This document shows, one piece after another, positions 1 to 64,000 of a stretch of DNA of 64,000 bases (its first letter is position 1; each line of letters begins with the position of its first letter). Origin of the DNA: Alphaproteobacteria bacterium (lineage in GTDB: Bacteria; Pseudomonadota; Alphaproteobacteria; Micropepsales; Micropepsaceae); NCBI GenBank assembly GCA_947474565.1, contig CANJIS010000008.1:1-64000 (forward strand), given 5' to 3'. The notes beneath the pieces are model-generated. The model searched no databases, was not told the DNA's origin, and saw nothing but the letters and a program-made list of their open reading frames with translations. Position numbers and translations under genes: made by a program.

Positions 1-886
1 GATAGGCTTCGCGGCCCGGCGGGCGGCGCAGCAGCAGCGACATCTGGCGATAGGCGACGGCCTGCTTGGACAAGTCATCATAGATGATCAGCGCATGCAT
101 GCCGTTGTCGCGGAACCATTCACCCATGGCGCAGCCGGAGAAGGGCGCCAGGAATTGCAGCGGCGCGGGTTCCGAAGCGGTGGCGGCGACGACGATGGTG
201 TAGTCGAGCGCGCCATTGTCGGCGAGGGTCTTGACGATCTGCGCCACGGTCGAACGCTTCTGGCCGATGGCGACATAGATGCAATACAGCTTGGCCTTCT
301 CATCCGTGCCGGCGTTGATCGCCTTCTGATTGATGATGGCGTCAATGGCGACGGCGGTCTTGCCGGTCTGGCGGTCGCCGATGATCAGTTCGCGCTGGCC
401 GCGGCCGACGGGGATCAGGGTGTCGATGGCCTTGAGGCCGGTCTGCACCGGCTCATGCACCGACTTGCGCGGAATGATGCCCGGAGCCTTCACGTCCACG
501 CGGCGGCGTTCGGCGACATTCTTGATTTCGCCCTTGCCGTCGATGGGATTGCCCAGCGGATCGACAACGCGGCCCAGCAGGCCTTTGCCAACCGGCACGT
601 CCACGATGGCGCCGGTGCGCTTGACGGTGTCGCCTTCCTTGATGGTGCTGTCGGAGCCGAAAATAACGCAGCCGACATTGTCGCTTTCCAGGTTCAGCGC
701 CATGCCCTTGATGCCGCCGGGGAACTCAACCATCTCGCCGGCCTGGACATTGTCGAGGCCATAGACGCGCGCGATGCCGTCGCCGACGCTGAGCACTTCG
801 CCCACTTCGGACACTTGGGCGTCGCTGCCGAAGTTCTGGATTTCGCGCTTCAGGATCGCGGAAATTTCGGCGGGTTGGATATCCAT
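1..886 (-). CDS. atpA: F0F1 ATP synthase subunit alpha (N-terminal part, truncated by window edge)
   Basis: Minus-strand translation from ATG at 886: [58 protein letters not shown]..., with Walker A GDRQTGKT. Confidence 0.97.
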
Positions 887-1026
887 ATGATCGTTCCTTC
901 GTTCTTATTCCGTTGTCTCACCGAGTGGGCGAGGAGTCTTATTTCATTCCGGCCCTCGCTTATGCTCGGGCGTTTGTCACTCGAAATGGTCCACCGGACC
1001 ATCTCGTCGGCTTCGCCGACCGTTCC

Positions 1027-1587
1027 TCACCCTCTCATGGCGGCACGGATGCCGTTCAACTTGGTGCGGATAGATGTATCGATCATGCGTGAGCCCAGCT
1101 TGACGACCAGGCCGCCAAGCAGTTTGGGATCAACGCGGGTGGAAAGGCGCGGTTCGCGGCCCAGCTGGGCTTTCAGCACGCGGGACAGTTCTGCAGTCTC
1201 AGCGGCAGACAAAGCGCGGGCCGAGGTGATCTCGGCTTCGACTTCGCCCTTCAGCTTGGCGACCTTGCGGTTATATACGGCGATGATGCCTTCCAGGGCG
1301 AACAGGCGCCGCTTGGACGTCACCAGATGGACGAACTTCGCGGTGAGGGGATTGACCCCCATCTTGTCCAGGATCGGCTTGATGGCCCTGGCCTGGGTTT
1401 CCTTGGAATAGGCCGGGGACCGCACCAGCCGGGCAAAGTCCGGGCTGGTCTGAATGGCCTTGCCAATGGCGGTAAAATCCGCCGCGACCGCGTCAACGGC
1501 ATTGGCGGCCTCTGCCAGTTCGAACACCGCAGTGGCGTACCGGCCGGCCAATCCTATTTCGTGTGCTTTTTCGCCTGCCACATTCAT
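1027..1587 (-). CDS. atpH: F0F1 ATP synthase subunit delta
   Basis: 186-aa ORF with delta/OSCP features (AGRYATAVFELA..., C-term LGSRMIDTSIRTKLNGIRAAMRG); directly upstream of atpA. Confidence 0.95.
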   Translation of the reverse strand: MNVAGEKAHEIGLAGRYATAVFELAEAANAVDAVAADFTAIGKAIQTSPDFARLVRSPAYSKETQARAIKPILDKMGVNPLTAKFVHLVTSKRRLFALEGIIAVYNRKVAKLKGEVEAEITSARALSAAETAELSRVLKAQLGREPRLSTRVDPKLLGGLVVKLGSRMIDTSIRTKLNGIRAAMRG

Positions 1588-1915
1588 CCTTCGCGGCTTT
1601 GGGCATCAGCACCCAATTTGCCGCCATCAGCACTTCGTAAGCTGTTGAATTATATACATAAATTCTGAGGCTCGCGACTCTGATCTTTCGCGCTGGCGGG
1701 GCATTAGCATGGGGCTTAACGCGGCGCAATAATCCGGCGACCGCCAGGGTGTCGCGGCTGCTGGATTGGCCCAAAATGGCTAGAAATCCACAACTTTAGA
1801 GATCCCCCAAAGCCCAGGGCCTTGTCTCTATTTGCCCGCCGTCTCATCTTGCCCAGCAAATAGGCAAGGGACTGACCAGAATCGGTCCACAGCGAGAGCC
1901 TAAGAAGGGAATCAA

Positions 1916-3130
1916 GTGATCAATACCGGCGATACCGCCTGGATCATCACAGCCACGGCTTTGGTGCTGCTGATGACCATACCGGCCCTGGCCTTGTTCT
2001 ATGGCGGGCTGGTCCAGGCCAAGAACATCCTGTCCGTGCTGGTGCAATGTTTCGCGGTGGCCTGTGTCGCCTCGGTGCTGTGGTTCCTGTGCGGCTACAG
2101 CCTGACCTTCAGCGGCACCGGGCCCTGGATCGGTGATTTGAACGAGCTGCTGCTGCAAAGCGTGGAGCGGGGCGCGGTCCATCCCGGCCTGCACATCCCC
2201 GAAAGCGTCTTCGTCATGTACGAGATGACGTTCGCCGCCATCACGCCGGCGCTGATCATCGGCGCGTATGTCGAGCGTATCAAATTCAGCGCTGTGCTTT
2301 TGATCTCCAGCCTGTGGCTGCTGCTGGTCTATGTGCCCGTGGCGCATTGGGTATGGGGCGGCGGCTTCATGGCGGCGCAAGGCGCACTGGATTTTGCCGG
2401 CGGCATTGTCGTGCATGTCACCGCTGGCGTGTCGGCGGTGGTGATCGCGGTCATGCTGGGCTCGCGCCATGAATTTCCCCACGGCATTCGTCCGCCGCAT
2501 GCGCCATGGATGGTGATGGTGGGCGCATCGCTTCTGTGGGTTGGCTGGTTCGGTTTCAATGCCGGCAGCGCGTTGTCGGCTGGCGCCGATGCCGGCATGG
2601 CGCTTCTGGCCACGCATCTGGCGGCGGCCACCGCTACGCTGGTGTGGATGGCGATTGAATGGATCAAGTTTGGCAAGCCCAGCCTGGTCGGCGCTGTCAC
2701 CGGCACCATTGCGGGTTTGGCCAGCATCACACCGGCTTCCGGCTACGTCGGTCCGCTGGCGGCGGTGCTGCTGGGTGCGCTTGCCAGCGGCATCTGTTTT
2801 GTCGCCGTGCTGTTGGTGAAGCGGGTATGGCAGGTGGACGATGCGCTCGACGTTCTGGGCGTGCATGGCGTCGGTGGGGCGCTGGGAAGTCTTCTGCTTC
2901 CGTTCCTCACCATTCTTCCCGGCGGCGTGGCATTGAAGTTGTCGGTGGGCGCGCAGTTCGGCGTCCAGGCGACCGCGGTGGTGATTACCGCGATCTGGTC
3001 TATTGTCATGACTGTTGCGATCACCAAGCTGGCCGCCTGGACGGTGGGCCTGCGGGTGGACAAGGAATCCGAGACGGTGGGCCTGGATTTCCACGCCCAT
3101 GGCGAAACCGGTTATCACGTCAATAGGTAG
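1916..3130 (+). CDS. amt: Ammonium transporter (Amt/MEP family)
   Basis: 404-aa membrane protein; FYGGLVQAKN, HVTAGVSAVVIAVMLG, WVGWFGFNAGSAL, HGVGGALGSLL; GTG start. Confidence 0.95.
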   Translation: MINTGDTAWIITATALVLLMTIPALALFYGGLVQAKNILSVLVQCFAVACVASVLWFLCGYSLTFSGTGPWIGDLNELLLQSVERGAVHPGLHIPESVFVMYEMTFAAITPALIIGAYVERIKFSAVLLISSLWLLLVYVPVAHWVWGGGFMAAQGALDFAGGIVVHVTAGVSAVVIAVMLGSRHEFPHGIRPPHAPWMVMVGASLLWVGWFGFNAGSALSAGADAGMALLATHLAAATATLVWMAIEWIKFGKPSLVGAVTGTIAGLASITPASGYVGPLAAVLLGALASGICFVAVLLVKRVWQVDDALDVLGVHGVGGALGSLLLPFLTILPGGVALKLSVGAQFGVQATAVVITAIWSIVMTVAITKLAAWTVGLRVDKESETVGLDFHAHGETGYHVNR

Positions 3131-3139
3131 GAGCCAGCT

Positions 3140-3478
3140 ATGAAGCTCGTCGTCGCCATCATCCAGCCGCATCGCCTGGATTCCGTGCGTGAAAAACTCA
3201 CGGCCATCGCCATTGCCGGCCTGACGGTGACGGAAGTGCGTGGTTATGGCCGCCAGAAGGGCCATACCGAAATCTATCGCGGCGCCGAGTACCAGATCGC
3301 CTTCCTGCCCAAGCTCAAGCTGGAAGTGGCGGTGCCCGACAGCCGGGTAGACGATGTGGTGTCGGCCATCACCGAAGGCAGCCGCACCGGAAAGATCGGC
3401 GACGGCAAGATTTTCGTCATCGACCTGGAGCAGGCCCTGCGGGTCCGTACCGGCGAAACCGGCGATAATGCTTTATAA
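3140..3478 (+). CDS. glnK: P-II family nitrogen regulatory protein
   Basis: 112 aa; MKLVVAIIQPHRLDSVREKL, T-loop GYGRQKGHTEIYRGAEY, C-term GKIGDGKIFV. Confidence 0.95.
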   Translation: MKLVVAIIQPHRLDSVREKLTAIAIAGLTVTEVRGYGRQKGHTEIYRGAEYQIAFLPKLKLEVAVPDSRVDDVVSAITEGSRTGKIGDGKIFVIDLEQALRVRTGETGDNAL

Positions 3479-3523
3479 GCACCGCTCTTGACCCTTGCCG
3501 GGGGAGAGGTAAAAGCCCGCTCC

Positions 3524-3880
3524 ATGGCCGTTGAGATTACCCAGCAATTCACCTTTGACGCCGCCCACCAGTTGGGCGTGGGCGCGCAAGAGAACCTGCG
3601 CGTGCACGGTCACTCTTTCTATGTGGACGTGACGCTGAAGGGGCAGCCCGACGCCAACACCGGCGTGGTGCGTGATTTCGGGCAGGTGGATACCGTGCTG
3701 AAAAGCGTGCGCGAACTTCTCGACCACCGGCTTTTGAACGATGTCGAGGGTCTGGGCCCGCCCACGCTCGAAAATCTGGCCCGCTTTATTTATGCCCGCG
3801 CCAAGGACAAGCTTCCGGAAGTGGCGCGGGTGAAAATCGCCCGCCCGTCCTATGGTCAGAGCTGCACCTATGAGCCGTAA
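3524..3880 (+). CDS. queD: 6-carboxy-5,6,7,8-tetrahydropterin synthase (QueD family)
   Basis: [17 protein letters not shown]..., [36 protein letters not shown]; adjacent to queF. Start taken at internal ATG. Confidence 0.9.
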
Positions 3881-4319
3881 ACTCACGCAATTGGGCCGCC
3901 CCACAGCGCAGCCATCGTCGCCGGACAAGGCTGTGCTGGAAAGCGTGGACAATCCGCATCCGGGCGATGATTACTTGGTGCGCTTCACCGCGCCGGAATT
4001 CACCACGCTGTGCCCAATCACCGGACAGCCGGACTTTGCCCATTTCGTCTTGGACTATGTGCCGGGCAAGGCGATCCTGGAGTCCAAATCCTTCAAGCTT
4101 TATCTCGCCAGCTTCCGCAATGCGTCGGGCTTTCACGAAGACACCACGTTGAAGATCGCCAAGCGCGTAGCCCAGGCGGTGAAGCCAAAATTCCTGCGCA
4201 TTGCGGGCTTCTGGTATCCGCGCGGCGGCATTCCCATCGATGTGTTCTGGCAGACCGGCAATTTGCCGAAATCGGTGGCGCTGCCAGATCCGGGCATATC
4301 GGCCTACAAGGGCCGCTAG
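3852..4319 (+). CDS. queF: NADPH-dependent 7-cyano-7-deazaguanine reductase QueF
   Basis: [41 protein letters not shown]...[11 protein letters not shown]; classic QueF motifs. Confidence 0.95.
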
Positions 4320-4428
4320 GCGATACAGCATTGTCTTTGCTGATAATTCTCCGCTAAACACGCTTAACAAACTTCCGTTCCGGGGGCCGGGAACTTTTAT
4401 GGCGGATGGCCGTTAAAGTTCCCTCGTA

Positions 4429-4971
4429 GTGGGTCCAGCATTGCTTAAGTACGCCATTCCGCTCGGCATAACAGCGCTGCTCGCCGCAGCCGTGCCTGCG
4501 GCGTGGGCGCAGGATACGGATGTCACCGGCCTGTCGCTGGAGCAGCTGGCCAATGTCGAGGTCACCAGCGTATCGCGGCGGGCCGAACCGGTGAGCCGGG
4601 CGCCGGCCGCCGTCTTTGTCATCACCGCCGAGGATATCCGCCGTTCCAGTTTCGGCACGCTGCCCGATGTGCTGCGCCTGTCCAGCGACAAGGATCAGCA
4701 GGTGATCAAGGGCAGCACCTATGAGGGCATAGTCGATCTGATCGATTTCCTGCCGCTGCTGGGCGACCGCGAAGCCTTGATTTTGGGGCAGGGCGTTTCC
4801 ATGCCCATGCGCATCCGCTTCGACGAACTGGGCAACCAGAAGCGGCCCAAGAACATGAATATCGGCTTCTCCAAATCCTGGAAGAACCAGAACATGGACC
4901 GCGATCAGCTGGACACTATCGTGGGCCGCTGGCGCACCACCGGCCGCGAAAAATCGGAAGACCGATTCTGA
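4429..4971 (+). CDS. Chimeric ORF: signal peptide plus TonB-dependent receptor plug N-terminus fused to HerA/DUF87-like ATPase C-terminus
   Basis: Residues 1-84 (LSLEQLANVEVTSVSRRAEPVSRAPAAVFVITAEDIRRSSFGTLPDVLRL) are receptor plug-like; residues 85-180 (SSDKDQQVIKGSTYEG...LGDREALILGQGVSMPMRIRFDEL...QLDTIVGRWR) resemble the end of HerA-type ATPases. Confidence 0.75.
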   Translation: MGPALLKYAIPLGITALLAAAVPAAWAQDTDVTGLSLEQLANVEVTSVSRRAEPVSRAPAAVFVITAEDIRRSSFGTLPDVLRLSSDKDQQVIKGSTYEGIVDLIDFLPLLGDREALILGQGVSMPMRIRFDELGNQKRPKNMNIGFSKSWKNQNMDRDQLDTIVGRWRTTGREKSEDRF

Positions 4972-4977
4972 TTTTGA

Positions 4978-5235
4978 TTATGTGAGCTGGGAGAGCATCG
5001 ACATCAGCGCGATGCTTGCCACGGCAATGCCGATCAAGCCCAGGCCCAGACAGGGCGTTACCAGCGACCAGAACAGCCGTGGTTCTGTGATTTTGCTGAC
5101 GGGTTTTTTGACGATGCCCAGCATGCCGCCAAATTCGCCCTTGCCGATGGCGCGGATGGAATCCCAGACCAGGAACAGTCCGCAGATCAGGCCGGTTATG
5201 GGAAGCCAGCCAAGGTGCCAGGAGAGATAATTCAT
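4978..5235 (-). CDS. Hypothetical small membrane protein
   Basis: 85-aa ORF with two to three hydrophobic segments (WLPITGLICGLFLVWD; CLGLGLIGIAVASIALM). Confidence 0.55.
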   Translation of the reverse strand: MNYLSWHLGWLPITGLICGLFLVWDSIRAIGKGEFGGMLGIVKKPVSKITEPRLFWSLVTPCLGLGLIGIAVASIALMSMLSQLT

Positions 5236-5263
5236 ACGCTGCGCCGCTGCGCACTGAAAGGAA

Positions 5264-5338
5264 TGGCTCCCCGGGTCCGGTTCGAACGGACGACCACTCG
5301 ATTAACAGTCGAGGGCTCTACCACTGAGCTACCGAGGA
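5264..5338 (-). tRNA. tRNA-Asn (GTT)
   Basis: Minus strand TCCTCGGTAGCTCAGTGGTAGAGCCCTCGACTGTTAATCGAGTGGTCGTCCGTTCGAACCGGACCCGGGGAGCCA; 7-bp acceptor stem, anticodon GTT, encoded CCA. Confidence 0.97.
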
Positions 5339-5431
5339 ACAAGGGCGTGGGTCTAGCGCGTCTGAAATGCCATGACCAGTGGAAATTTTCTACGAATTTC
5401 CAGCCTTTAGTGAGGCTTTTTGGTGCCGCAC

Positions 5432-5461
5432 AAAAAAATGAGGCCGGGTGTTATCCCGGCC
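5432..5461 (-). terminator. Rho-independent terminator
   Basis: Minus strand GGCCGGG-ATAACA-CCCGGCC-TCA-TTTTTTT. Confidence 0.8.
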
Positions 5462-5520
5462 CCAAGGCGTTGGGTAATGGTGGGGTGTCTTCAAGGAAGA
5501 CAGGCGGGATGATGCTCCCG
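5432..5520 (-). ncRNA. Candidate orphan small RNA
   Basis: Minus strand has 7-bp hairpin TGTCTTC-CTT-GAAGACA, C-rich linker CCCCACCATTA, short hairpin CCCAA-CGCC-TTGGG, then a terminator with T7; no credible ORF. Confidence 0.35.
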
Positions 5521-5595
5521 TACGGTTAATAAACGCTTAATTGGGAAGGAACTTTTGCCCTAAAACGGGCAGGGCCGAGCTAGGGCGGGGGAAAT

Positions 5596-5669
5596 TGGAG
5601 GCCACGCCCGGAATTGAACCGGGGTTCACGGATTTGCAATCCGCTGCGTCACCACTCCGCCACGTGGCC
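5596..5669 (-). tRNA. tRNA-Cys (GCA)
   Basis: Minus strand GGCCACGTGGCGGAGTGGTGACGCAGCGGATTGCAAATCCGTGAACCCCGGTTCAATTCCGGGCGTGGCCTCCA; anticodon GCA, encoded CCA. Confidence 0.97.
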
Positions 5670-5783
5670 TCTCTTGGGGTGGGAGGGGGCCTATAACAGC
5701 AAATCGTCCGCCGAAAAAGCCGTGTTGTTTCAAAGATAATGCCCTTCTATAACCCGGCCACTCTTCCATCAGGGGACCGATTC

Positions 5784-6437
5784 ATGTCCGAAGCCATGCG
5801 CGCCGCCCGCGCCAACATGATCGACGCCCAGGTTCGCTCCGCCGACGTCACCGATCCGCGTATCCACGCTGCCCTGGCGGCCGTGGCGCGGGAGAGGTTT
5901 GTGCCCAGCGCCAAGCAGGCTTTGGCGTATGCCGATGTGCCGGTGGAAATTGCGCCCGGCCGCTATCTGCTTGATCCGCGTTCGCTGGCCAAGGCGCTCC
6001 AATTGGCAGGCGTCGGGGCAGGCGACCGCGCCCTGGATGTGGGCTGCGGCACCGGTTATTCCTCGGCAGTGCTGGGCGGGCTGGTCAAATCCGTGGTGGC
6101 GCTGGAGCAGGATGCCGATCTGGTGCGCGTTGCCAGCCAGACATTGGAACAGGCCAGCGGCAAGATTGACGTCACCCAGGGTTCCCTGATCGACGGCTTC
6201 AAGATGGGCGGCCCCTACGATGTGATTCTCGTCAATGGCAGCATCGAGGCCCGGCCCGATGCGCTGCTGGATCAGTTGGCGGAAGGCGGACGGCTGGTCT
6301 GCTTTATGTCCTCAGGCCCCCAAGGCCGCGCCATGCTGTTCGTGCGCGAACATGGCCAGGTGGGAAGCCGCCCGGGCTTTGACGCCACCGTGCCGGCCCT
6401 GGCCGGATTCAAGAAAGCCATGGGCTTTATCTTCTAG
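5784..6437 (+). CDS. pcm: Protein-L-isoaspartate O-methyltransferase
   Basis: MIDAQVRSADVTDPRIHAALAAVARERFVP, ALDVGCGTGYSSAVLGGL. Confidence 0.92.
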   Translation: MSEAMRAARANMIDAQVRSADVTDPRIHAALAAVARERFVPSAKQALAYADVPVEIAPGRYLLDPRSLAKALQLAGVGAGDRALDVGCGTGYSSAVLGGLVKSVVALEQDADLVRVASQTLEQASGKIDVTQGSLIDGFKMGGPYDVILVNGSIEARPDALLDQLAEGGRLVCFMSSGPQGRAMLFVREHGQVGSRPGFDATVPALAGFKKAMGFIF

Positions 6438-6575
6438 ATAAACAGTCTGGCCTAACCCACCGGATCAACTGTCAAAGATCGGCCATAACGGACCGGACGT
6501 GATCGCCGTTAACCTAATCTTTGCGTTCTGAAGTCCACTTTCCTAGGGTTTTCGCGCCTGTCCGGGAGTCCTTCC

Positions 6576-7184
6576 ATGTCCAGTCCCCAACATGAACCGA
6601 CGATGGAGGAAATCCTTGCCTCTATCCGCAAGATCATCTCCGAGGACAGCCCTGGGGATGCGCCTGCCGCGGTTGAGGTGGAGCCTGTGTCTGCCGCCGC
6701 TCCGATGCCTGCGCCCACGCTTATGGCGGCGCCCGCCGACGATGTGCTGGAACTGACCCAGGAATTCGTCGAAACACCCAAGCCCGCGCCGATTCTCGAG
6801 CCCGTGGCGGCCGACGACATCATTTTCGAATCCGCCGCGCCGGCGACGCCGAGCAACGACATTTTCTTCGATCATACCCGTCAGGCGCTGGACAACGCCT
6901 TTGCCGCCATTCCCGAAGAAGAGCCGGCTCCGGCTCCCGCCCGCCGCGAACCCTTAGCCCTGGCGCCGCTGGATGGCAGCAGCGTAGAAAACGTGTTCGA
7001 GCGCGCCGTGCGCGAAAGCTTCGAGCCGGTGCTGCAGAAATACATTGCCGACAATTCGGCCGCTGTGATCGACCGGATGAAGCCGCTGATCCGCGAATGG
7101 ATGGACGAACATTTCCCGGCCCTGCTGGAAGGCGCTGTCCGCGCCGAGGTCGAGCGCGTGGTAAAATCTCGCGGAAAACGCTGA
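6576..7184 (+). CDS. popZ: PopZ/DUF2497 family polar organizing protein
   Basis: N-term MEEILASIRKIISED, Pro/Ala/Glu-rich middle, C-term LIREWMDEHFPALLEGAVRAEVERV; located just upstream of valS. Confidence 0.88.
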   Translation: MSSPQHEPTMEEILASIRKIISEDSPGDAPAAVEVEPVSAAAPMPAPTLMAAPADDVLELTQEFVETPKPAPILEPVAADDIIFESAAPATPSNDIFFDHTRQALDNAFAAIPEEEPAPAPARREPLALAPLDGSSVENVFERAVRESFEPVLQKYIADNSAAVIDRMKPLIREWMDEHFPALLEGAVRAEVERVVKSRGKR

Positions 7185-7223
7185 TAGCCGTATTCTCGAT
7201 ACTGCGGGCTTGACCCGCGCCTG

Positions 7224-7262
7224 AAAAAGCCGGAAAGCCCGTCAGGACTTTCCGGTTTTTTT
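7224..7262 (+). terminator. Rho-independent terminator abutting the valS start codon
   Basis: CCGGAAAG-CCCGTCAGGA-CTTTCCGG followed by TTTTTTT, preceded by AAAAA; valS ATG begins at 7263. Confidence 0.75.
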
Positions 7263-9893
7263 ATGCTCGACAAGACCTTCAATCCCCAGGACGTGGAAAA
7301 GCGGGTTTCCGCCCAATGGCGGGACTCTGGCGCCTTCAGCCCCAGCAAGCCTGGGGCGGAAGCGTTCTCCATTGTCATTCCGCCGCCCAACGTCACCGGG
7401 CGGCTGCATATCGGGCACGCCCTCAACAATACCCTGCAGGACATCCTGATCCGCTTTGAGCGTATGCGCGGCAAGGATGTGTTGTGGCAGCCCGGCACCG
7501 ACCATGCCGGCATCGCCACCCAGTTGATCGTGGAGCGCCAGCTTGCCGAGAAGCAGATGTCGCGCGTCGGTCTGGGCCGCGAAAAATTCCTGGAAGAAGT
7601 TTGGAAGTGGAAAGCCGAATCCGGCGGCGCGATTGTCGAGCAGCAGCATCGTCTGGGCGCCAGCGCCGACTGGAGCCGTGAACGCTTCACGATGGACGAG
7701 GGCCTCAGCCACGCCGTCACCAAAGTGTTCGTCGAGCTGTACGCCCAAGGCCTGATCTACAAAGACAAGCGGCTGGTGAACTGGGATCCGCGCCTGGAAA
7801 CGGCGGTCAGCGACCTGGAAGTCGAAAGCATCGAACTGAAGGGCCATCTCTGGCACATCAAATATCCCATCGAGGATTCCGATCAGTTCATCATCGTCGC
7901 CACCACGCGGCCTGAAACCATGTTTGGCGATACCGCCGTGGCGGTGCATCCGGATGACGAACGCTACAAGGCGCTGGTGGGCAAGCATGTGGTGCTGCCG
8001 CTGACCGGGCGGCTGATCCCCATCGTCGCCGACGAATATTCCGATCCGGAAAAGGGCACCGGTGCGGTCAAGATCACGCCCGGCCATGACTTCAACGACT
8101 TTGAAGTCGGCAAGCGTCACAAGCTGCCGCTGATCAATATCCTCAATCGCAACGGCACGCTGAATGACGAAGTGCCGGCGCCTTATCGCGGCCAGAAAAC
8201 CCATGTGGCGCGGCTCAAGGTCGTGGCTGACCTGGAAAGCGCCGGTCTGCTCGACAAGATCGAACCCATCACCCATGCCGTGCCGCATGACGAAAAAACC
8301 AAGACGGTGGTGCTGGAGCCGTTCCTCACCGAGCAATGGTACCTGAATGTTCAACCGCTGGCCGACAAGGCTATCGCGGCAGTGGAGCAGGGCAAGACCA
8401 AGTTTGTCCCGGAGAATTGGGCCGGGGTTTATTTCAGCTGGATGCGCAACATCCGGCCCTGGTGCATTTCCCGCCAGCTTTGGTGGGGCCATCAGATTCC
8501 GGTCTGGTATGACGCGGACGGCAAAATCTATTGTGCCGAAACCGAAGAGGAAGCCAACGTCCAGGCTGGCGGCAAGCCGCTGACCCGCGACGGCGATGTG
8601 CTGGACACCTGGTTCTCCTCGGCGCTGTGGCCGTTCTCGACCTTGGGCTGGCCGGAAAAGACCTCAGAGATGGATCGCTTCTATCCCACCTCGGTGCTGG
8701 TCACCGGTTTCGATATCATCTTCTTCTGGGTCGCCCGCATGATGATGATGGGCATCCACTTCCTGGGCGATGTGCCGTTTAAGACCGTCTTCATCCATAA
8801 CCGGGTGCTGGACGAACAGGGCGCCAAAATGTCCAAGACCAAGGGCAATGTGGTGGACCCGCTGACTTTGATCGACGAATTCGGTGCCGATGCCTTGCGC
8901 TTTACCCTGGCGCTGGCGGCGGGGCAGAGCCGCGACATGCGTATCGGCCCGACACGGGTGGAGACCAACCGCAATTTCGCGACCAAGCTTTGGAATACCT
9001 CGCGCTTCTGCGAGATGAATGGCTGCGTCACGGTGCCAGGCTTCGATCCCGCCACGGTCGGCCAGACGGTCAACAAGTGGATCGTGACCGAAACCTCCCA
9101 TGCCATATCCAACCTCACGGGCTTGCTGGAAGGCTTGCGTTTCAATGATGCGGCGGGCACCGCCTATCATTTTGTCTATGACATTTTTTGCGACTGGTAT
9201 GTCGAGATCACCAAGCCGATCTTCCAGACCGGCAGCGACGAGGCCAAGGCGGAAACCCGCGCCACCACCGCCTGGGTGCGCGACCAGATCCTGAAGCTGC
9301 TGCATCCCTTCATGCCGTTCATCACGGAAGAATTGTGGGCGCTGACCAGCGAAACCAAGCGCGACACGCTGCTGATTGAAGCGGCGTGGCCGGCGCAGGT
9401 TCAAGTGGCAGGCGGCGATGCCGCCACCGCCGAGATGAATTGGGTAATCGCGCTCATCGCGGGCATTCGGTCTGTGCGCGCGGAAATGAATGTCCCGGCG
9501 GGCGCGAAAATTCCCATGCTTCTCACGGGCGCCAACGCGTCATCGCAAGGCCGCCTGGAACGTAATCGCGATGTGATCCTGTTCCTGGCGAGGTTGAGCT
9601 CGGCAGATAGCGCCGACGCCATTCCCAAAGGCTCGGCGCAGGTGCCGCTGGAAGAAGCCACCATCGCGCTGCCGCTGGGCGATGTCATCGATTTCGCCAA
9701 GGAACGTGCCCGGCTGGAGAAGGACCTGAAAAAGGCCCAGGAAGAAATCGCCCGCTTCGACGCCAAGCTGTCAAACGAGCAGTTCGTCTCCAAGGCGCCG
9801 GAAGAGGTGCTGGCCGAGCAGCGCGAAAAGCGCGCCGAAGCGGCAGCCCTGGCGACGCGGTTGACCGACGCCATCACACGGCTCAGTCATTAA
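7263..9893 (+). CDS. valS: Valyl-tRNA synthetase
   Basis: 876 aa; PPPNVTGRLHIGHALNNT (HIGH), KMSKTKGNVVDP (KMSKS), C-terminal coiled coil. Confidence 0.98.
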   Translation: MLDKTFNPQDVEKRVSAQWRDSGAFSPSKPGAEAFSIVIPPPNVTGRLHIGHALNNTLQDILIRFERMRGKDVLWQPGTDHAGIATQLIVERQLAEKQMSRVGLGREKFLEEVWKWKAESGGAIVEQQHRLGASADWSRERFTMDEGLSHAVTKVFVELYAQGLIYKDKRLVNWDPRLETAVSDLEVESIELKGHLWHIKYPIEDSDQFIIVATTRPETMFGDTAVAVHPDDERYKALVGKHVVLPLTGRLIPIVADEYSDPEKGTGAVKITPGHDFNDFEVGKRHKLPLINILNRNGTLNDEVPAPYRGQKTHVARLKVVADLESAGLLDKIEPITHAVPHDEKTKTVVLEPFLTEQWYLNVQPLADKAIAAVEQGKTKFVPENWAGVYFSWMRNIRPWCISRQLWWGHQIPVWYDADGKIYCAETEEEANVQAGGKPLTRDGDVLDTWFSSALWPFSTLGWPEKTSEMDRFYPTSVLVTGFDIIFFWVARMMMMGIHFLGDVPFKTVFIHNRVLDEQGAKMSKTKGNVVDPLTLIDEFGADALRFTLALAAGQSRDMRIGPTRVETNRNFATKLWNTSRFCEMNGCVTVPGFDPATVGQTVNKWIVTETSHAISNLTGLLEGLRFNDAAGTAYHFVYDIFCDWYVEITKPIFQTGSDEAKAETRATTAWVRDQILKLLHPFMPFITEELWALTSETKRDTLLIEAAWPAQVQVAGGDAATAEMNWVIALIAGIRSVRAEMNVPAGAKIPMLLTGANASSQGRLERNRDVILFLARLSSADSADAIPKGSAQVPLEEATIALPLGDVIDFAKERARLEKDLKKAQEEIARFDAKLSNEQFVSKAPEEVLAEQREKRAEAAALATRLTDAITRLSH

Positions 9894-9999
9894 CAATCGT
9901 CCCCTGAAAATATCGTACACAGATCATCAGTGTATGGAGCACTGATTCGCGCCTTGGTGCGGGTCCATACCAAACGGAAATTACGCCGGGGGAGAAATC

Positions 10000-10293
10000 A
10001 TGCGTCATTTTGAAAGTGCAATTGCCGCCCTGTTTATTCTGGGCCTGGGCACCATTCCGGCTGCCGCCGACGCGTGCAGCGGCAAGGATCATTACATCGG
10101 CACGGGCGTGGGCGCGGTTGCCGGCGGCCTTGCGGCGGGCCTGGCTTCCAAGGATGTCGCAGTCGGCCTGGCCGGCGCGGCGGTCGGCGGGTTTGCCGGC
10201 AATTATGCCGAGCGGTCCATGGATTGTGCGGCGCACGATTCCAAAGGCACAGCGAACAAGCCCAAAGCCAAGAAAAAGGTCGCGCGCAAATAG
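10000..10293 (+). CDS. Secreted glycine-zipper protein
   Basis: Signal peptide; ACSGKDHYIGTGVGAVAGGLAAGLASKDVAVGLAGAAVGGFAGNYAERSMDC. Confidence 0.7.
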   Translation: MRHFESAIAALFILGLGTIPAAADACSGKDHYIGTGVGAVAGGLAAGLASKDVAVGLAGAAVGGFAGNYAERSMDCAAHDSKGTANKPKAKKKVARK

Positions 10294-10358
10294 CGCCTAC
10301 TGGTTGCAGATAAAGGGCATCGTCCCCAAATAGGCACATTCGCTATTTGGAGTTTTCG

Positions 10359-11411
10359 ATGCCCACCTTGTTCGACCCCATTAAGCTGGGGGCCTTGTCT
10401 CTGCCCAGCCGTATCATCATGGCGCCGCTGACCCGTAGCCGCGCTCATCCCGATACCCGCGTGCCGTCTGATCTGGCGGTGGAATATTACCGCCAGCGCG
10501 CCGGGGCCGGTCTCATTATCACCGAAGCCACCAGCGTCACGCCGATGGGCGTGGGCTATGCCGCTACACCCGGCATCTGGTCTGACGAACAGACCGAAGG
10601 CTGGAAGAACGTCACGCGCACGGTCCATGAAGCGGGCGGGCGCATTGTTTTGCAGCTTTGGCACGTCGGCCGCATTTCCGACCCCTTGTTCCTGGATGGC
10701 GCGCTGCCGGTGGCGCCCAGCGCCATCAAGCCGGCAGGCCATGTCTCCCTGGTTCGCCCGCAAAAAGAGTATGTCACCCCACGCGCCCTGTCGCTGGATG
10801 AGATTCCCGGTGTGATCGCCGCATACCGCAAGGGCGCCGAGAATGCCAAGAAAGCCGGTTTTGATGGCGTGGAGATTCACGGCGCCAATGGCTATCTGCT
10901 GGACCAGTTCCTGCAGGACAAGACCAACCATCGCAGTGACGCCTATGGCGGTTCGCTGGAAAATCGCGCCCGGCTGATGCTGGAAGTCACCGATGCCGTG
11001 ATTGATGTGTGGGGCGGGACCCGCGTTGGCATGCATCTGGCCCCGCGCGGCGACTCGCACGATATGGGCGACAGCGACCTGCGCACGACCTTTACCTATG
11101 TGGCGCGGGAATTGGGCAAGCGCGGTTTGGCCTTTATCGCCACCCGCGAAAAGCTGGGCCCCGATTCCATCGGCCCTGCGATCAAGGATGCGTTCGGCGG
11201 CCCCTTGATTGCCAATGAAGGCTTCGACCAGAAAAACGCGGAGCAGATCCTGGAAGCGGGCAAGGCCGATGCCGTGGCTTTCGGCAAACTGTTCATCGCC
11301 AATCCCGATCTGCCGCAGCGATTCGCCAAAGCCGCGCCGCTCAATCCCTGGGATAGCGCGACTTTCTATAGCGGCGGCGCCAAAGGTTACACTGACTACC
11401 CGGCGCTTTAG
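10359..11411 (+). CDS. nemA: Old Yellow Enzyme family alkene reductase
   Basis: MPTLFDPIKLGALSLPSRIIMAPLTRSRA, QLWHVGRIS, GFDGVEIHGANGYLLDQFLQDKTNHRSDAYGGSLENRARL. Confidence 0.93.
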   Translation: MPTLFDPIKLGALSLPSRIIMAPLTRSRAHPDTRVPSDLAVEYYRQRAGAGLIITEATSVTPMGVGYAATPGIWSDEQTEGWKNVTRTVHEAGGRIVLQLWHVGRISDPLFLDGALPVAPSAIKPAGHVSLVRPQKEYVTPRALSLDEIPGVIAAYRKGAENAKKAGFDGVEIHGANGYLLDQFLQDKTNHRSDAYGGSLENRARLMLEVTDAVIDVWGGTRVGMHLAPRGDSHDMGDSDLRTTFTYVARELGKRGLAFIATREKLGPDSIGPAIKDAFGGPLIANEGFDQKNAEQILEAGKADAVAFGKLFIANPDLPQRFAKAAPLNPWDSATFYSGGAKGYTDYPAL

Positions 11412-11487
11412 GAACAAACACACCGCAGCGCCGTTGTTACTCCGTGTTTCGGCCCTCACACCCATTTACGGGGCCAAGGAGAACAGA

Positions 11488-11799
11488 ATGAATCGCTTCG
11501 GAAAACTGATTGCCGCCACGGTGATCGCGCTGGGCGCGGGCAATGTTGCGGCCTATGCGGATGGCTGCAGCGGCCGTGACCACAACGACGCCACCGCCCT
11601 GGGCGCTGTGGGCGGCGGTCTGATCGGTGGCCTGGGTACCAAAAGCGTGGCTGGCGGTGTCGCCGGTGCTGTCGTGGGTGGCCTGGCGGGTAACGCCATC
11701 GCCCGTAACAATGACTGCAATCGTGCCGCGCCGCGCCATGAACGCGAGCGCTATTCCTATCGGGATCGCCGTGGCCGTCTGCACTACGGTTATCGCTAA
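11488..11799 (+). CDS. Secreted glycine-zipper protein, paralogue of 10000-10293
   Basis: MNRFGKLIAATVIALGAGNVAAYADGCSGRDHNDATALGAVGGGLIGGLGTKSVAGGVAGAVVGGLAGNAIARNNDC. Confidence 0.72.
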   Translation: MNRFGKLIAATVIALGAGNVAAYADGCSGRDHNDATALGAVGGGLIGGLGTKSVAGGVAGAVVGGLAGNAIARNNDCNRAAPRHERERYSYRDRRGRLHYGYR

Positions 11800-11820
11800 C
11801 ATTTGAGCGCCAATGAGACG

Positions 11821-11849
11821 GCCCGGAGGCTGCGGCCTCCGGGCTTTTT
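11821..11849 (+). terminator. Rho-independent terminator
   Basis: GCCCGGAGGC-TGCG-GCCTCCGGGC-TTTTT. Confidence 0.88.
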
Positions 11850-11934
11850 CATGCCCGCTCTGCAGATTTTCCGGCTTGCTGGGGGCAGGGGGCGGAGGCC
11901 ATAGTCCGCCACCTTTTCCAGCGGATAAGCCTTC

Positions 11935-13650
11935 ATGACCAAGTTCGACAAATCCCGCCTGCCCAGCCGCCATGTCACGGAAGGGCACTCCCGGGCGCCG
12001 CACCGGTCCTACCTTTACGCCATGGGCCTGACCGAGGCGGAAATCCACCAGCCGCTGGTGGGTGTGGCGAGCTGCTGGAATGAAGCGGCGCCCTGCAACA
12101 TTGCCCTGATGCGCCAGGCCCAGTCGGCCAAGAAGGGCGTGAAAGAAAACGGCGGCACGCCGCGCGAATTCTGCACCATCACCGTCACCGACGGCATCGC
12201 CATGGGCCATGAAGGCATGCGCTCGTCGCTGGTGTCGCGCGAAGTGATCGCGGATTCAGTGGAGCTGACCATGCGCGGTCATTCCTATGATGCGCTGGTG
12301 GGGCTGGCGGGCTGCGACAAGTCCCTGCCGGGCATGATGATGGCGATGCTGCGCCTGAATGTGCCGTCGGTGTTTCTGTATGGCGGTTCGATCATGCCGG
12401 GCCGCTATCAGAACCGTGATGTCACCGTTGTCGATGTGTTCGAAGGCGTGGGCCAGCATTCCGCCGGCAAAATGCCGGAAAGCGAATTGTGCCTGCTGGA
12501 AAAAGTCGCATGCCCCGGTGCGGGTGCCTGCGGCGGCCAGTTCACCGCCAACACCATGGCCTGTGTCGCGGAAGCTATCGGCCTGGCGCTGCCATACAGC
12601 AGCGGCCCGCCGGCCGTGATTTTGGAGCGCGATGATTTCGCGCTGAAGGCGGGGCAGGCGGTGATGAACCTGCTGGCCAAGAATCTGCGCCCCCGTGACA
12701 TCGTTACAATCAAGAGCCTTGAGAATGCCGCCCGCATCGTGGCGGCGTCCGGCGGCTCGACCAATGCGGCGCTGCATCTGCCTGCCATGGCCAATGAGGC
12801 CGGCATCAAATTCGACCTGTTCGATGTGGCGGCGATTTTCAAAAGCACGCCTTACATCGCTTCCATGAAGCCGGGCGGAAAATATGTCGCCAAGGATATG
12901 TGGGAAGCGGGCGGCGTGCCGATGCTGATGCGCTCGCTGATGGATGCCGGGTTGCTGCATGGCGAATGCGTGACCGTGACCGGCAAGACCATCGCGGAAA
13001 ATCTGAAAGACATTAAGTTCAATCCCGACCAGAAGGTCATCGTCTCGGTGGACAAGGCGTTTTCGCCCACCGGCGGCGTGGTCGGGCTGAAAGGCAATCT
13101 CGCCCCTGAAGGCGCTATCGTGAAGATCGCGGGCCTCAAGCACGTCAAGCACAAGGGCCCGGCCCGGGTGTTTGATTGCGAAGAGGATTGCTTCGATTTC
13201 GTCCAGGCGCGCCGTTATCAGGAAGGCGATGTGCTGGTGATCCGCTGGGAAGGGCCCAAGGGCGGTCCCGGCATGCGCGAAATGCTGTCTACCACCGCCG
13301 CGCTATATGGCCAGGGCGTGGAGAATATCGCACTCCTCACTGACGGACGTTTCTCCGGCGGTACGCGCGGCCTTTGCGTCGGCCATGTCGGGCCGGAAGC
13401 GGCTGATATGGGCCCGATCGGTCTGCTCAAGGATGGCGACATCATCACCATCGACGCGGATACCGGCGAATTGTCGGTGGCGCTGTCGGATGCCGAGCTG
13501 GCGGAACGCAAAAAAACCTTCAAGCCGAAAGCGCCCGGTTACAAGACCGGCGCCCTGGCCCGCTACGCCAAGAATGTCGGCCCGGCTCGCGATGGCGCGG
13601 TGACGACGGCAGGCGCGGACCAAGAGGTTCGTTGTTACGCAGACATTTAA
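11935..13650 (+). CDS. ilvD: Dihydroxy-acid dehydratase
   Basis: 571 aa; [61 protein letters not shown]. Confidence 0.96.
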
Positions 13651-13756
13651 GGCGCCTGCCGATTCTTTTTGGTCGCGCAGCCGACGGCTTCGCTTTGCTC
13701 GCCTGCCTGTCGCTCCTGGCGCGGACCAGGAAGTGCGCTGCTACGCGGATATCTGA
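13612..13756 (+). repeat. Duplicated ilvD 3' end (two copies 106 bp apart, both encoding [12 protein letters not shown]-stop)
   Basis: Copy 1 13612-13650 GGCGCGGACCAAGAGGTTCGTTGTTACGCAGACATTTAA; copy 2 13718-13756 GGCGCGGACCAGGAAGTGCGCTGCTACGCGGATATCTGA. Confidence 0.92.
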
Positions 13757-13802
13757 GAAGTCTCAGGTTCAGGCGGGTTTGCGCGCCGCCTGGACTAGGG
13801 AT

Positions 13803-13892
13803 TGGCGGACAGGGTGAGATTCGAACTCACGGTGAGCTTTCACCCACGGCGGTTTTCAAGACCGCTGCCTTAAACCACTCGGCCACCTGTCC
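13803..13892 (-). tRNA. tRNA-Ser (TGA)
   Basis: Minus strand GGACAGGTGGCCGAGTGGTTTAAGGCAGCGGTCTTGAAAACCGCCGTGGGTGAAAGCTCACCGTGAGTTCGAATCTCACCCTGTCCGCCA; long variable arm, anticodon TGA. Confidence 0.97.
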
Positions 13893-14012
13893 TTAAATGG
13901 AACCATTATGGGAGCCGCGCACTCCCTGCAATGAATTTAAGTGCCTAAATGCTTTGCGCTTTTGGCTCCGGGGTTTAGCTTCGCAACAACCTGTTTTTCG
14001 ATTCGGAGCGGG

Positions 14013-14960
14013 ATGCTTTTTTACCGTCAAGCCCTGCGATTTACGGCCATGTCCGGCTTGATGCTGCTGGCCGCCTGCTCGGGCAGGCGGGCGCCGCCAC
14101 CGCGCATGGTGGCAGACAACGCGGTCCAGGTGCCGCCCAATGCCGGGGTCTACAAGGTCGGCCAGCCCTATCAGATCGACAGTGTCTGGTACTATCCGCG
14201 CGAACAGCTGGATTATGACGAGACCGGCATCGCCTCCTGGTATGGGCCGGACTTCTACGGCAAATCCACCGCCAACGGCGAAATCTATGACGGCAACCAG
14301 CTTACCGCCGCCCACAAGACCTTGCCCTTGCCGGTCAATGTGCGGGTGACCAATCTGGACAATGGCAGATCCCTTATCGTGCGGGTCAATGACCGGGGCC
14401 CTTATGCGCGCGGCCGCATTATCGATCTGTCGCGCAAGGCGGCGGAGCTGCTGGATGTGGTGCGGGTCGGCACCGCCAAGGTGCGCGTGACGTATCTGGG
14501 CCGCGCCGATTTGAACGGCAAGCCGCCGCAGAACACCCCGCCGGAAATTGCCAATGCCCTGCCGGCGGTGCCGTCGGGCGGCGTGAACGCCCAGGCGCTC
14601 AATATCGTGCCCGGTGTGCCGGTAGCCCCGCCGGTGACGGCTGTGCCGTTGCCCGCGCCGCCGCCTTCGCCGCCGGTGCAAATGTCATCCAATGAGCCCA
14701 CCGGCAAGGTGGATAAAGTTCCGGTGCCGGCCGCGCCCCGCATCTATGTTCAGGTCGGCGCCTTCAGCAATCAGGAAAATGCCCGCCGCCTGATGAACAG
14801 CCTGGGCGGGGACCTGCATATTTCCACGCTTCAACGGGGCGGCCAGACGCTTTATAGAGTCCGTACCGGCCCGCTGAGTTCGGTGCAGGATGCCGACGCC
14901 GCCATGTCGCGCATTACCCGCGCGGGCAGCAGCGACGCCCAGATCATTGTCGATCAATAG
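14013..14960 (+). CDS. rlpA: Septal ring lytic transglycosylase RlpA-family lipoprotein with SPOR domain
   Basis: Lipobox LLAAC; DPBB core TGIASWYGPDFYGKSTANGEIYD...RSLIVRVNDRGPYARGRIIDLS; C-term SPOR IYVQVGAFSNQENARRL. Confidence 0.9.
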   Translation: MLFYRQALRFTAMSGLMLLAACSGRRAPPPRMVADNAVQVPPNAGVYKVGQPYQIDSVWYYPREQLDYDETGIASWYGPDFYGKSTANGEIYDGNQLTAAHKTLPLPVNVRVTNLDNGRSLIVRVNDRGPYARGRIIDLSRKAAELLDVVRVGTAKVRVTYLGRADLNGKPPQNTPPEIANALPAVPSGGVNAQALNIVPGVPVAPPVTAVPLPAPPPSPPVQMSSNEPTGKVDKVPVPAAPRIYVQVGAFSNQENARRLMNSLGGDLHISTLQRGGQTLYRVRTGPLSSVQDADAAMSRITRAGSSDAQIIVDQ

Positions 14961-14981
14961 CAGCAACATCACGGAGCCTTC

Positions 14982-16118
14982 ATGCGCCGCTTTCTGCTTT
15001 CCCTGACCTTTCTGGCATTCGCCGCGGCGCCGGCTTTTGCCGCCATGGACACCAGTGCGGAACACGCGCTGCTGATGGACGCCAACACCGGCCAGGTGCT
15101 GTGGGAGAAGGATGGCCTGACGGCGATGCCGCCGGCCTCCATGTCCAAGCTGATGACGCTGGAAGTTCTGTTCCAGCGCCTGAAGGACGGACGGGTCAAG
15201 CTGACCGATACATTCCCGGTCTCTGAGCGCGCCTGGCGCACCCAGGGCTCGAAAATGTTCGTGGAGCTGGGATCACGCATCTCGGTGGAAGACCTGATCC
15301 GCGGCATCATCATTCAGTCCGGTAACGACGCCTGCATCGTAGTGTCGGAAGGCGTGGGCGGCACGGTGGAGAATTTCGTGGCGATGATGAACGCCCGCGC
15401 CAAGCAGCTGGGGCTTGCGCAATCCACCTTCGTCAATCCCGATGGCTTGCCCGATCCGGATGGCCAGCTGATGAGCGCGCTCGATCTGGCCAAGCTGTCG
15501 CGTCACCTGATCAACGACTATCCCGCCCTTTATCACTACTTCAGTGAGAAGAGCTTTACCTGGCACAATATCAACCAGCCCAACCGCGATCTTGTGATCG
15601 GACAGTTGGAAGGCGCCGATGGGCTCAAGACCGGTCACACCGATGCCGCCGGTTACGGCATCACCATCTCAGCCAAGCGCGGCGCGCAGCGGCTGATCTT
15701 GGTGTTGAACGGGCTGCGCTATCCGCAATACAAGAATGATTACTTTCCCAATATCCGCCGCGCCGAGGAAGCCAGCCGGGTGATGGACATGGCGTTCCGC
15801 GAATTCCGTTCTTATGCGATCTTCAAGTCCGGGCAGGTGGTGGGCACCGCAACGGTGGCGGATGGCGCGCAGCCCACTGTGCCGGTGCGGGTACAGCAGC
15901 CGCTGGCCCTGACCATGGAAGTGGATGCGCGCAACTCGCTTAAGACGGTGGTGAAGATTGATCCCGATCTGACCGCGCCGATCACGGCCGGGCAACGGGT
16001 CGGCACAGCCACGGTCACGGCGCCGCGCTTTCCCGGGGCCACGGTGCCGGTCTATGCCGCCGCCGATGTCAACCGCGCCAGCATCTTCCAACGCCTTATG
16101 AGCATGATCCGGAAGTAA
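14982..16118 (+). CDS. dacF: D-alanyl-D-alanine carboxypeptidase (peptidase S11)
   Basis: PPASMSKLMTLEVLF (SxxK), IIQSGNDACIVVSEGVGG (SGN), DGLKTGHTDAAGYG (KTG). Confidence 0.93.
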   Translation: MRRFLLSLTFLAFAAAPAFAAMDTSAEHALLMDANTGQVLWEKDGLTAMPPASMSKLMTLEVLFQRLKDGRVKLTDTFPVSERAWRTQGSKMFVELGSRISVEDLIRGIIIQSGNDACIVVSEGVGGTVENFVAMMNARAKQLGLAQSTFVNPDGLPDPDGQLMSALDLAKLSRHLINDYPALYHYFSEKSFTWHNINQPNRDLVIGQLEGADGLKTGHTDAAGYGITISAKRGAQRLILVLNGLRYPQYKNDYFPNIRRAEEASRVMDMAFREFRSYAIFKSGQVVGTATVADGAQPTVPVRVQQPLALTMEVDARNSLKTVVKIDPDLTAPITAGQRVGTATVTAPRFPGATVPVYAAADVNRASIFQRLMSMIRK

Positions 16119-16124
16119 TCGGCG

Positions 16125-16751
16125 ATGACGGGGCGTTTCATAACCCTGGAAGGCGGCGAGGGGGCGGGCAAGTCCACCCAGATAAAGCGGCTTGCCGCCG
16201 CGCTGGAAAAGAAGGGCCTCACGGTTGTCACCACCCGCGAGCCTGGCGGCTCGCCGGGCGCGGAAGAAATTCGTGCGCTGCTGGTGCAGGGCGAACCGTG
16301 CCGTTGGGATGCGCTGACCGAGACGATGTTGATCTATGCCGCCCGCGCCGATCACGTGAAGCGCACCATCGGTCCGGCCTTGGTCGCCAACAAATGGGTG
16401 ATCAGCGACCGCTTCAACGATTCCAGCTTCGCCTATCAGGGCGTGGGGCGCGGACTGCCGCGGGAGTTTATCCGCCGCATCGATTCCATCGTGCTGGATG
16501 ACTTTAGCCCCGACCTCACCCTGATTTTGGATCTGGATGTGGAGATTGGCCTGAAGCGCGCCGGTGCGCGGGGCGGGGCGGAGCAGCGCTTCGAGAATTT
16601 CGACAAGGATTTTCATCAAAGGCTGCGCCAGGCCTTTTTGGATATCGCCGCGCGCAGCCCCGACCGCTGTGTGGTGATTGACGCAAACCAGAGTGAAGAC
16701 CAGGTCGCGGCGGCGATTTGGTCCGCCACGCAGAAGCATTTCAGTCTATAA
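16125..16751 (+). CDS. tmk: Thymidylate kinase
   Basis: FITLEGGEGAGKSTQIKRLA, TREPGGSPGAEEIR, DRFNDSSFAYQGVGRGL. Confidence 0.96.
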   Translation: MTGRFITLEGGEGAGKSTQIKRLAAALEKKGLTVVTTREPGGSPGAEEIRALLVQGEPCRWDALTETMLIYAARADHVKRTIGPALVANKWVISDRFNDSSFAYQGVGRGLPREFIRRIDSIVLDDFSPDLTLILDLDVEIGLKRAGARGGAEQRFENFDKDFHQRLRQAFLDIAARSPDRCVVIDANQSEDQVAAAIWSATQKHFSL

Positions 16752-16757
16752 GACGTC

Positions 16758-17798
16758 ATGGCCAAACGTTCCGCAGCCCCTGTCGAGCCGGACTTTCCGC
16801 ATCCCCGCCGCACCCTGCAGCTTTGGGGTCAGGACGCCGCGTTGGCGCGGGCGGCGCGGGCCCTGCGCAGCGGGCGGCCGCCGCAAGGTTGGTTGATTTC
16901 CGGCCCGCCCGGCGTGGGCAAAGCCACCATGGCCTACCGTATCGCGCGCTACCTTCTGGCCCATGGCGCCAAGGATAGCGGCGCCGCCGATCTTGCCGTG
17001 GCGGCCAATGATCCCGCTGCGATGCAGATGTCGGCCGGGGCGCATCCGGGCTTGCTGCTGCTTCAGCGCGGCTTCAATGAAAAAACTGGCAAGCAGATGA
17101 CGGTGTTGGGCGTGGACGAGGTTCGCAAGCTCGCCGGGTTCTTCGGCATGACCTCGGGTGCGGGTGGCTGGCGTGTCGGCATTGTCGATACCGCCGATGA
17201 TATGAATGACAACGCCGCCAATGCGCTTTTGAAGATGCTGGAAGAACCGCCCAGCCGCGCCATGCTGATGCTGCTGTCCAACACGCCAGGCCGCTTGCTG
17301 CCCACCATCCGTTCGCGTTGTCAGCGCCTGGTGCTGCGGCCACTGGACGACGCCACCATGGATCAGGCGCTCAAACAGTATCTGCCGGATGTCAGCCCCG
17401 ACGAACGCGCGCAACTGATCCGTCTTTGCGGTGGCTCGATTGGCGCGGCGATGACGCTGGCTTCCGGCGAGGGCAGGGAGCTGGCTGCGCAAGCCGATAA
17501 GCTGGTGGAGGGTGCTTCCGCGCCCGATCTGCTGGCCCTGTTGGCACTTGGCGAAAAGCTTTACCGCGTCACCGATGGTCTGGAAAAATTCGGCAATTTT
17601 CTGGTCGAAGCACTGTCGGAGCGTATTCGCGCCCGCGCCTATCAGGGTGCGCCAGGACTTGAGCGCTGGACCGCCGCGCTTACGCGTTTGAAGAGCGCCT
17701 TCGCGCGGGCCGAAGGCCTGCATCTGGAACCACGCCAGACTTTGCTCACCACGGCGCGCGACCTGTCGCAAACCGCCCGACGTGCAGGGGCTCTCTAA
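16758..17798 (+). CDS. holB: DNA polymerase III subunit delta'
   Basis: GWLISGPPGVGKATMAYRIARYLL, NALLKMLEEPPSRAMLMLLSNTPGRLLPTIRSRCQ. Confidence 0.92.
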   Translation: MAKRSAAPVEPDFPHPRRTLQLWGQDAALARAARALRSGRPPQGWLISGPPGVGKATMAYRIARYLLAHGAKDSGAADLAVAANDPAAMQMSAGAHPGLLLLQRGFNEKTGKQMTVLGVDEVRKLAGFFGMTSGAGGWRVGIVDTADDMNDNAANALLKMLEEPPSRAMLMLLSNTPGRLLPTIRSRCQRLVLRPLDDATMDQALKQYLPDVSPDERAQLIRLCGGSIGAAMTLASGEGRELAAQADKLVEGASAPDLLALLALGEKLYRVTDGLEKFGNFLVEALSERIRARAYQGAPGLERWTAALTRLKSAFARAEGLHLEPRQTLLTTARDLSQTARRAGAL

Positions 17799-18580
17799 TG
17801 CTTGTCGATAGTCACTGTCATCTTGATTTTCCGGAATACGCCGGCAGTGTCGAAGGGGTGGTGCAACGCGCCCGCGCCGCCGGTGTCGGCGTGTGTGTCA
17901 GCATTGGTACCGAGCTGGCGCGCTTTCCCGGCGTGAGGAAAGTGGCCGAACAATTCCCCGATGTCTGGTGCAGCGTAGGCGTGCATCCGCATGAGGCGGA
18001 AAAGGAATTGCTTAGCGACCCCGCGCCGCTGCTGGCGGAAGCCGCTCATCCCAAAGTGGTGGGGATCGGTGAAACCGGCCTCGATTATTATTACGAACAC
18101 GCCCCGCGCGAGGCACAGAAGAAGAATTTCCGCGCCCATATCGCGGCGGGGCGTACCGCCGGCTTGCCGGTGATCGTCCATACAAGGGACGCCGATGACG
18201 ACACCATCGCCCTGTTGGAAGAGGAAATGGCGGCTGGACCGTTCACCGGCCTGATCCATTGCTTCACCGGCACGCAAACATTGGCCGATGCGGCGTTGAA
18301 ACTGGGGCTTTATATTTCCGTGTCCGGCATCGCCACTTTCAAAAACTCGCAAGCGCTGCGCGATGTGCTCAAGACCGTGCCGCTGGATCGTCTGCTGGTG
18401 GAAACCGATGCGCCGTTTCTGTCACCCATGCCGCATCGTGGCAAAACCAACGAGCCGGCCTTTGTGGTCCATACCGCCAAAATGCTGGCGGAGCTGAAAG
18501 GTGTCAGCGAAGCGGAGCTTGCCGCCGCCACCACGGATAATTTCTTTCGCTTGTTCCCTAAGGTTGGGCGCCCCGCATGA
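17798..18580 (+). CDS. tatD: TatD family deoxyribonuclease
   Basis: MLVDSHCHLDF, GIGETGLDYYY, VIVHTRDADDD, LIHCFTGT, LLVETDAPFLSP. Confidence 0.95.
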   Translation: MLVDSHCHLDFPEYAGSVEGVVQRARAAGVGVCVSIGTELARFPGVRKVAEQFPDVWCSVGVHPHEAEKELLSDPAPLLAEAAHPKVVGIGETGLDYYYEHAPREAQKKNFRAHIAAGRTAGLPVIVHTRDADDDTIALLEEEMAAGPFTGLIHCFTGTQTLADAALKLGLYISVSGIATFKNSQALRDVLKTVPLDRLLVETDAPFLSPMPHRGKTNEPAFVVHTAKMLAELKGVSEAELAAATTDNFFRLFPKVGRPA

Positions 18581-19389
18581 TCGAGGCCCGCATTTTGGGA
18601 TGTGGCTCTTCGGGCGGCGTGCCGCGCTTGGGTGGCCCGGACGGGACAGGCAATTGGGGCGTCTGCGATCCGGACAATCCCAAAAACCGCCGCAGCCGCT
18701 GTTCGCTGCTGGTCAGCAGCAAAAACGATCAAGGCGCTACCAATGTCCTGGTGGACACGTCGCCGGACATGCGCCAGCAATTGCTCGATGCGCGGGTGAC
18801 CAATCTGGATGGCGTGCTCATCACCCACGGTCATGCCGATCAGTTGCATGGCATGGATGACCTGCGTGTTCTGACCATCAAAAACCATGCCCGCATCGAT
18901 GTGTGGTTCGACCGCACCACCAAGGCGGATGTGATGCAGAAATTCGGCTATTGCTATGTCCAGGCGCCGGGCAGCGACTATCCACCCATTCTCAATGCCC
19001 ATGAGATCGCCGAACCCTTCGCGGAATTTGCAATTGCCGGAGCAGGGGGCGCCATTCCGGTGCGCGCCTTCGGCCAGCGCCACGGGACGATTCGCTCCTT
19101 GGGCTTCCGGTTCGGGAATTTGGCCTATTCGCCGGATGTCCACGATCTGGACGAGGCGGCCCTGGCCGCCCTGGAAGGGGTGGAGTGTTGGATTGTGGAC
19201 GCCCTGCGCCGCACCCCCCATCCCAGCCATTTTCACCTGGAACGAACCCTGGAGTGGGTCGGAAAAGTCAGCCCGCGCCGCGCCATTCTGACCAATATGC
19301 ATGTGGACATGGACTATCAGACCCTGGTCCGGGAACTGCCTCCGGGCGTTGAACCGGGCTATGACGGGATGACCGTGACCTTGGGCTAA
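18577..19389 (+). CDS. MBL-fold metallo-hydrolase (PhnP-like)
   Basis: ILGCGSSGGVPRLGG, LITHGHADQLHGMDDLR, LERTLEWVGKVSPRRAILTNMHVDMDY. Confidence 0.9.
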   Translation: MIEARILGCGSSGGVPRLGGPDGTGNWGVCDPDNPKNRRSRCSLLVSSKNDQGATNVLVDTSPDMRQQLLDARVTNLDGVLITHGHADQLHGMDDLRVLTIKNHARIDVWFDRTTKADVMQKFGYCYVQAPGSDYPPILNAHEIAEPFAEFAIAGAGGAIPVRAFGQRHGTIRSLGFRFGNLAYSPDVHDLDEAALAALEGVECWIVDALRRTPHPSHFHLERTLEWVGKVSPRRAILTNMHVDMDYQTLVRELPPGVEPGYDGMTVTLG

Positions 19390-19487
19390 GGGCTTGGTCT
19401 AAACTTGGTGCCCCGGTTAACGCCTCTGCGCTTTGTCCGGCTCCGAAACGGATGTAAAATTTTACAAACCGGTCTTTTGGAGGCCCC

Positions 19488-20183
19488 ATGAAACAGCACC
19501 GTATCGCTTTATTGACCGCAACCGCAGCGGCACTGGTCGCGCTTAGCGCGCCCACCAAGGCATATGTGATCGTGGTCGGCAACGAGCTTGCGCGTGACTG
19601 CTATATCGCGGCCAAGGCCGCTGTTGATCCCGTGAACGGCATCGCCGCCTGCACCGCGGCGCTGGAAAATTCGGCGCTGACAGCGCACGACAAGGCGGGC
19701 ACCTATGTCAATCGCGGCACCCTGGAAATAGCGCGCAAGCGGTATGACGCCGCCATGGACGATTACAACAAAGGCATCCAGATCATGCCGACCCTGGGCG
19801 ATGCCTATGTTGATCGGGCCGGGGCCTATGTTTACACCAAGCAATGGGCGCTCGCGATCGCCGACGCCAACAAGGGCCTTGAGTTGGGCCGGAGCTTGCC
19901 GTTCGCCGGCTATTATAACCGCGCCGTCGCCGAGCATCTGAGCGGCGACCTGTAGCACGCCTATTTCGACTATCAAAAGGTGCTGGAGCTTGAGCCGAAA
20001 TTCATCCCCGCTTCGGAAATGCTCAAAGTCTTTGTGGTGACACGCAAGCCCAATCAGCCGACTTTGGCCGGCGAGACCGATCAGAACGCGCCGGTTCCGG
20101 CCAGCACGCCGAATGGTGCGAACACCAACGCACCGGTTCTGGCGGACACGTCGGCCGTCGGTACCCGGCTGGGCGGCAACTAA
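19488..20183 (+). pseudogene. Secreted TPR-repeat protein interrupted by an in-frame amber codon (19953-19955)
   Basis: ORF 19488-19955 and ORF 19980-20183 share a frame; reading through TAG restores a TPR unit FAGYYNRAVAEHLSGDL*HAYFDYQKVLELEPKF. Confidence 0.75.
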
Positions 20184-20264
20184 AGGCAGCGTCAACTTTC
20201 AGTCCCGTAAGTTGGCAATAAGATGAAGGCATGCCATCTTGCCTGCTGCTGATCGGAGATTTCT

Positions 20265-20504
20265 ATGAAGACGACCCTGGTGGCGCTGAGCCTTTTCATT
20301 TTCTCGCCCCTGTTGTTTCCCTATGGTTCCTTTGTCTCCAAGGAGCCCAGCAATCCCAACTGGAGCCGCTATGCCGGGCAAGAGGGCAGCACCTACGACG
20401 CCAAGGCCAATCCGGCCCAGACCAACGGCACGGTGAGATATAATCCCATGGCGCCGCTGCCCCAGTCAGCACCCTCCAACCCCAACGGCATGCCGCGCCC
20501 CTGA
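20265..20504 (+). CDS. Hypothetical small secreted protein
   Basis: 79 aa with signal-like N-terminus MKTTLVALSLFIFSPLLFPYG. Confidence 0.5.
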   Translation: MKTTLVALSLFIFSPLLFPYGSFVSKEPSNPNWSRYAGQEGSTYDAKANPAQTNGTVRYNPMAPLPQSAPSNPNGMPRP

Positions 20505-20601
20505 CGGTTTTTGCCGTCTAGCATGCACAACCACCCCCACCAGGGTGTTGCGTCTGCTTCCCATCTATTATTTTACATAATATTACTTATACGAAAATAA
20601 G

Positions 20602-21012
20602 ATGCCCAAACCGGCCCTGACCAGACCCGCCATCCTGCTCGCCCTGACTCTGGCGGCCACCCCCGCCTATGCCGCGTGCCCTGTGGGACAGACACCGATG
20701 CTGAGCGTGCGGCTCTATTTCGGTCTCACCGAGAACAGAAAGCTGATCACGGATACGGCCTGGGAGGATTTTCTGGCCCGTACCGTCACCCCGCGCTTTC
20801 CCGGCGGCTATACGGTTACGAACGCCATGGGACGCTGGCGCGATCAGAAGACCAACGCCATCGCCCGCGAACCCAGCCGGATCATCGAGGTGGACGCGCC
20901 TGACACCAAGGAATTGCGCGACAAGGCGGAAGAAATCCGTAAAACCTATACCGCCCGCTTCCACCAGCAATCCGTGGGAATTGTGACAATGCCGGTTTGC
21001 GGCGCCTTCTAG
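20602..21012 (+). CDS. DUF3574-like secreted protein
   Basis: Signal peptide; LYFGLTENRKLITDTAWEDFLARTVTPRFPGGYTVTNAMGRWR. Confidence 0.72.
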   Translation: MPKPALTRPAILLALTLAATPAYAACPVGQTPMLSVRLYFGLTENRKLITDTAWEDFLARTVTPRFPGGYTVTNAMGRWRDQKTNAIAREPSRIIEVDAPDTKELRDKAEEIRKTYTARFHQQSVGIVTMPVCGAF

Positions 21013-21015
21013 CCA

Positions 21016-21819
21016 GTGGAATACATGTCCAATCCATCTCGCGATATCGAAGCCCTGCTGGAAATCATGCGCCGGTTACGCGGGCCCGATGGTTGCCCGT
21101 GGGACCGTGTCCAGACGTTCGAAACCATCGCACCATACACGGTGGAAGAGTCTTACGAAGTCGCGGCCGCCATCGAGGACAAGGACTTCAAAGCCCTGCC
21201 CGACGAATTGGGTGATCTGCTGTTCCAGGTGGTTTTCCATGCCCGCATCGCTGAAGAACAGGGCCTGTTCGACTTTGGCGATGTGGTGCAAGCCATCACA
21301 GGCAAGATGCTGCGCCGCCATCCGCATGTCTTTGGAGACGCCGAAGCGGCCAAGGATGCGGGCGCCCAGAAGCTGAACTGGGAGGCCTTGAAGGCGGAAG
21401 AACGGGCCCAGAAGGCAAAGGCCAGCAAAGCGGCGGCCTCCCTGCTGGACGATGTGCCCTTGGCCCTTCCCGCCCTGCTTCGGGCTGAAAAGCTGCAGCG
21501 CCGGGCGTCCACGGTAAGGTTCGATTGGGACGATGCCAGCAAGGTGATCGAGAAGCTGGCCGAGGAAGCCCAGGAGATTGTGGAAGCACCCCCGGAGAAA
21601 CACGCCGAGGAAGTGGGCGACCTGCTCTTTGTTGTGGCCAACCTGGCCCGGCATCTGAAGGTGGACCCGGAAGCCGCCCTGCGCGCCGCCAACGCCAAAT
21701 TCACCCGCCGCTTCAAATTCATCGAAGCCGGACTTGCCGCCCAAAACCGCACCCCGGCGGACGCCAGCCTGGATGAGATGGAAGCTTTGTGGGTGAAGGC
21801 CAAAAAGACGGGGCTTTGA
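21016..21819 (+). CDS. mazG: Nucleoside triphosphate pyrophosphohydrolase
   Basis: LLEIMRRLRGPDGCPWDRVQTFETIAPYTVEESYEVAAAIE, DELGDLLFQVVFHARIAEE. Confidence 0.95.
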   Translation: MEYMSNPSRDIEALLEIMRRLRGPDGCPWDRVQTFETIAPYTVEESYEVAAAIEDKDFKALPDELGDLLFQVVFHARIAEEQGLFDFGDVVQAITGKMLRRHPHVFGDAEAAKDAGAQKLNWEALKAEERAQKAKASKAAASLLDDVPLALPALLRAEKLQRRASTVRFDWDDASKVIEKLAEEAQEIVEAPPEKHAEEVGDLLFVVANLARHLKVDPEAALRAANAKFTRRFKFIEAGLAAQNRTPADASLDEMEALWVKAKKTGL

Positions 21820-21855
21820 CCCCTACTCACAGCCCCTGCCCCTTAAGAATTCACA

Positions 21856-23157
21856 TTAGTCTTCGGCGGCAGCCTTTTGATCGGGCTTAATTTTCCCCGG
21901 AAAATGACTGTCGAAAAGACCGGCGTCCTGTGGACGGATTCTGAGTTTCAGGACGATGTTGGCAGCCCTTTCGCGGCGGCTGACCACCTCGGCATGGCGG
22001 TAAGTCCAGGCCAAACCAGCCCCATCACTGACATCCAAAGTCAGGGTCAAACCAATGTTGTCATGTGTCACGGCGGCCTCGAAACGGTCCAGCAATGCAC
22101 CTACCCCAGCGCCCGTAAGGGCTGAAACTGCCACCGCGCTTTTGCCCCTGGCATTGCCGTCGAGCAGACCGTCCCGCGCCTCCTCCAGCAGCAGGTCGAT
22201 CTTGTTCAGCACCTCCACCATCGGCCGATCCTCCGGCACCCCCAGTTCAGCCAGCACCTTCAGCACGTCGGCCTTCTGGGCCTCGGTCTCATCATGGGCG
22301 GCGTCACGGATATGGACGATCAGGTCGGCTTCCAGCACCTCTTCCAGGGTGGCGCGGAAGGCGGCGACCAGCTCGGTGGGCAGGTCGGCGATAAAGCCCA
22401 CCGTATCGGACAGGATGACTTTGGTGCCGCGCGGCAGCTTCACGCCCCGCATGGTGGGGTCCAGGGTGGCGAACAGAAGATCCTTGGCCACCACGTCGGC
22501 GTCGGTCAGCCCGTTGAACAAAGTGGACTTGCCGGCATTGGTGTAACCGACCAGCGCGATCACCGGGTATGGCACCCGTTTTCGTGCCTGACGGCCCAAG
22601 GCGCGGGTGCGCTTGACCGCTTCCAGATCCTTTTTGATGCGCAGAATGCGTTCGCCGATCTGGCGCCGGTCGCTTTCGATCTGGGTTTCGCCCGGGCCGC
22701 CCAGGAAGCCGAAGCCGCCGCGTTGCCGCTCCAAGTGCGTCCAGCTTCTGACAAGCCGTGACCGCTGCCAGGTCAGATGCGCCAGCTCCACTTGCAGCCG
22801 GCCTTCCTTGGTCTGGGCGCGCTGGCCGAAAATCTCAAGAATGAGCGCGGTGCGGTCCAGCACCTTTGCTTCCCATTCCTTTTCCAGGTTGCGCTGCTGT
22901 ACCGGGGACAGATGGGCGTTGACGATAATGACTTCGGGCGTGAATTCTTTCGCCTCGATCGCGATCTCAGCCACCTTGCCCGAACCGATCAGTGTGGCCG
23001 GAACGGGTTTGACCAACGGCGCGATGATGGCGCGCGTGACCGTAAGCCCAATCGCCGCCGTCAGCCCAACCGCTTCGGCCAGCCGTTCTTCCGCATCGCG
23101 AGGCGTTACCGCCCGCGTGCGCGGTTCCACATGAATGACAAAGGCGCCGCTGCCCAA
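21856..23157 (-). CDS. hflX: GTPase HflX
   Basis: ALVGYTNAGKSTLFNGLT, DTVGFIADLPTELVAAFRATLEEV, GGFGFLGGPGETQIESDRR. Confidence 0.96.
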   Translation of the reverse strand: MGSGAFVIHVEPRTRAVTPRDAEERLAEAVGLTAAIGLTVTRAIIAPLVKPVPATLIGSGKVAEIAIEAKEFTPEVIIVNAHLSPVQQRNLEKEWEAKVLDRTALILEIFGQRAQTKEGRLQVELAHLTWQRSRLVRSWTHLERQRGGFGFLGGPGETQIESDRRQIGERILRIKKDLEAVKRTRALGRQARKRVPYPVIALVGYTNAGKSTLFNGLTDADVVAKDLLFATLDPTMRGVKLPRGTKVILSDTVGFIADLPTELVAAFRATLEEVLEADLIVHIRDAAHDETEAQKADVLKVLAELGVPEDRPMVEVLNKIDLLLEEARDGLLDGNARGKSAVAVSALTGAGVGALLDRFEAAVTHDNIGLTLTLDVSDGAGLAWTYRHAEVVSRRERAANIVLKLRIRPQDAGLFDSHFPGKIKPDQKAAAED

Positions 23158-23159
23158 AA

Positions 23160-23405
23160 TCAGGCGGTCTCGTGCGCCGCTTCATCCTGCAACTGGATCG
23201 GTCCCAGCGGCATCACCGTTGAAATCGCGTGCTTGTAAACCAGCTGCGCCTGACCATCGCGGCGCAGAAGAACGCAGAAATTGTCGAACCAGGTAATATT
23301 GCCCTGGAGCTTTACGCCATTGACCAGAAAGATTGTGACGGAAGCTTTGCTTTTTCGGACCGCGTTGAGGAACGTGTCCTGCAGATTTTGTTGTTTTTCG
23401 CTCAT
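23160..23405 (-). CDS. hfq: RNA chaperone Hfq
   Basis: [66 protein letters not shown]. Confidence 0.97.
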
Positions 23406-23502
23406 GGGTTTGCCCATCTTTTTCTTGCGCCGTTGGGGAAACACGGCGCAGTCAGCATAGCCCATTGCTGCAATTGCGAAAGAGGGAAAAACCCTAAAAT
23501 TG

Positions 23503-24396
23503 CTAGCTTTTTATGCCTGCTTTTCGAGCATAGAGATCATGAATGCGGCGGCTTAACGCACCCGGGAAACCTTCCCCGATTTTGACGCCGTCAATCATAA
23601 CCACCGGCACGGCTGCGCCCGTAGCGGAAGACAGGAATGCTTCCCGAGCCTTCTGCGCTTGCGCAACCGTGAATTTGCGCTCGGCCACTTCCAAACCTGC
23701 CTCCCGGATAGCGTCCAGGATGATCCGCCGCGTTACGCCCGGCAGGATGGCGTTGGAAAGATCGCGGGTCACCACCGTGCCTGCCTGATCCACGATCCAG
23801 GCATTGGTTGAGCCGCCTTCTGTCACATAGCCGTCATCATCCACCAGCCAGGCCTCATAAGCGCCTTTGGCCTTGGCCGCCTGCTTGGCAAGCAGGTTGG
23901 GCAGAAGCTGGACGGTCTTGATATCGCAACGCTTCCACCGCAGATCGGGTGCGGTTGCGACGGCAACGCCCTTCTCCATCCGCGTCTTGAGCGCCGCCAT
24001 GTCTTGGGTACGCATGGTCAGGATCAGCGTGGGCTTGAGCGGTGTTTTGGGTGGGACATGGTCACGCCGTGCCGCGCCCCGTGTCACCTGCAGATACAGC
24101 AGCCCGTTGGCGATGCGATTGCGGGCGATCACTTCGCGCATCACCAGCTTCAGGGATTCCCGGCTCATGGGCATGGCGACACCGATTTCGCGTAACGAGC
24201 GTTCCATCCGGTCGAGATGCGGCTCTTCGTCAATCGGTTTGCCGCCGATCACATTGGTGACCTCGTAAATGCCGTCACCAAGCTGCAGGCCGCGGTCTTC
24301 GATATGCACGCCCGCCTGGGCATGCGGCAGGTAGCGGCCATTCACATAAGCGATGCGGCCGGCGGGGGAGTTTCCCCATTTAAGGATGTCAGGCAT
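23503..24396 (-). CDS. dat: D-amino-acid transaminase (class IV PLP aminotransferase)
   Basis: [48 protein letters not shown]; between ntrX and hfq. Confidence 0.88.
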
Positions 24397-25798
24397 TGAA
24401 GCCCTGTTGCGATCCGACACCCAGCGATTTGAGTTTGCGGTGCAGGGCCGAGCGCTCCATGCCGATAAAGGCGGCGGTGCGGGAAATGTTGCCGCCGAAG
24501 CGGTTGATCTGCGCTACCAGATAATCGCGCTCAAAGATTTCGCGCGCTTCGCGCAGCGGCAACGAAATCACCAGATCGCCGCCCTTGCCGCCGCTCCAGC
24601 CGCCATTGTTGCCCAGATCGGTGGGCAGAAGGTCGGCCGACACCGCTTCATTGATGTCATCGCTGGTCAGGATCAAAAGCCGCTCCACGATATTGCGAAG
24701 CTGGCGGACATTGCCGGGCCAGCTATGGGCCTGCAGCACCGCCATGGCGTCATCGCCGATGGTGCGCATGGGCAATCCGCCCGCCGCCGACAGCCGCTTC
24801 ATAAAGTGGCTAATCAGATGCGGAATGTCATCGCGCCGTTCTGCCAGCGAAGGAATGCGCACCGGAACCACATTCAGGCGGTGATACAGGTCTTCGCGGA
24901 AACGGCCGCTTTCGGTTTCCACGCGCAGGTCGCGGGTGGTGGAGCAGATCACGCGTGCATCCACCTGCACCCGCGTGGTGCCGCCCATGCGGGTGAAAGT
25001 TTGATCGATCAGCACGCGCAAAATCTTGCCCTGGGTTTCCAGCGGCATATCGGAGACTTCGTCCAGATAAAGCGTGCCGTTGTGCGCCAGCTCGAACAAC
25101 CCGGTCTTGCGCGGGCCATCGGCGGATTCAAATCCGAACAACTCGGCTTCGATGCGGTCTGGCTCCATGGTGGCGCAGTTGATGGCGACAAAAGCGTTGC
25201 CGGCGCGGCGCGAACGGGCATGGATCAGCCGCGCCGCCACTTCCTTGCCGGAACCTGCGGGCCCGGAAATCAGCACCCGGCTGTTGGTGGGAGCGATCTT
25301 GTCCACCAGGGAGCGCAATTGCGCGATGTTGGAGGACTGGCCGACCAGTTCGCCATCATCGCCGGCCTTGAGTTTCAGTTCCTGCACTTCGCGTTTCAGG
25401 CGCGCCGCTTCCAGGGCGCGCTCCACCACATGCAGCAGGCGGTCTGCCTTGAACGGTTTTTCCACAAAATCGTAAGCGCCCTTCTTGATCGAGGCGACGG
25501 CGGTCTCAATCGTGCCATGACCGGAAATCATCACCACCGGCAGGTCGGGCTGCTCGCGCTTGATCGTTTCCAGAATCTGGATGCCGTCCAGCTTGGAGCC
25601 CTGGAGCCAGATGTCGAGCACGACCAGCGCCGGACGGCGCGCGCGCACGGCCGCAAGCGCGGTTTCGCTGTCGCCCGCGCTGCGGGTTTCATAGCCTTCA
25701 TCGCTGAGGATGCCGGAAATCAAATCCCGGATATCACCCTCGTCATCCACCACCAGGATTTCAGACGCGATCAACGATCCGTTTTTGCTCATCTTCAC
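24389..25798 (-). CDS. ntrX: Nitrogen regulation response regulator NtrX
   Basis: REC domain (EILVVDDEGDIRDLISGIL), AAA+ sigma54 region, Fis-like HTH NISRTAAFIGMERSALHRKLKSLGV; adjacent to ntrY. Confidence 0.93.
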   Translation of the reverse strand: MKMSKNGSLIASEILVVDDEGDIRDLISGILSDEGYETRSAGDSETALAAVRARRPALVVLDIWLQGSKLDGIQILETIKREQPDLPVVMISGHGTIETAVASIKKGAYDFVEKPFKADRLLHVVERALEAARLKREVQELKLKAGDDGELVGQSSNIAQLRSLVDKIAPTNSRVLISGPAGSGKEVAARLIHARSRRAGNAFVAINCATMEPDRIEAELFGFESADGPRKTGLFELAHNGTLYLDEVSDMPLETQGKILRVLIDQTFTRMGGTTRVQVDARVICSTTRDLRVETESGRFREDLYHRLNVVPVRIPSLAERRDDIPHLISHFMKRLSAAGGLPMRTIGDDAMAVLQAHSWPGNVRQLRNIVERLLILTSDDINEAVSADLLPTDLGNNGGWSGGKGGDLVISLPLREAREIFERDYLVAQINRFGGNISRTAAFIGMERSALHRKLKSLGVGSQQGFNA

Positions 25799-27974
25799 TT
25801 CCTCTGTCGTCCGGGGCCTTTTGGCGCTGGGCTTTTTGCGAGAAAGGGAATGTCAGGGTCACTTCCGCGCCCTCCCCATTCTCGGCATCGCCCAGGGTGA
25901 TTTCTCCCCCATGGTCTTCCATGATCTTGCGCACGATCGCCAAACCCAGGCCGGTGCCCTTGGCGCGCGTGGTTACGTAAGGCTCGGTCAGGCGGTGCCG
26001 GTGTTCCGGCGGCAAGCCGATGCCATTGTCGGTGACGCGGAATGCCAGCGTGGCCCCATTGGGCGCCAGCGCGATCTGGATCTTGCCGGGCACATCGTCG
26101 CCCTTGGCATGACGCGCGGCGATGCCCTCGCCCGCATTCTTCAGCACATTGGTCAGCGCCTGCGCAATCAAGCGGCCATCGCCTTCGAAATGCACCGGCT
26201 CGGGCGGCGACTTCGTCTCGAACGTGATATCGGGATGCCCGACACGCTGCAGGAACACCGCCTGCTGCAAAAGCTCCTGGGCATTCTCTCGCCGCATCAC
26301 CGGGGTCGGCATCCGCGCGAAGGAGGAGAACTCATCCACCATCCGCCCGATATCGCCGACCTGGCGCACAATCGTGTCGACGCATTGGCGGAAAATATCG
26401 GGATCGGTGGTGATCTCGTCCATATATTTGCGCTTCAGCCGCTCGGCGGAAAGCTGGATCGGGGTCAGCGGGTTCTTGATCTCATGGGCAATGCGGCGGG
26501 CCACATCCGCCCAGGCCGCGGTGCGCTGTGCCGATACCAGATCGGTGATGTCGTCAAAGGTGGCGATAAAGCCATGCGCGCCGCGCTCGCTGCTGACTTG
26601 CACGCTGAGCGCGCGTTGGCTGCCGTCCCGCTTGATGCTGACTTCACCGCTGGCCCGGCCAACCGGTTCGGAAATCGCCCGCCGGATCAGGGCCGCCAGT
26701 TCCGGCACGGATTCGGAATAGTGCCGCCCTTCTAGTTCCTCCGGCGTGGCATTCAGCAGCCGGGCGGCGGCGCGATTGATGATGGTGATGGTGCCATCGG
26801 TGGCGATGCCGACCACGCCGGCGCTGACGCCCGATAGCACGGTCTCGGTAAAGCGGCGGCGTTCGTCAATCTGGCGGTTGGCGGCAACCAGATCATCGCG
26901 CTGCGCGCCCAGCTGTTCGGTCATGCGATTAAAAGCAAGACCGAGGGTGGCGATTTCGTCGCTGTCGCGGTCCACTTTCACCTGGGCGGTGAGATCACCT
27001 TCTGACACGCGTTCCGCAGCGCCGATCAAACCGGAAATGGGTTTCACCAGCCGGTTGGCGGCCCAGAGACCCGATAGCATCGCGGCGAGCAGGATCACCA
27101 GCGCCACCACCGCATACAGCGCCGCGAACAGAAGCTGCACTTCGATGCGGTTGTCGTTGAGGCGGTTATATTCCGACACGGCGGATTGGGTGCGGCGGTA
27201 ATAGCCGAACACTTGCGGGTCCACCACGCGCACCACTTCCAGATAGGCATCGGTCAGGGCCTGCATCTGGATCAGGGCGGTAACGGTGCCGGTTTCGGGC
27301 ACCGCGTCCACGACAATCGAGCCGGCGCGCGCTTGCGACAGGTCGGCGGCGCTGGGCGGCTTGGGATCCTTCAGATAGGCCTGCTTGGTCGAGGCGAGAA
27401 TTTTTCCGTCGCCGCCGACAATGTAAGAAGCCTGCAAGCCGCGATCCTTGGTCTGGCTGTTCAGCCGGTCGCTGAACGCCTGGATGCGGACATGTTTTTC
27501 TTCGTCGAACAGGGTGGGATCGCGTTGCAGTCCGTTGGCGATTTCATAGGCGTCGCCGATGATGCTGCGCTCATGCTCTTTCACATAGGTCTGCGCGACA
27601 TTGACCGCATTGGTCAGTGCGCCCTGCACCTGGGCGGAGAACATCGCGTCCAGACCCAGATTGAGGGTCACGGACGCAAAGATCGCCACCAGAATGGCGG
27701 GCACCACCGCGATGGCCGAAAACCAGGTGACCAGCCGCACATGCAGCCGGGCGCCGGCGCGGCCGGATTTACGCTCTGCCCATAACCGCAGCAGGCGCCA
27801 GGCGATCAGCGCCGCAAGGGTAAGCCCCAATCCGAGGTTGATCAGGAACAGCGCCATGAGGCCGGTGCGGCCGGGCGTGAATTTTGTCAGGCCGGACAGG
27901 GCGGCATAGGTGATGGAACAAGACCCCACCGCCAGAACGGCGACGCCCAAGGCAAGCTTGGACGGCATCGACAC
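25761..27974 (-). CDS. ntrY: Nitrogen regulation sensor histidine kinase NtrY
   Basis: TM segments, [33 protein letters not shown]-box, TGLGLAIVRKIMEDHGG. Confidence 0.94.
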   Translation of the reverse strand: MSMPSKLALGVAVLAVGSCSITYAALSGLTKFTPGRTGLMALFLINLGLGLTLAALIAWRLLRLWAERKSGRAGARLHVRLVTWFSAIAVVPAILVAIFASVTLNLGLDAMFSAQVQGALTNAVNVAQTYVKEHERSIIGDAYEIANGLQRDPTLFDEEKHVRIQAFSDRLNSQTKDRGLQASYIVGGDGKILASTKQAYLKDPKPPSAADLSQARAGSIVVDAVPETGTVTALIQMQALTDAYLEVVRVVDPQVFGYYRRTQSAVSEYNRLNDNRIEVQLLFAALYAVVALVILLAAMLSGLWAANRLVKPISGLIGAAERVSEGDLTAQVKVDRDSDEIATLGLAFNRMTEQLGAQRDDLVAANRQIDERRRFTETVLSGVSAGVVGIATDGTITIINRAAARLLNATPEELEGRHYSESVPELAALIRRAISEPVGRASGEVSIKRDGSQRALSVQVSSERGAHGFIATFDDITDLVSAQRTAAWADVARRIAHEIKNPLTPIQLSAERLKRKYMDEITTDPDIFRQCVDTIVRQVGDIGRMVDEFSSFARMPTPVMRRENAQELLQQAVFLQRVGHPDITFETKSPPEPVHFEGDGRLIAQALTNVLKNAGEGIAARHAKGDDVPGKIQIALAPNGATLAFRVTDNGIGLPPEHRHRLTEPYVTTRAKGTGLGLAIVRKIMEDHGGEITLGDAENGEGAEVTLTFPFSQKAQRQKAPDDRGSEDEQKRIVDRV

Positions 27975-28226
27975 CGGCCGGGTGCCGGCGCGCCACTGGT
28001 GTATGGAAGTCAGAGGGCTGATGACCTGGTCCTACGGTTAACGCTGTCGGTTTGCGACAGTTTAGCCACTACACCGGCTGTTGCAAGAATGCAGCGATGC
28101 AATCGTACAACAGCGTTACCGCCTGAAAAGGCGGTATTTTTCCCGAATCGGACTGTGACTTCGGCTGTTAATCGCTGCGCGAACTGGGCTTCGCGGTGCT
28201 GCTGCGCTGCCGCTCGCACCGCTCGC

Positions 28227-28261
28227 GTTGCGATCCGAATAGCGTCTATTCGGATCGCAAC
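28227..28261. repeat. Perfect 16-bp inverted repeat overlapping the ntrC stop codon
   Basis: GTTGCGATCCGAATAG-CGT-CTATTCGGATCGCAAC. Confidence 0.9.
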
Positions 28262-29697
28262 CCTTTAATGACGTCCAACCCGAGGTCGCGGATCTTCTTC
28301 CGCAGCGTGTTCCGGTTCAGTCCCAAAAGCTGGGCGGCGCGGATCTGGTTGCCCTTGGTGACCGCCAGACAGATGGAAATCAGCGGCCGCTCCACTTCCT
28401 CCAGCACCCGGTCATAGACGCCCGGCGGCGGCAGCTTGTCGCCCTGAGCCAGGAAATACTGGGTGAGGTAGCGCTCCACCGACGCGGACAAGGACTCTCC
28501 GCTGTCGCCCTCTTCCAGGCCCGGGCTGCGCACCGGCTCTTTCAATTCCGCCAGGATCGCCGATGCCGGAATGGACTCCCCGGCATGCAGCACCGCCAGA
28601 CGGCGGATCAGGTTTTCCAGTTCGCGCACATTGCCGGGCCAGCGATGGCGGCGCAGGGCTTCCAGCCCGTCCGCGTCCACGCTTTTGGCCGGCAGGCCTT
28701 CGTCATTGGCCTTGCGCAGGAAGTGGCGCACCAGATCGGCAACATCCTCGACGCGCTCGCGCAAGGGCGGCAGGCGCAGGGGCACCACATTCAGCCGGTA
28801 GTAGAGGTCTTCGCGGAAAAGGCCCTGGGTAATCAACTGACGCAGATCGCGGTTTGTGGCGGCGATGATGCGCACATCGGTCTTGATCGGCGTGCGCCCG
28901 CCCACCGTCGTATATTCGCCCTGTTGCAACACGCGCAAAAGCCGCGTCTGCGCTTCCAGCGGCATGTCGCCGATCTCGTCCAGAAACAGTGTGCCGCCTT
29001 CCGCCTGTTCAAAGCGGCCGATGCCGCGATTGGTGGCGCCGGTGAACGCGCCGCGCTCATGGCCGAACAATTCGCTTTCCACCAACTCCTTGGGGATGGC
29101 CGCCATGTTCACGGCGACGAAATTGCCGTGCCGGCGCTTGCCGTAATCGTGCAGGGCGCGGGCCACCAGTTCCTTGCCGGTGCCGCTTTCGCCCATGATC
29201 ATCACGGTAAGGTCGGTTTGAGTCATGCGCGCGATGACGCGATAGATTTCCTGCATCGCCGCGCTGCGGCCGATCAGGGGCAACCGTTCTTCGGTGGCGG
29301 GCGCAGCAGAGGTATCGTGCTTGCCCGATGGGCTGGACAACGCCCGCTGCACCACGCTCGTCAATTCCTTCAGGTCGAAGGGCTTGGGCAGATATTCAAA
29401 GGCGCCGCGTTCGGCAGCGGTGATGGCAGTAAGAAGCGTGTTCTGCGCGCTCATCACCAGGATGGGCAAATCGGGACGAATGCGCTTGATGCGCGGAATG
29501 AGGTCAAAACCGCTTTCATCCGGCAGCACGACATCGGTAATCACCAGATTGCCGTCGCCCGCCGCGATCCAGCGCCACAGCCCTGCCGCCGTGCCGGTGG
29601 TGCGCACATTGTAACCGGCGCGGCCCAAGGCCTGGTTCAGCACGGTGCGGATGGCGCTGTCGTCATCGGCAATCAGAATGGTGGCATTGCCGATCAT
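28246..29697 (-). CDS. ntrC: Nitrogen regulation response regulator NtrC
   Basis: [92 protein letters not shown]. Confidence 0.95.
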
Positions 29698-29707
29698 GCT
29701 TCTTCTC

Positions 29708-30814
29708 TCATGTGTCTTCTTGGGCGGATTTGGGCAACAGGACGCGGAACAGGGTTCGCCGCGGCATGGATTCACATTCGATGACGCCGCCGTGATCGCC
29801 GACGATCTTGGCCACCAGCGCCAGCCCCAGGCCCGAGCCGCGCGCCTTGGTGGTGACGAAGGGTTCAAAAATATGCGGCATCAGGTCGGCGGGGATGCCG
29901 CTGCCATTGTCGCGCACAGTAACTTCCAGCGGCAGCGAGACGCGTTCGCCGCCCATGCCGGCGCCGAATTTCACACCGGGACGATAGCCGGTGGTCAGCG
30001 CGATTTCGCCGCCCGTCTCCGGCAGGGCATCCGAAGCATTGCGCACCAGATTGAGAAACACCTGGATCAGCTGGTCGCGGTCACCGGCCACCGGCGGCAG
30101 TGACGGGTCGAAGTTTTCGGTGATGGTGACATTCCGCGCGAAGCTGGTCTCAGCCACTTTGCGCACACGATCCAGCACCTCGTGGATGTTGACGGGGTGG
30201 CGCATCAGGCTGCGGGTATCGCCGAAGCTTTCCATGCGGTCGATCAGGCCGCGGATACGGTCGGATTCCGCCACGATCAGTTGCGTCATCTCCCGTTCGT
30301 CCGGGGCCAATGTCTCTTCCAGCAGCTGCGCCGCGCCGCGAATTCCGGCCAGCGGATTCTTGATCTCATGCGCCAGCACGGCCGCCATGCCGTGCATGGA
30401 GCGCACAGCACCGCGCGCCATCAATTGGCGGTCCATGCGCTGGGCCAGGCTGCGTTCCTGCAAGGTGATGACCAGCGTGCCTTCGGGTTCGGGCAGCGGC
30501 GTCACCGAAACATCGGCGATGCGTTCGCCGTGCCGCACGGTGGAAAGATCGACATCGCGTTCGGCGGCGGAAGAGTTGCGCTCCCGCGCCTGGTTGATGA
30601 GCTGAAACAGCGGGCTGTCAAACGGCAGAAGGTCGTTGATGAACTGCTTGAGCAGAATGCCGGCGCCGGTCTGGAAGAACTGTTCGGCGGCCGGATTGAC
30701 GAAGGTGATCTCCTGGTTCGGGCCCAGAAGAAGGATGGGCATGGGTAGGGCGTTGGCGATGGCCGCGATCTGGGCTGCGTCCCCGCGAGATTTGGATAAG
30801 ACCCCTGTCGTCAT
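29708..30814 (-). CDS. ntrB: Nitrogen regulation sensor histidine kinase NtrB
   Basis: [25 protein letters not shown]-box, [29 protein letters not shown]; upstream of ntrC. Confidence 0.93.
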
Positions 30815-30861
30815 ATGCCTATTTTTTGTGCATGATTAAGTCATGGTCACAATATAGGCAT
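30815..30861. promoter_or_regulatory. 47-bp nested palindrome in the divergent ntrB/ispDF intergenic region
   Basis: ATGCCTAT-TTTTTGTG-CATGA-TTAAG-TCATG-GTCACAAT-ATAGGCAT; outer 8-bp arms and inner CATGA/TCATG arms are perfect. Confidence 0.7.
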
Positions 30862-30933
30862 TTTCCGATCCGTCAAAGAGATATCGCGGCTTTTCCCGGC
30901 AAATGATAGGCAGGAGCCAGGGAATTGAGAGCC

Positions 30934-32070
30934 ATGCTGAAAATAGCCGTTTTGATCGTCGCTGCCGGTAAAGGCGAGCGCACGGGTCGTGAAAAACCCA
31001 AGCAGTATGAATGGCTTGCGGGAAAATCCCTGCTCGCCCGCAGCGCGGCTGCCTTTGCCGGCCTGCCCGCCCAGGAAACGACAATCCGTGTCGTGATCGG
31101 CCCAGGCCAGGACGACCTCTATGCTGCTGCCCTTCCTGGCGGCGCGCCGCCCGTGGCAGGTGGCGCCCGGCGTCAGGATTCGGTGCGGCTGGGGCTGGAA
31201 GCGATCGAAAAATCCGCGCCCGATTTTGTCCTGATCCATGACGCGGCCCGGCCGCTGGTGTCGCCTTCTGTGATTGCCAATGTCGTGAACGCGCTGACCG
31301 CCGGCGCCAAAGGCGCGGTGCCGATGCTGGCGGTGGCCGATACGCTGCGGCGCAAGGATGGCGACGCCTGGGCCACCATTCCCCGCGACAATCTTTTTCG
31401 CGCCCAGACGCCGCAAGGTTTCCGTTTTGCCGATATCCTGAAAGCCCACCGCGAATTTGCGTCGCGCGATGTCACCGATGATGTTGAAATCGCGGCGCTG
31501 GCAGGGATCAAGGTGGAAGCCGTACCGGGCGAGGAAACCAATCTGAAGATCACCACCGAGAAGGATTTCGCTTTGGCGGAAAATTTGCTGGGAGGCGAAA
31601 GTGTCAGCGCCATGGGCTATGACGCGCATCGTTTCTGCGACGGCGATCATGTCTGGCTTTGCGGCGTGAAGGTGCCGCACACGCACGGCATGTTGGGGCA
31701 TTCCGATGCCGATGCCGGGCTTCATGCCCTTACCGACGCCATTCTGGGCTGTATCGGCGCCGGTGATATCGGCCAGCATTTCCCGCCCAGCGACGAACGC
31801 TGGCGCGGTGCGCCGAGCTGGAAATTCCTGGATCACGCCGCCAAGCTGGTGGCGGAAAAAGGCGGCCGCATTGTTCATTGCGACGTCACCCTGATATGCG
31901 AGCGGCCCAAGATCGGCCCGCACCGCGAAGCCATGCGCACGCGCATCGCGGAAATTCTGGGTATGGATGTGGCGCGGGTCAGCGTCAAAGCCACCACCAC
32001 CGAAGGCATGGGTTATACCGGCCGACAGGAAGGCCTGGCGGCGCAGGCCGTGGCCACTGTGCGCTTATGA
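30934..32070 (+). CDS. ispDF: Bifunctional IspD/IspF (MEP cytidylyltransferase / MEcPP synthase)
   Basis: [27 protein letters not shown] (IspD); [46 protein letters not shown] (IspF). Confidence 0.96.
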
Positions 32071-32540
32071 CGATGCCCCGCGCCTCCGCCGTGATCTCCA
32101 CCGTGTTCGGGATCGGCTATTTCCCCCAGGCGCAGGGCACCATCATGAGCGCCATCGCTCTGCCGCTGGGCATTCTTATCGCCATGTATGGCGGCGGCGC
32201 ACTGGGCCTTCTGGGCGCGGCCCTGATTGCGCTGGTGCTGGGCGTTGTGGCCTGCGCCGATCATGTGCGCGCGACCGGCAATCCCGATCCCTCGGAATGC
32301 GTGATTGATGAGTTGGCCGGGCAATGGCTGGCGTCGGCCTTTGTCGCCTGGGGCACCGTGTCCCTGCCCGCCTTCTTTGTTTCCTTCATCCTGTTTCGCG
32401 TGTTCGACATTTGGAAACCCTGGCCGGTATCCTGGGCCGAAGAAAAATTGCCCGGTGGATGGGGCGTGATGATGGATGACATTGTCGCCGGGCTGATGGC
32501 TGGCGTGCTGTCCTTCATCGCGCATTATTACGGCGTCTGA
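32067..32540 (+). CDS. pgpA: Phosphatidylglycerophosphatase A
   Basis: [62 protein letters not shown]. Confidence 0.94.
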
Positions 32541-33028
32541 TGTTCTCGCCCGATCTCCTGGATAAAGCGCGGCAGCTTCTGGATGAAGCCCGCGCCAAAC
32601 AGCTTCGCATTGTCACTGCCGAAAGCTGCACCGGTGGCTTGATCGCGGGGTTGCTCACCGAAATTCCCGGCTCTTCCGACGTGGTGGAGCGCGGCTTTGT
32701 CACGTATTCCAATGAAGCCAAGGAAGACTTGCTGGATGTGTCCAGCGAATTGATCCATGCCCACGGCGCAGTGTCGGAACCTGTTGTACGCGCCATGGTG
32801 GAAGGCGCGCTGAAACATTCCTTGGCGCAGTTGGCGGTGGCGGTGACCGGCATTGCCGGTCCCGGCGGCGGCACGGCGCAAAAGCCGGTGGGCCTTGTCT
32901 ATATCGCGGTGCTTCGCCAGGACGGCGCGGTGCGCATAAAAGAATTGCGCCTCGGCGATATTGGCCGAGGCGCAATTCGTATCAAAACAGTTTCAGAAGC
33001 GCTGACGCTTCTGCGCGATCTTCTTTAG
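32540..33028 (+). CDS. cinA: CinA-family nicotinamide-nucleotide amidohydrolase
   Basis: IVTAESCTGGLIAGLLTEIPGSSDVVERGFVTYSNEAK, AVTGIAGPGGGTAQKPVGLVYIA. Confidence 0.93.
   Translation: MFSPDLLDKARQLLDEARAKQLRIVTAESCTGGLIAGLLTEIPGSSDVVERGFVTYSNEAKEDLLDVSSELIHAHGAVSEPVVRAMVEGALKHSLAQLAVAVTGIAGPGGGTAQKPVGLVYIAVLRQDGAVRIKELRLGDIGRGAIRIKTVSEALTLLRDLL
32942..32978. repeat. Perfect 15-bp inverted repeat inside cinA
   Basis: GAATTGCGCCTCGGC-GATATTG-GCCGAGGCGCAATTC. Confidence 0.9.
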
Positions 33029-33936
33029 TTCGCCATCGCCACGAAGGTCTGGCCCTGCGCCGCCAGCGCGTCATGCGCCAGCTTCAGCAATTGCTGCTGC
33101 TGAATGGGCGAGATGCCGAGATCTTCCGCCATATGGTCCTTGCCCTTGGGCGCCAGCATCATCGGGTCTTTGCCCGTGACCTTGCCGAAATCCAACGCCG
33201 CTTCCAGGTAATAGCCGAACGAACTAGCGTGGTAGTTATCATAAGCCCACAGGTTCATCTTGGACGCGCCGGCATCGTCATAGGGATTGCCGTCAATCGA
33301 GCCCTGGTCGATGCCCATGTTCCAGGCGACGCCCATGGGAATAACGCCAGCCACTTCGCTGCCGGCGTTCTTGGCGGCGGCTTCGTAGCCCTTCTGCACG
33401 TCCTGAGCCATCAGCTTGACCGGCGTGCCCTTCCACGGCGCGGGCGCGTCGGCGGGATAAACCTTGTCGGCGCGCGTCCAGGTGGCCAGGAGGTAGAATT
33501 TCACATTCGGGTTCTTGGCGTGGAACATGTCGGCGATCTGTTTGGTGGAGCTGATCAGCAAGGCGGGATCGCCGGGATGGGCTTCGTCCATGGTGGAATA
33601 GCCATGACCGACCACCACGTCCCAAGGCTTGTCCAGCACGGCGCGCTTTTCGGCATAATGGAAATCGAAGCCCTTGCCGCCCACGGTTTCGAGGCTGACG
33701 TCATAGTCGAGCCCGGCTTCCTTGGTGAATTCCTTGAAGATGGCCGGTACGCCGCCAACCGTGCGGCCCATTGCGTCCGGCGGATTGAGGTCGTGCACCT
33801 GGTCGGTGAAGGTATGATTGATGGAGGAATGGGCGCCGAAGGTGAAGCTGTTGCCGACGAACAAAATCTTGGTGGCGGCGAAAGCAGGCGCGGCGCTGAG
33901 GCACAGCGCGGCGGCGGCGCAAATCATTTTCTTCAT
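33025..33936 (-). CDS. Secreted SGNH-hydrolase-like protein
   Basis: Signal peptide; ATKILFVGNSFTFGAHSS (GNSF block I), C-terminal YDNYHASSFGYYLEAALDFG (catalytic His block). Confidence 0.72.
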   Translation of the reverse strand: MKKMICAAAALCLSAAPAFAATKILFVGNSFTFGAHSSINHTFTDQVHDLNPPDAMGRTVGGVPAIFKEFTKEAGLDYDVSLETVGGKGFDFHYAEKRAVLDKPWDVVVGHGYSTMDEAHPGDPALLISSTKQIADMFHAKNPNVKFYLLATWTRADKVYPADAPAPWKGTPVKLMAQDVQKGYEAAAKNAGSEVAGVIPMGVAWNMGIDQGSIDGNPYDDAGASKMNLWAYDNYHASSFGYYLEAALDFGKVTGKDPMMLAPKGKDHMAEDLGISPIQQQQLLKLAHDALAAQGQTFVAMAN

Positions 33937-34020
33937 GGAGCCCTCCCAGGCGTTTTTATTATGCCGTCACTATAAGGCGATGCGGGGTCCTGCAAAAGCA
34001 CCAAACGGCGCTTCTTTTGG

Positions 34021-35652
34021 CTAATCGGGCCGCTCAGCCGCCAACGCGGCAAGCGCGGTTTCCATTTGCCGGATCACGCTTTTCCAGTCGGCATCCGATT
34101 CCTGGCGGAACAGGCGCATGCTCGGGTACCAGGGGCTGTCCGCTCGCTCCATCAGCCAGCGCCAGTCGGGCACATGCCGCAGCGCCACCCATGTCGGCAC
34201 GCCCAGTGCGCCTGCGAGATGAGCAATTGATGTATCCGCTGTAATGACAAGGTCCAGGTTCATCATCACCGCGGCCGTATCGGCAAACGCGTCGGTGCCT
34301 GTGTCCAGACCCTCCAGTGCCTCGATGCCGCTGGGGATGGTCTCTTCGCTTTTCAAAAGGCTGATGAGCCGGACATGGGCGATGCCGCTCATTTGCTGGA
34401 AAAATTCCGCCGGAAAAGAACGAGAGACATTTTCCACATGAACGGCACTTCCCTTCCAGCAGATGCCGACTTTGAAGCCGCCGGTTCCGATTTTCTCTTT
34501 CCAATGGGCGACCCGCGCCGGATCGGCGGACAGATAGGAGCGTCTGGCGGGAATGGTTTCGAGCACAGTCCCGAAAAGACCCGGCAGGCTGAGCAAGGGG
34601 ATATGAAGATCGAACGCGGGAGGATTGCGGTCATCGACGAGTTCGATTCCGCCGTCGAATGACTCGAGAAGCATCTTCAGATTGGGTTGTGGGGCAAACA
34701 AAACTCTGGCGCCCTGCTCTTTCAGCATTCCGGCGTAACGGCAAAACTGGATCGTGTCGCCCAGGCCTTGCTCCCAATGCACCAGGACCGTCTTGCCGGC
34801 GGCTTGCTGTAGCGACGTCAATCTTGGAATGTTGCCGGCAAGCTCTCGCCGGACTCGCCATTCGAAATGTTTCCAGCCATCAGGAAAGTTGGCGGTGAGA
34901 AGCTCTACAAAACACTGGTTGAGAATGGCATCGGCATAGTTCGGCCTGATCTCGACCGCTCTTTTGAAGCTGGTTATGGCCTCGTCAAAGCGCGTCAGCG
35001 CCTTCAGCGCCAATCCGCGATTATACCAGGTCTCGGCGGCAGGCTTCAGCCGTATGGCCGCATCGAAGTTCGAAGCGGCCTCGTCGTAACGCCGGAGCGC
35101 ATAAAGCGCCGTGCCGAGATTGTTGTACAGTTCGCCAAAGCCGGGCTGATATGCGATGGCGGCGGTAAAACTGGTTACGGCTTCATCCAGCCGCCCAAGC
35201 TGCTTGAGTGTATTTCCGCGCTTGAGATAGACCTCTGCGAAATCGGGCCTGACGGCGATTGCCTTGTCATAGCTGGCCAGAGCCTCGGCGAAGCGTCCCA
35301 TCTCCTCCAGCACCACACCAAGATTGCCATGGGCATCGGCATCGCTGGGGTCCAGCTGCGTAGCCCTTTTGTAGTTGGCCAATGCCTCGCCTGCCCGATT
35401 GAGAACCTTAAGCGCATTGCCGCGATTGGTGTAAGCGAAGGGCACGTTCGGGTTTACGCTTATTGCCCGGGAAATCAGATCCACGGCCTGCTCGTGGCGG
35501 CCATTCTGATAGGCCATAAGCCCCAGCAGATGCAGTGCATCGAAGTTGCCGGGATCGCTACGAAGAACATCGCGGTAAATCTTTTCCGCTTCCTCCAGCC
35601 TGCCCTGGTTGTGCAGCGCCAGTCCCGACTGAACCATGTCTTGTTCGCTCAT
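34021..35652 (-). CDS. TPR protein with glycosyltransferase-like (GT9/GT41-type) C-terminal domain
   Basis: At least 6 TPR units (LDALHLLGLMAYQNGRHEQAVDLISRAI...), then VLVHWEQGLGDTIQFCRYAGMLKEQGARVLF... and DLVITADTSIAHLAGALGVPTWVAL. Confidence 0.85.
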   Translation of the reverse strand: MSEQDMVQSGLALHNQGRLEEAEKIYRDVLRSDPGNFDALHLLGLMAYQNGRHEQAVDLISRAISVNPNVPFAYTNRGNALKVLNRAGEALANYKRATQLDPSDADAHGNLGVVLEEMGRFAEALASYDKAIAVRPDFAEVYLKRGNTLKQLGRLDEAVTSFTAAIAYQPGFGELYNNLGTALYALRRYDEAASNFDAAIRLKPAAETWYNRGLALKALTRFDEAITSFKRAVEIRPNYADAILNQCFVELLTANFPDGWKHFEWRVRRELAGNIPRLTSLQQAAGKTVLVHWEQGLGDTIQFCRYAGMLKEQGARVLFAPQPNLKMLLESFDGGIELVDDRNPPAFDLHIPLLSLPGLFGTVLETIPARRSYLSADPARVAHWKEKIGTGGFKVGICWKGSAVHVENVSRSFPAEFFQQMSGIAHVRLISLLKSEETIPSGIEALEGLDTGTDAFADTAAVMMNLDLVITADTSIAHLAGALGVPTWVALRHVPDWRWLMERADSPWYPSMRLFRQESDADWKSVIRQMETALAALAAERPD

Positions 35653-36083
35653 GGCGGCGTCTGTGCCGCGCGGGCGACAAAGGCGTCTGTCATTTGCAGC
35701 AGCACTTTTTCAAAAGCCGCGCCGGCAGCGGTGTCGAGCAACGGGTTGCGAAATTCAAATTTAATCGAGAAATCGATCTGGCAGCTGGTCCCGGAAACCG
35801 GCGTAAACCGCCAATGGTTTTCGAGGGTGCGGAAGGGGCCCTTGATCTCCACCACATCGATGGTGCGTGCCGCAGAGTCGAGACCGACCTTGCTGGTGTA
35901 ACGCTCGCGAAATGGGCCGTATCCCACCGCCATCTCGGCGGTCATGCCGCCCTCTTCCCGCGATAGCACCCTGAGCGCCACCACCCAGGGCAGGAATTGC
36001 GGATACTGCTCCACATCGGCGACGACGCGGTACATCACATCGGCGCTGTAAGGAACGACGCGGCTTTCCGAGTGCGTGCGCAC
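35649..36083 (-). CDS. ratA: RatA/Coq10 family START-domain protein
   Basis: VVPYSADVMYRVVADVEQYPQFLPWVVALRVL, IEIKGPFRTLENHWRFTP-type motif. Confidence 0.88.
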   Translation of the reverse strand: MRTHSESRVVPYSADVMYRVVADVEQYPQFLPWVVALRVLSREEGGMTAEMAVGYGPFRERYTSKVGLDSAARTIDVVEIKGPFRTLENHWRFTPVSGTSCQIDFSIKFEFRNPLLDTAAGAAFEKVLLQMTDAFVARAAQTPP

Positions 36084-36087
36084 GCGC

Positions 36088-37032
36088 TTAAGCCCGGCTG
36101 GCGCGGGCCGCCTTCAACTGCGCGAAATCGCTGTCGGCGTGATAGGACGAGCGCGTCAGGGGTGAGGCCGACACCATCAAAAAGCCTTTCGCCCGGGCTA
36201 TGCTTTCCAGATTGGCGAATTCGTCCGGCGTCCAGAACCGCACCAGCGCCGCATGTTTTTTGGTGGGCTGGAGATACTGGCCGATGGTGAGGAAATCCAC
36301 CTTGGCAGCGCGCAGATCGTCCATCACCTGCATGATCTCTTCCCGGCTTTCGCCAAGGCCGACCATCAAACCGGATTTGGTAAAGCCTTCGGGCCGCAAT
36401 TCCTTGGCCCGTTCCAAAAGGCGTAGCGACGCGAAGTAGCGCGCGCCGGGGCGCACCGTCAGATAAAGCCGCGGCACGGTTTCCAGATTGTGATTGAAGA
36501 CATCGGGCGCGGCCGCCATAACCGTTTCGATGGCGCCGTCCTTGCGCAGGAAATCGGGCGTCAGCACCTCCACCGAAGTCTGCGGGCTTGTTTCATGCAC
36601 CGCGCGGATCACCTGGGCGAAATGTTCCGCCCCGCCATCGGCCAGATCATCCCGGTCCACCGAGGTGATCACGACGTGCTTCAGACCCAGCTTCTTCACC
36701 GCCGCCGCGACATTCCCAGGCTCGGCGATATCGAGCGGCCCGGGCAATCCGGTCTTGACGTTGCAGAAGGCGCAAGCCCGGGTGCAGGTGTCGCCCATGA
36801 TCATCATGGTGGCGTGCGCCTTGGTCCAGCATTCCCCAATATTGGGACAGGCGGCTTCCTCGCACACGGTTTTCAGATTGTGTTCGCGCACCACGTCACG
36901 CGTGGCGGCGTACTCCCGCGACACGGGGGCCTTCACCCGGATCCAGTCCGGCTTGCGGGGAATTTCCTGGTCCGGCCGGTGCGCCTTTTCGGGGTGGCGC
37001 GGGCCTTGGAGGTGATCGATCACAACGGTCAT
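36088..37032 (-). CDS. lipA: Lipoyl synthase
   Basis: [29 protein letters not shown] (radical SAM CxxxCxxC), [10 protein letters not shown]. Confidence 0.97.
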
Positions 37033-37145
37033 GGGGCAGATATAATGTGTCCGGCCGGCAAAAGCACCCGCCGGGTTTCGATCTCGCCCCTCTTTACTTC
37101 ATGGCTGCTTTGCCAAAGGTTTATGGGCCAAACCGGAGCGCCAGG

Positions 37146-37547
37146 ATGAAGATTGAGGGCAATTGCCATTGCGGCGCCATCGCCTATGAGGCGGAGGTGG
37201 ACCCCGCCAAGGCCTGCATCTGCCACTGCGCCGATTGCCAGGCCCTGTCCGGCGCACCCTTCCGCGCATCCGTCCCAGCCAAGGCCGAGGATTTCCGCAT
37301 CCTCAAAGGCCAGCCCCGCACCTATGTGAAAGTGGCAGAAAGCGGCAACCGCCGGGCCCAGGGCTTTTGCGCCGATTGCGGCAGCCCCCTTTATGCGACC
37401 TCGGCGGACGACCCGAAGATTTATAACCTTCGCCTTGGTGTCGTGAAGCAGCGGGCGCAAATTCCGGCGCAGCGGCAGATCTGGTGCGAGGCGGCCCTGG
37501 ACTGGGCCCGGGACGTCAGCACCCTGCCCGGCGTGGCCAAAAGCTAG
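37146..37547 (+). CDS. GFA/CENP-V family protein
   Basis: MKIEGNCHCGAIAYEAEVDP...CICHCADCQALSGAPFRASVP...GFCADCGSPLYA. Confidence 0.88.
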   Translation: MKIEGNCHCGAIAYEAEVDPAKACICHCADCQALSGAPFRASVPAKAEDFRILKGQPRTYVKVAESGNRRAQGFCADCGSPLYATSADDPKIYNLRLGVVKQRAQIPAQRQIWCEAALDWARDVSTLPGVAKS

Positions 37548-37624
37548 TTTCCAATGTTTCCGGTCGAACCTTTTGTCCGCCCCTGCGTTGCTTAACCCAA
37601 GGGAACTCATACAAAGGTGCCGCC

Positions 37625-37975
37625 ATGGCCGCTACTCGCCGCAAAGCATTGCCTGTCCGCAACGGACGCACCAGCCTGACAACCCAGTTTGTGCGCGCCG
37701 CCACCAGTCCCACCGCCAAAACCACCTATGCCGTGGTCGGCACCGTCGGCTTGGCTGCCCTGGCAATCGCCATTTTCGGACCCAAGCGCTTCCAGAAGGA
37801 AATCCTGTCGCCGGTGCAAAACCGGGTCAGCGATCAGGCGTCTCAGCTTTGGACCGATGCCAAACCGCTGCGCGAGCAGATCGGCCAGTTGTTCGAACGC
37901 GCCCAAAGCAGCGCCAGCCGCGAAAAGCTCGCCCAGGGCCTTCAATCCTGGATAGGGCACTTCAAGGCAACCTGA
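37625..37975 (+). CDS. Hypothetical membrane-anchored protein
   Basis: 116 aa; single TM TTYAVVGTVGLAALAIAIFG followed by amphipathic helical region. Confidence 0.55.
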   Translation: MAATRRKALPVRNGRTSLTTQFVRAATSPTAKTTYAVVGTVGLAALAIAIFGPKRFQKEILSPVQNRVSDQASQLWTDAKPLREQIGQLFERAQSSASREKLAQGLQSWIGHFKAT

Positions 37976-37990
37976 GCTAGCAGCCGTCAT

Positions 37991-39589
37991 ATGGCGCGTG
38001 TAACCCTTGCGCCAATGACTCGGACAGCCAGTAACCCCAGTCGCATACCATTCGATCTCGCGAAGGCGCGCAAGCCGCTGTTTCATGCGTTGCTGGAAGC
38101 GCGCGACACATTCGGTGGCGGCACGTTGGCCCTGGTTGATGGCGATGGCCGCACCCTTAGCTATGACGAATTCATTCGCGCCTGCTTTGTGCTTGGCGAT
38201 GCACTGAAGAAGGGCACGCGGAACGGCGAGCATGTGGGCGTGATGCTGCCCACCGGTTTGGGCGCGGCGCTGGCGGTTTTCGCCCTGTCAGCCTATGGCC
38301 GCGTGCCCACCATGCTGAATTTCACCTCTGGCGAAGCGGGATTGAAAAGCGCGATCAAGACCGCGCAGGTCAAGCGTATCATCACCGCCCGGCGCTTCAT
38401 CGAACTGGGCAAGTTCGATGAACTGGATGCGGCGCTGAAACAGGTGGCGGACGTCATCTATCTGGAAGATGTGCGGGCCAAGCTGTCGCTGGGCAACAAA
38501 TTCGCCGCTGTGATGGGCGCGGTCCTGCCCCGCAACACTGCCGCCAAACCCAATCCCAAAAAAACCGCGGTGATCCTTTTCACTTCCGGCACCGAAGGCG
38601 AGCCCAAGGGCGTGGCCCTGAGCCACGAAAATCTTCTGGCCAATGTCGCCCAGGTGCGCGCGCATATCGGTCTTAGCGAAAACGACATCGTGTTCAATCC
38701 CCTGCCCGCTTTTCATTGTTTCGGGTTGAATGTGGGCATCATCCTGCCGCTGATCGCGGGCATAAAAGTGGTTTGCCACCCCACGCCGTTACAGCCGCGC
38801 GAAATTGTTCGTCGCATCCACAGCAGCGGCGCCACCATTCTTCTCGCCACCGACACCTTCATCACGCAATATGCCCGCGCCGGTGAGGCGGACGATCTTG
38901 TTTCGCTCCGGCTGGCGGTATGCGGCGCCGAGCGGGTGCGCGATGAAACCCGCGCTCTATTCCGCCGCAAATATGAAATGGACATTCTGGAAGGCTATGG
39001 CGTCACCGAGGCCTCGCCGGTGGTGGCCGCCAACCAGATCGAAGCCAATCGCCCCGGCACCGTGGGCCGGCTGATGGAGGGCATGGAAGCGCGGCTGATC
39101 CCGGTGGAAGGCATCGCCAATGCAGGCGTGCTGGAAGTGCGCGGCCCCAATGTGATGCAGGGCTATATCAATCCCGACAAGCCGGGCCAGATCGTTCCGC
39201 CGCCGGGCGGCTGGTACAACACCGGCGATGTGGTGAGCATTGACGATGAAGGTTTTATCGCCATTCGCGGCCGCATGAAGCGCTTTGCCAAAATCGGCGG
39301 CGAGACCGTGTCGCTGGCCGTGGTGGAAAACTGCGCTGCTGCGCTCTGGCCCGAGAACCACCACGCCGCCGTATCGCTGCCCGCCCCGCCCAAGGGTGAG
39401 CAGATCGTGCTGGTGACGGACTTTGCCGGCGCCCGCCGCGTGGACCTGCTGGCCTGGGCCCAGAACCATGGTGTTTCAGAGCTGGCCGTACCCCGCAAAG
39501 TACTGACAGTTCCGGCGCTGCCCGTGCTGGGAACCGGCAAAATCGACTATGTGGCGGTCCAAAAAATGGCCGAATCCGGCCCCGTATGA
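37991..39589 (+). CDS. AMP-dependent synthetase/ligase (acyl-CoA/acyl-ACP synthetase-like)
   Basis: ILFTSGTEGEPKGVALSHENLLAN, YGVTEASPVV, YNTGDVVSIDDEGFIAIRGRMKRFAKIGGETVSLAVVE. Confidence 0.88.
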   Translation: MARVTLAPMTRTASNPSRIPFDLAKARKPLFHALLEARDTFGGGTLALVDGDGRTLSYDEFIRACFVLGDALKKGTRNGEHVGVMLPTGLGAALAVFALSAYGRVPTMLNFTSGEAGLKSAIKTAQVKRIITARRFIELGKFDELDAALKQVADVIYLEDVRAKLSLGNKFAAVMGAVLPRNTAAKPNPKKTAVILFTSGTEGEPKGVALSHENLLANVAQVRAHIGLSENDIVFNPLPAFHCFGLNVGIILPLIAGIKVVCHPTPLQPREIVRRIHSSGATILLATDTFITQYARAGEADDLVSLRLAVCGAERVRDETRALFRRKYEMDILEGYGVTEASPVVAANQIEANRPGTVGRLMEGMEARLIPVEGIANAGVLEVRGPNVMQGYINPDKPGQIVPPPGGWYNTGDVVSIDDEGFIAIRGRMKRFAKIGGETVSLAVVENCAAALWPENHHAAVSLPAPPKGEQIVLVTDFAGARRVDLLAWAQNHGVSELAVPRKVLTVPALPVLGTGKIDYVAVQKMAESGPV

Positions 39590-39646
39590 CATTGACAATC
39601 ACTCGCAACTGAGGCATTGTTGGTGAAGTCCAAAAGGCTTTCTTTC

Positions 39647-39829
39647 GTGATCGTCTGCGTCTGCAATAGGCTGAATGAGAATCGGGTTCGCGACGCCATC
39701 GTGTCTGGCGCCTGCTGCTCGGAAGATGTCTATGCACGCTGTGGCGTGAGAAAGAATTGCGGACAATGCCAGGAAACAATCGAAGAAATGCTGGATCAAA
39801 ACCCGGCCGCGCAGGCAGTCGCCGCGTAA
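39647..39829 (+). CDS. bfd: Bacterioferritin-associated ferredoxin
   Basis: MIVCVCNRLNENRVRDAIVSGACCSEDVYARCGVRKNCGQCQETIEEML; 4-Cys Bfd pattern. Confidence 0.88.
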   Translation: MIVCVCNRLNENRVRDAIVSGACCSEDVYARCGVRKNCGQCQETIEEMLDQNPAAQAVAA

Positions 39830-39867
39830 TTTCCGCCGCGGCCCCTGGCCCCGAGCCCCACGCTTCC

Positions 39868-40356
39868 ATGTCCGGCGATCCCCATACCATCCGCTTTCTC
39901 AATGCCGTGCTCAGGAATGAGCTGACGGCGATCAATCAGTATTTCCTGCATTCGCGCATGCTGGCCGATTGGGGCCTCAGCGAGCTGGCGAAAAAGGAAT
40001 ACGAAGAATCCATCGATGAGATGAAGCACGCTGACAAGCTGATCAAGCGCATCCTGTTTTTGGGCGGCCTGCCCAACCTTCAGGACCTGGGCAAGCTGAT
40101 GATCGGCGAGAATGTGCTGGAAGTAATCAACTGTGATCTGGCGCTGGAACTGCGCTCCGTGCCGGACCTGAAGCAGGCGATCCCGCATTGCGAAAGTAAC
40201 AGAGATTTCATCTCGCGTGAGCTGTTCACGCATATTCTTGAGAGCGAAGAAGAGCATATTGATTGGTTGCAGACCCAATTGCGCCTGATTGAGCAGATGG
40301 GTATCGAAAATTTTGTTCAGTTGCAGACCAAACCAAACGCCACTTCGGCTTCATAA
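39868..40356 (+). CDS. bfr: Bacterioferritin
   Basis: IRFLNAVLRNELTAINQYFLHSRMLADWGL, DEMKHADKLIKRILFLGGLPNLQDLGKLMIGE. Confidence 0.95.
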   Translation: MSGDPHTIRFLNAVLRNELTAINQYFLHSRMLADWGLSELAKKEYEESIDEMKHADKLIKRILFLGGLPNLQDLGKLMIGENVLEVINCDLALELRSVPDLKQAIPHCESNRDFISRELFTHILESEEEHIDWLQTQLRLIEQMGIENFVQLQTKPNATSAS

Positions 40357-40374
40357 GAACACAGGGGACGTTTC

Positions 40375-40983
40375 ATGCGTAAGATCGTTTTGGGGCTGGC
40401 TGCCGCCGGCCTTGCAATTGCGCCTGCCTGCGCGCAAGCGCCAAACCCCAATCCCGATCCCAGCTGCAAGATGTGCGAAGGTGTTTACATCCCCCAGGAA
40501 GAAATCCAGGCCTATATGGACAAGGCCTACAAGGAACGCCATGTCGATCAGCAGGATCGCGACATCGATATCGGCAAGGTCAATATCGCCATCGGCGTCG
40601 AGCATCGCGGCAAGCTGGAAAAGCCCGGCGCCCATGCCGTCGCTGAGCATGACTTGGTGAGCGAGGTCTATCACATCATTGATGGCACGGCTTCGCTGAA
40701 GCTGGGTCCGAAGCTGGTGAACAAGCAGCGCCGCCCGGCCGATGAGGAAACAGTGCGTCTCTATAATGGTCCCGGCAACAATGGTGACGATATCGAAGGT
40801 GGCGTCACCTACAATTTAAAGCCGGGCGATGTGGTGGTGATCCCGGCCGGTACCGGCCATCTTTTCACGCACATTGATGATCACATCGACTACATTATGG
40901 TGCGCATCGATCCGGACAAGATCACCCCGCCCAAGGATGAAGCGGCGTCGCGGGCGTATCTGGGCGACTACTATAAGAAGTAG
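40375..40983 (+). CDS. Secreted cupin-domain protein
   Basis: Signal peptide; HDLVSEVYHIIDGTASLKLG...YNLKPGDVVVIPAGTGHLFTHIDDHIDYIMVRI. Confidence 0.75.
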   Translation: MRKIVLGLAAAGLAIAPACAQAPNPNPDPSCKMCEGVYIPQEEIQAYMDKAYKERHVDQQDRDIDIGKVNIAIGVEHRGKLEKPGAHAVAEHDLVSEVYHIIDGTASLKLGPKLVNKQRRPADEETVRLYNGPGNNGDDIEGGVTYNLKPGDVVVIPAGTGHLFTHIDDHIDYIMVRIDPDKITPPKDEAASRAYLGDYYKK

Positions 40984-41637
40984 TTAGAACTCGGCTTCCA
41001 GCTCTTCGAGCGCAGCGGGTTCCGCCTTCGCTGCCTCGATCCATTCCTGCATATCCGGCAGACTGAGAATGCTGTCGCAATAATCCTTGGCGGCGCGGTC
41101 CAGCTTCACGTCGTAAGTCTGGAATCGCGTCACCACCGGCGCGTACATCGCGTCGGCCAGCGTCATGGCGGCTCCGAACAGATAGGGGCCGCCATATTGC
41201 TTCTGGCATTCGCGCCAGATCGTCAGCACACGGTCTATATCGGCTTGCGCCCCCGCCCAGATCTTGAATCCGGGATAGTGCGATTTCAGATTCATCGGCA
41301 GCGCCGAACGCAGATTCGTGAAGCCGGAATGCATCTCGCCGGATATGGCGCGGCAATGAGCACGCGCTGCCATATCCTTGGGCAATATGCCGGCGGCCGG
41401 AAAAGTTTCGTGGAGATACTCGGCTATCGCCAGCGTATCCCAGACTTTGATTCCATCGTGGCTCAGCGCCGGAACCAGGAATGACGGGGACAGGAGCAGC
41501 AGTTCGGCGCGGGCCGATGAGTCGCTTGCGGGCAGCATTTCCTCAGTAAAATCCAGCCCGGCCATGCGGCATAGCAGCCAGCCGCGCAGCGACCAGGAGG
41601 AGTAATTCTTGCTGGAAATCGTCAGGATAGCGCCCAC
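40984..41637 (-). CDS. Glutathione S-transferase family protein
   Basis: SSKNYSSWSLRGWLLCRMAGLDFTEEML, VPALSHDGIKVWDTLAIAEYLHETFP. Confidence 0.9.
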   Translation of the reverse strand: MGAILTISSKNYSSWSLRGWLLCRMAGLDFTEEMLPASDSSARAELLLLSPSFLVPALSHDGIKVWDTLAIAEYLHETFPAAGILPKDMAARAHCRAISGEMHSGFTNLRSALPMNLKSHYPGFKIWAGAQADIDRVLTIWRECQKQYGGPYLFGAAMTLADAMYAPVVTRFQTYDVKLDRAAKDYCDSILSLPDMQEWIEAAKAEPAALEELEAEF

Positions 41638-41763
41638 AGGTTACCCGCCTCTATTTCAGACCTCGCAAAAGAATTATTTCGCACTGCAGCACAAAATGCA
41701 TTAGTCTTTTTTAAGAGCCGGCATGATTATTTCATGAGCACATGCGCTGGGGTGAATAGCCGA

Positions 41764-42981
41764 ATGCTGTATGACGCCTATGTGGCGCAATCGGATTTTC
41801 TGTCGCCTTTCCGCGCCCTCGCCGGATTGACGCGCGATGCATTGAGCGAAACCAGCTTCGGGCCGTTCGGCAACTATTTCTTCAAGGGCATTTCGGCGGG
41901 CGCCGACATCGCGTCCCGCGGCCACCTCACCCATCAACGCCCTGAATACGAAATTGCGTTTGCGGAACTTGAAGGCCGCACTGTGCCGGTGATCGAAGAG
42001 GTCGCGCTGGATACGCCTTTCGGCAATCTTCTGCATTTCCGCAAAGAGACCAATGTCTATCAGCCGCGCGTGCTGATCGTGGCGCCGATGGCGGGGCACT
42101 TCGCCACCCTGCTGCGCCAAACCGCGCGCACCATGCTGAACGATCACGATGTCTATGTGACGGACTGGAAAAACGCCCGCGACGTGCCGCTGACGGCGGG
42201 GCCATTCGGCGTGGACGATTATATCGACACCCTGATCAAGTTCCTGGACAAGATCGGGCCCGGCGCCCACACGGTGGCGGTGTGCCAGCCCTGCGCTGCA
42301 TTGTTGGCGGCGGTTGCGGTGATGTCGGAAACCAAGCACCGCGCCACACCGCGTTCTATGACGCTGATGGCCGGCCCGGTGGATACTTCGATCAATCCCA
42401 CCGACGTCAACCGGATGGCGAACAAGCACCCCATCGAATGGTTTGAAAAGAACCTGATCGACAAGGTGCCCGCACGCTTCGCCGGTGCGGGCCGCAGGGT
42501 CTATCCCGGATTTCTGCAGATTTCGGCTTTCATGTCGATGAACATGCCCCGCCACTGGCGGGCGCATGCCGACATGTATGGCGATCTTGTGCGCGGCAAT
42601 ACCGGCAAGGCAGACGCCAAGAAGAAGTTCTATGACGAGTATCTGGCGGTCTCAGACCTGCCGGCCGAATTCTACCTGGAGACGGTGCAGAAGATTTTCC
42701 AGGAATATCACCTGCCGCGCGGCCAGCTCCGCTATCGCGGCAATCTGATCAATCTCGCCGCCATTCGCAAAACCGCGCTGCTGACGGTGGAAGGCGAAAA
42801 AGACGACATCTGCTCCGTCGGCCAGACGGTGGCGGCGCACGATCTGACGCCCGGCATCAAGCCCATGCGCAAGAAGCACTATGTCCAGGCGGGCGTCGGC
42901 CATTACGGCGTGTTTTCCGGCACCCGCTGGGCCACGCAGATCTACCCGATGGTTAGATCGATTATCGCTGAGAGCGATTAG
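41764..42981 (+). CDS. phaZ: Intracellular polyhydroxyalkanoate depolymerase
   Basis: MLYDAYVAQSDFLSPFRALAG, RVLIVAPMAGHFATLLRQTARTMLNDHDVYVTDWKNARDVPL, TVAVCQPC. Confidence 0.92.
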   Translation: MLYDAYVAQSDFLSPFRALAGLTRDALSETSFGPFGNYFFKGISAGADIASRGHLTHQRPEYEIAFAELEGRTVPVIEEVALDTPFGNLLHFRKETNVYQPRVLIVAPMAGHFATLLRQTARTMLNDHDVYVTDWKNARDVPLTAGPFGVDDYIDTLIKFLDKIGPGAHTVAVCQPCAALLAAVAVMSETKHRATPRSMTLMAGPVDTSINPTDVNRMANKHPIEWFEKNLIDKVPARFAGAGRRVYPGFLQISAFMSMNMPRHWRAHADMYGDLVRGNTGKADAKKKFYDEYLAVSDLPAEFYLETVQKIFQEYHLPRGQLRYRGNLINLAAIRKTALLTVEGEKDDICSVGQTVAAHDLTPGIKPMRKKHYVQAGVGHYGVFSGTRWATQIYPMVRSIIAESD

Positions 42982-43817
42982 CGGAAAATTCCGTTCAGCA
43001 TCGCGCCCAGGCGCAGGCCTGCCCGTGTTAACTGCAATCGCGTCAGATCCCTCTCCCTCCGTGGATAATCCGGCGGCAAGGTGATGCGCCCTGACCGGGG
43101 TAGTGGGGCATAAATTTCCCGCGCCGCAATGATCAGACTTTCATTGGCCCAATCGGCCGGCGTGCCGCTTTCCAGTTCCTTTTTCTGTGCGCGGCTGAGA
43201 TGCGCTTCGATATCGGCGGCGATGCGCTCGGAATCATTGCCCATCACCGCCACCACATCCTGATCCCAGACCTGGTGCAGGTTCAGGCGCTTTCCCCGCA
43301 AGCGCACCGTCACATCATTGCCGCCCTTGTCGTGCCGGTCTGCGGCGTGCAGCGGCTGATGCAGATCGCCGACAAAATGGATCAGGAACAACAGGGCTTC
43401 CCGTTTCACAGTCCTGGAGGCGCGTGGATCGCGCAGGACCGCGGCATCGCGTTCGATCTGCGCCACCACGCAATTGCCGCCCGGGCAATCCCGCGCCGGT
43501 TGATAGCGGCCGGTGCCCAATTCGATATTCACATAATGCCAGGGATTGGTTTGCGGGCGCTGCTGGCGAATCTCATCAGCCCAGCTGGCGTCCAGAACGA
43601 TCATCGCCTCACCGCCCAGAAGCGATGCAATCTGCGCACGCGCTTTCTGCGTCAATTGACGCGCCGCGATGCCGGCGACGATCTGATGCCCCTCTGGCGC
43701 CCATGCCAAAGCGGGTTCGGCGGCGAGAAGAGCCAGCAGAAAGGCGGAGAATCGCAGAGGCCACTGCATCGCTGCCATTAGACGCGAAGCCGGTAAATTG
43801 GAGAAGTTCCAAATCAA
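42978..43817 (-). CDS. S1/P1 nuclease family protein
   Basis: ALAWAPEGHQIVAGIAARQLT, NPWHYVNI, LIHFVGDLHQPLHAADRHDKGGNDVTV. Confidence 0.9.
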   Translation of the reverse strand: MIWNFSNLPASRLMAAMQWPLRFSAFLLALLAAEPALAWAPEGHQIVAGIAARQLTQKARAQIASLLGGEAMIVLDASWADEIRQQRPQTNPWHYVNIELGTGRYQPARDCPGGNCVVAQIERDAAVLRDPRASRTVKREALLFLIHFVGDLHQPLHAADRHDKGGNDVTVRLRGKRLNLHQVWDQDVVAVMGNDSERIAADIEAHLSRAQKKELESGTPADWANESLIIAAREIYAPLPRSGRITLPPDYPRRERDLTRLQLTRAGLRLGAMLNGIFR

Positions 43818-43960
43818 TCAATGCGGCCAATGCCTTGCGGGGTTGACCAAGTCCTAACAAGTAAGGCCTAATGATTCCGGTCGCACGCCGGGGGATAGGC
43901 TTGCGGGCTTTTTGGGCTGGGGTGCGCGCGTCTGTTCGCCCCGAATGACAGAGAACCGAC

Positions 43961-45538
43961 GTGGACCAGTATGTGAACGGCCGCTCGCGGCTTTCTTTGC
44001 GCAACCGCACGCAGCGATTGGGCGCCAAGCTGGCGACCACCGATGGCCGCTGGGCGCTGGTTTCTTCTTCGATGACCTTACTGGTGGCGGGCGCCGTCGG
44101 CTGGATGGCGCTGGGCACCATGCCCCAGGCCCCCGCGGTGCGCACCAATCGCACCGCCCTTCCCTATGAATTGTTCCTGAAGCTGGTGCGGGCCGGTGGC
44201 GCGCGGCAGCTTGCATCCATCGCGCCGCAATTCGCGCCCCCGCCGGAAACCCGGGCCCCTGAAATCCCCGATGTGGAAACGCGCAGCGTGACGCTGGATT
44301 CCGGCGACACATTGGCGGGCGCCATGGAAGATGCCGGTGTTTCCAAAACCGACGCCAATGCCGTGATCCTCGCCCTGGGCAAGGGCTTCAATCCCCGCAC
44401 CCTGAAGGCGGGCATGAGTCTGGACATCACCTATAACGTCGCCATGATTGATGCCACCGGCGCCCCGCCCGCGCCCAAGACCACCGTGGTGATGGTCAAT
44501 CGCAAGCCGGTGACCGTGCCGGTGGAAGAAGACAGCGGCGCCGACGCCAAGGAAACTTTGTCCGAGCCGATATCGCGGCTGCTGTCGCTGCATTTCTCGC
44601 CGACCATCGAGCAAGAGATCACGGTTACCCGCGATCTGTCCGGCGCCTTCACCGCCCGCACCGACCAGAAAGAGTTGAACGTCCATCATCACAGGGCCGG
44701 GGCCACCATCGATTCCAGCCTTTATCTCGCCGGCATGCAGGCTGGCATTCCCGCCGACATCGTGGTCGAGATGATCCGGATGTTCTCCTACAAGGTGGAC
44801 TTCCAGCGCGATCTGCAGCCGGGTGACAGCTTCGAAGTCTATTACGATTATTACTACACGCCGGAAAATCAGCCGGCGAAGATCGGCAACATTTCCTATG
44901 CCCGCATGCATCTCAGCGGCAAGGACATCGTGCTCTATCGCTATGCTCCGCGCGCCGATGAGTCCGGCGACTATTTCGATCCCAAGGGCCAATCGGCCAA
45001 GGGCATGCTGATGAAGACGCCGGTGGACGGCGCGCGCATTTCATCCGGCTTCGGATCGCGCTTCCATCCCGTGCTGGGCTTCACCCGCATGCACAAGGGC
45101 GTGGACTTTGCAGTGCCCAAGGGAACGCCAGTGATGGCGGCGGGCGCGGGCACCGTCAGCTTCATGGGCTGGGCCAATGGCTATGGCAATTTCGTGGTGA
45201 TCAATCACACCAACGGTTATGCCACCGCTTATGGGCATCTATCGCGTTTTGCGCCCGGCATGCGCCGCGGCGCGCATGTCTCCCAGGGCTCGGTCTTCGC
45301 CTATAGCGGCATGACCGGCCTGGCCACCGGCCCGCACCTGCATTACGAAATCCGCGTCAATGGCGGCCAGGTCAATCCGCTGCGGGTGAAGATCGCCGAT
45401 GGCCGCCAGCTGGGCGGCGCCGAACTGCGCGCCTTCCTGCAGGAACGCCTGAAGATGGATCACCTTCTGGCCTCGACCCCGCTCGAGACCAAGGTTGCCG
45501 ATGTCAGCACCGATCTGCGCCAGGCGCGCGTAAAATAA
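43961..45538 (+). CDS. M23 family metallopeptidase (LytM-type)
   Basis: GARISSGFGSRFHPVLGFTRMHKGVDFAVPKGTPVMAAGAGTVSFMGW...GLATGPHLHYEIRVNG. Confidence 0.93.
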   Translation: MDQYVNGRSRLSLRNRTQRLGAKLATTDGRWALVSSSMTLLVAGAVGWMALGTMPQAPAVRTNRTALPYELFLKLVRAGGARQLASIAPQFAPPPETRAPEIPDVETRSVTLDSGDTLAGAMEDAGVSKTDANAVILALGKGFNPRTLKAGMSLDITYNVAMIDATGAPPAPKTTVVMVNRKPVTVPVEEDSGADAKETLSEPISRLLSLHFSPTIEQEITVTRDLSGAFTARTDQKELNVHHHRAGATIDSSLYLAGMQAGIPADIVVEMIRMFSYKVDFQRDLQPGDSFEVYYDYYYTPENQPAKIGNISYARMHLSGKDIVLYRYAPRADESGDYFDPKGQSAKGMLMKTPVDGARISSGFGSRFHPVLGFTRMHKGVDFAVPKGTPVMAAGAGTVSFMGWANGYGNFVVINHTNGYATAYGHLSRFAPGMRRGAHVSQGSVFAYSGMTGLATGPHLHYEIRVNGGQVNPLRVKIADGRQLGGAELRAFLQERLKMDHLLASTPLETKVADVSTDLRQARVK

Positions 45539-45579
45539 CGCTCGCGTTATTTTGCGAGCGTCCCCGCGAAGGCGGGGAC
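45532..45579. repeat. Adjacent and alternative palindromes at the convergent M23/clpB junction
   Basis: AAAATAACG-CTCG-CGTTATTTT; alternative CGCTCGC-...-GCGAGCG; then GTCCCCGC-GAAG-GCGGGGAC. Confidence 0.7.
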
Positions 45580-45605
45580 CCAGAATAAAAGAGCCAAGTA
45601 GCGCC

Positions 45606-48236
<2,631 letters not shown>

Positions 48237-48352
48237 TCTGTCTCCGGCCTGCCCCGGCTGGGCGCAGGATATTAGGTACGACCCCGTTAAGGCGTCGTTC
48301 CCGGAGGATATGGGAAGGTAGAACCGCCCCTGCAAGGTGAGGCAGGACCCTA

Positions 48353-48375
48353 AAAAAGCTCCAGTGGAGCTTTTT
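48353..48375 (-). terminator. Bidirectional intrinsic terminator between DUF4167 gene and clpB
   Basis: AAAAAGCTCC-AGT-GGAGCTTTTT. Confidence 0.75.
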
Positions 48376-48417
48376 CCGGCCGAACGATTTCCGGCAAAAT
48401 TAAGGGTTTAAGGCGAG

Positions 48418-48900
48418 TTAGTTGACCTCGGCCTCGTCGCCCTCTTCCTCGCCCTGCCCGCTGTCATTGAGCGAGAAGGACGGGCCGCTGCCCGGCTGGG
48501 GCTGCTGAGGCTGTTGCGGCTGGCCCTGCTGCTGAGGCAAGGGCTGGCCATTCGCATCCAGGGGGCGCGGATTCTGCGCCGCCTGCTGGGCGGCGTATTG
48601 AGCCTGCTGGGCCTGCTGCGCCGCCATGATGCGGAAGTAATGCTCGGCATGCTGCAGGTAATTCTCAGCGGTGACGCGGTCGCCTGAGCTGTTGGAATCG
48701 CGCGCCAGCTGGAGATACTTTTCATAAACATGGGCGGCCGAGCCGCGAATCTTCACTTCCGGGCCGGACGAGTCGAAAGTGCGGTTGGGGTTGAAGCCAC
48801 CACCGCCGCCGCCACCACCGCCGCCATTATTGCTGCCGCCGCCGCCACCGCCGCCACCATTGTTGTGCGGTCTGCGGCCACCTCTACGAGAGCGCTTCAC
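48418..48900 (-). CDS. DUF4167 domain-containing protein
   Basis: MKRSRRGGRRPHNN-Gly-rich-FNPNRTFDSSGPEVKIRGSAAHVYEKYLQLARDSNSSGDRVTAENYLQHAEHYFRIM; syntenic with clpB/prmC. Confidence 0.9.
   Translation of the reverse strand: MKRSRRGGRRPHNNGGGGGGGGSNNGGGGGGGGGGFNPNRTFDSSGPEVKIRGSAAHVYEKYLQLARDSNSSGDRVTAENYLQHAEHYFRIMAAQQAQQAQYAAQQAAQNPRPLDANGQPLPQQQGQPQQPQQPQPGSGPSFSLNDSGQGEEEGDEAEVN
48797..48872. repeat. Low-complexity GGN repeat encoding poly-Gly
   Basis: ccaccaccgccgccgccaccaccgccgccattattgctgccgccgccgccaccgccgccacc; encodes NNG8SNNG10. Confidence 0.85.
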
Positions 48901-49122
48901 GTTAGCCCCATTATTGTAATTGCCCAGTGTGTTTTTCCTTCACGCGCGGACGCTCGCAATCGAGCTGATACAGCGCGGTGCAAACTTCGTTTTAGAGTCC
49001 CCTGGCCGCCTTTTCTGGCGGCGCCTGCCGTCCGCTTTTCGCGAAAACGGCTGGAATCTCTCGATCCCGACGCACCCAACCTAAGCGATAGGGGCGGCTT
49101 TTCCAAGGCCCGATAGGGTTTT

Positions 49123-49953
49123 TCAGGCCTTTTCCAGCACCAAAGCCCTTGGAATCCCGGCCAGATCGGGGGTAATGCGACGGACCGTCAGGCCGGAATC
49201 CCGGAACAAAAGTTCCATTTCTGCGGCCTGTCCGGCCCCTATCTCCAAAATTGCCTGCCCTTGGCTTTTCAGCAACCGCGGCAATAGCCGGGCCAGCGCG
49301 CGATAGGCATCCAGGCCGTCGGCGCCGCCATCCAAAGCCGCGTGCGGCTCGTGATCTGCCACATCCGGCTCCAGCCCGGCGATGTCACCGGCGGGAATGT
49401 AGGGCGGGTTGCTGAAGATAAGATCGAAGCTGTTTTCAGGCGCCGTGCCCCAATCGGCGTGGCGGATTTCGGCGCGGTCCAGCATCAGGCGCTGGGCGTT
49501 CAGCTTGGCCCAGGGATAGGCCGCATCCGACAATTCAAATCCGATGCCGCTGGCATTGGGAAATTCCTTGAGCGCCGCGATCAGAAGAATGCCCGACCCT
49601 GCCCCAAGATCAGCGATCCGCAACGGCGCGTTGCGGTTGGGAAAAATCCGCAACGCTTCTTCGATCAGGGTTTCGCTGTCGGGGCGCGGCACCAGCACGC
49701 CGGGCCCGACCCGGAAATCCATGCTCCAGAATTCCTTGCGGCCGGTGATATAGGCCGAAGGCTCCCGCGCCGCCCGCCGCGCCACCAGGCCTTCAAACGC
49801 CAAGGCCTGTTCGTGTGTCGGGTTGATGGCGCCAAGGGTTTCGTCGCGCGTAACGCCCAGAGCATGGGCCAGAAGCAGCCGGGCTTCGGCGCGCGGGCTT
49901 TCAATCCCCGCATCCGCCAGCCTTTTGGCTGCTTCGTCTAGGGTCACGCCCAT
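49123..49953 (-). CDS. prmC: Peptide chain release factor N5-glutamine methyltransferase
   Basis: YITGRKEFWSMDFRVGPGVLVPRPDSETLIEEAL, IADLGAGSG, DLIFSNPPYIP. Confidence 0.95.
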   Translation of the reverse strand: MGVTLDEAAKRLADAGIESPRAEARLLLAHALGVTRDETLGAINPTHEQALAFEGLVARRAAREPSAYITGRKEFWSMDFRVGPGVLVPRPDSETLIEEALRIFPNRNAPLRIADLGAGSGILLIAALKEFPNASGIGFELSDAAYPWAKLNAQRLMLDRAEIRHADWGTAPENSFDLIFSNPPYIPAGDIAGLEPDVADHEPHAALDGGADGLDAYRALARLLPRLLKSQGQAILEIGAGQAAEMELLFRDSGLTVRRITPDLAGIPRALVLEKA

Positions 49954-49960
49954 CTTCCTA

Positions 49961-51043
49961 TCAAGAATCCGCCGCTTCGAATTCCGCCAGCCGGTCAGCC
50001 TGATCCTGGGTAACCAGCGCGTCCACGATCTGCCCGAGTTCATCGCCGGCGACGATCCGTGACAGGTTATAAAGCGTCAGGTTGATGCGATGGTCTGTCA
50101 CGCGCCCTTGCGGATAATTGTACGTGCGTATGCGCTCACTGCGGTCACCGGACCCCACCAGACTTTTGCGCTCACTGGCGCGGGCGGAATCGACGCGCTT
50201 GCGTTCTGCGTCAAACAGCTTGGCCTTCAGCATCATCATCGCCTTGGCCTTGTTCTTGTGCTGGGATTTTTCTTCCTGCATCGCCACAACAGTATTGGTG
50301 GGAAGATGGGTGATGCGCACAGCACTGTCGGTTTTGTTGACGTGCTGGCCGCCCGCGCCCTGCGCCCGGTACGTGTCGATCCGAAGATCCTTGTCGTTGA
50401 TCTCGATGTCCACATCCTCGGCTTCCGGCAGCACCGCCACCGTGGCCGCTGAGGTGTGGATGCGGCCCTGGTTTTCCGTCGCCGGAACGCGCTGAACCCG
50501 GTGCACGCCGCTTTCAAATTTCAGCTTGGCGTAGACGCCGCGGCCTTCCACTTCCAGCACCGCATCCTTGTAGCCGCCCAGATCGCTCTCGGAGAGCGAC
50601 ATGATTTCGGTTTTCCAGCCCTGCAATCCGCAATAACGCTGATACATGCCCAGCAGATCGGCGGCGAACAACGCCGCTTCATCGCCGCCGGTACCGGCAC
50701 GGATTTCGACAATGGCCGAGGATTCATCCGCCGCGTCGCGCGGCAGAAGCTGAATCTTCAATTGCTGGTCCAGCTCCGTCAATTGCTGGCGCAGATCGGC
50801 GCGCTCCTGTTCCGCCAGCGAGCGCATTTCGGAATCCCCGGCGGGATCGGCGATCAGGGCCTCGGTGTCTTCCAGCTGAGTCTGGGCCTGGCGATAGGCG
50901 CGCGCGCTTTCGATTACCGGCGCCAGCTCGGCATGTTCACGGGAGAGTTTGACAAAGGCCGCGCCAGCCGCGCCCGACGCCATTTCGCTTTCAATGGCGG
51001 AAAAACGGTCGAGCAGGCGCTCAAGCTTGGCAGCGGGGATCAT
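49961..51043 (-). CDS. prfA: Peptide chain release factor 1
   Basis: [75 protein letters not shown] (GGQ). Confidence 0.97.
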
Positions 51044-51054
51044 TGTCTTTTGTC

Positions 51055-51077
51055 ATGGCCGGGCTTGACCCGGCCAT
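51055..51077. repeat. REP-like palindrome in the ispG-prfA spacer
   Basis: ATGGCCGGG-CTTGA-CCCGGCCAT. Confidence 0.75.
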
Positions 51078-51135
51078 CCATTTTTATCGAAAAAAGATTG
51101 CGGCCTGGGTGGCCGCCTCGGCGGGCGGCCATGGA

Positions 51136-52275
51136 CTACTGCGCGGCTTCAAGCGGCTCCGACGTACCATTGCGGGTCGCTTCGATTTCGGCGGCCTTCT
51201 TCTCGCAAAGCTCCACCACATGCTCGACCAGGTCTTCATTGCCGAGCTTGTAGGCGGGTTTGCCGTTCAGATAGATCATGCCATGGCCCTTTCCGGCGCC
51301 GCCGCCGGTAAAGGCCAGATCGGTTTCCTTGGCTTCGCCCGGGCCATTGACGACACAGCCGATGATGGACAGCGACATGGGTGTGGCGATGTGCTTCAGC
51401 CGTTCTTCCAGCGTCTTCACGGTGTCGATGACGTTGAAACCCTGGCGGGCGCAGGACGGGCAGGAAACAATGTTGACGCCACGATGGCGCAGATTGAGCG
51501 ACTTGAGAATATCGAAGCCCACGCGAACTTCTTCCACCGGATCGGCGGACAGCGAGACGCGGATGGTGTCGCCGATGCCGCTCCACAAGAGCATGCCCAT
51601 GCCGATGGAGGATTTCACCGTGCCGGAAATCATGCCGCCGGCTTCGGTGATGCCGACATGCAGCGGACAATCAATCGCTTCCGACAGGGCCTGATAGGCG
51701 GCCACCGCCAGGAACGGGTCCGACGCCTTCACCGAAATCTTGTATTCGCGGAAATCCAGGTCATCGAGAATTTTGGCGTGGTTCAACGCGCTCTCGACCA
51801 TCGCTTCGGGGCAAGGCTCGCCATACTTTTCAAGCAGGTCGGCTTCGAGCGAACCGGCATTGACGCCGATGCGCATGGAGCAGCCATGATCCTTGGCTGC
51901 CTGAACGACTTCGCGCACCCGCGCGGGTGAACCGATATTGCCGGGATTGATGCGCAGGCAGGCCGCACCGTTCACCGCCGCCTCGATGGCGCGCTTATAG
52001 TGAAAATGAATATCGGCCACGACCGGAATGGCGGAGGCCTTGGTGATGGCCTTCATCACCGCGGTGGCGTCTTCGTCCGGGCAGGACACGCGCACGATAT
52101 CGGCGCCGGCCTCTTCGATCTGGCGGATCTGATCAATGGTGGCGCGCGAATCACCGGTGATGGTGTTGGTCATGGTCTGGACCGTAATCGGCGAGTCGCC
52201 GCCGACCGGCACTTTGCCGACCATGATTTGGCGCGATTTGCGCCGATGAATGTCGCGATAGGCCCGAACGCTCAT
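51136..52275 (-). CDS. ispG: 4-hydroxy-3-methylbut-2-enyl diphosphate synthase (flavodoxin)
   Basis: [67 protein letters not shown]. Confidence 0.97.
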
Positions 52276-52284
52276 AAGGCTTCC

Positions 52285-53217
52285 TTAGCGGGTGTTAAAC
52301 CGATCGACAAGCGAGGGCGGGTCCAAAGAAACACGGCCCAGAACTTGGCTGTTTTGCCCCACTCTTCCCATATCTTTGCCGTCCACCAGGATATTCAAGG
52401 CCCCCGCATCGGCAACCGCCAGGGACAGTCCGGGCACGGACGGCACGTCATACGAATCACCGGGGCTCAAATCGCGGTTGGCGTAGATGGCGCCATCCGC
52501 GCCCTTGATGGTGATACGGGTGGCGGTGCGGGCGTGCAGCACGACTCGCGAATTGGCGTTGACGGTTACGTTACCCTGGCCGCTGGCATTGATCGCCAAA
52601 ACGGCCGGAATGGGCGTGGCGCTTTGCGACGGCGTTACCACAGCCGTCTTGGGTGGCGCGGGAGGTGTGGGAGCGGCCTGATTGGCGGCAGGCGGGGTCA
52701 CGGCGCTGCTACCCGCGGCAGGTGCGGGTGGCACGGCCTGGGGCGCGGTGCCCGCCGACAGCAGATGCCAGACGCCGTAAATCAAAGCCAATCCCACGAT
52801 GCCGGCAACAATGCGCCAGCCTTGCGGCAAGCGGCGCGATTCATCGTCATGCAGATTTGAATCGGTGGGGACGTGCTCTTCGCGACGGCCGGAAATTTCC
52901 TGCTTGTAGCGTTCGACAGTCTCGTTCACGCCCAAGCCAAGATATTGCGCGTAGGAACGCACAAAGCCGATCGCATAAGTCTTGCCCGGCAGATTGCCGA
53001 AATTGTCTTCCTCGACGGCTTCGAGATGGTCCTTGCGGATTTTCAGGGCGCGCGAAACGGTGGCTAGGTCATCGCCACGGCGCAAGCGCGCGGCCCGCAG
53101 ATTCTGCCCCACGGTTTCCAGCGGCGACTCGCTGTCGCCGGATATCTCGCGCAGATGGATACGGCGGCGGCTCGCGCCACCGTCATCGTCCAAACCGATC
53201 TGCGTCACCTTGGTCAT
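52285..53217 (-). CDS. rodZ: RodZ-like HTH/DUF4115 protein
   Basis: LRAARLRRGDDLATVSRALKIRKDHLEAVEEDNFGNLPGKTYAIGFVRSYAQYLGLG; single TM; C-terminal DUF4115-like domain. Confidence 0.85.
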   Translation of the reverse strand: MTKVTQIGLDDDGGASRRRIHLREISGDSESPLETVGQNLRAARLRRGDDLATVSRALKIRKDHLEAVEEDNFGNLPGKTYAIGFVRSYAQYLGLGVNETVERYKQEISGRREEHVPTDSNLHDDESRRLPQGWRIVAGIVGLALIYGVWHLLSAGTAPQAVPPAPAAGSSAVTPPAANQAAPTPPAPPKTAVVTPSQSATPIPAVLAINASGQGNVTVNANSRVVLHARTATRITIKGADGAIYANRDLSPGDSYDVPSVPGLSLAVADAGALNILVDGKDMGRVGQNSQVLGRVSLDPPSLVDRFNTR

Positions 53218-53347
53218 TGGTCCGACGTGGAAAAATCCCGGGAAACCAGGATTTTACTCAACAAAATTGCCCCTGCGCGATCCTATCCGAAAAGGGCTGG
53301 CTAGAACAACCTTCGCAACTGCGAAGGATCTCTTTTTTGGTATTTGT

Positions 53348-55603
53348 CTATTTCAAGACAATTCCGCGTTCCGCCGCGAAAGCTGCCAGCCGGGTCCGCA
53401 AGGAATGGTCGGTCCGGCCGCATAACCGGTCCACAAAGTCGGAAACCTCCCCCAGATTGAGGCTTCGGATCATCATTTTGATGGGTCCGATCTGGCCGGG
53501 TTGCATGGACAAGGTGCGAAGACCCAGGCCCAGGAGCGCCATGGCGTCCAGCGGCCGGCCCGCCATCTCGCCACACAGCGAAAGATCGCCGCTGTTTTCG
53601 GCGGCGCTTTGCACGATCAGCCGGATCAGCGTCAGCGATGCCGGATTGAGGGAGTCGTAGCGCTTGGCCACACGCGGATTGGTGCGGTCGACGGCAAAGG
53701 CCAGCGACAGAAGATCGTTGGAACCGATGGAGACAAAATCGGCAGAGCGCATCAGCTGCGGCAGCATGAAGGCCAGCGCCGGCACTTCCAGCATGGCACC
53801 GACCAAGACCTGGGTCGGGCGGGTCTGGTGCAACAGCCGCGCCCGCTCCAGCTCGCGATCAATCAGGGCACGGCCGCGATTGAATTCATCCACATCCGAG
53901 ACCATCGGCAGCAGGATGCGCAGCGTGCGCCCCTGGGCCGCCACCAAGAGCGCGCGCACCTGGTAACGCAGCAGCGCCGGACGATCGAGCGCGATGCGGA
54001 TGGCGCGCCAGCCCAAGGCCGGGTTTTCTTCCCGCTCCCAGCGCGCATAAGGCAGCACCTTGTCGCCGCCCAGATCGAGCGTGCGGAACACCACGGGTTT
54101 GTCGCCCGCCGCGTCGAAAATGGATTTGTAGAACTGGGTTTGGTCGGCCAGGCGCGGCATGGTCTCGCCCAGCATGAATTGCAGTTCGGTGCGGAACAGC
54201 CCGATGCCGTCGGCGCCGGACTCAGCCAGATGCGGCATGTCGAATTCCAAACCGGCATTCATCATCAAGCGGATCGGCACGCCGTCTTTGGTGATCGCGG
54301 GCAATTCGCGGATGGCCGCAAAGCGGGCCTGGGCCTTCTGGCGCAGGGCGCGCTTTTCCTCAAAGGCGTTCAGGATTTCGGTCTGCGGACGAAGATGCAC
54401 TTCGCCGGTTTCGCCATCCACCGCGATGGCGTCGCCGCCGCGGGCATTGTCTGAAATGCCTTCCAGACCGGACACCATGGGCAGGCCCATGGAGCGGGCA
54501 ACAATGGCGACATGGCTGGTGGCGGCAGCGTCTTCCAGCGCCAAGGCCAGCAATTTCTCGCGGCCGTAATCGAGCAATTCCGCCGGGCCCATGTTTCGCG
54601 CCACCAGAATGGAGTCATGCGGCAAGACCTGGTGACCGCTCTCTCCGGTCAAGTGGCGCAGCAACCGCCGCGCCAGATCGTCGAAATCATGCGCCCGCTC
54701 GCGCAGGATGGGATCGCCAAGCCGCTGGACCCGAAGACGGGTTTCGTCCTGCACGCGCTCCACCGCCGCTTCGGCGGTAAGACCCGTGCGCACCGCATCG
54801 CGCATGCGCTGACGCCAGCCCTGGTCATAGGCGAACAAGCGATAGGCTTCGATCACTTCGCGGCCTTCGCCGGTCAGGTCGAGTTCCGAGGACATCAGCA
54901 TCTGGTCCACGGATTCCCGCAAACCGCCAATCGCCTCTTCCAGCCGCTTTAATTCTTCCACCGGATTGTCGGCGATCATGCGCTCGACTTTTACGCGCGG
55001 CTCATGCAGCACCACCCGCCCGCTGGCGACACCTTCCGACAGACCTTCGCCCATGAATTTGCGCGGCCGGTCGATCCGCAATTCCGGTTCGTCCAATTCG
55101 GCGATGTTGAAGAAGCCGCCTTGCGCCACCACTTCGGCCAGCACCATGGCCACGGTCTGCAGCGCTTCGACTTCTTCCTCGGCATAGACGCGCTCGGCCT
55201 TGTTCTGCACCGTGAGCACGCCGAATACCTGGCCGCCGCGCACAATCGGCACGCCCAGAAACGCCTTGAATGGGTCTTCGCCGGTTTCCGGGCGATAGGA
55301 AAAGTGCGGATCGGCGGGCGCGTCGGAAAGATTGACCGCCTCGGCGGTTTCGCTCACCAACCCGACCAGGCCCTCGCCTTCCTTCAGCCGCGTGTTGTGA
55401 ACGGCGGACCGGTTCAAGCCTTCGGTGGCATAAAGCTCCAGCAGCTTGCCGGCGCGGCGCAGATAGATGGAGCAGACTTCCGCCACCATATTGGAGGCGA
55501 TCACGGTGACCAGCTTGTCCAGCCGCATCTGGGCGGAGGTCTGCTCCGCCATGATCTCCCGCAGGCGGCGCAAAAGGACTCGGGGACCGCCGGCGGTGGG
55601 CAT
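53348..55603 (-). CDS. ptsP: Phosphoenolpyruvate-protein phosphotransferase PtsP (GAF domain EI-Ntr)
   Basis: GAF N-term; [19 protein letters not shown] phospho-His site; [40 protein letters not shown]. Confidence 0.96.
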
Positions 55604-55697
55604 CAAATCAATCCGTCTAATTCGGAGGCACTATAGACGGTCGCACGGCCGAACGGAAAACCGCTCCGCACTTGTCCTGGCCGATGCTCTGTATGAA

Positions 55698-56960
55698 TCA
55701 GGCGGCGTCCAACTCATAGGCGGAATGCAGAGCCCGGACCGCCAGTTCGACATATTCTTCGGCGATCAGCACGCTGACCTTGATCTCGGAGGTCGAGATC
55801 ACCTGGATATTGATGCCCTTGTCGGCCAGGGTGCGGAACATCATCTGCGCCACGCCGGGATGGGCGCGCATGCCGATACCGATAATGGACACTTTTGCAA
55901 CATTGGCGTCATGGGTGATGTCGCGATAGCCGATTTCAGCGGCGTGCTTTTCGATCGCCGCCAAAGCGCGCGACAGCTCGCTGCGCGACACGGTGAAGGT
56001 CAGGTCGGTCTTCTTGCCGTCTTCGGAGACATTCTGGACAATCATGTCGACATTGACGCCGCCATCCGCCAGCGGCCCGAAGATGGACGCGGCGATGCCG
56101 GGCCGATCCGGAATCCGGTGCAGGGTGATCTTGGCCTCGTCGCGGCTATAGGCAATGCCGGTGACCGGTTTCTTTTCCACGATGTCTTCCTCGTCGCAAA
56201 GCAATGTCCCGCCCACATCGGGCGTAAAGGTCGAAAGCACGCGGGTCGGAACCCGGTGCAACATGGCGATTTCCACCGAGCGGGTCTGCAAGACCTTGGC
56301 GCCCAGCGAAGCCATTTCCAGCATTTCTTCGAAGGCGATTTTCTCAAGCCGCCGCGCCTTCGGAACAATACGCGGATCGGTCGTATAGACGCCATCCACG
56401 TCGGTATAGATATCGCACCGGTCCGCCTTGATGCCGGCCGCCACCGCCACCGCGCTGGTGTCGGAACCGCCGCGGCCCAGCGTGGCGATACGGCTGCCCG
56501 GCGCCACACCCTGAAAGCCAGCCACAACCGCCACTTCGCCGCCTTCGACAGCGCGCTGCATATCGGTGGCGGGAACGCCTTCAATGCGGGCAGAGCCGTG
56601 CACCGCCGACGTGTTGATCGGAACCTGCCAGCCCATCCAGGAGCGGGCCTTTACGCCCATCGCATTGAGGGTGATGGCCAGAAGTCCCGACGTAATCTGT
56701 TCGCCGGCCGCAACCACGACGTCATATTCGCGCTGATCGGGGATCGCGAGCAGCACCTTGCCATCCGTACCTTCGACCGGCGGCCTGGCCGCGTCATTGG
56801 TCCAGCCGACCAGCTTGTTGGTCTCGCCCGCCATGGCGCTCACGACCACGGCAACCTTGTTGCCACGCTCCACCTCACGCTTCACCAGCGTCGCGACATG
56901 GCGGATACGGTCGATGTCTGCCACCGACGTGCCGCCGAATTTCATGGCTATGGTGGCCAT
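55698..56960 (-). CDS. lysC: Aspartate kinase
   Basis: [50 protein letters not shown], two ACT domains. Confidence 0.97.
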
Positions 56961-57023
56961 ATTTGCCCCAAACTTTGCGGCGGCCTACATAAACGGGGTC
57001 GCCCCCCTTCTCAACCCTCGAAA

Positions 57024-57764
57024 ATGACCGATTCCGCCCAGTCCATAGACCCCGCCGAAGTGGCCAAATTCTCGGCCATGGCGGCGGAATGGTGGGATCC
57101 GGAGGGTAAATTCGCCCCGCTGCACAAATTCAATCCGGTGCGGCTGGATTTCATCCGGCGCGAGGTTGCGGCCCACTTCAACCGGGACGCCAGAAGCCTG
57201 AAGCCGTTTGCGGGTCTTTCGCTGCTGGATATCGGCTGTGGAGGCGGGTTGTTGTCCGAGCCGATGGCCCGGCTAGGCTTTGCCGTCACCGGCGCCGACG
57301 CCTCGGAACGCAATATCGGCACCGCCCGCACCCATGCCGCGCAAAGCGGGGTGACAATCGATTACCGGGCCACCAGTGCTGAAGCCCTGGCCGAAGAAGG
57401 GCTCGGCTTCGACGTGGTGCTCAACATGGAAGTGGTGGAGCATGTCGCCGATGTTGGCGCTTACCTCTCGGCCTGCGCCGGGCTGCTCAAACCCGGCGGC
57501 ATCACACTGGTCGCCACCCTGAACAAGACCCTCAAGTCGCTCGCCCTGGCCAAGATCGGGGCGGAGTATGTGCTGGGTTGGGTGCCGCGTGGCACCCATG
57601 ACTGGAACCGGTTTATTGCGCCTGCAGAGCTTCGTGCAGAGCTTGAACAGACCGGCCTAAGCATTCTGAAAACGCAGGGTGTTTCCTTCAATCCCTTGGG
57701 CTGGGATTGGAGATTGTCCAATGATGTAGACGTGAACTACATGATTGTGGCGGCGAAGAGCTAG
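57024..57764 (+). CDS. ubiG: Bifunctional 2-polyprenyl-6-hydroxyphenol methylase/3-demethylubiquinol 3-O-methyltransferase
   Basis: [60 protein letters not shown]. Confidence 0.96.
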
Positions 57765-57777
57765 CCGGGCGAACGAT

Positions 57778-58185
57778 TCAATTATCGATGTCAGGAGGAA
57801 GCGGCGCGACGTCTACGCCCTCTTCCACCAATTCGCGGGCTTCTTGCTGGGTGGTCTCGCCATAGATATGACGGTCCACGGTCTCGCCGTAATGAATCTT
57901 GCGCGCTTCCTCGGCGAATTTCGGGCCGACATATTCGGCATGCTCTTGCACATATTTGCGCAGGCCGGTCATATACTGGCCGGTACTGCCGGTGTCGCGG
58001 CGCACCGGTTCAACATTGCGGCTGGCGGCCAGCGATGGCGCCACCATTGCCTTCTCGACGCGGCGGGAATTGCAGCTTGGGCATGACAAGGAGCCGTCGC
58101 CGGACTGCGAGTCATAGGACGCGATATCGCGAAACCAGCCCTCGAACTCGTGGCCGTTTTTGCAACGGAGATTATAGACAATCAC
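57778..58185 (-). CDS. DUF1178 family protein
   Basis: (GTG)IVYNLRCKNGHEFEGWFRDIASYDSQSGDGSLSCPSCNSRRVEKAMVAP; GTG start placed downstream of a hairpin. Confidence 0.85.
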   Translation of the reverse strand: MIVYNLRCKNGHEFEGWFRDIASYDSQSGDGSLSCPSCNSRRVEKAMVAPSLAASRNVEPVRRDTGSTGQYMTGLRKYVQEHAEYVGPKFAEEARKIHYGETVDRHIYGETTQQEARELVEEGVDVAPLPPDIDN

Positions 58186-58199
58186 TGCGACAGCACTCC

Positions 58200-58223
58200 A
58201 CACGGCCTGCCCCCAGGCCGTGT
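58200..58223. repeat. Perfect 10-bp stem-loop upstream of the DUF1178 gene
   Basis: ACACGGCCTG-CCCC-CAGGCCGTGT. Confidence 0.8.
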
Positions 58224-58265
58224 AAGGACATTATTCAGTCCAACCATTTTCGCAAGAGCGCGCAG

Positions 58266-59102
58266 TCACGTCCGGGTTAATGGAACCGCAAATTCGCGGT
58301 CATGTTTAAGACTGGGCAGCTTGGCCCTGACCGCCTCTGACAGCTTCGGATCGATATCGGCGAAGATCACGCCGGGCTCATCGCCGCCTTCCGCCAGCAC
58401 GGTTCCCCATGGGTCGATGATCAGGCTGTGGCCGTAGGTTTTCCGGCCATTGCCGTGGATTCCGCCCTGCGCCGGAGCGAAGACAAAAGCGCCGTTTTCA
58501 ATCGCCCGCGCCCGCAGCAGCACATGCCAATGGGCCTGGCCGGTGGGAACCGTAAACGCCGACGGCACCGTAAACGCGAAGGCGCCGGCTTGCGCCATGC
58601 TGCGATAGAGTCGCGGAAAGCGAACGTCGTAGCAGATCGAAAGCCCGATCCCGCCCCAAGGCGTCTCAGCCAACACAGCGGAATCCCCGCCGGCAACGCT
58701 GGCTGATTCGCGATAACTCTCGCCGCCGTCCAGATCGACATCAAACAGATGAACCTTGCTGTAGCGTGTCTTGATCGCGCCATCCGGCCCGATGACGAAA
58801 GAGCGGTTGGCGGTCTTGGTGTCGCTGACTTTGATCGCGAGCGATCCGATCAGAAGCCGAACGCCCAGCTCTTTCGCCAGCGCGGTGAACGCCGGCAGGG
58901 CGGGGTCATGTTCCTCGTCAAATGACTTGGCCAGCTTGGCGCCGCCATCCGCCGCCATCAGGGCGGTGTTCTCCGGCGTGGCGATGAACTGCGCGCCGCC
59001 TTTGGCGGCTTGGCGGATCAGGCGCGAGGCATCTTCGATATTGGCGGCAACGTCTTCGCTGGAGCGAAGCTGCACGCAGGCGGCGCGAAAACTCGTAGCC
59101 AT
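58266..59102 (-). CDS. Carbon-nitrogen hydrolase (Nit family)
   Basis: ACVQLRSSEDVAANIEDASRLIRQAA, ATPENTALM, YSKVHLFDVDL, GLSICYDVRFPRLYR. Confidence 0.92.
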   Translation of the reverse strand: MATSFRAACVQLRSSEDVAANIEDASRLIRQAAKGGAQFIATPENTALMAADGGAKLAKSFDEEHDPALPAFTALAKELGVRLLIGSLAIKVSDTKTANRSFVIGPDGAIKTRYSKVHLFDVDLDGGESYRESASVAGGDSAVLAETPWGGIGLSICYDVRFPRLYRSMAQAGAFAFTVPSAFTVPTGQAHWHVLLRARAIENGAFVFAPAQGGIHGNGRKTYGHSLIIDPWGTVLAEGGDEPGVIFADIDPKLSEAVRAKLPSLKHDREFAVPLTRT

Positions 59103-59104
59103 CG

Positions 59105-59359
59105 TCAGGCCAGAAGTTCGTCGAGTTTGCCCTCGCGCTCCAGGGCATGGAGCTCGTCACTGCCGCCGACATGGGTATCGCCGACAAAAATCTGCGGCAC
59201 GGTGCGGGCGCCGCCGGATTTTTCCAGCATCTCATCGCGCGCCTTGGGGTCCATCATCACATCCACTTCCTCGAAAGCAACGCCCTTCTTTTTCAGCAGT
59301 GACTTGGCCCGCACGCAATAGGGGCAAATGGGCGTGGTGTAGACAATGACGGGTTTCAT
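59105..59359 (-). CDS. grxC: Glutaredoxin 3
   Basis: VIVYTTPICPYCVRAKSLLKKKGVAFEEVDV...RTVPQIFVGDTHVGGSDELHALEREGKLDELL. Confidence 0.95.
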   Translation of the reverse strand: MKPVIVYTTPICPYCVRAKSLLKKKGVAFEEVDVMMDPKARDEMLEKSGGARTVPQIFVGDTHVGGSDELHALEREGKLDELLA

Positions 59360-60116
59360 AAGCCGGAACCGCGATTCTGACGACTATCCAATATAGGTAT
59401 CTCCGCCGCCCGGACAACGCGGGCCAGGGCCAGAATTTGCACCCCTGCTGCGCCCGCCCGGCGCAGCGCGCGGCTTGCGGCTTCCGCCGTGGCCCCGGTG
59501 GTCAGAACATCGTCCACCAGCAGCACATGCCGTCCCGCCACCTTTTCCCGGTCCGGCACCTGGAACGCGCCAAGCACATTGCGCCGCCTCGCCTTGGCGG
59601 AGGGCATGGTTCCCTGGCTGGGTGTGGGGCGGCTGCGGATCAAGGCTCCGGTATCCACTGGCACCCCCGAGCGGCGCGAAAGTGCCCGCGCCAGTTCCCC
59701 AGCCTGATTGTAGCGCCGCCGCCAGAGCCGGAAGCGATGCAACGGCATTGGCACAATCATGTCGCTACTGGCGATCAATTCCCGCCCCGCCCGCTCCAGC
59801 CACTGGCTGAAGCCAGGCACCAGATCGAGCCGGTCGGCATGCTTCAGCGCCAGGATGGCGCACGGCTGATGTCGTCGTAACGCAGGATGGCGCGCGCCTT
59901 GTCGAAAGATGGTGGATGCGACAGGCAAACAGCGCATTCGCCGTCCAGCGGCACATCAAAGGGAATCCCGCAGCGGCCGCAAAGCGGGCCGTCCAGAAAC
60001 TGGATGGCGCTCCAGCAACTGGCGCAGAAGCCGGAGCTAGCCCCCGGCTCGCGGCATGCGATGCACAACGTCGGAAATACGAGATTCAAAAGTCCGCTTT
60101 TCCATTGCAGGCCCAT
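59356..60116 (-). pseudogene. comF: ComF family protein, split by a -1 frameshift
   Basis: N-part MGLQWKSGLLNLVFPTLCIACREP...CGRCGIPFDVPLDGECAVCLSHPPSFDKARAILRYDDISR; remainder in another frame AILALKHADRLDLVPGFSQWLERAG...HVLLVDDVLTTGATAEAASRAL (PRTase motif). Confidence 0.88.
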
Positions 60117-60134
60117 GCCGCTACTCTAGGACCG

Positions 60135-60965
60135 ATGAGCGCCCCTCGCCCGCCCCTTTTTGACTTTCGCACAGCCCGGATACGGCAAAACCGTGCCCGG
60201 CGGCTGGAGGGGGAACGGTTTTTCGACGCCATGGCGCTGGAAGGGCTGACCGACCGGTTGGCGGCCGTAACCAAAAGCTTTGCCAACGGCCTGATGGTCG
60301 GGGCCGCCGTGCCGCCAGAATTGCAAAGCTTCGCCGAAAACTGGTCTCAATCCGATTTTGATACGAATGAAGTCCTGGGGGCTGGTGAGGCGCAATTCGA
60401 TCTCGCCATCAGCGTTTTTTCTTTGCAGGCGATCAACGACCTGCCAGGCGCGCTGGTGCAGATCCGCCGCGCCTTGAAACCAGATGGCTTGTTCCTGGGC
60501 GTGTTGTTCGGCGGCGCCACGCTTACCGAATTGCGCCAAAGCTTCGCCGCGGCGGAAAGCGAAACCATGGGCGGCATCAGCCCCCGGGTTTCACCCTTTG
60601 CCGATGTGCGCGATTTGGGCGGCTTGTTGCAGCGGGCGGGCCTGGCGCTGCCGGTGGCGGATGTGGAACGCAGTCATGTCCGCTATGGCGATTTCTTCGC
60701 CTTGGGCCGCGACCTGCGCGCCCATGGCCTGACCAATGTCTTGAGCGAAAGAAGCAAAAGGTTTCTGCGCCGCAGGACCCTGGCGGCGATGCTGGGGCAT
60801 TACCGCGCTCTCCACGCCGATGGCGGCAAGCTGTGCGCCACATTCGAGATTGTCTATCTGACGGGCTGGGCGCCGCATCAAAGCCAGCAGCAGCCGCTGA
60901 AGCCCGGCAGCGCCAGGACACGCCTGGCCGACGTGCTGGGGACGGTCGAGAAAAAGCTTACTTGA
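60135..60965 (+). CDS. SAM-dependent methyltransferase (BioC/NDUFAF5-like)
   Basis: LFDFRTARIRQNRARRLEGERFF, AQFDLAISVFSLQAINDLPGALVQIRRALKPDGLFLGVLFGGATLTELRQS. Confidence 0.88.
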   Translation: MSAPRPPLFDFRTARIRQNRARRLEGERFFDAMALEGLTDRLAAVTKSFANGLMVGAAVPPELQSFAENWSQSDFDTNEVLGAGEAQFDLAISVFSLQAINDLPGALVQIRRALKPDGLFLGVLFGGATLTELRQSFAAAESETMGGISPRVSPFADVRDLGGLLQRAGLALPVADVERSHVRYGDFFALGRDLRAHGLTNVLSERSKRFLRRRTLAAMLGHYRALHADGGKLCATFEIVYLTGWAPHQSQQQPLKPGSARTRLADVLGTVEKKLT

Positions 60966-61110
60966 GGCCGTTGCCCGCGTTGTTGATCATGGTGTTGACG
61001 CTGATGCCGATGCTGGTGATTGCGCCGATCACGACCAGGGCGATCAACCCGCCCAGCAATGCATATTCAATGGCGGTGGCGCCGGACGTATCCGCCGCGA
61101 AACGCGTCAC
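60958..61110 (-). CDS. Flp-family type IVb pilin
   Basis: (GTG)TRFAADTSGATAIEYALLGGLIALVVIGAITSIGISVNTMINNAGNGLK; G-ATAIEYALL prepilin cleavage/TM motif. Confidence 0.82.
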   Translation of the reverse strand: MTRFAADTSGATAIEYALLGGLIALVVIGAITSIGISVNTMINNAGNGLK

Positions 61111-61529
61111 AACAGATCGCGCAGCATGGGAAGAAGCGGCAAGTCGGCCGCGGGCATAGGATAGGCGTCCGCGTTCAACATGAGATCGCGGGGCTTGATC
61201 CATTTGAGCGCCGCATGCAGCAAGGGCTTCGCTTCGCCCTCCCAGCGCCGGCAAATATAAAGCGGCATCAAAAGGTGAAACCCGCCATAGGTATGCGAAG
61301 CAAAGGTGAATGGCGCGAGACAGGGCTCCTTCACCGTGATGCCGAGTTCCTCGTGAAGCTCGCGGATCAACGCTACTTCCGGCGTTTCCGCCTTTTCGAC
61401 CTTGCCACCTGGAAATTCCCATAAGCCCGCCATGCTTTTGCCTTCGGGACGTTGCGCAATCAGCACGCGTCCGTCAGGGTCCACCAACGCTGCCGCCACG
61501 ACCAGTAAAAGCTCGTGCGACGCGGTCAT
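61107..61529 (-). CDS. mutT: 8-oxo-dGTP diphosphatase MutT
   Basis: VLIAQRPEGKSMAGLWEFPGGKVEKAETPEVALIRELHEELGI (Nudix box). Confidence 0.94.
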   Translation of the reverse strand: MTASHELLLVVAAALVDPDGRVLIAQRPEGKSMAGLWEFPGGKVEKAETPEVALIRELHEELGITVKEPCLAPFTFASHTYGGFHLLMPLYICRRWEGEAKPLLHAALKWIKPRDLMLNADAYPMPAADLPLLPMLRDLL

Positions 61530-61608
61530 GATGAAATGCCCAGGGCTAAGGTTGAATTAAATGTCATGGTAAACGGGCAGTAATAGTTTCTCAGCAAAGG
61601 AGACGAAG

Positions 61609-62034
61609 ATGACGACTTTCGGAACGGCACAATGGCGCGGCGGCCTCAAGGACGGCAAGGGCGCGATTTCGACCAAAAGCGGGGCGCTCAAGGATGTGCC
61701 TTACGGCTTTGCCGCCCGCTTTGAAGGCCAGCCCGGCACCAATCCCGAGGAATTGATCGGGGCTGCCCATGCCTCCTGCTTCGCCATGGCCATGTCCCTG
61801 GGCCTGGGCAATGAAGGCTTCACCGCCGACCAGTTGGACGCCAAGTCCGAAGTGAATCTGGAAAAGGTGGCCGATGGTTTTGCCATCACCAAAATTCACC
61901 TGACGCTGCAGTCAAAAATTCCTGGGATCGATAACGACAAATTCCAGCAGATCGCCGAAGCCACCAAAAAGGGTTGCCCGGTGTCGAAATTGCTCACCGG
62001 CGCGACGATCACGTTGGAAGCAAAACTCGTCTAG
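61609..62034 (+). CDS. osmC: OsmC family peroxiredoxin
   Basis: TAQWRGGLKDGKGAISTKSGALKDVPYGFAARFEGQPGTNPEELIGAAHASCFAMAMSLGL. Confidence 0.92.
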   Translation: MTTFGTAQWRGGLKDGKGAISTKSGALKDVPYGFAARFEGQPGTNPEELIGAAHASCFAMAMSLGLGNEGFTADQLDAKSEVNLEKVADGFAITKIHLTLQSKIPGIDNDKFQQIAEATKKGCPVSKLLTGATITLEAKLV

Positions 62035-62552
62035 TGCGTGATCCCTGAGCGATCAATGAACCCATCACGATTGGGCATCTTGATTTTGGGCAGGCTCTTG
62101 GCATCAAGAACCGCATCCTTTTTCACGATGCCGTCAATCGACAGGATGTACGCGACCAGCGAATAGACTTCGTGGTCGTTCAGGGTGCGCGGCTTGTTTA
62201 CCGGCATGGCGCGGCGGATATAGTCGAACAAGGTGGTGGCATAGGGCCAATAGCTTGCCACCGTCTTGATCGGCTGCGGCGTTGTCAGCGAACCGATGCC
62301 GCCGGTCAGGCGGTCGGACGGCTGACCCTTGCCTTCCACGCCGTGGCACATCTGGCACTTGGCGGTGAAGACTTCCAAACCTTCCTTCACCGAGCCTTTG
62401 CCGGCGGGAAGATTGCTGCCGTCCGGCAGAATGGAAATGTCCCAGGCCTTGACCCGGGCCGGATCGGCAGCAACGCCAAAGTGCGGGGCGTCCGCTGCAA
62501 AAGCCGCGGTGGCGGAAACACAGAACAGGCCGGCGAGGATCATCTTACGCAT
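62031..62552 (-). CDS. c-type cytochrome (SoxD/SorB-like)
   Basis: Signal peptide; CQMCHGVEGKGQPSDRLTGG haem motif; translationally coupled to a SoxC-like gene. Confidence 0.85.
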   Translation of the reverse strand: MRKMILAGLFCVSATAAFAADAPHFGVAADPARVKAWDISILPDGSNLPAGKGSVKEGLEVFTAKCQMCHGVEGKGQPSDRLTGGIGSLTTPQPIKTVASYWPYATTLFDYIRRAMPVNKPRTLNDHEVYSLVAYILSIDGIVKKDAVLDAKSLPKIKMPNRDGFIDRSGITH

Positions 62553-63774
62553 AGGTGTTTTTCACGCTGTTGTCCGCGCCGATCGCCCAGCACTGGATAC
62601 CGTTGTTCTGATAGGCCTGGCCGGGAGCGAATGCTTTTACCCACTCGGCATGCGTGGGCTGGATATTGCCCATCTCGTCGGTGGCGCGGCTCATGATAGT
62701 GGCGGCCTGTCCGTTCCATTGCCAAGGCAGGCGGAAACGCGTCAGCGCCTTGGGCAGAACCGGGCCCGGCATATCCGCATTGGTCCAGGTCGCGCCGCCA
62801 TCGGTCGAAACTTCCAGCTTGGTGATGCGGCCATGGCCCGACCAGGCGACGCCTGAGATTTCATAAAATCCGGCGCCCTGCATGGTCATCTGACCCGACG
62901 GACGGGTGATGACCGATTTCACCGGCAAGACCAGGTTGAACTGACGGGCTTTGCCATCGGCCTGAAGCATCGAATATTTCGAGGTTTCATCCTTGGTCAT
63001 GCCCGGCAGGTTGGTGACCTTCAGACGGTGCACCCACTTGATGTTCAAATTGCCTTCCCAGCCCGGCATAATGAACCGCAACGGATAGCCCTGTTCGGGG
63101 CGCAGGCGCTCGCCATTCTGGAACAGAACCAGCAATGCCTGTTCCTTGGCAGCGGCCAGCGGAATGGAGCGGCTGATATTCGCCGCGTCGGCGCTTTCGG
63201 CGATCAGCCATTTGCCTTCGGGCTTGATGCCGGCTTCATCCAGCAGCGGACCCAGCTCTACGGCGGTCCACTCGCTGCAAGACAAAAGGCCGTGAATGCC
63301 GCCGGCGGTGAGCTGCGGCGGATTGGGACCGGAATTGCCGCCGCTGTTGCCGCCGCATTCCATGAAATGAATTCTGCTGACGCGGGGATAACGCATCAGC
63401 GCGTCCATGGTGAATTCCAGCGGCTTGTTCACCAGGCCATGGACCACCAGCCGGTGATTGGCGGGATCGATATCGGGCACGCCATTGTGGTGACGTTCAT
63501 AATGCAGACCGCTCGGCGTGATGATGCCTTCCAGCATTTCCAGCGGCGTGCGCGACGAACCGGTGCCGGGCGAGATGCCGGGCGTGCCGACAAGGCGCTT
63601 GACGCCCGCTTCGTAAGAGGCCGGCATGCCATAGCCGCTGAAGGGCTTGCCCGGCGTCAGCATGGATGGCGTAACGAAGTCCTGGGCGCGCGCGGCGGGT
63701 GCAGCGGCGGCGACACCGGCGCCGGCCAATCCCGCTTTCAGCAACTGACGGCGGGATGTCGTGTTCTTGGTCAT
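62545..63774 (-). CDS. soxC: Sulfite dehydrogenase-type molybdopterin oxidoreductase (SoxC-like)
   Basis: Tat signal SRRQLLKAGLAGAGVAAAAP; HYERHHNGVPDIDPANHRLVVHG; HFMECGGNSG; WEGNLNIKWVHRLKV. Confidence 0.9.
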   Translation of the reverse strand: MTKNTTSRRQLLKAGLAGAGVAAAAPAARAQDFVTPSMLTPGKPFSGYGMPASYEAGVKRLVGTPGISPGTGSSRTPLEMLEGIITPSGLHYERHHNGVPDIDPANHRLVVHGLVNKPLEFTMDALMRYPRVSRIHFMECGGNSGGNSGPNPPQLTAGGIHGLLSCSEWTAVELGPLLDEAGIKPEGKWLIAESADAANISRSIPLAAAKEQALLVLFQNGERLRPEQGYPLRFIMPGWEGNLNIKWVHRLKVTNLPGMTKDETSKYSMLQADGKARQFNLVLPVKSVITRPSGQMTMQGAGFYEISGVAWSGHGRITKLEVSTDGGATWTNADMPGPVLPKALTRFRLPWQWNGQAATIMSRATDEMGNIQPTHAEWVKAFAPGQAYQNNGIQCWAIGADNSVKNTYA

Positions 63775-63896
63775 GGCTCAACGCTTTTGTGAGATTCTGT
63801 CAGCGCGATACTAAGCACGGCGCGGAAGATCGCGCCAAGATTTTTCCGAAGGTCAGATCGCCACTGCGTTATGTCTGCGTGGAATGAACGCGCGCA

Positions 63897-64000
63897 TCAA
63901 CTGCGGTACGAACCATTGATATCGATGTAATCGTGCGTGAGATCGCAGGTCCAAACGCGGGCTTCGCCTTTGCCAAGCCCCAGTTCCACACCGATCTCGA
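63897..64000 (-). CDS. argJ: ArgJ, glutamate N-acetyltransferase/ornithine acetyltransferase (C-terminal fragment at window edge)
   Basis: Minus-strand translation ...[33 protein letters not shown]; characteristic ArgJ C-terminus. Confidence 0.9.

Follow-up and report, generated by a model that had tools for sequence, protein, structure and literature searches.

TonB-dependent receptors of the TOL_0244 type (NCBIfam NF053590) usually have a YfiR-associated CHASE8 sensor kinase as their neighbour. HerA/DUF87 proteins are hexameric ATPases, represented by the family NF042944 and by solved entries such as 8wiv, 9c1m, and 8xau, which are matched by the full-length HerA of a sister species (G009) discussed below. 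Deletions between short direct repeats are also known in bacteria, and verified cases from Salmonella have a junction microhomology of about 8 bp or more (PMC3411829). In the window, that is, the whole stretch of 64,000 nucleotides analysed here, the two protein families meet in a single open reading frame of 180 aa with a GTG start, located between queF and tRNA-Asn (positions 4429-4971). Judging from sequence comparison, this ORF is very probably a real and fairly recent microhomology deletion scar in a decaying variable locus, in which a putative signal peptide and TOL_0244-type receptor N-terminus (residues 1-84) continue in frame into the 96 C-terminal residues of a HerA/DUF87 ATPase. It would be a clean example of ordinary gene decay, where a deletion leaves behind an open, annotatable hybrid gene without meaning, its frame surviving for no other reason than that the two parents write the same tripeptide in the same codons. 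Automatic annotation would label such a gene as an exported hypothetical protein or as a HerA fragment.

Structure of the Hybrid Reading Frame

The interval from queF to tRNA-Asn contains the following features, given in positions of the window.

3852..4319, + strand: queF, left anchor of the variable site (PF14489, E 3e-28; start codon as mechanically listed)
4377..4402, + strand: terminator-like hairpin followed by a T-rich stretch, downstream of queF and ahead of the hybrid ORF (consensus scan only)
4429..4509, + strand: receptor signal-peptide-like N-terminus (MGPALLKYAIPLGITALLAAAVPAAWA), read from the sequence, with putative cleavage after residue 27
4510..4680, + strand: start of the mature TOL_0244-type receptor, extending to roughly position 30 of 107 in the Plug model (NF053590, receptor alignments from the genus and others)
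4672..4680, + strand: the join CTGCGCCTG, Leu-Arg-Leu, which relatives of either parent also have in this frame
4681..4971, + strand: HerA/DUF87 ATPase C-terminus of 96 residues, with the stop codon (86% identity to G009 HerA 483-581; NF042944, PADLOC)
5264..5338, - strand: tRNA-Asn(GTT), right anchor of the variable site (ARAGORN)

The original prediction took the 180 residues for two unrelated halves rather than one full-length family, and profile searches agree, since the halves receive separate NCBIfam assignments and no single NCBIfam, Pfam, or PADLOC family spans the whole ORF. Residues 32-87 match NF053590 (E 2.5e-20, model positions 2-57 of 604), in keeping with the signal peptide and receptor plug start that had been read into residues 1-84, and residues 82-164 match NF042944, HerA_antiphage_2 (E 1.6e-8, model positions 493-572 of 576). 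The tail, which had been predicted to become the end of a HerA/DUF87 protein from about nt 4681, is likewise recognized by the PADLOC HerA model (9.2e-16), and the receptor and HerA profile matches overlap at residues 82-84, Leu-Arg-Leu. The tail shares 86% identity with an intact HerA at the syntenic position of a sister species, which puts the two-part assignment far beyond chance.

Pfam alone was too weak to reveal the two-part nature of the ORF, and its Plug profile (PF07715) matched in the N-terminal half only, at profile positions 2-30 of 107 with an E of 0.08, under the cut-off. A complete plug domain was not found in the hybrid, nor was there a match to the C-terminal beta-barrel (PF00593), the ORF terminating in HerA sequence. 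The DUF87 core with its Walker motifs (PF01935) was not found in the hybrid either; in G009 HerA the core match covers residues 163-407, outside the retained 483-581. The conserved C-terminal HerA segment is present by NCBIfam, PADLOC, and codon comparison with relatives, and all of the strongly conserved motifs of the tail, e.g., LPLLGDREA and GQGVSMPMR, are retained.

The HerA tail has matches in many genomes of the genus, located inside full-length HerA frames, the best being that of G009. The receptor half has more distant relatives only, and its better matches in the genus are 44-56% identical and belong to full-length receptors of about 650-750 residues. In a whole-ORF search of 69 genus genomes, both halves occurred in one frame only in the window's own genome (G000), and a genome-contig scan with the hybrid returned receptor relatives and no named fusion.

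As to the surroundings of the ORF, queF was found in 39 of the 41 genomes of the genus. Terminator-like sites number 4 in 4200-5350, against 1.0 +/- 1.2 in shuffles, by consensus scan. Nucleotide comparison of 4320-4440 and 4966-5264 with the loci of relatives gave no match, and an Rfam search of 3800-5800 returned two tRNAs and otherwise sub-threshold matches only. On the - strand, at 4978-5235, lies a membrane-protein-like ORF of 85 aa without an assigned family, for which nucleotide comparison found no relative among the compared loci.

The queF Site in Sister Species

At locus L088 of G009 (contig C16), amtB, glnK, and queF are followed by a CHASE8 sensor kinase (NF053592, YfiR-like protein-associated) with its HATPase part, then by a response regulator and a second histidine kinase, and finally by an intact HerA of 581 aa, all co-directional, and no receptor lies at the queF site. 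By gene content, G009 holds the right-hand part of a receptor module and, adjoining it, a complete kinase-HerA module, at the place where the window retains the beginning of a receptor and the end of HerA. The CHASE8 kinase of G009 is frameshifted between its dimerisation and ATPase parts (L088, 7975-9338), and thus the G009 locus is itself decaying or carries a sequencing error. At 1325-2893 of the same locus an integrase gene adjoins a tRNA-Asn 3′ fragment, such as a mobile element leaves when it integrates into the tRNA gene.

In another sister species, G092 (L110), queF is followed by 87 C-terminal receptor codons on the opposite strand (8161-8424; NF053590 positions 532-601, E 3.3e-15), and this stub abuts a truncated HerA starting at about codon 327. 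The right flank, tRNA-Asn, tRNA-Cys, and pcm, is the same as in the window. Because stub and queF are on opposite strands, the arrangement also requires either an inversion or a second copy of the receptor at the site. In six genomes the distance from queF to tRNA-Asn ranges from 0.9 to 7.3 kb; the interval looks like an insertion hot spot, and the site is variable and has been cut at least twice, independently. G009 and G092 present the undeleted or differently deleted states of the locus. Of the two intact parents that the original prediction had suggested looking for between queF and tRNA-Asn in relatives, HerA was found in G009, whereas the receptor was not, being absent from this site in G009 and represented in G092 by the inverted C-terminal stub only.

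Both parent modules occur elsewhere in relatives. A CHASE8-type kinase and a response regulator lie directly downstream of TOL_0244-type receptors at nine loci (L096, L111-L114, L116-L118, L125), and a kinase of the second type lies directly upstream of HerA at nine others (L092, L094, L101, L119-L124), the full order receptor-kinase-regulator-kinase-HerA being seen in no one genome. At the latter loci the sensor histidine kinase gene stands just before, and often overlaps, the HerA/DUF87 ATPase gene, and the pair possibly constitutes a regulated HerA or a defence system. No paper on a histidine kinase-HerA pair was found, and a literature search for a HerA, YfiR, and CHASE8 cluster returned nothing relevant.

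Origin of the Join

The join occupies residues 82-84 (LRL), nt 4672-4680 of the window, and its nine bases, CTGCGCCTG, read CTG CGC CTG. At this position the receptor family has the consensus (D/E)VLRLAPN and HerA has (I/V)(A/V)LRLSSE. The same nine bases are found at the join position in most HerA genes of the genus, including those of G009, G092, G001, G016, G012, G035, and G069, and also, in the same frame, in several receptors (e.g., L041, L042, L145). Each parent had been suspected of being able to carry an L/M-R-L-like peptide here, and the relatives of each indeed do so, giving both parental ends a short identity at the join. The 9-bp match is read from relatives because the breakpoint sequences of the parents themselves are lost. 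As receptor and HerA genes alike read these shared bases in one frame, as Leu-Arg-Leu, a deletion there would preserve the frame without selection.

We propose that the queF to tRNA-Asn interval of an ancestor of this lineage held a receptor module, made up of a TOL_0244-type TonB-dependent receptor, a sensor kinase, and a response regulator, and behind it a kinase-HerA module. A single deletion would have run from receptor codon 84 to about HerA codon 484. Its two ends would have shared 9 bp, which fits RecA-independent slippage or microhomology-mediated end joining, and it would have left the in-frame hybrid as an undecayed relict. The predicted removal of most of both genes by a microhomology deletion thus gains support from the occurrence of CTGCGCCTG in relatives of both parents and from the intervening genes kept at the site in G009. 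It needs extending in one respect, as several genes between the two parents were probably lost too, about 6-7 kb in all, estimated from G009 and from the receptor modules elsewhere.

An assembly misjoin or binning chimera, by which the two gene ends would be adjacent in the assembly only, could draw on the division of G000 (2.18 Mb) over 39 contigs and on a 9-bp repeat exactly at the join. However, protein searches of this genome, rated 99.84% complete, found no other HerA piece, no such CHASE8 kinase apart from a weak partial kinase match, and no close TOL_0244-type receptor other than the hybrid. Because the missing pieces were not found on other contigs and both halves lie where synteny places them, with queF on the left and the HerA end towards tRNA-Asn in G009 and G092, a misjoin is unlikely; moreover, a 9-bp repeat is short to make an assembler collapse the sequence, and another deletion occurred at the same site in G092. 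Several successive losses, or an insertion followed by excision, might have reached the same end state as one deletion, and the varying length of the interval, the integrase and tRNA-Asn fragment at the site in G009, and the different pieces lost in G009 and G092 are in line with such a course. The missing receptor at this site in G009 and the inverted stub in G092 count against the proposed deletion. Nevertheless, one join at codons shared by both sides suffices, and no integrase remnant or repeat was noticed at the join, which makes this course very unlikely.

Selection and Function

In the HerA tail (92 codons, 16 sequences), omega is 0.098 on the G000 branch vs. 0.063 elsewhere, a difference that is not significant (2dlnL 0.75). 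On the G000 branch an omega of 1 is rejected (2dlnL 12.3), values above about 0.28 lying outside the 95% interval. Fully neutral evolution along the whole branch is thus rejected and a deletion late on the branch fits, the neutral share of the branch being bounded, by our estimate, at roughly a quarter. A low omega of the tail is equally expected under retention by selection, and it is no proof of such retention because the G000 branch includes time with a whole HerA. Synonymous distances of the tail are similar to those of the neighbours amtB, glnK, and queF. For the receptor half, omega is 0.26 and an omega of 1 is not rejected (2dlnL 2.7; 57 codons).

Most probably the hybrid is a relict without function, fairly recent on the scale of these species and still undecayed. 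By profile matches, the HerA core, the greater part of the plug, and the entire barrel are missing from it, and, if made, its predicted signal peptide would export the HerA tail into the periplasm, a compartment in which no role is known for it. Alternatively, selection may maintain the hybrid as a novel small protein that is expressed and exported to the periplasm, in which case fusion of a receptor gene with an ATPase gene would have created it in a single step and given the HerA tail a new role. The open frame with a signal peptide, a tail omega well under 1 over the whole branch, and the complete set of strongly conserved tail motifs would suit such a protein, yet the fusion occurs in only one of the 69 genomes searched, shared codons account for the open frame, the low omega also covers the time before the deletion, and the receptor half does not reject neutrality. 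No sigma-70-like promoter was found upstream by consensus scan, a weak test in this organism, and a single-sequence fold of the hybrid (mean pLDDT 34) is uninformative rather than negative. The new exported small protein that had been offered as one reading therefore finds no support, and of the alternatives weighed here we regard it as the most improbable.

Comparison with Known Systems

Like TOL_0244 TonB-dependent receptors, the hybrid aligns through residues 32-87 to model positions 2-57, including the LPxVLRL plug start; unlike them, it is without 547 of the 604 model positions. Its last 96 residues resemble the HerA/DUF87 hexameric ATPases through their identity with the full-length sister HerA, whereas the DUF87 core is missing and the signal peptide would target the remnant for export from the cytoplasm. 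With the deletions at short direct repeats described in Salmonella (PMC3411829), the proposed event would share a join at about 9 bp common to both sides. It differs from these in that the deletion is deduced between species rather than observed, and in that it happens to fall in frame between two genes.
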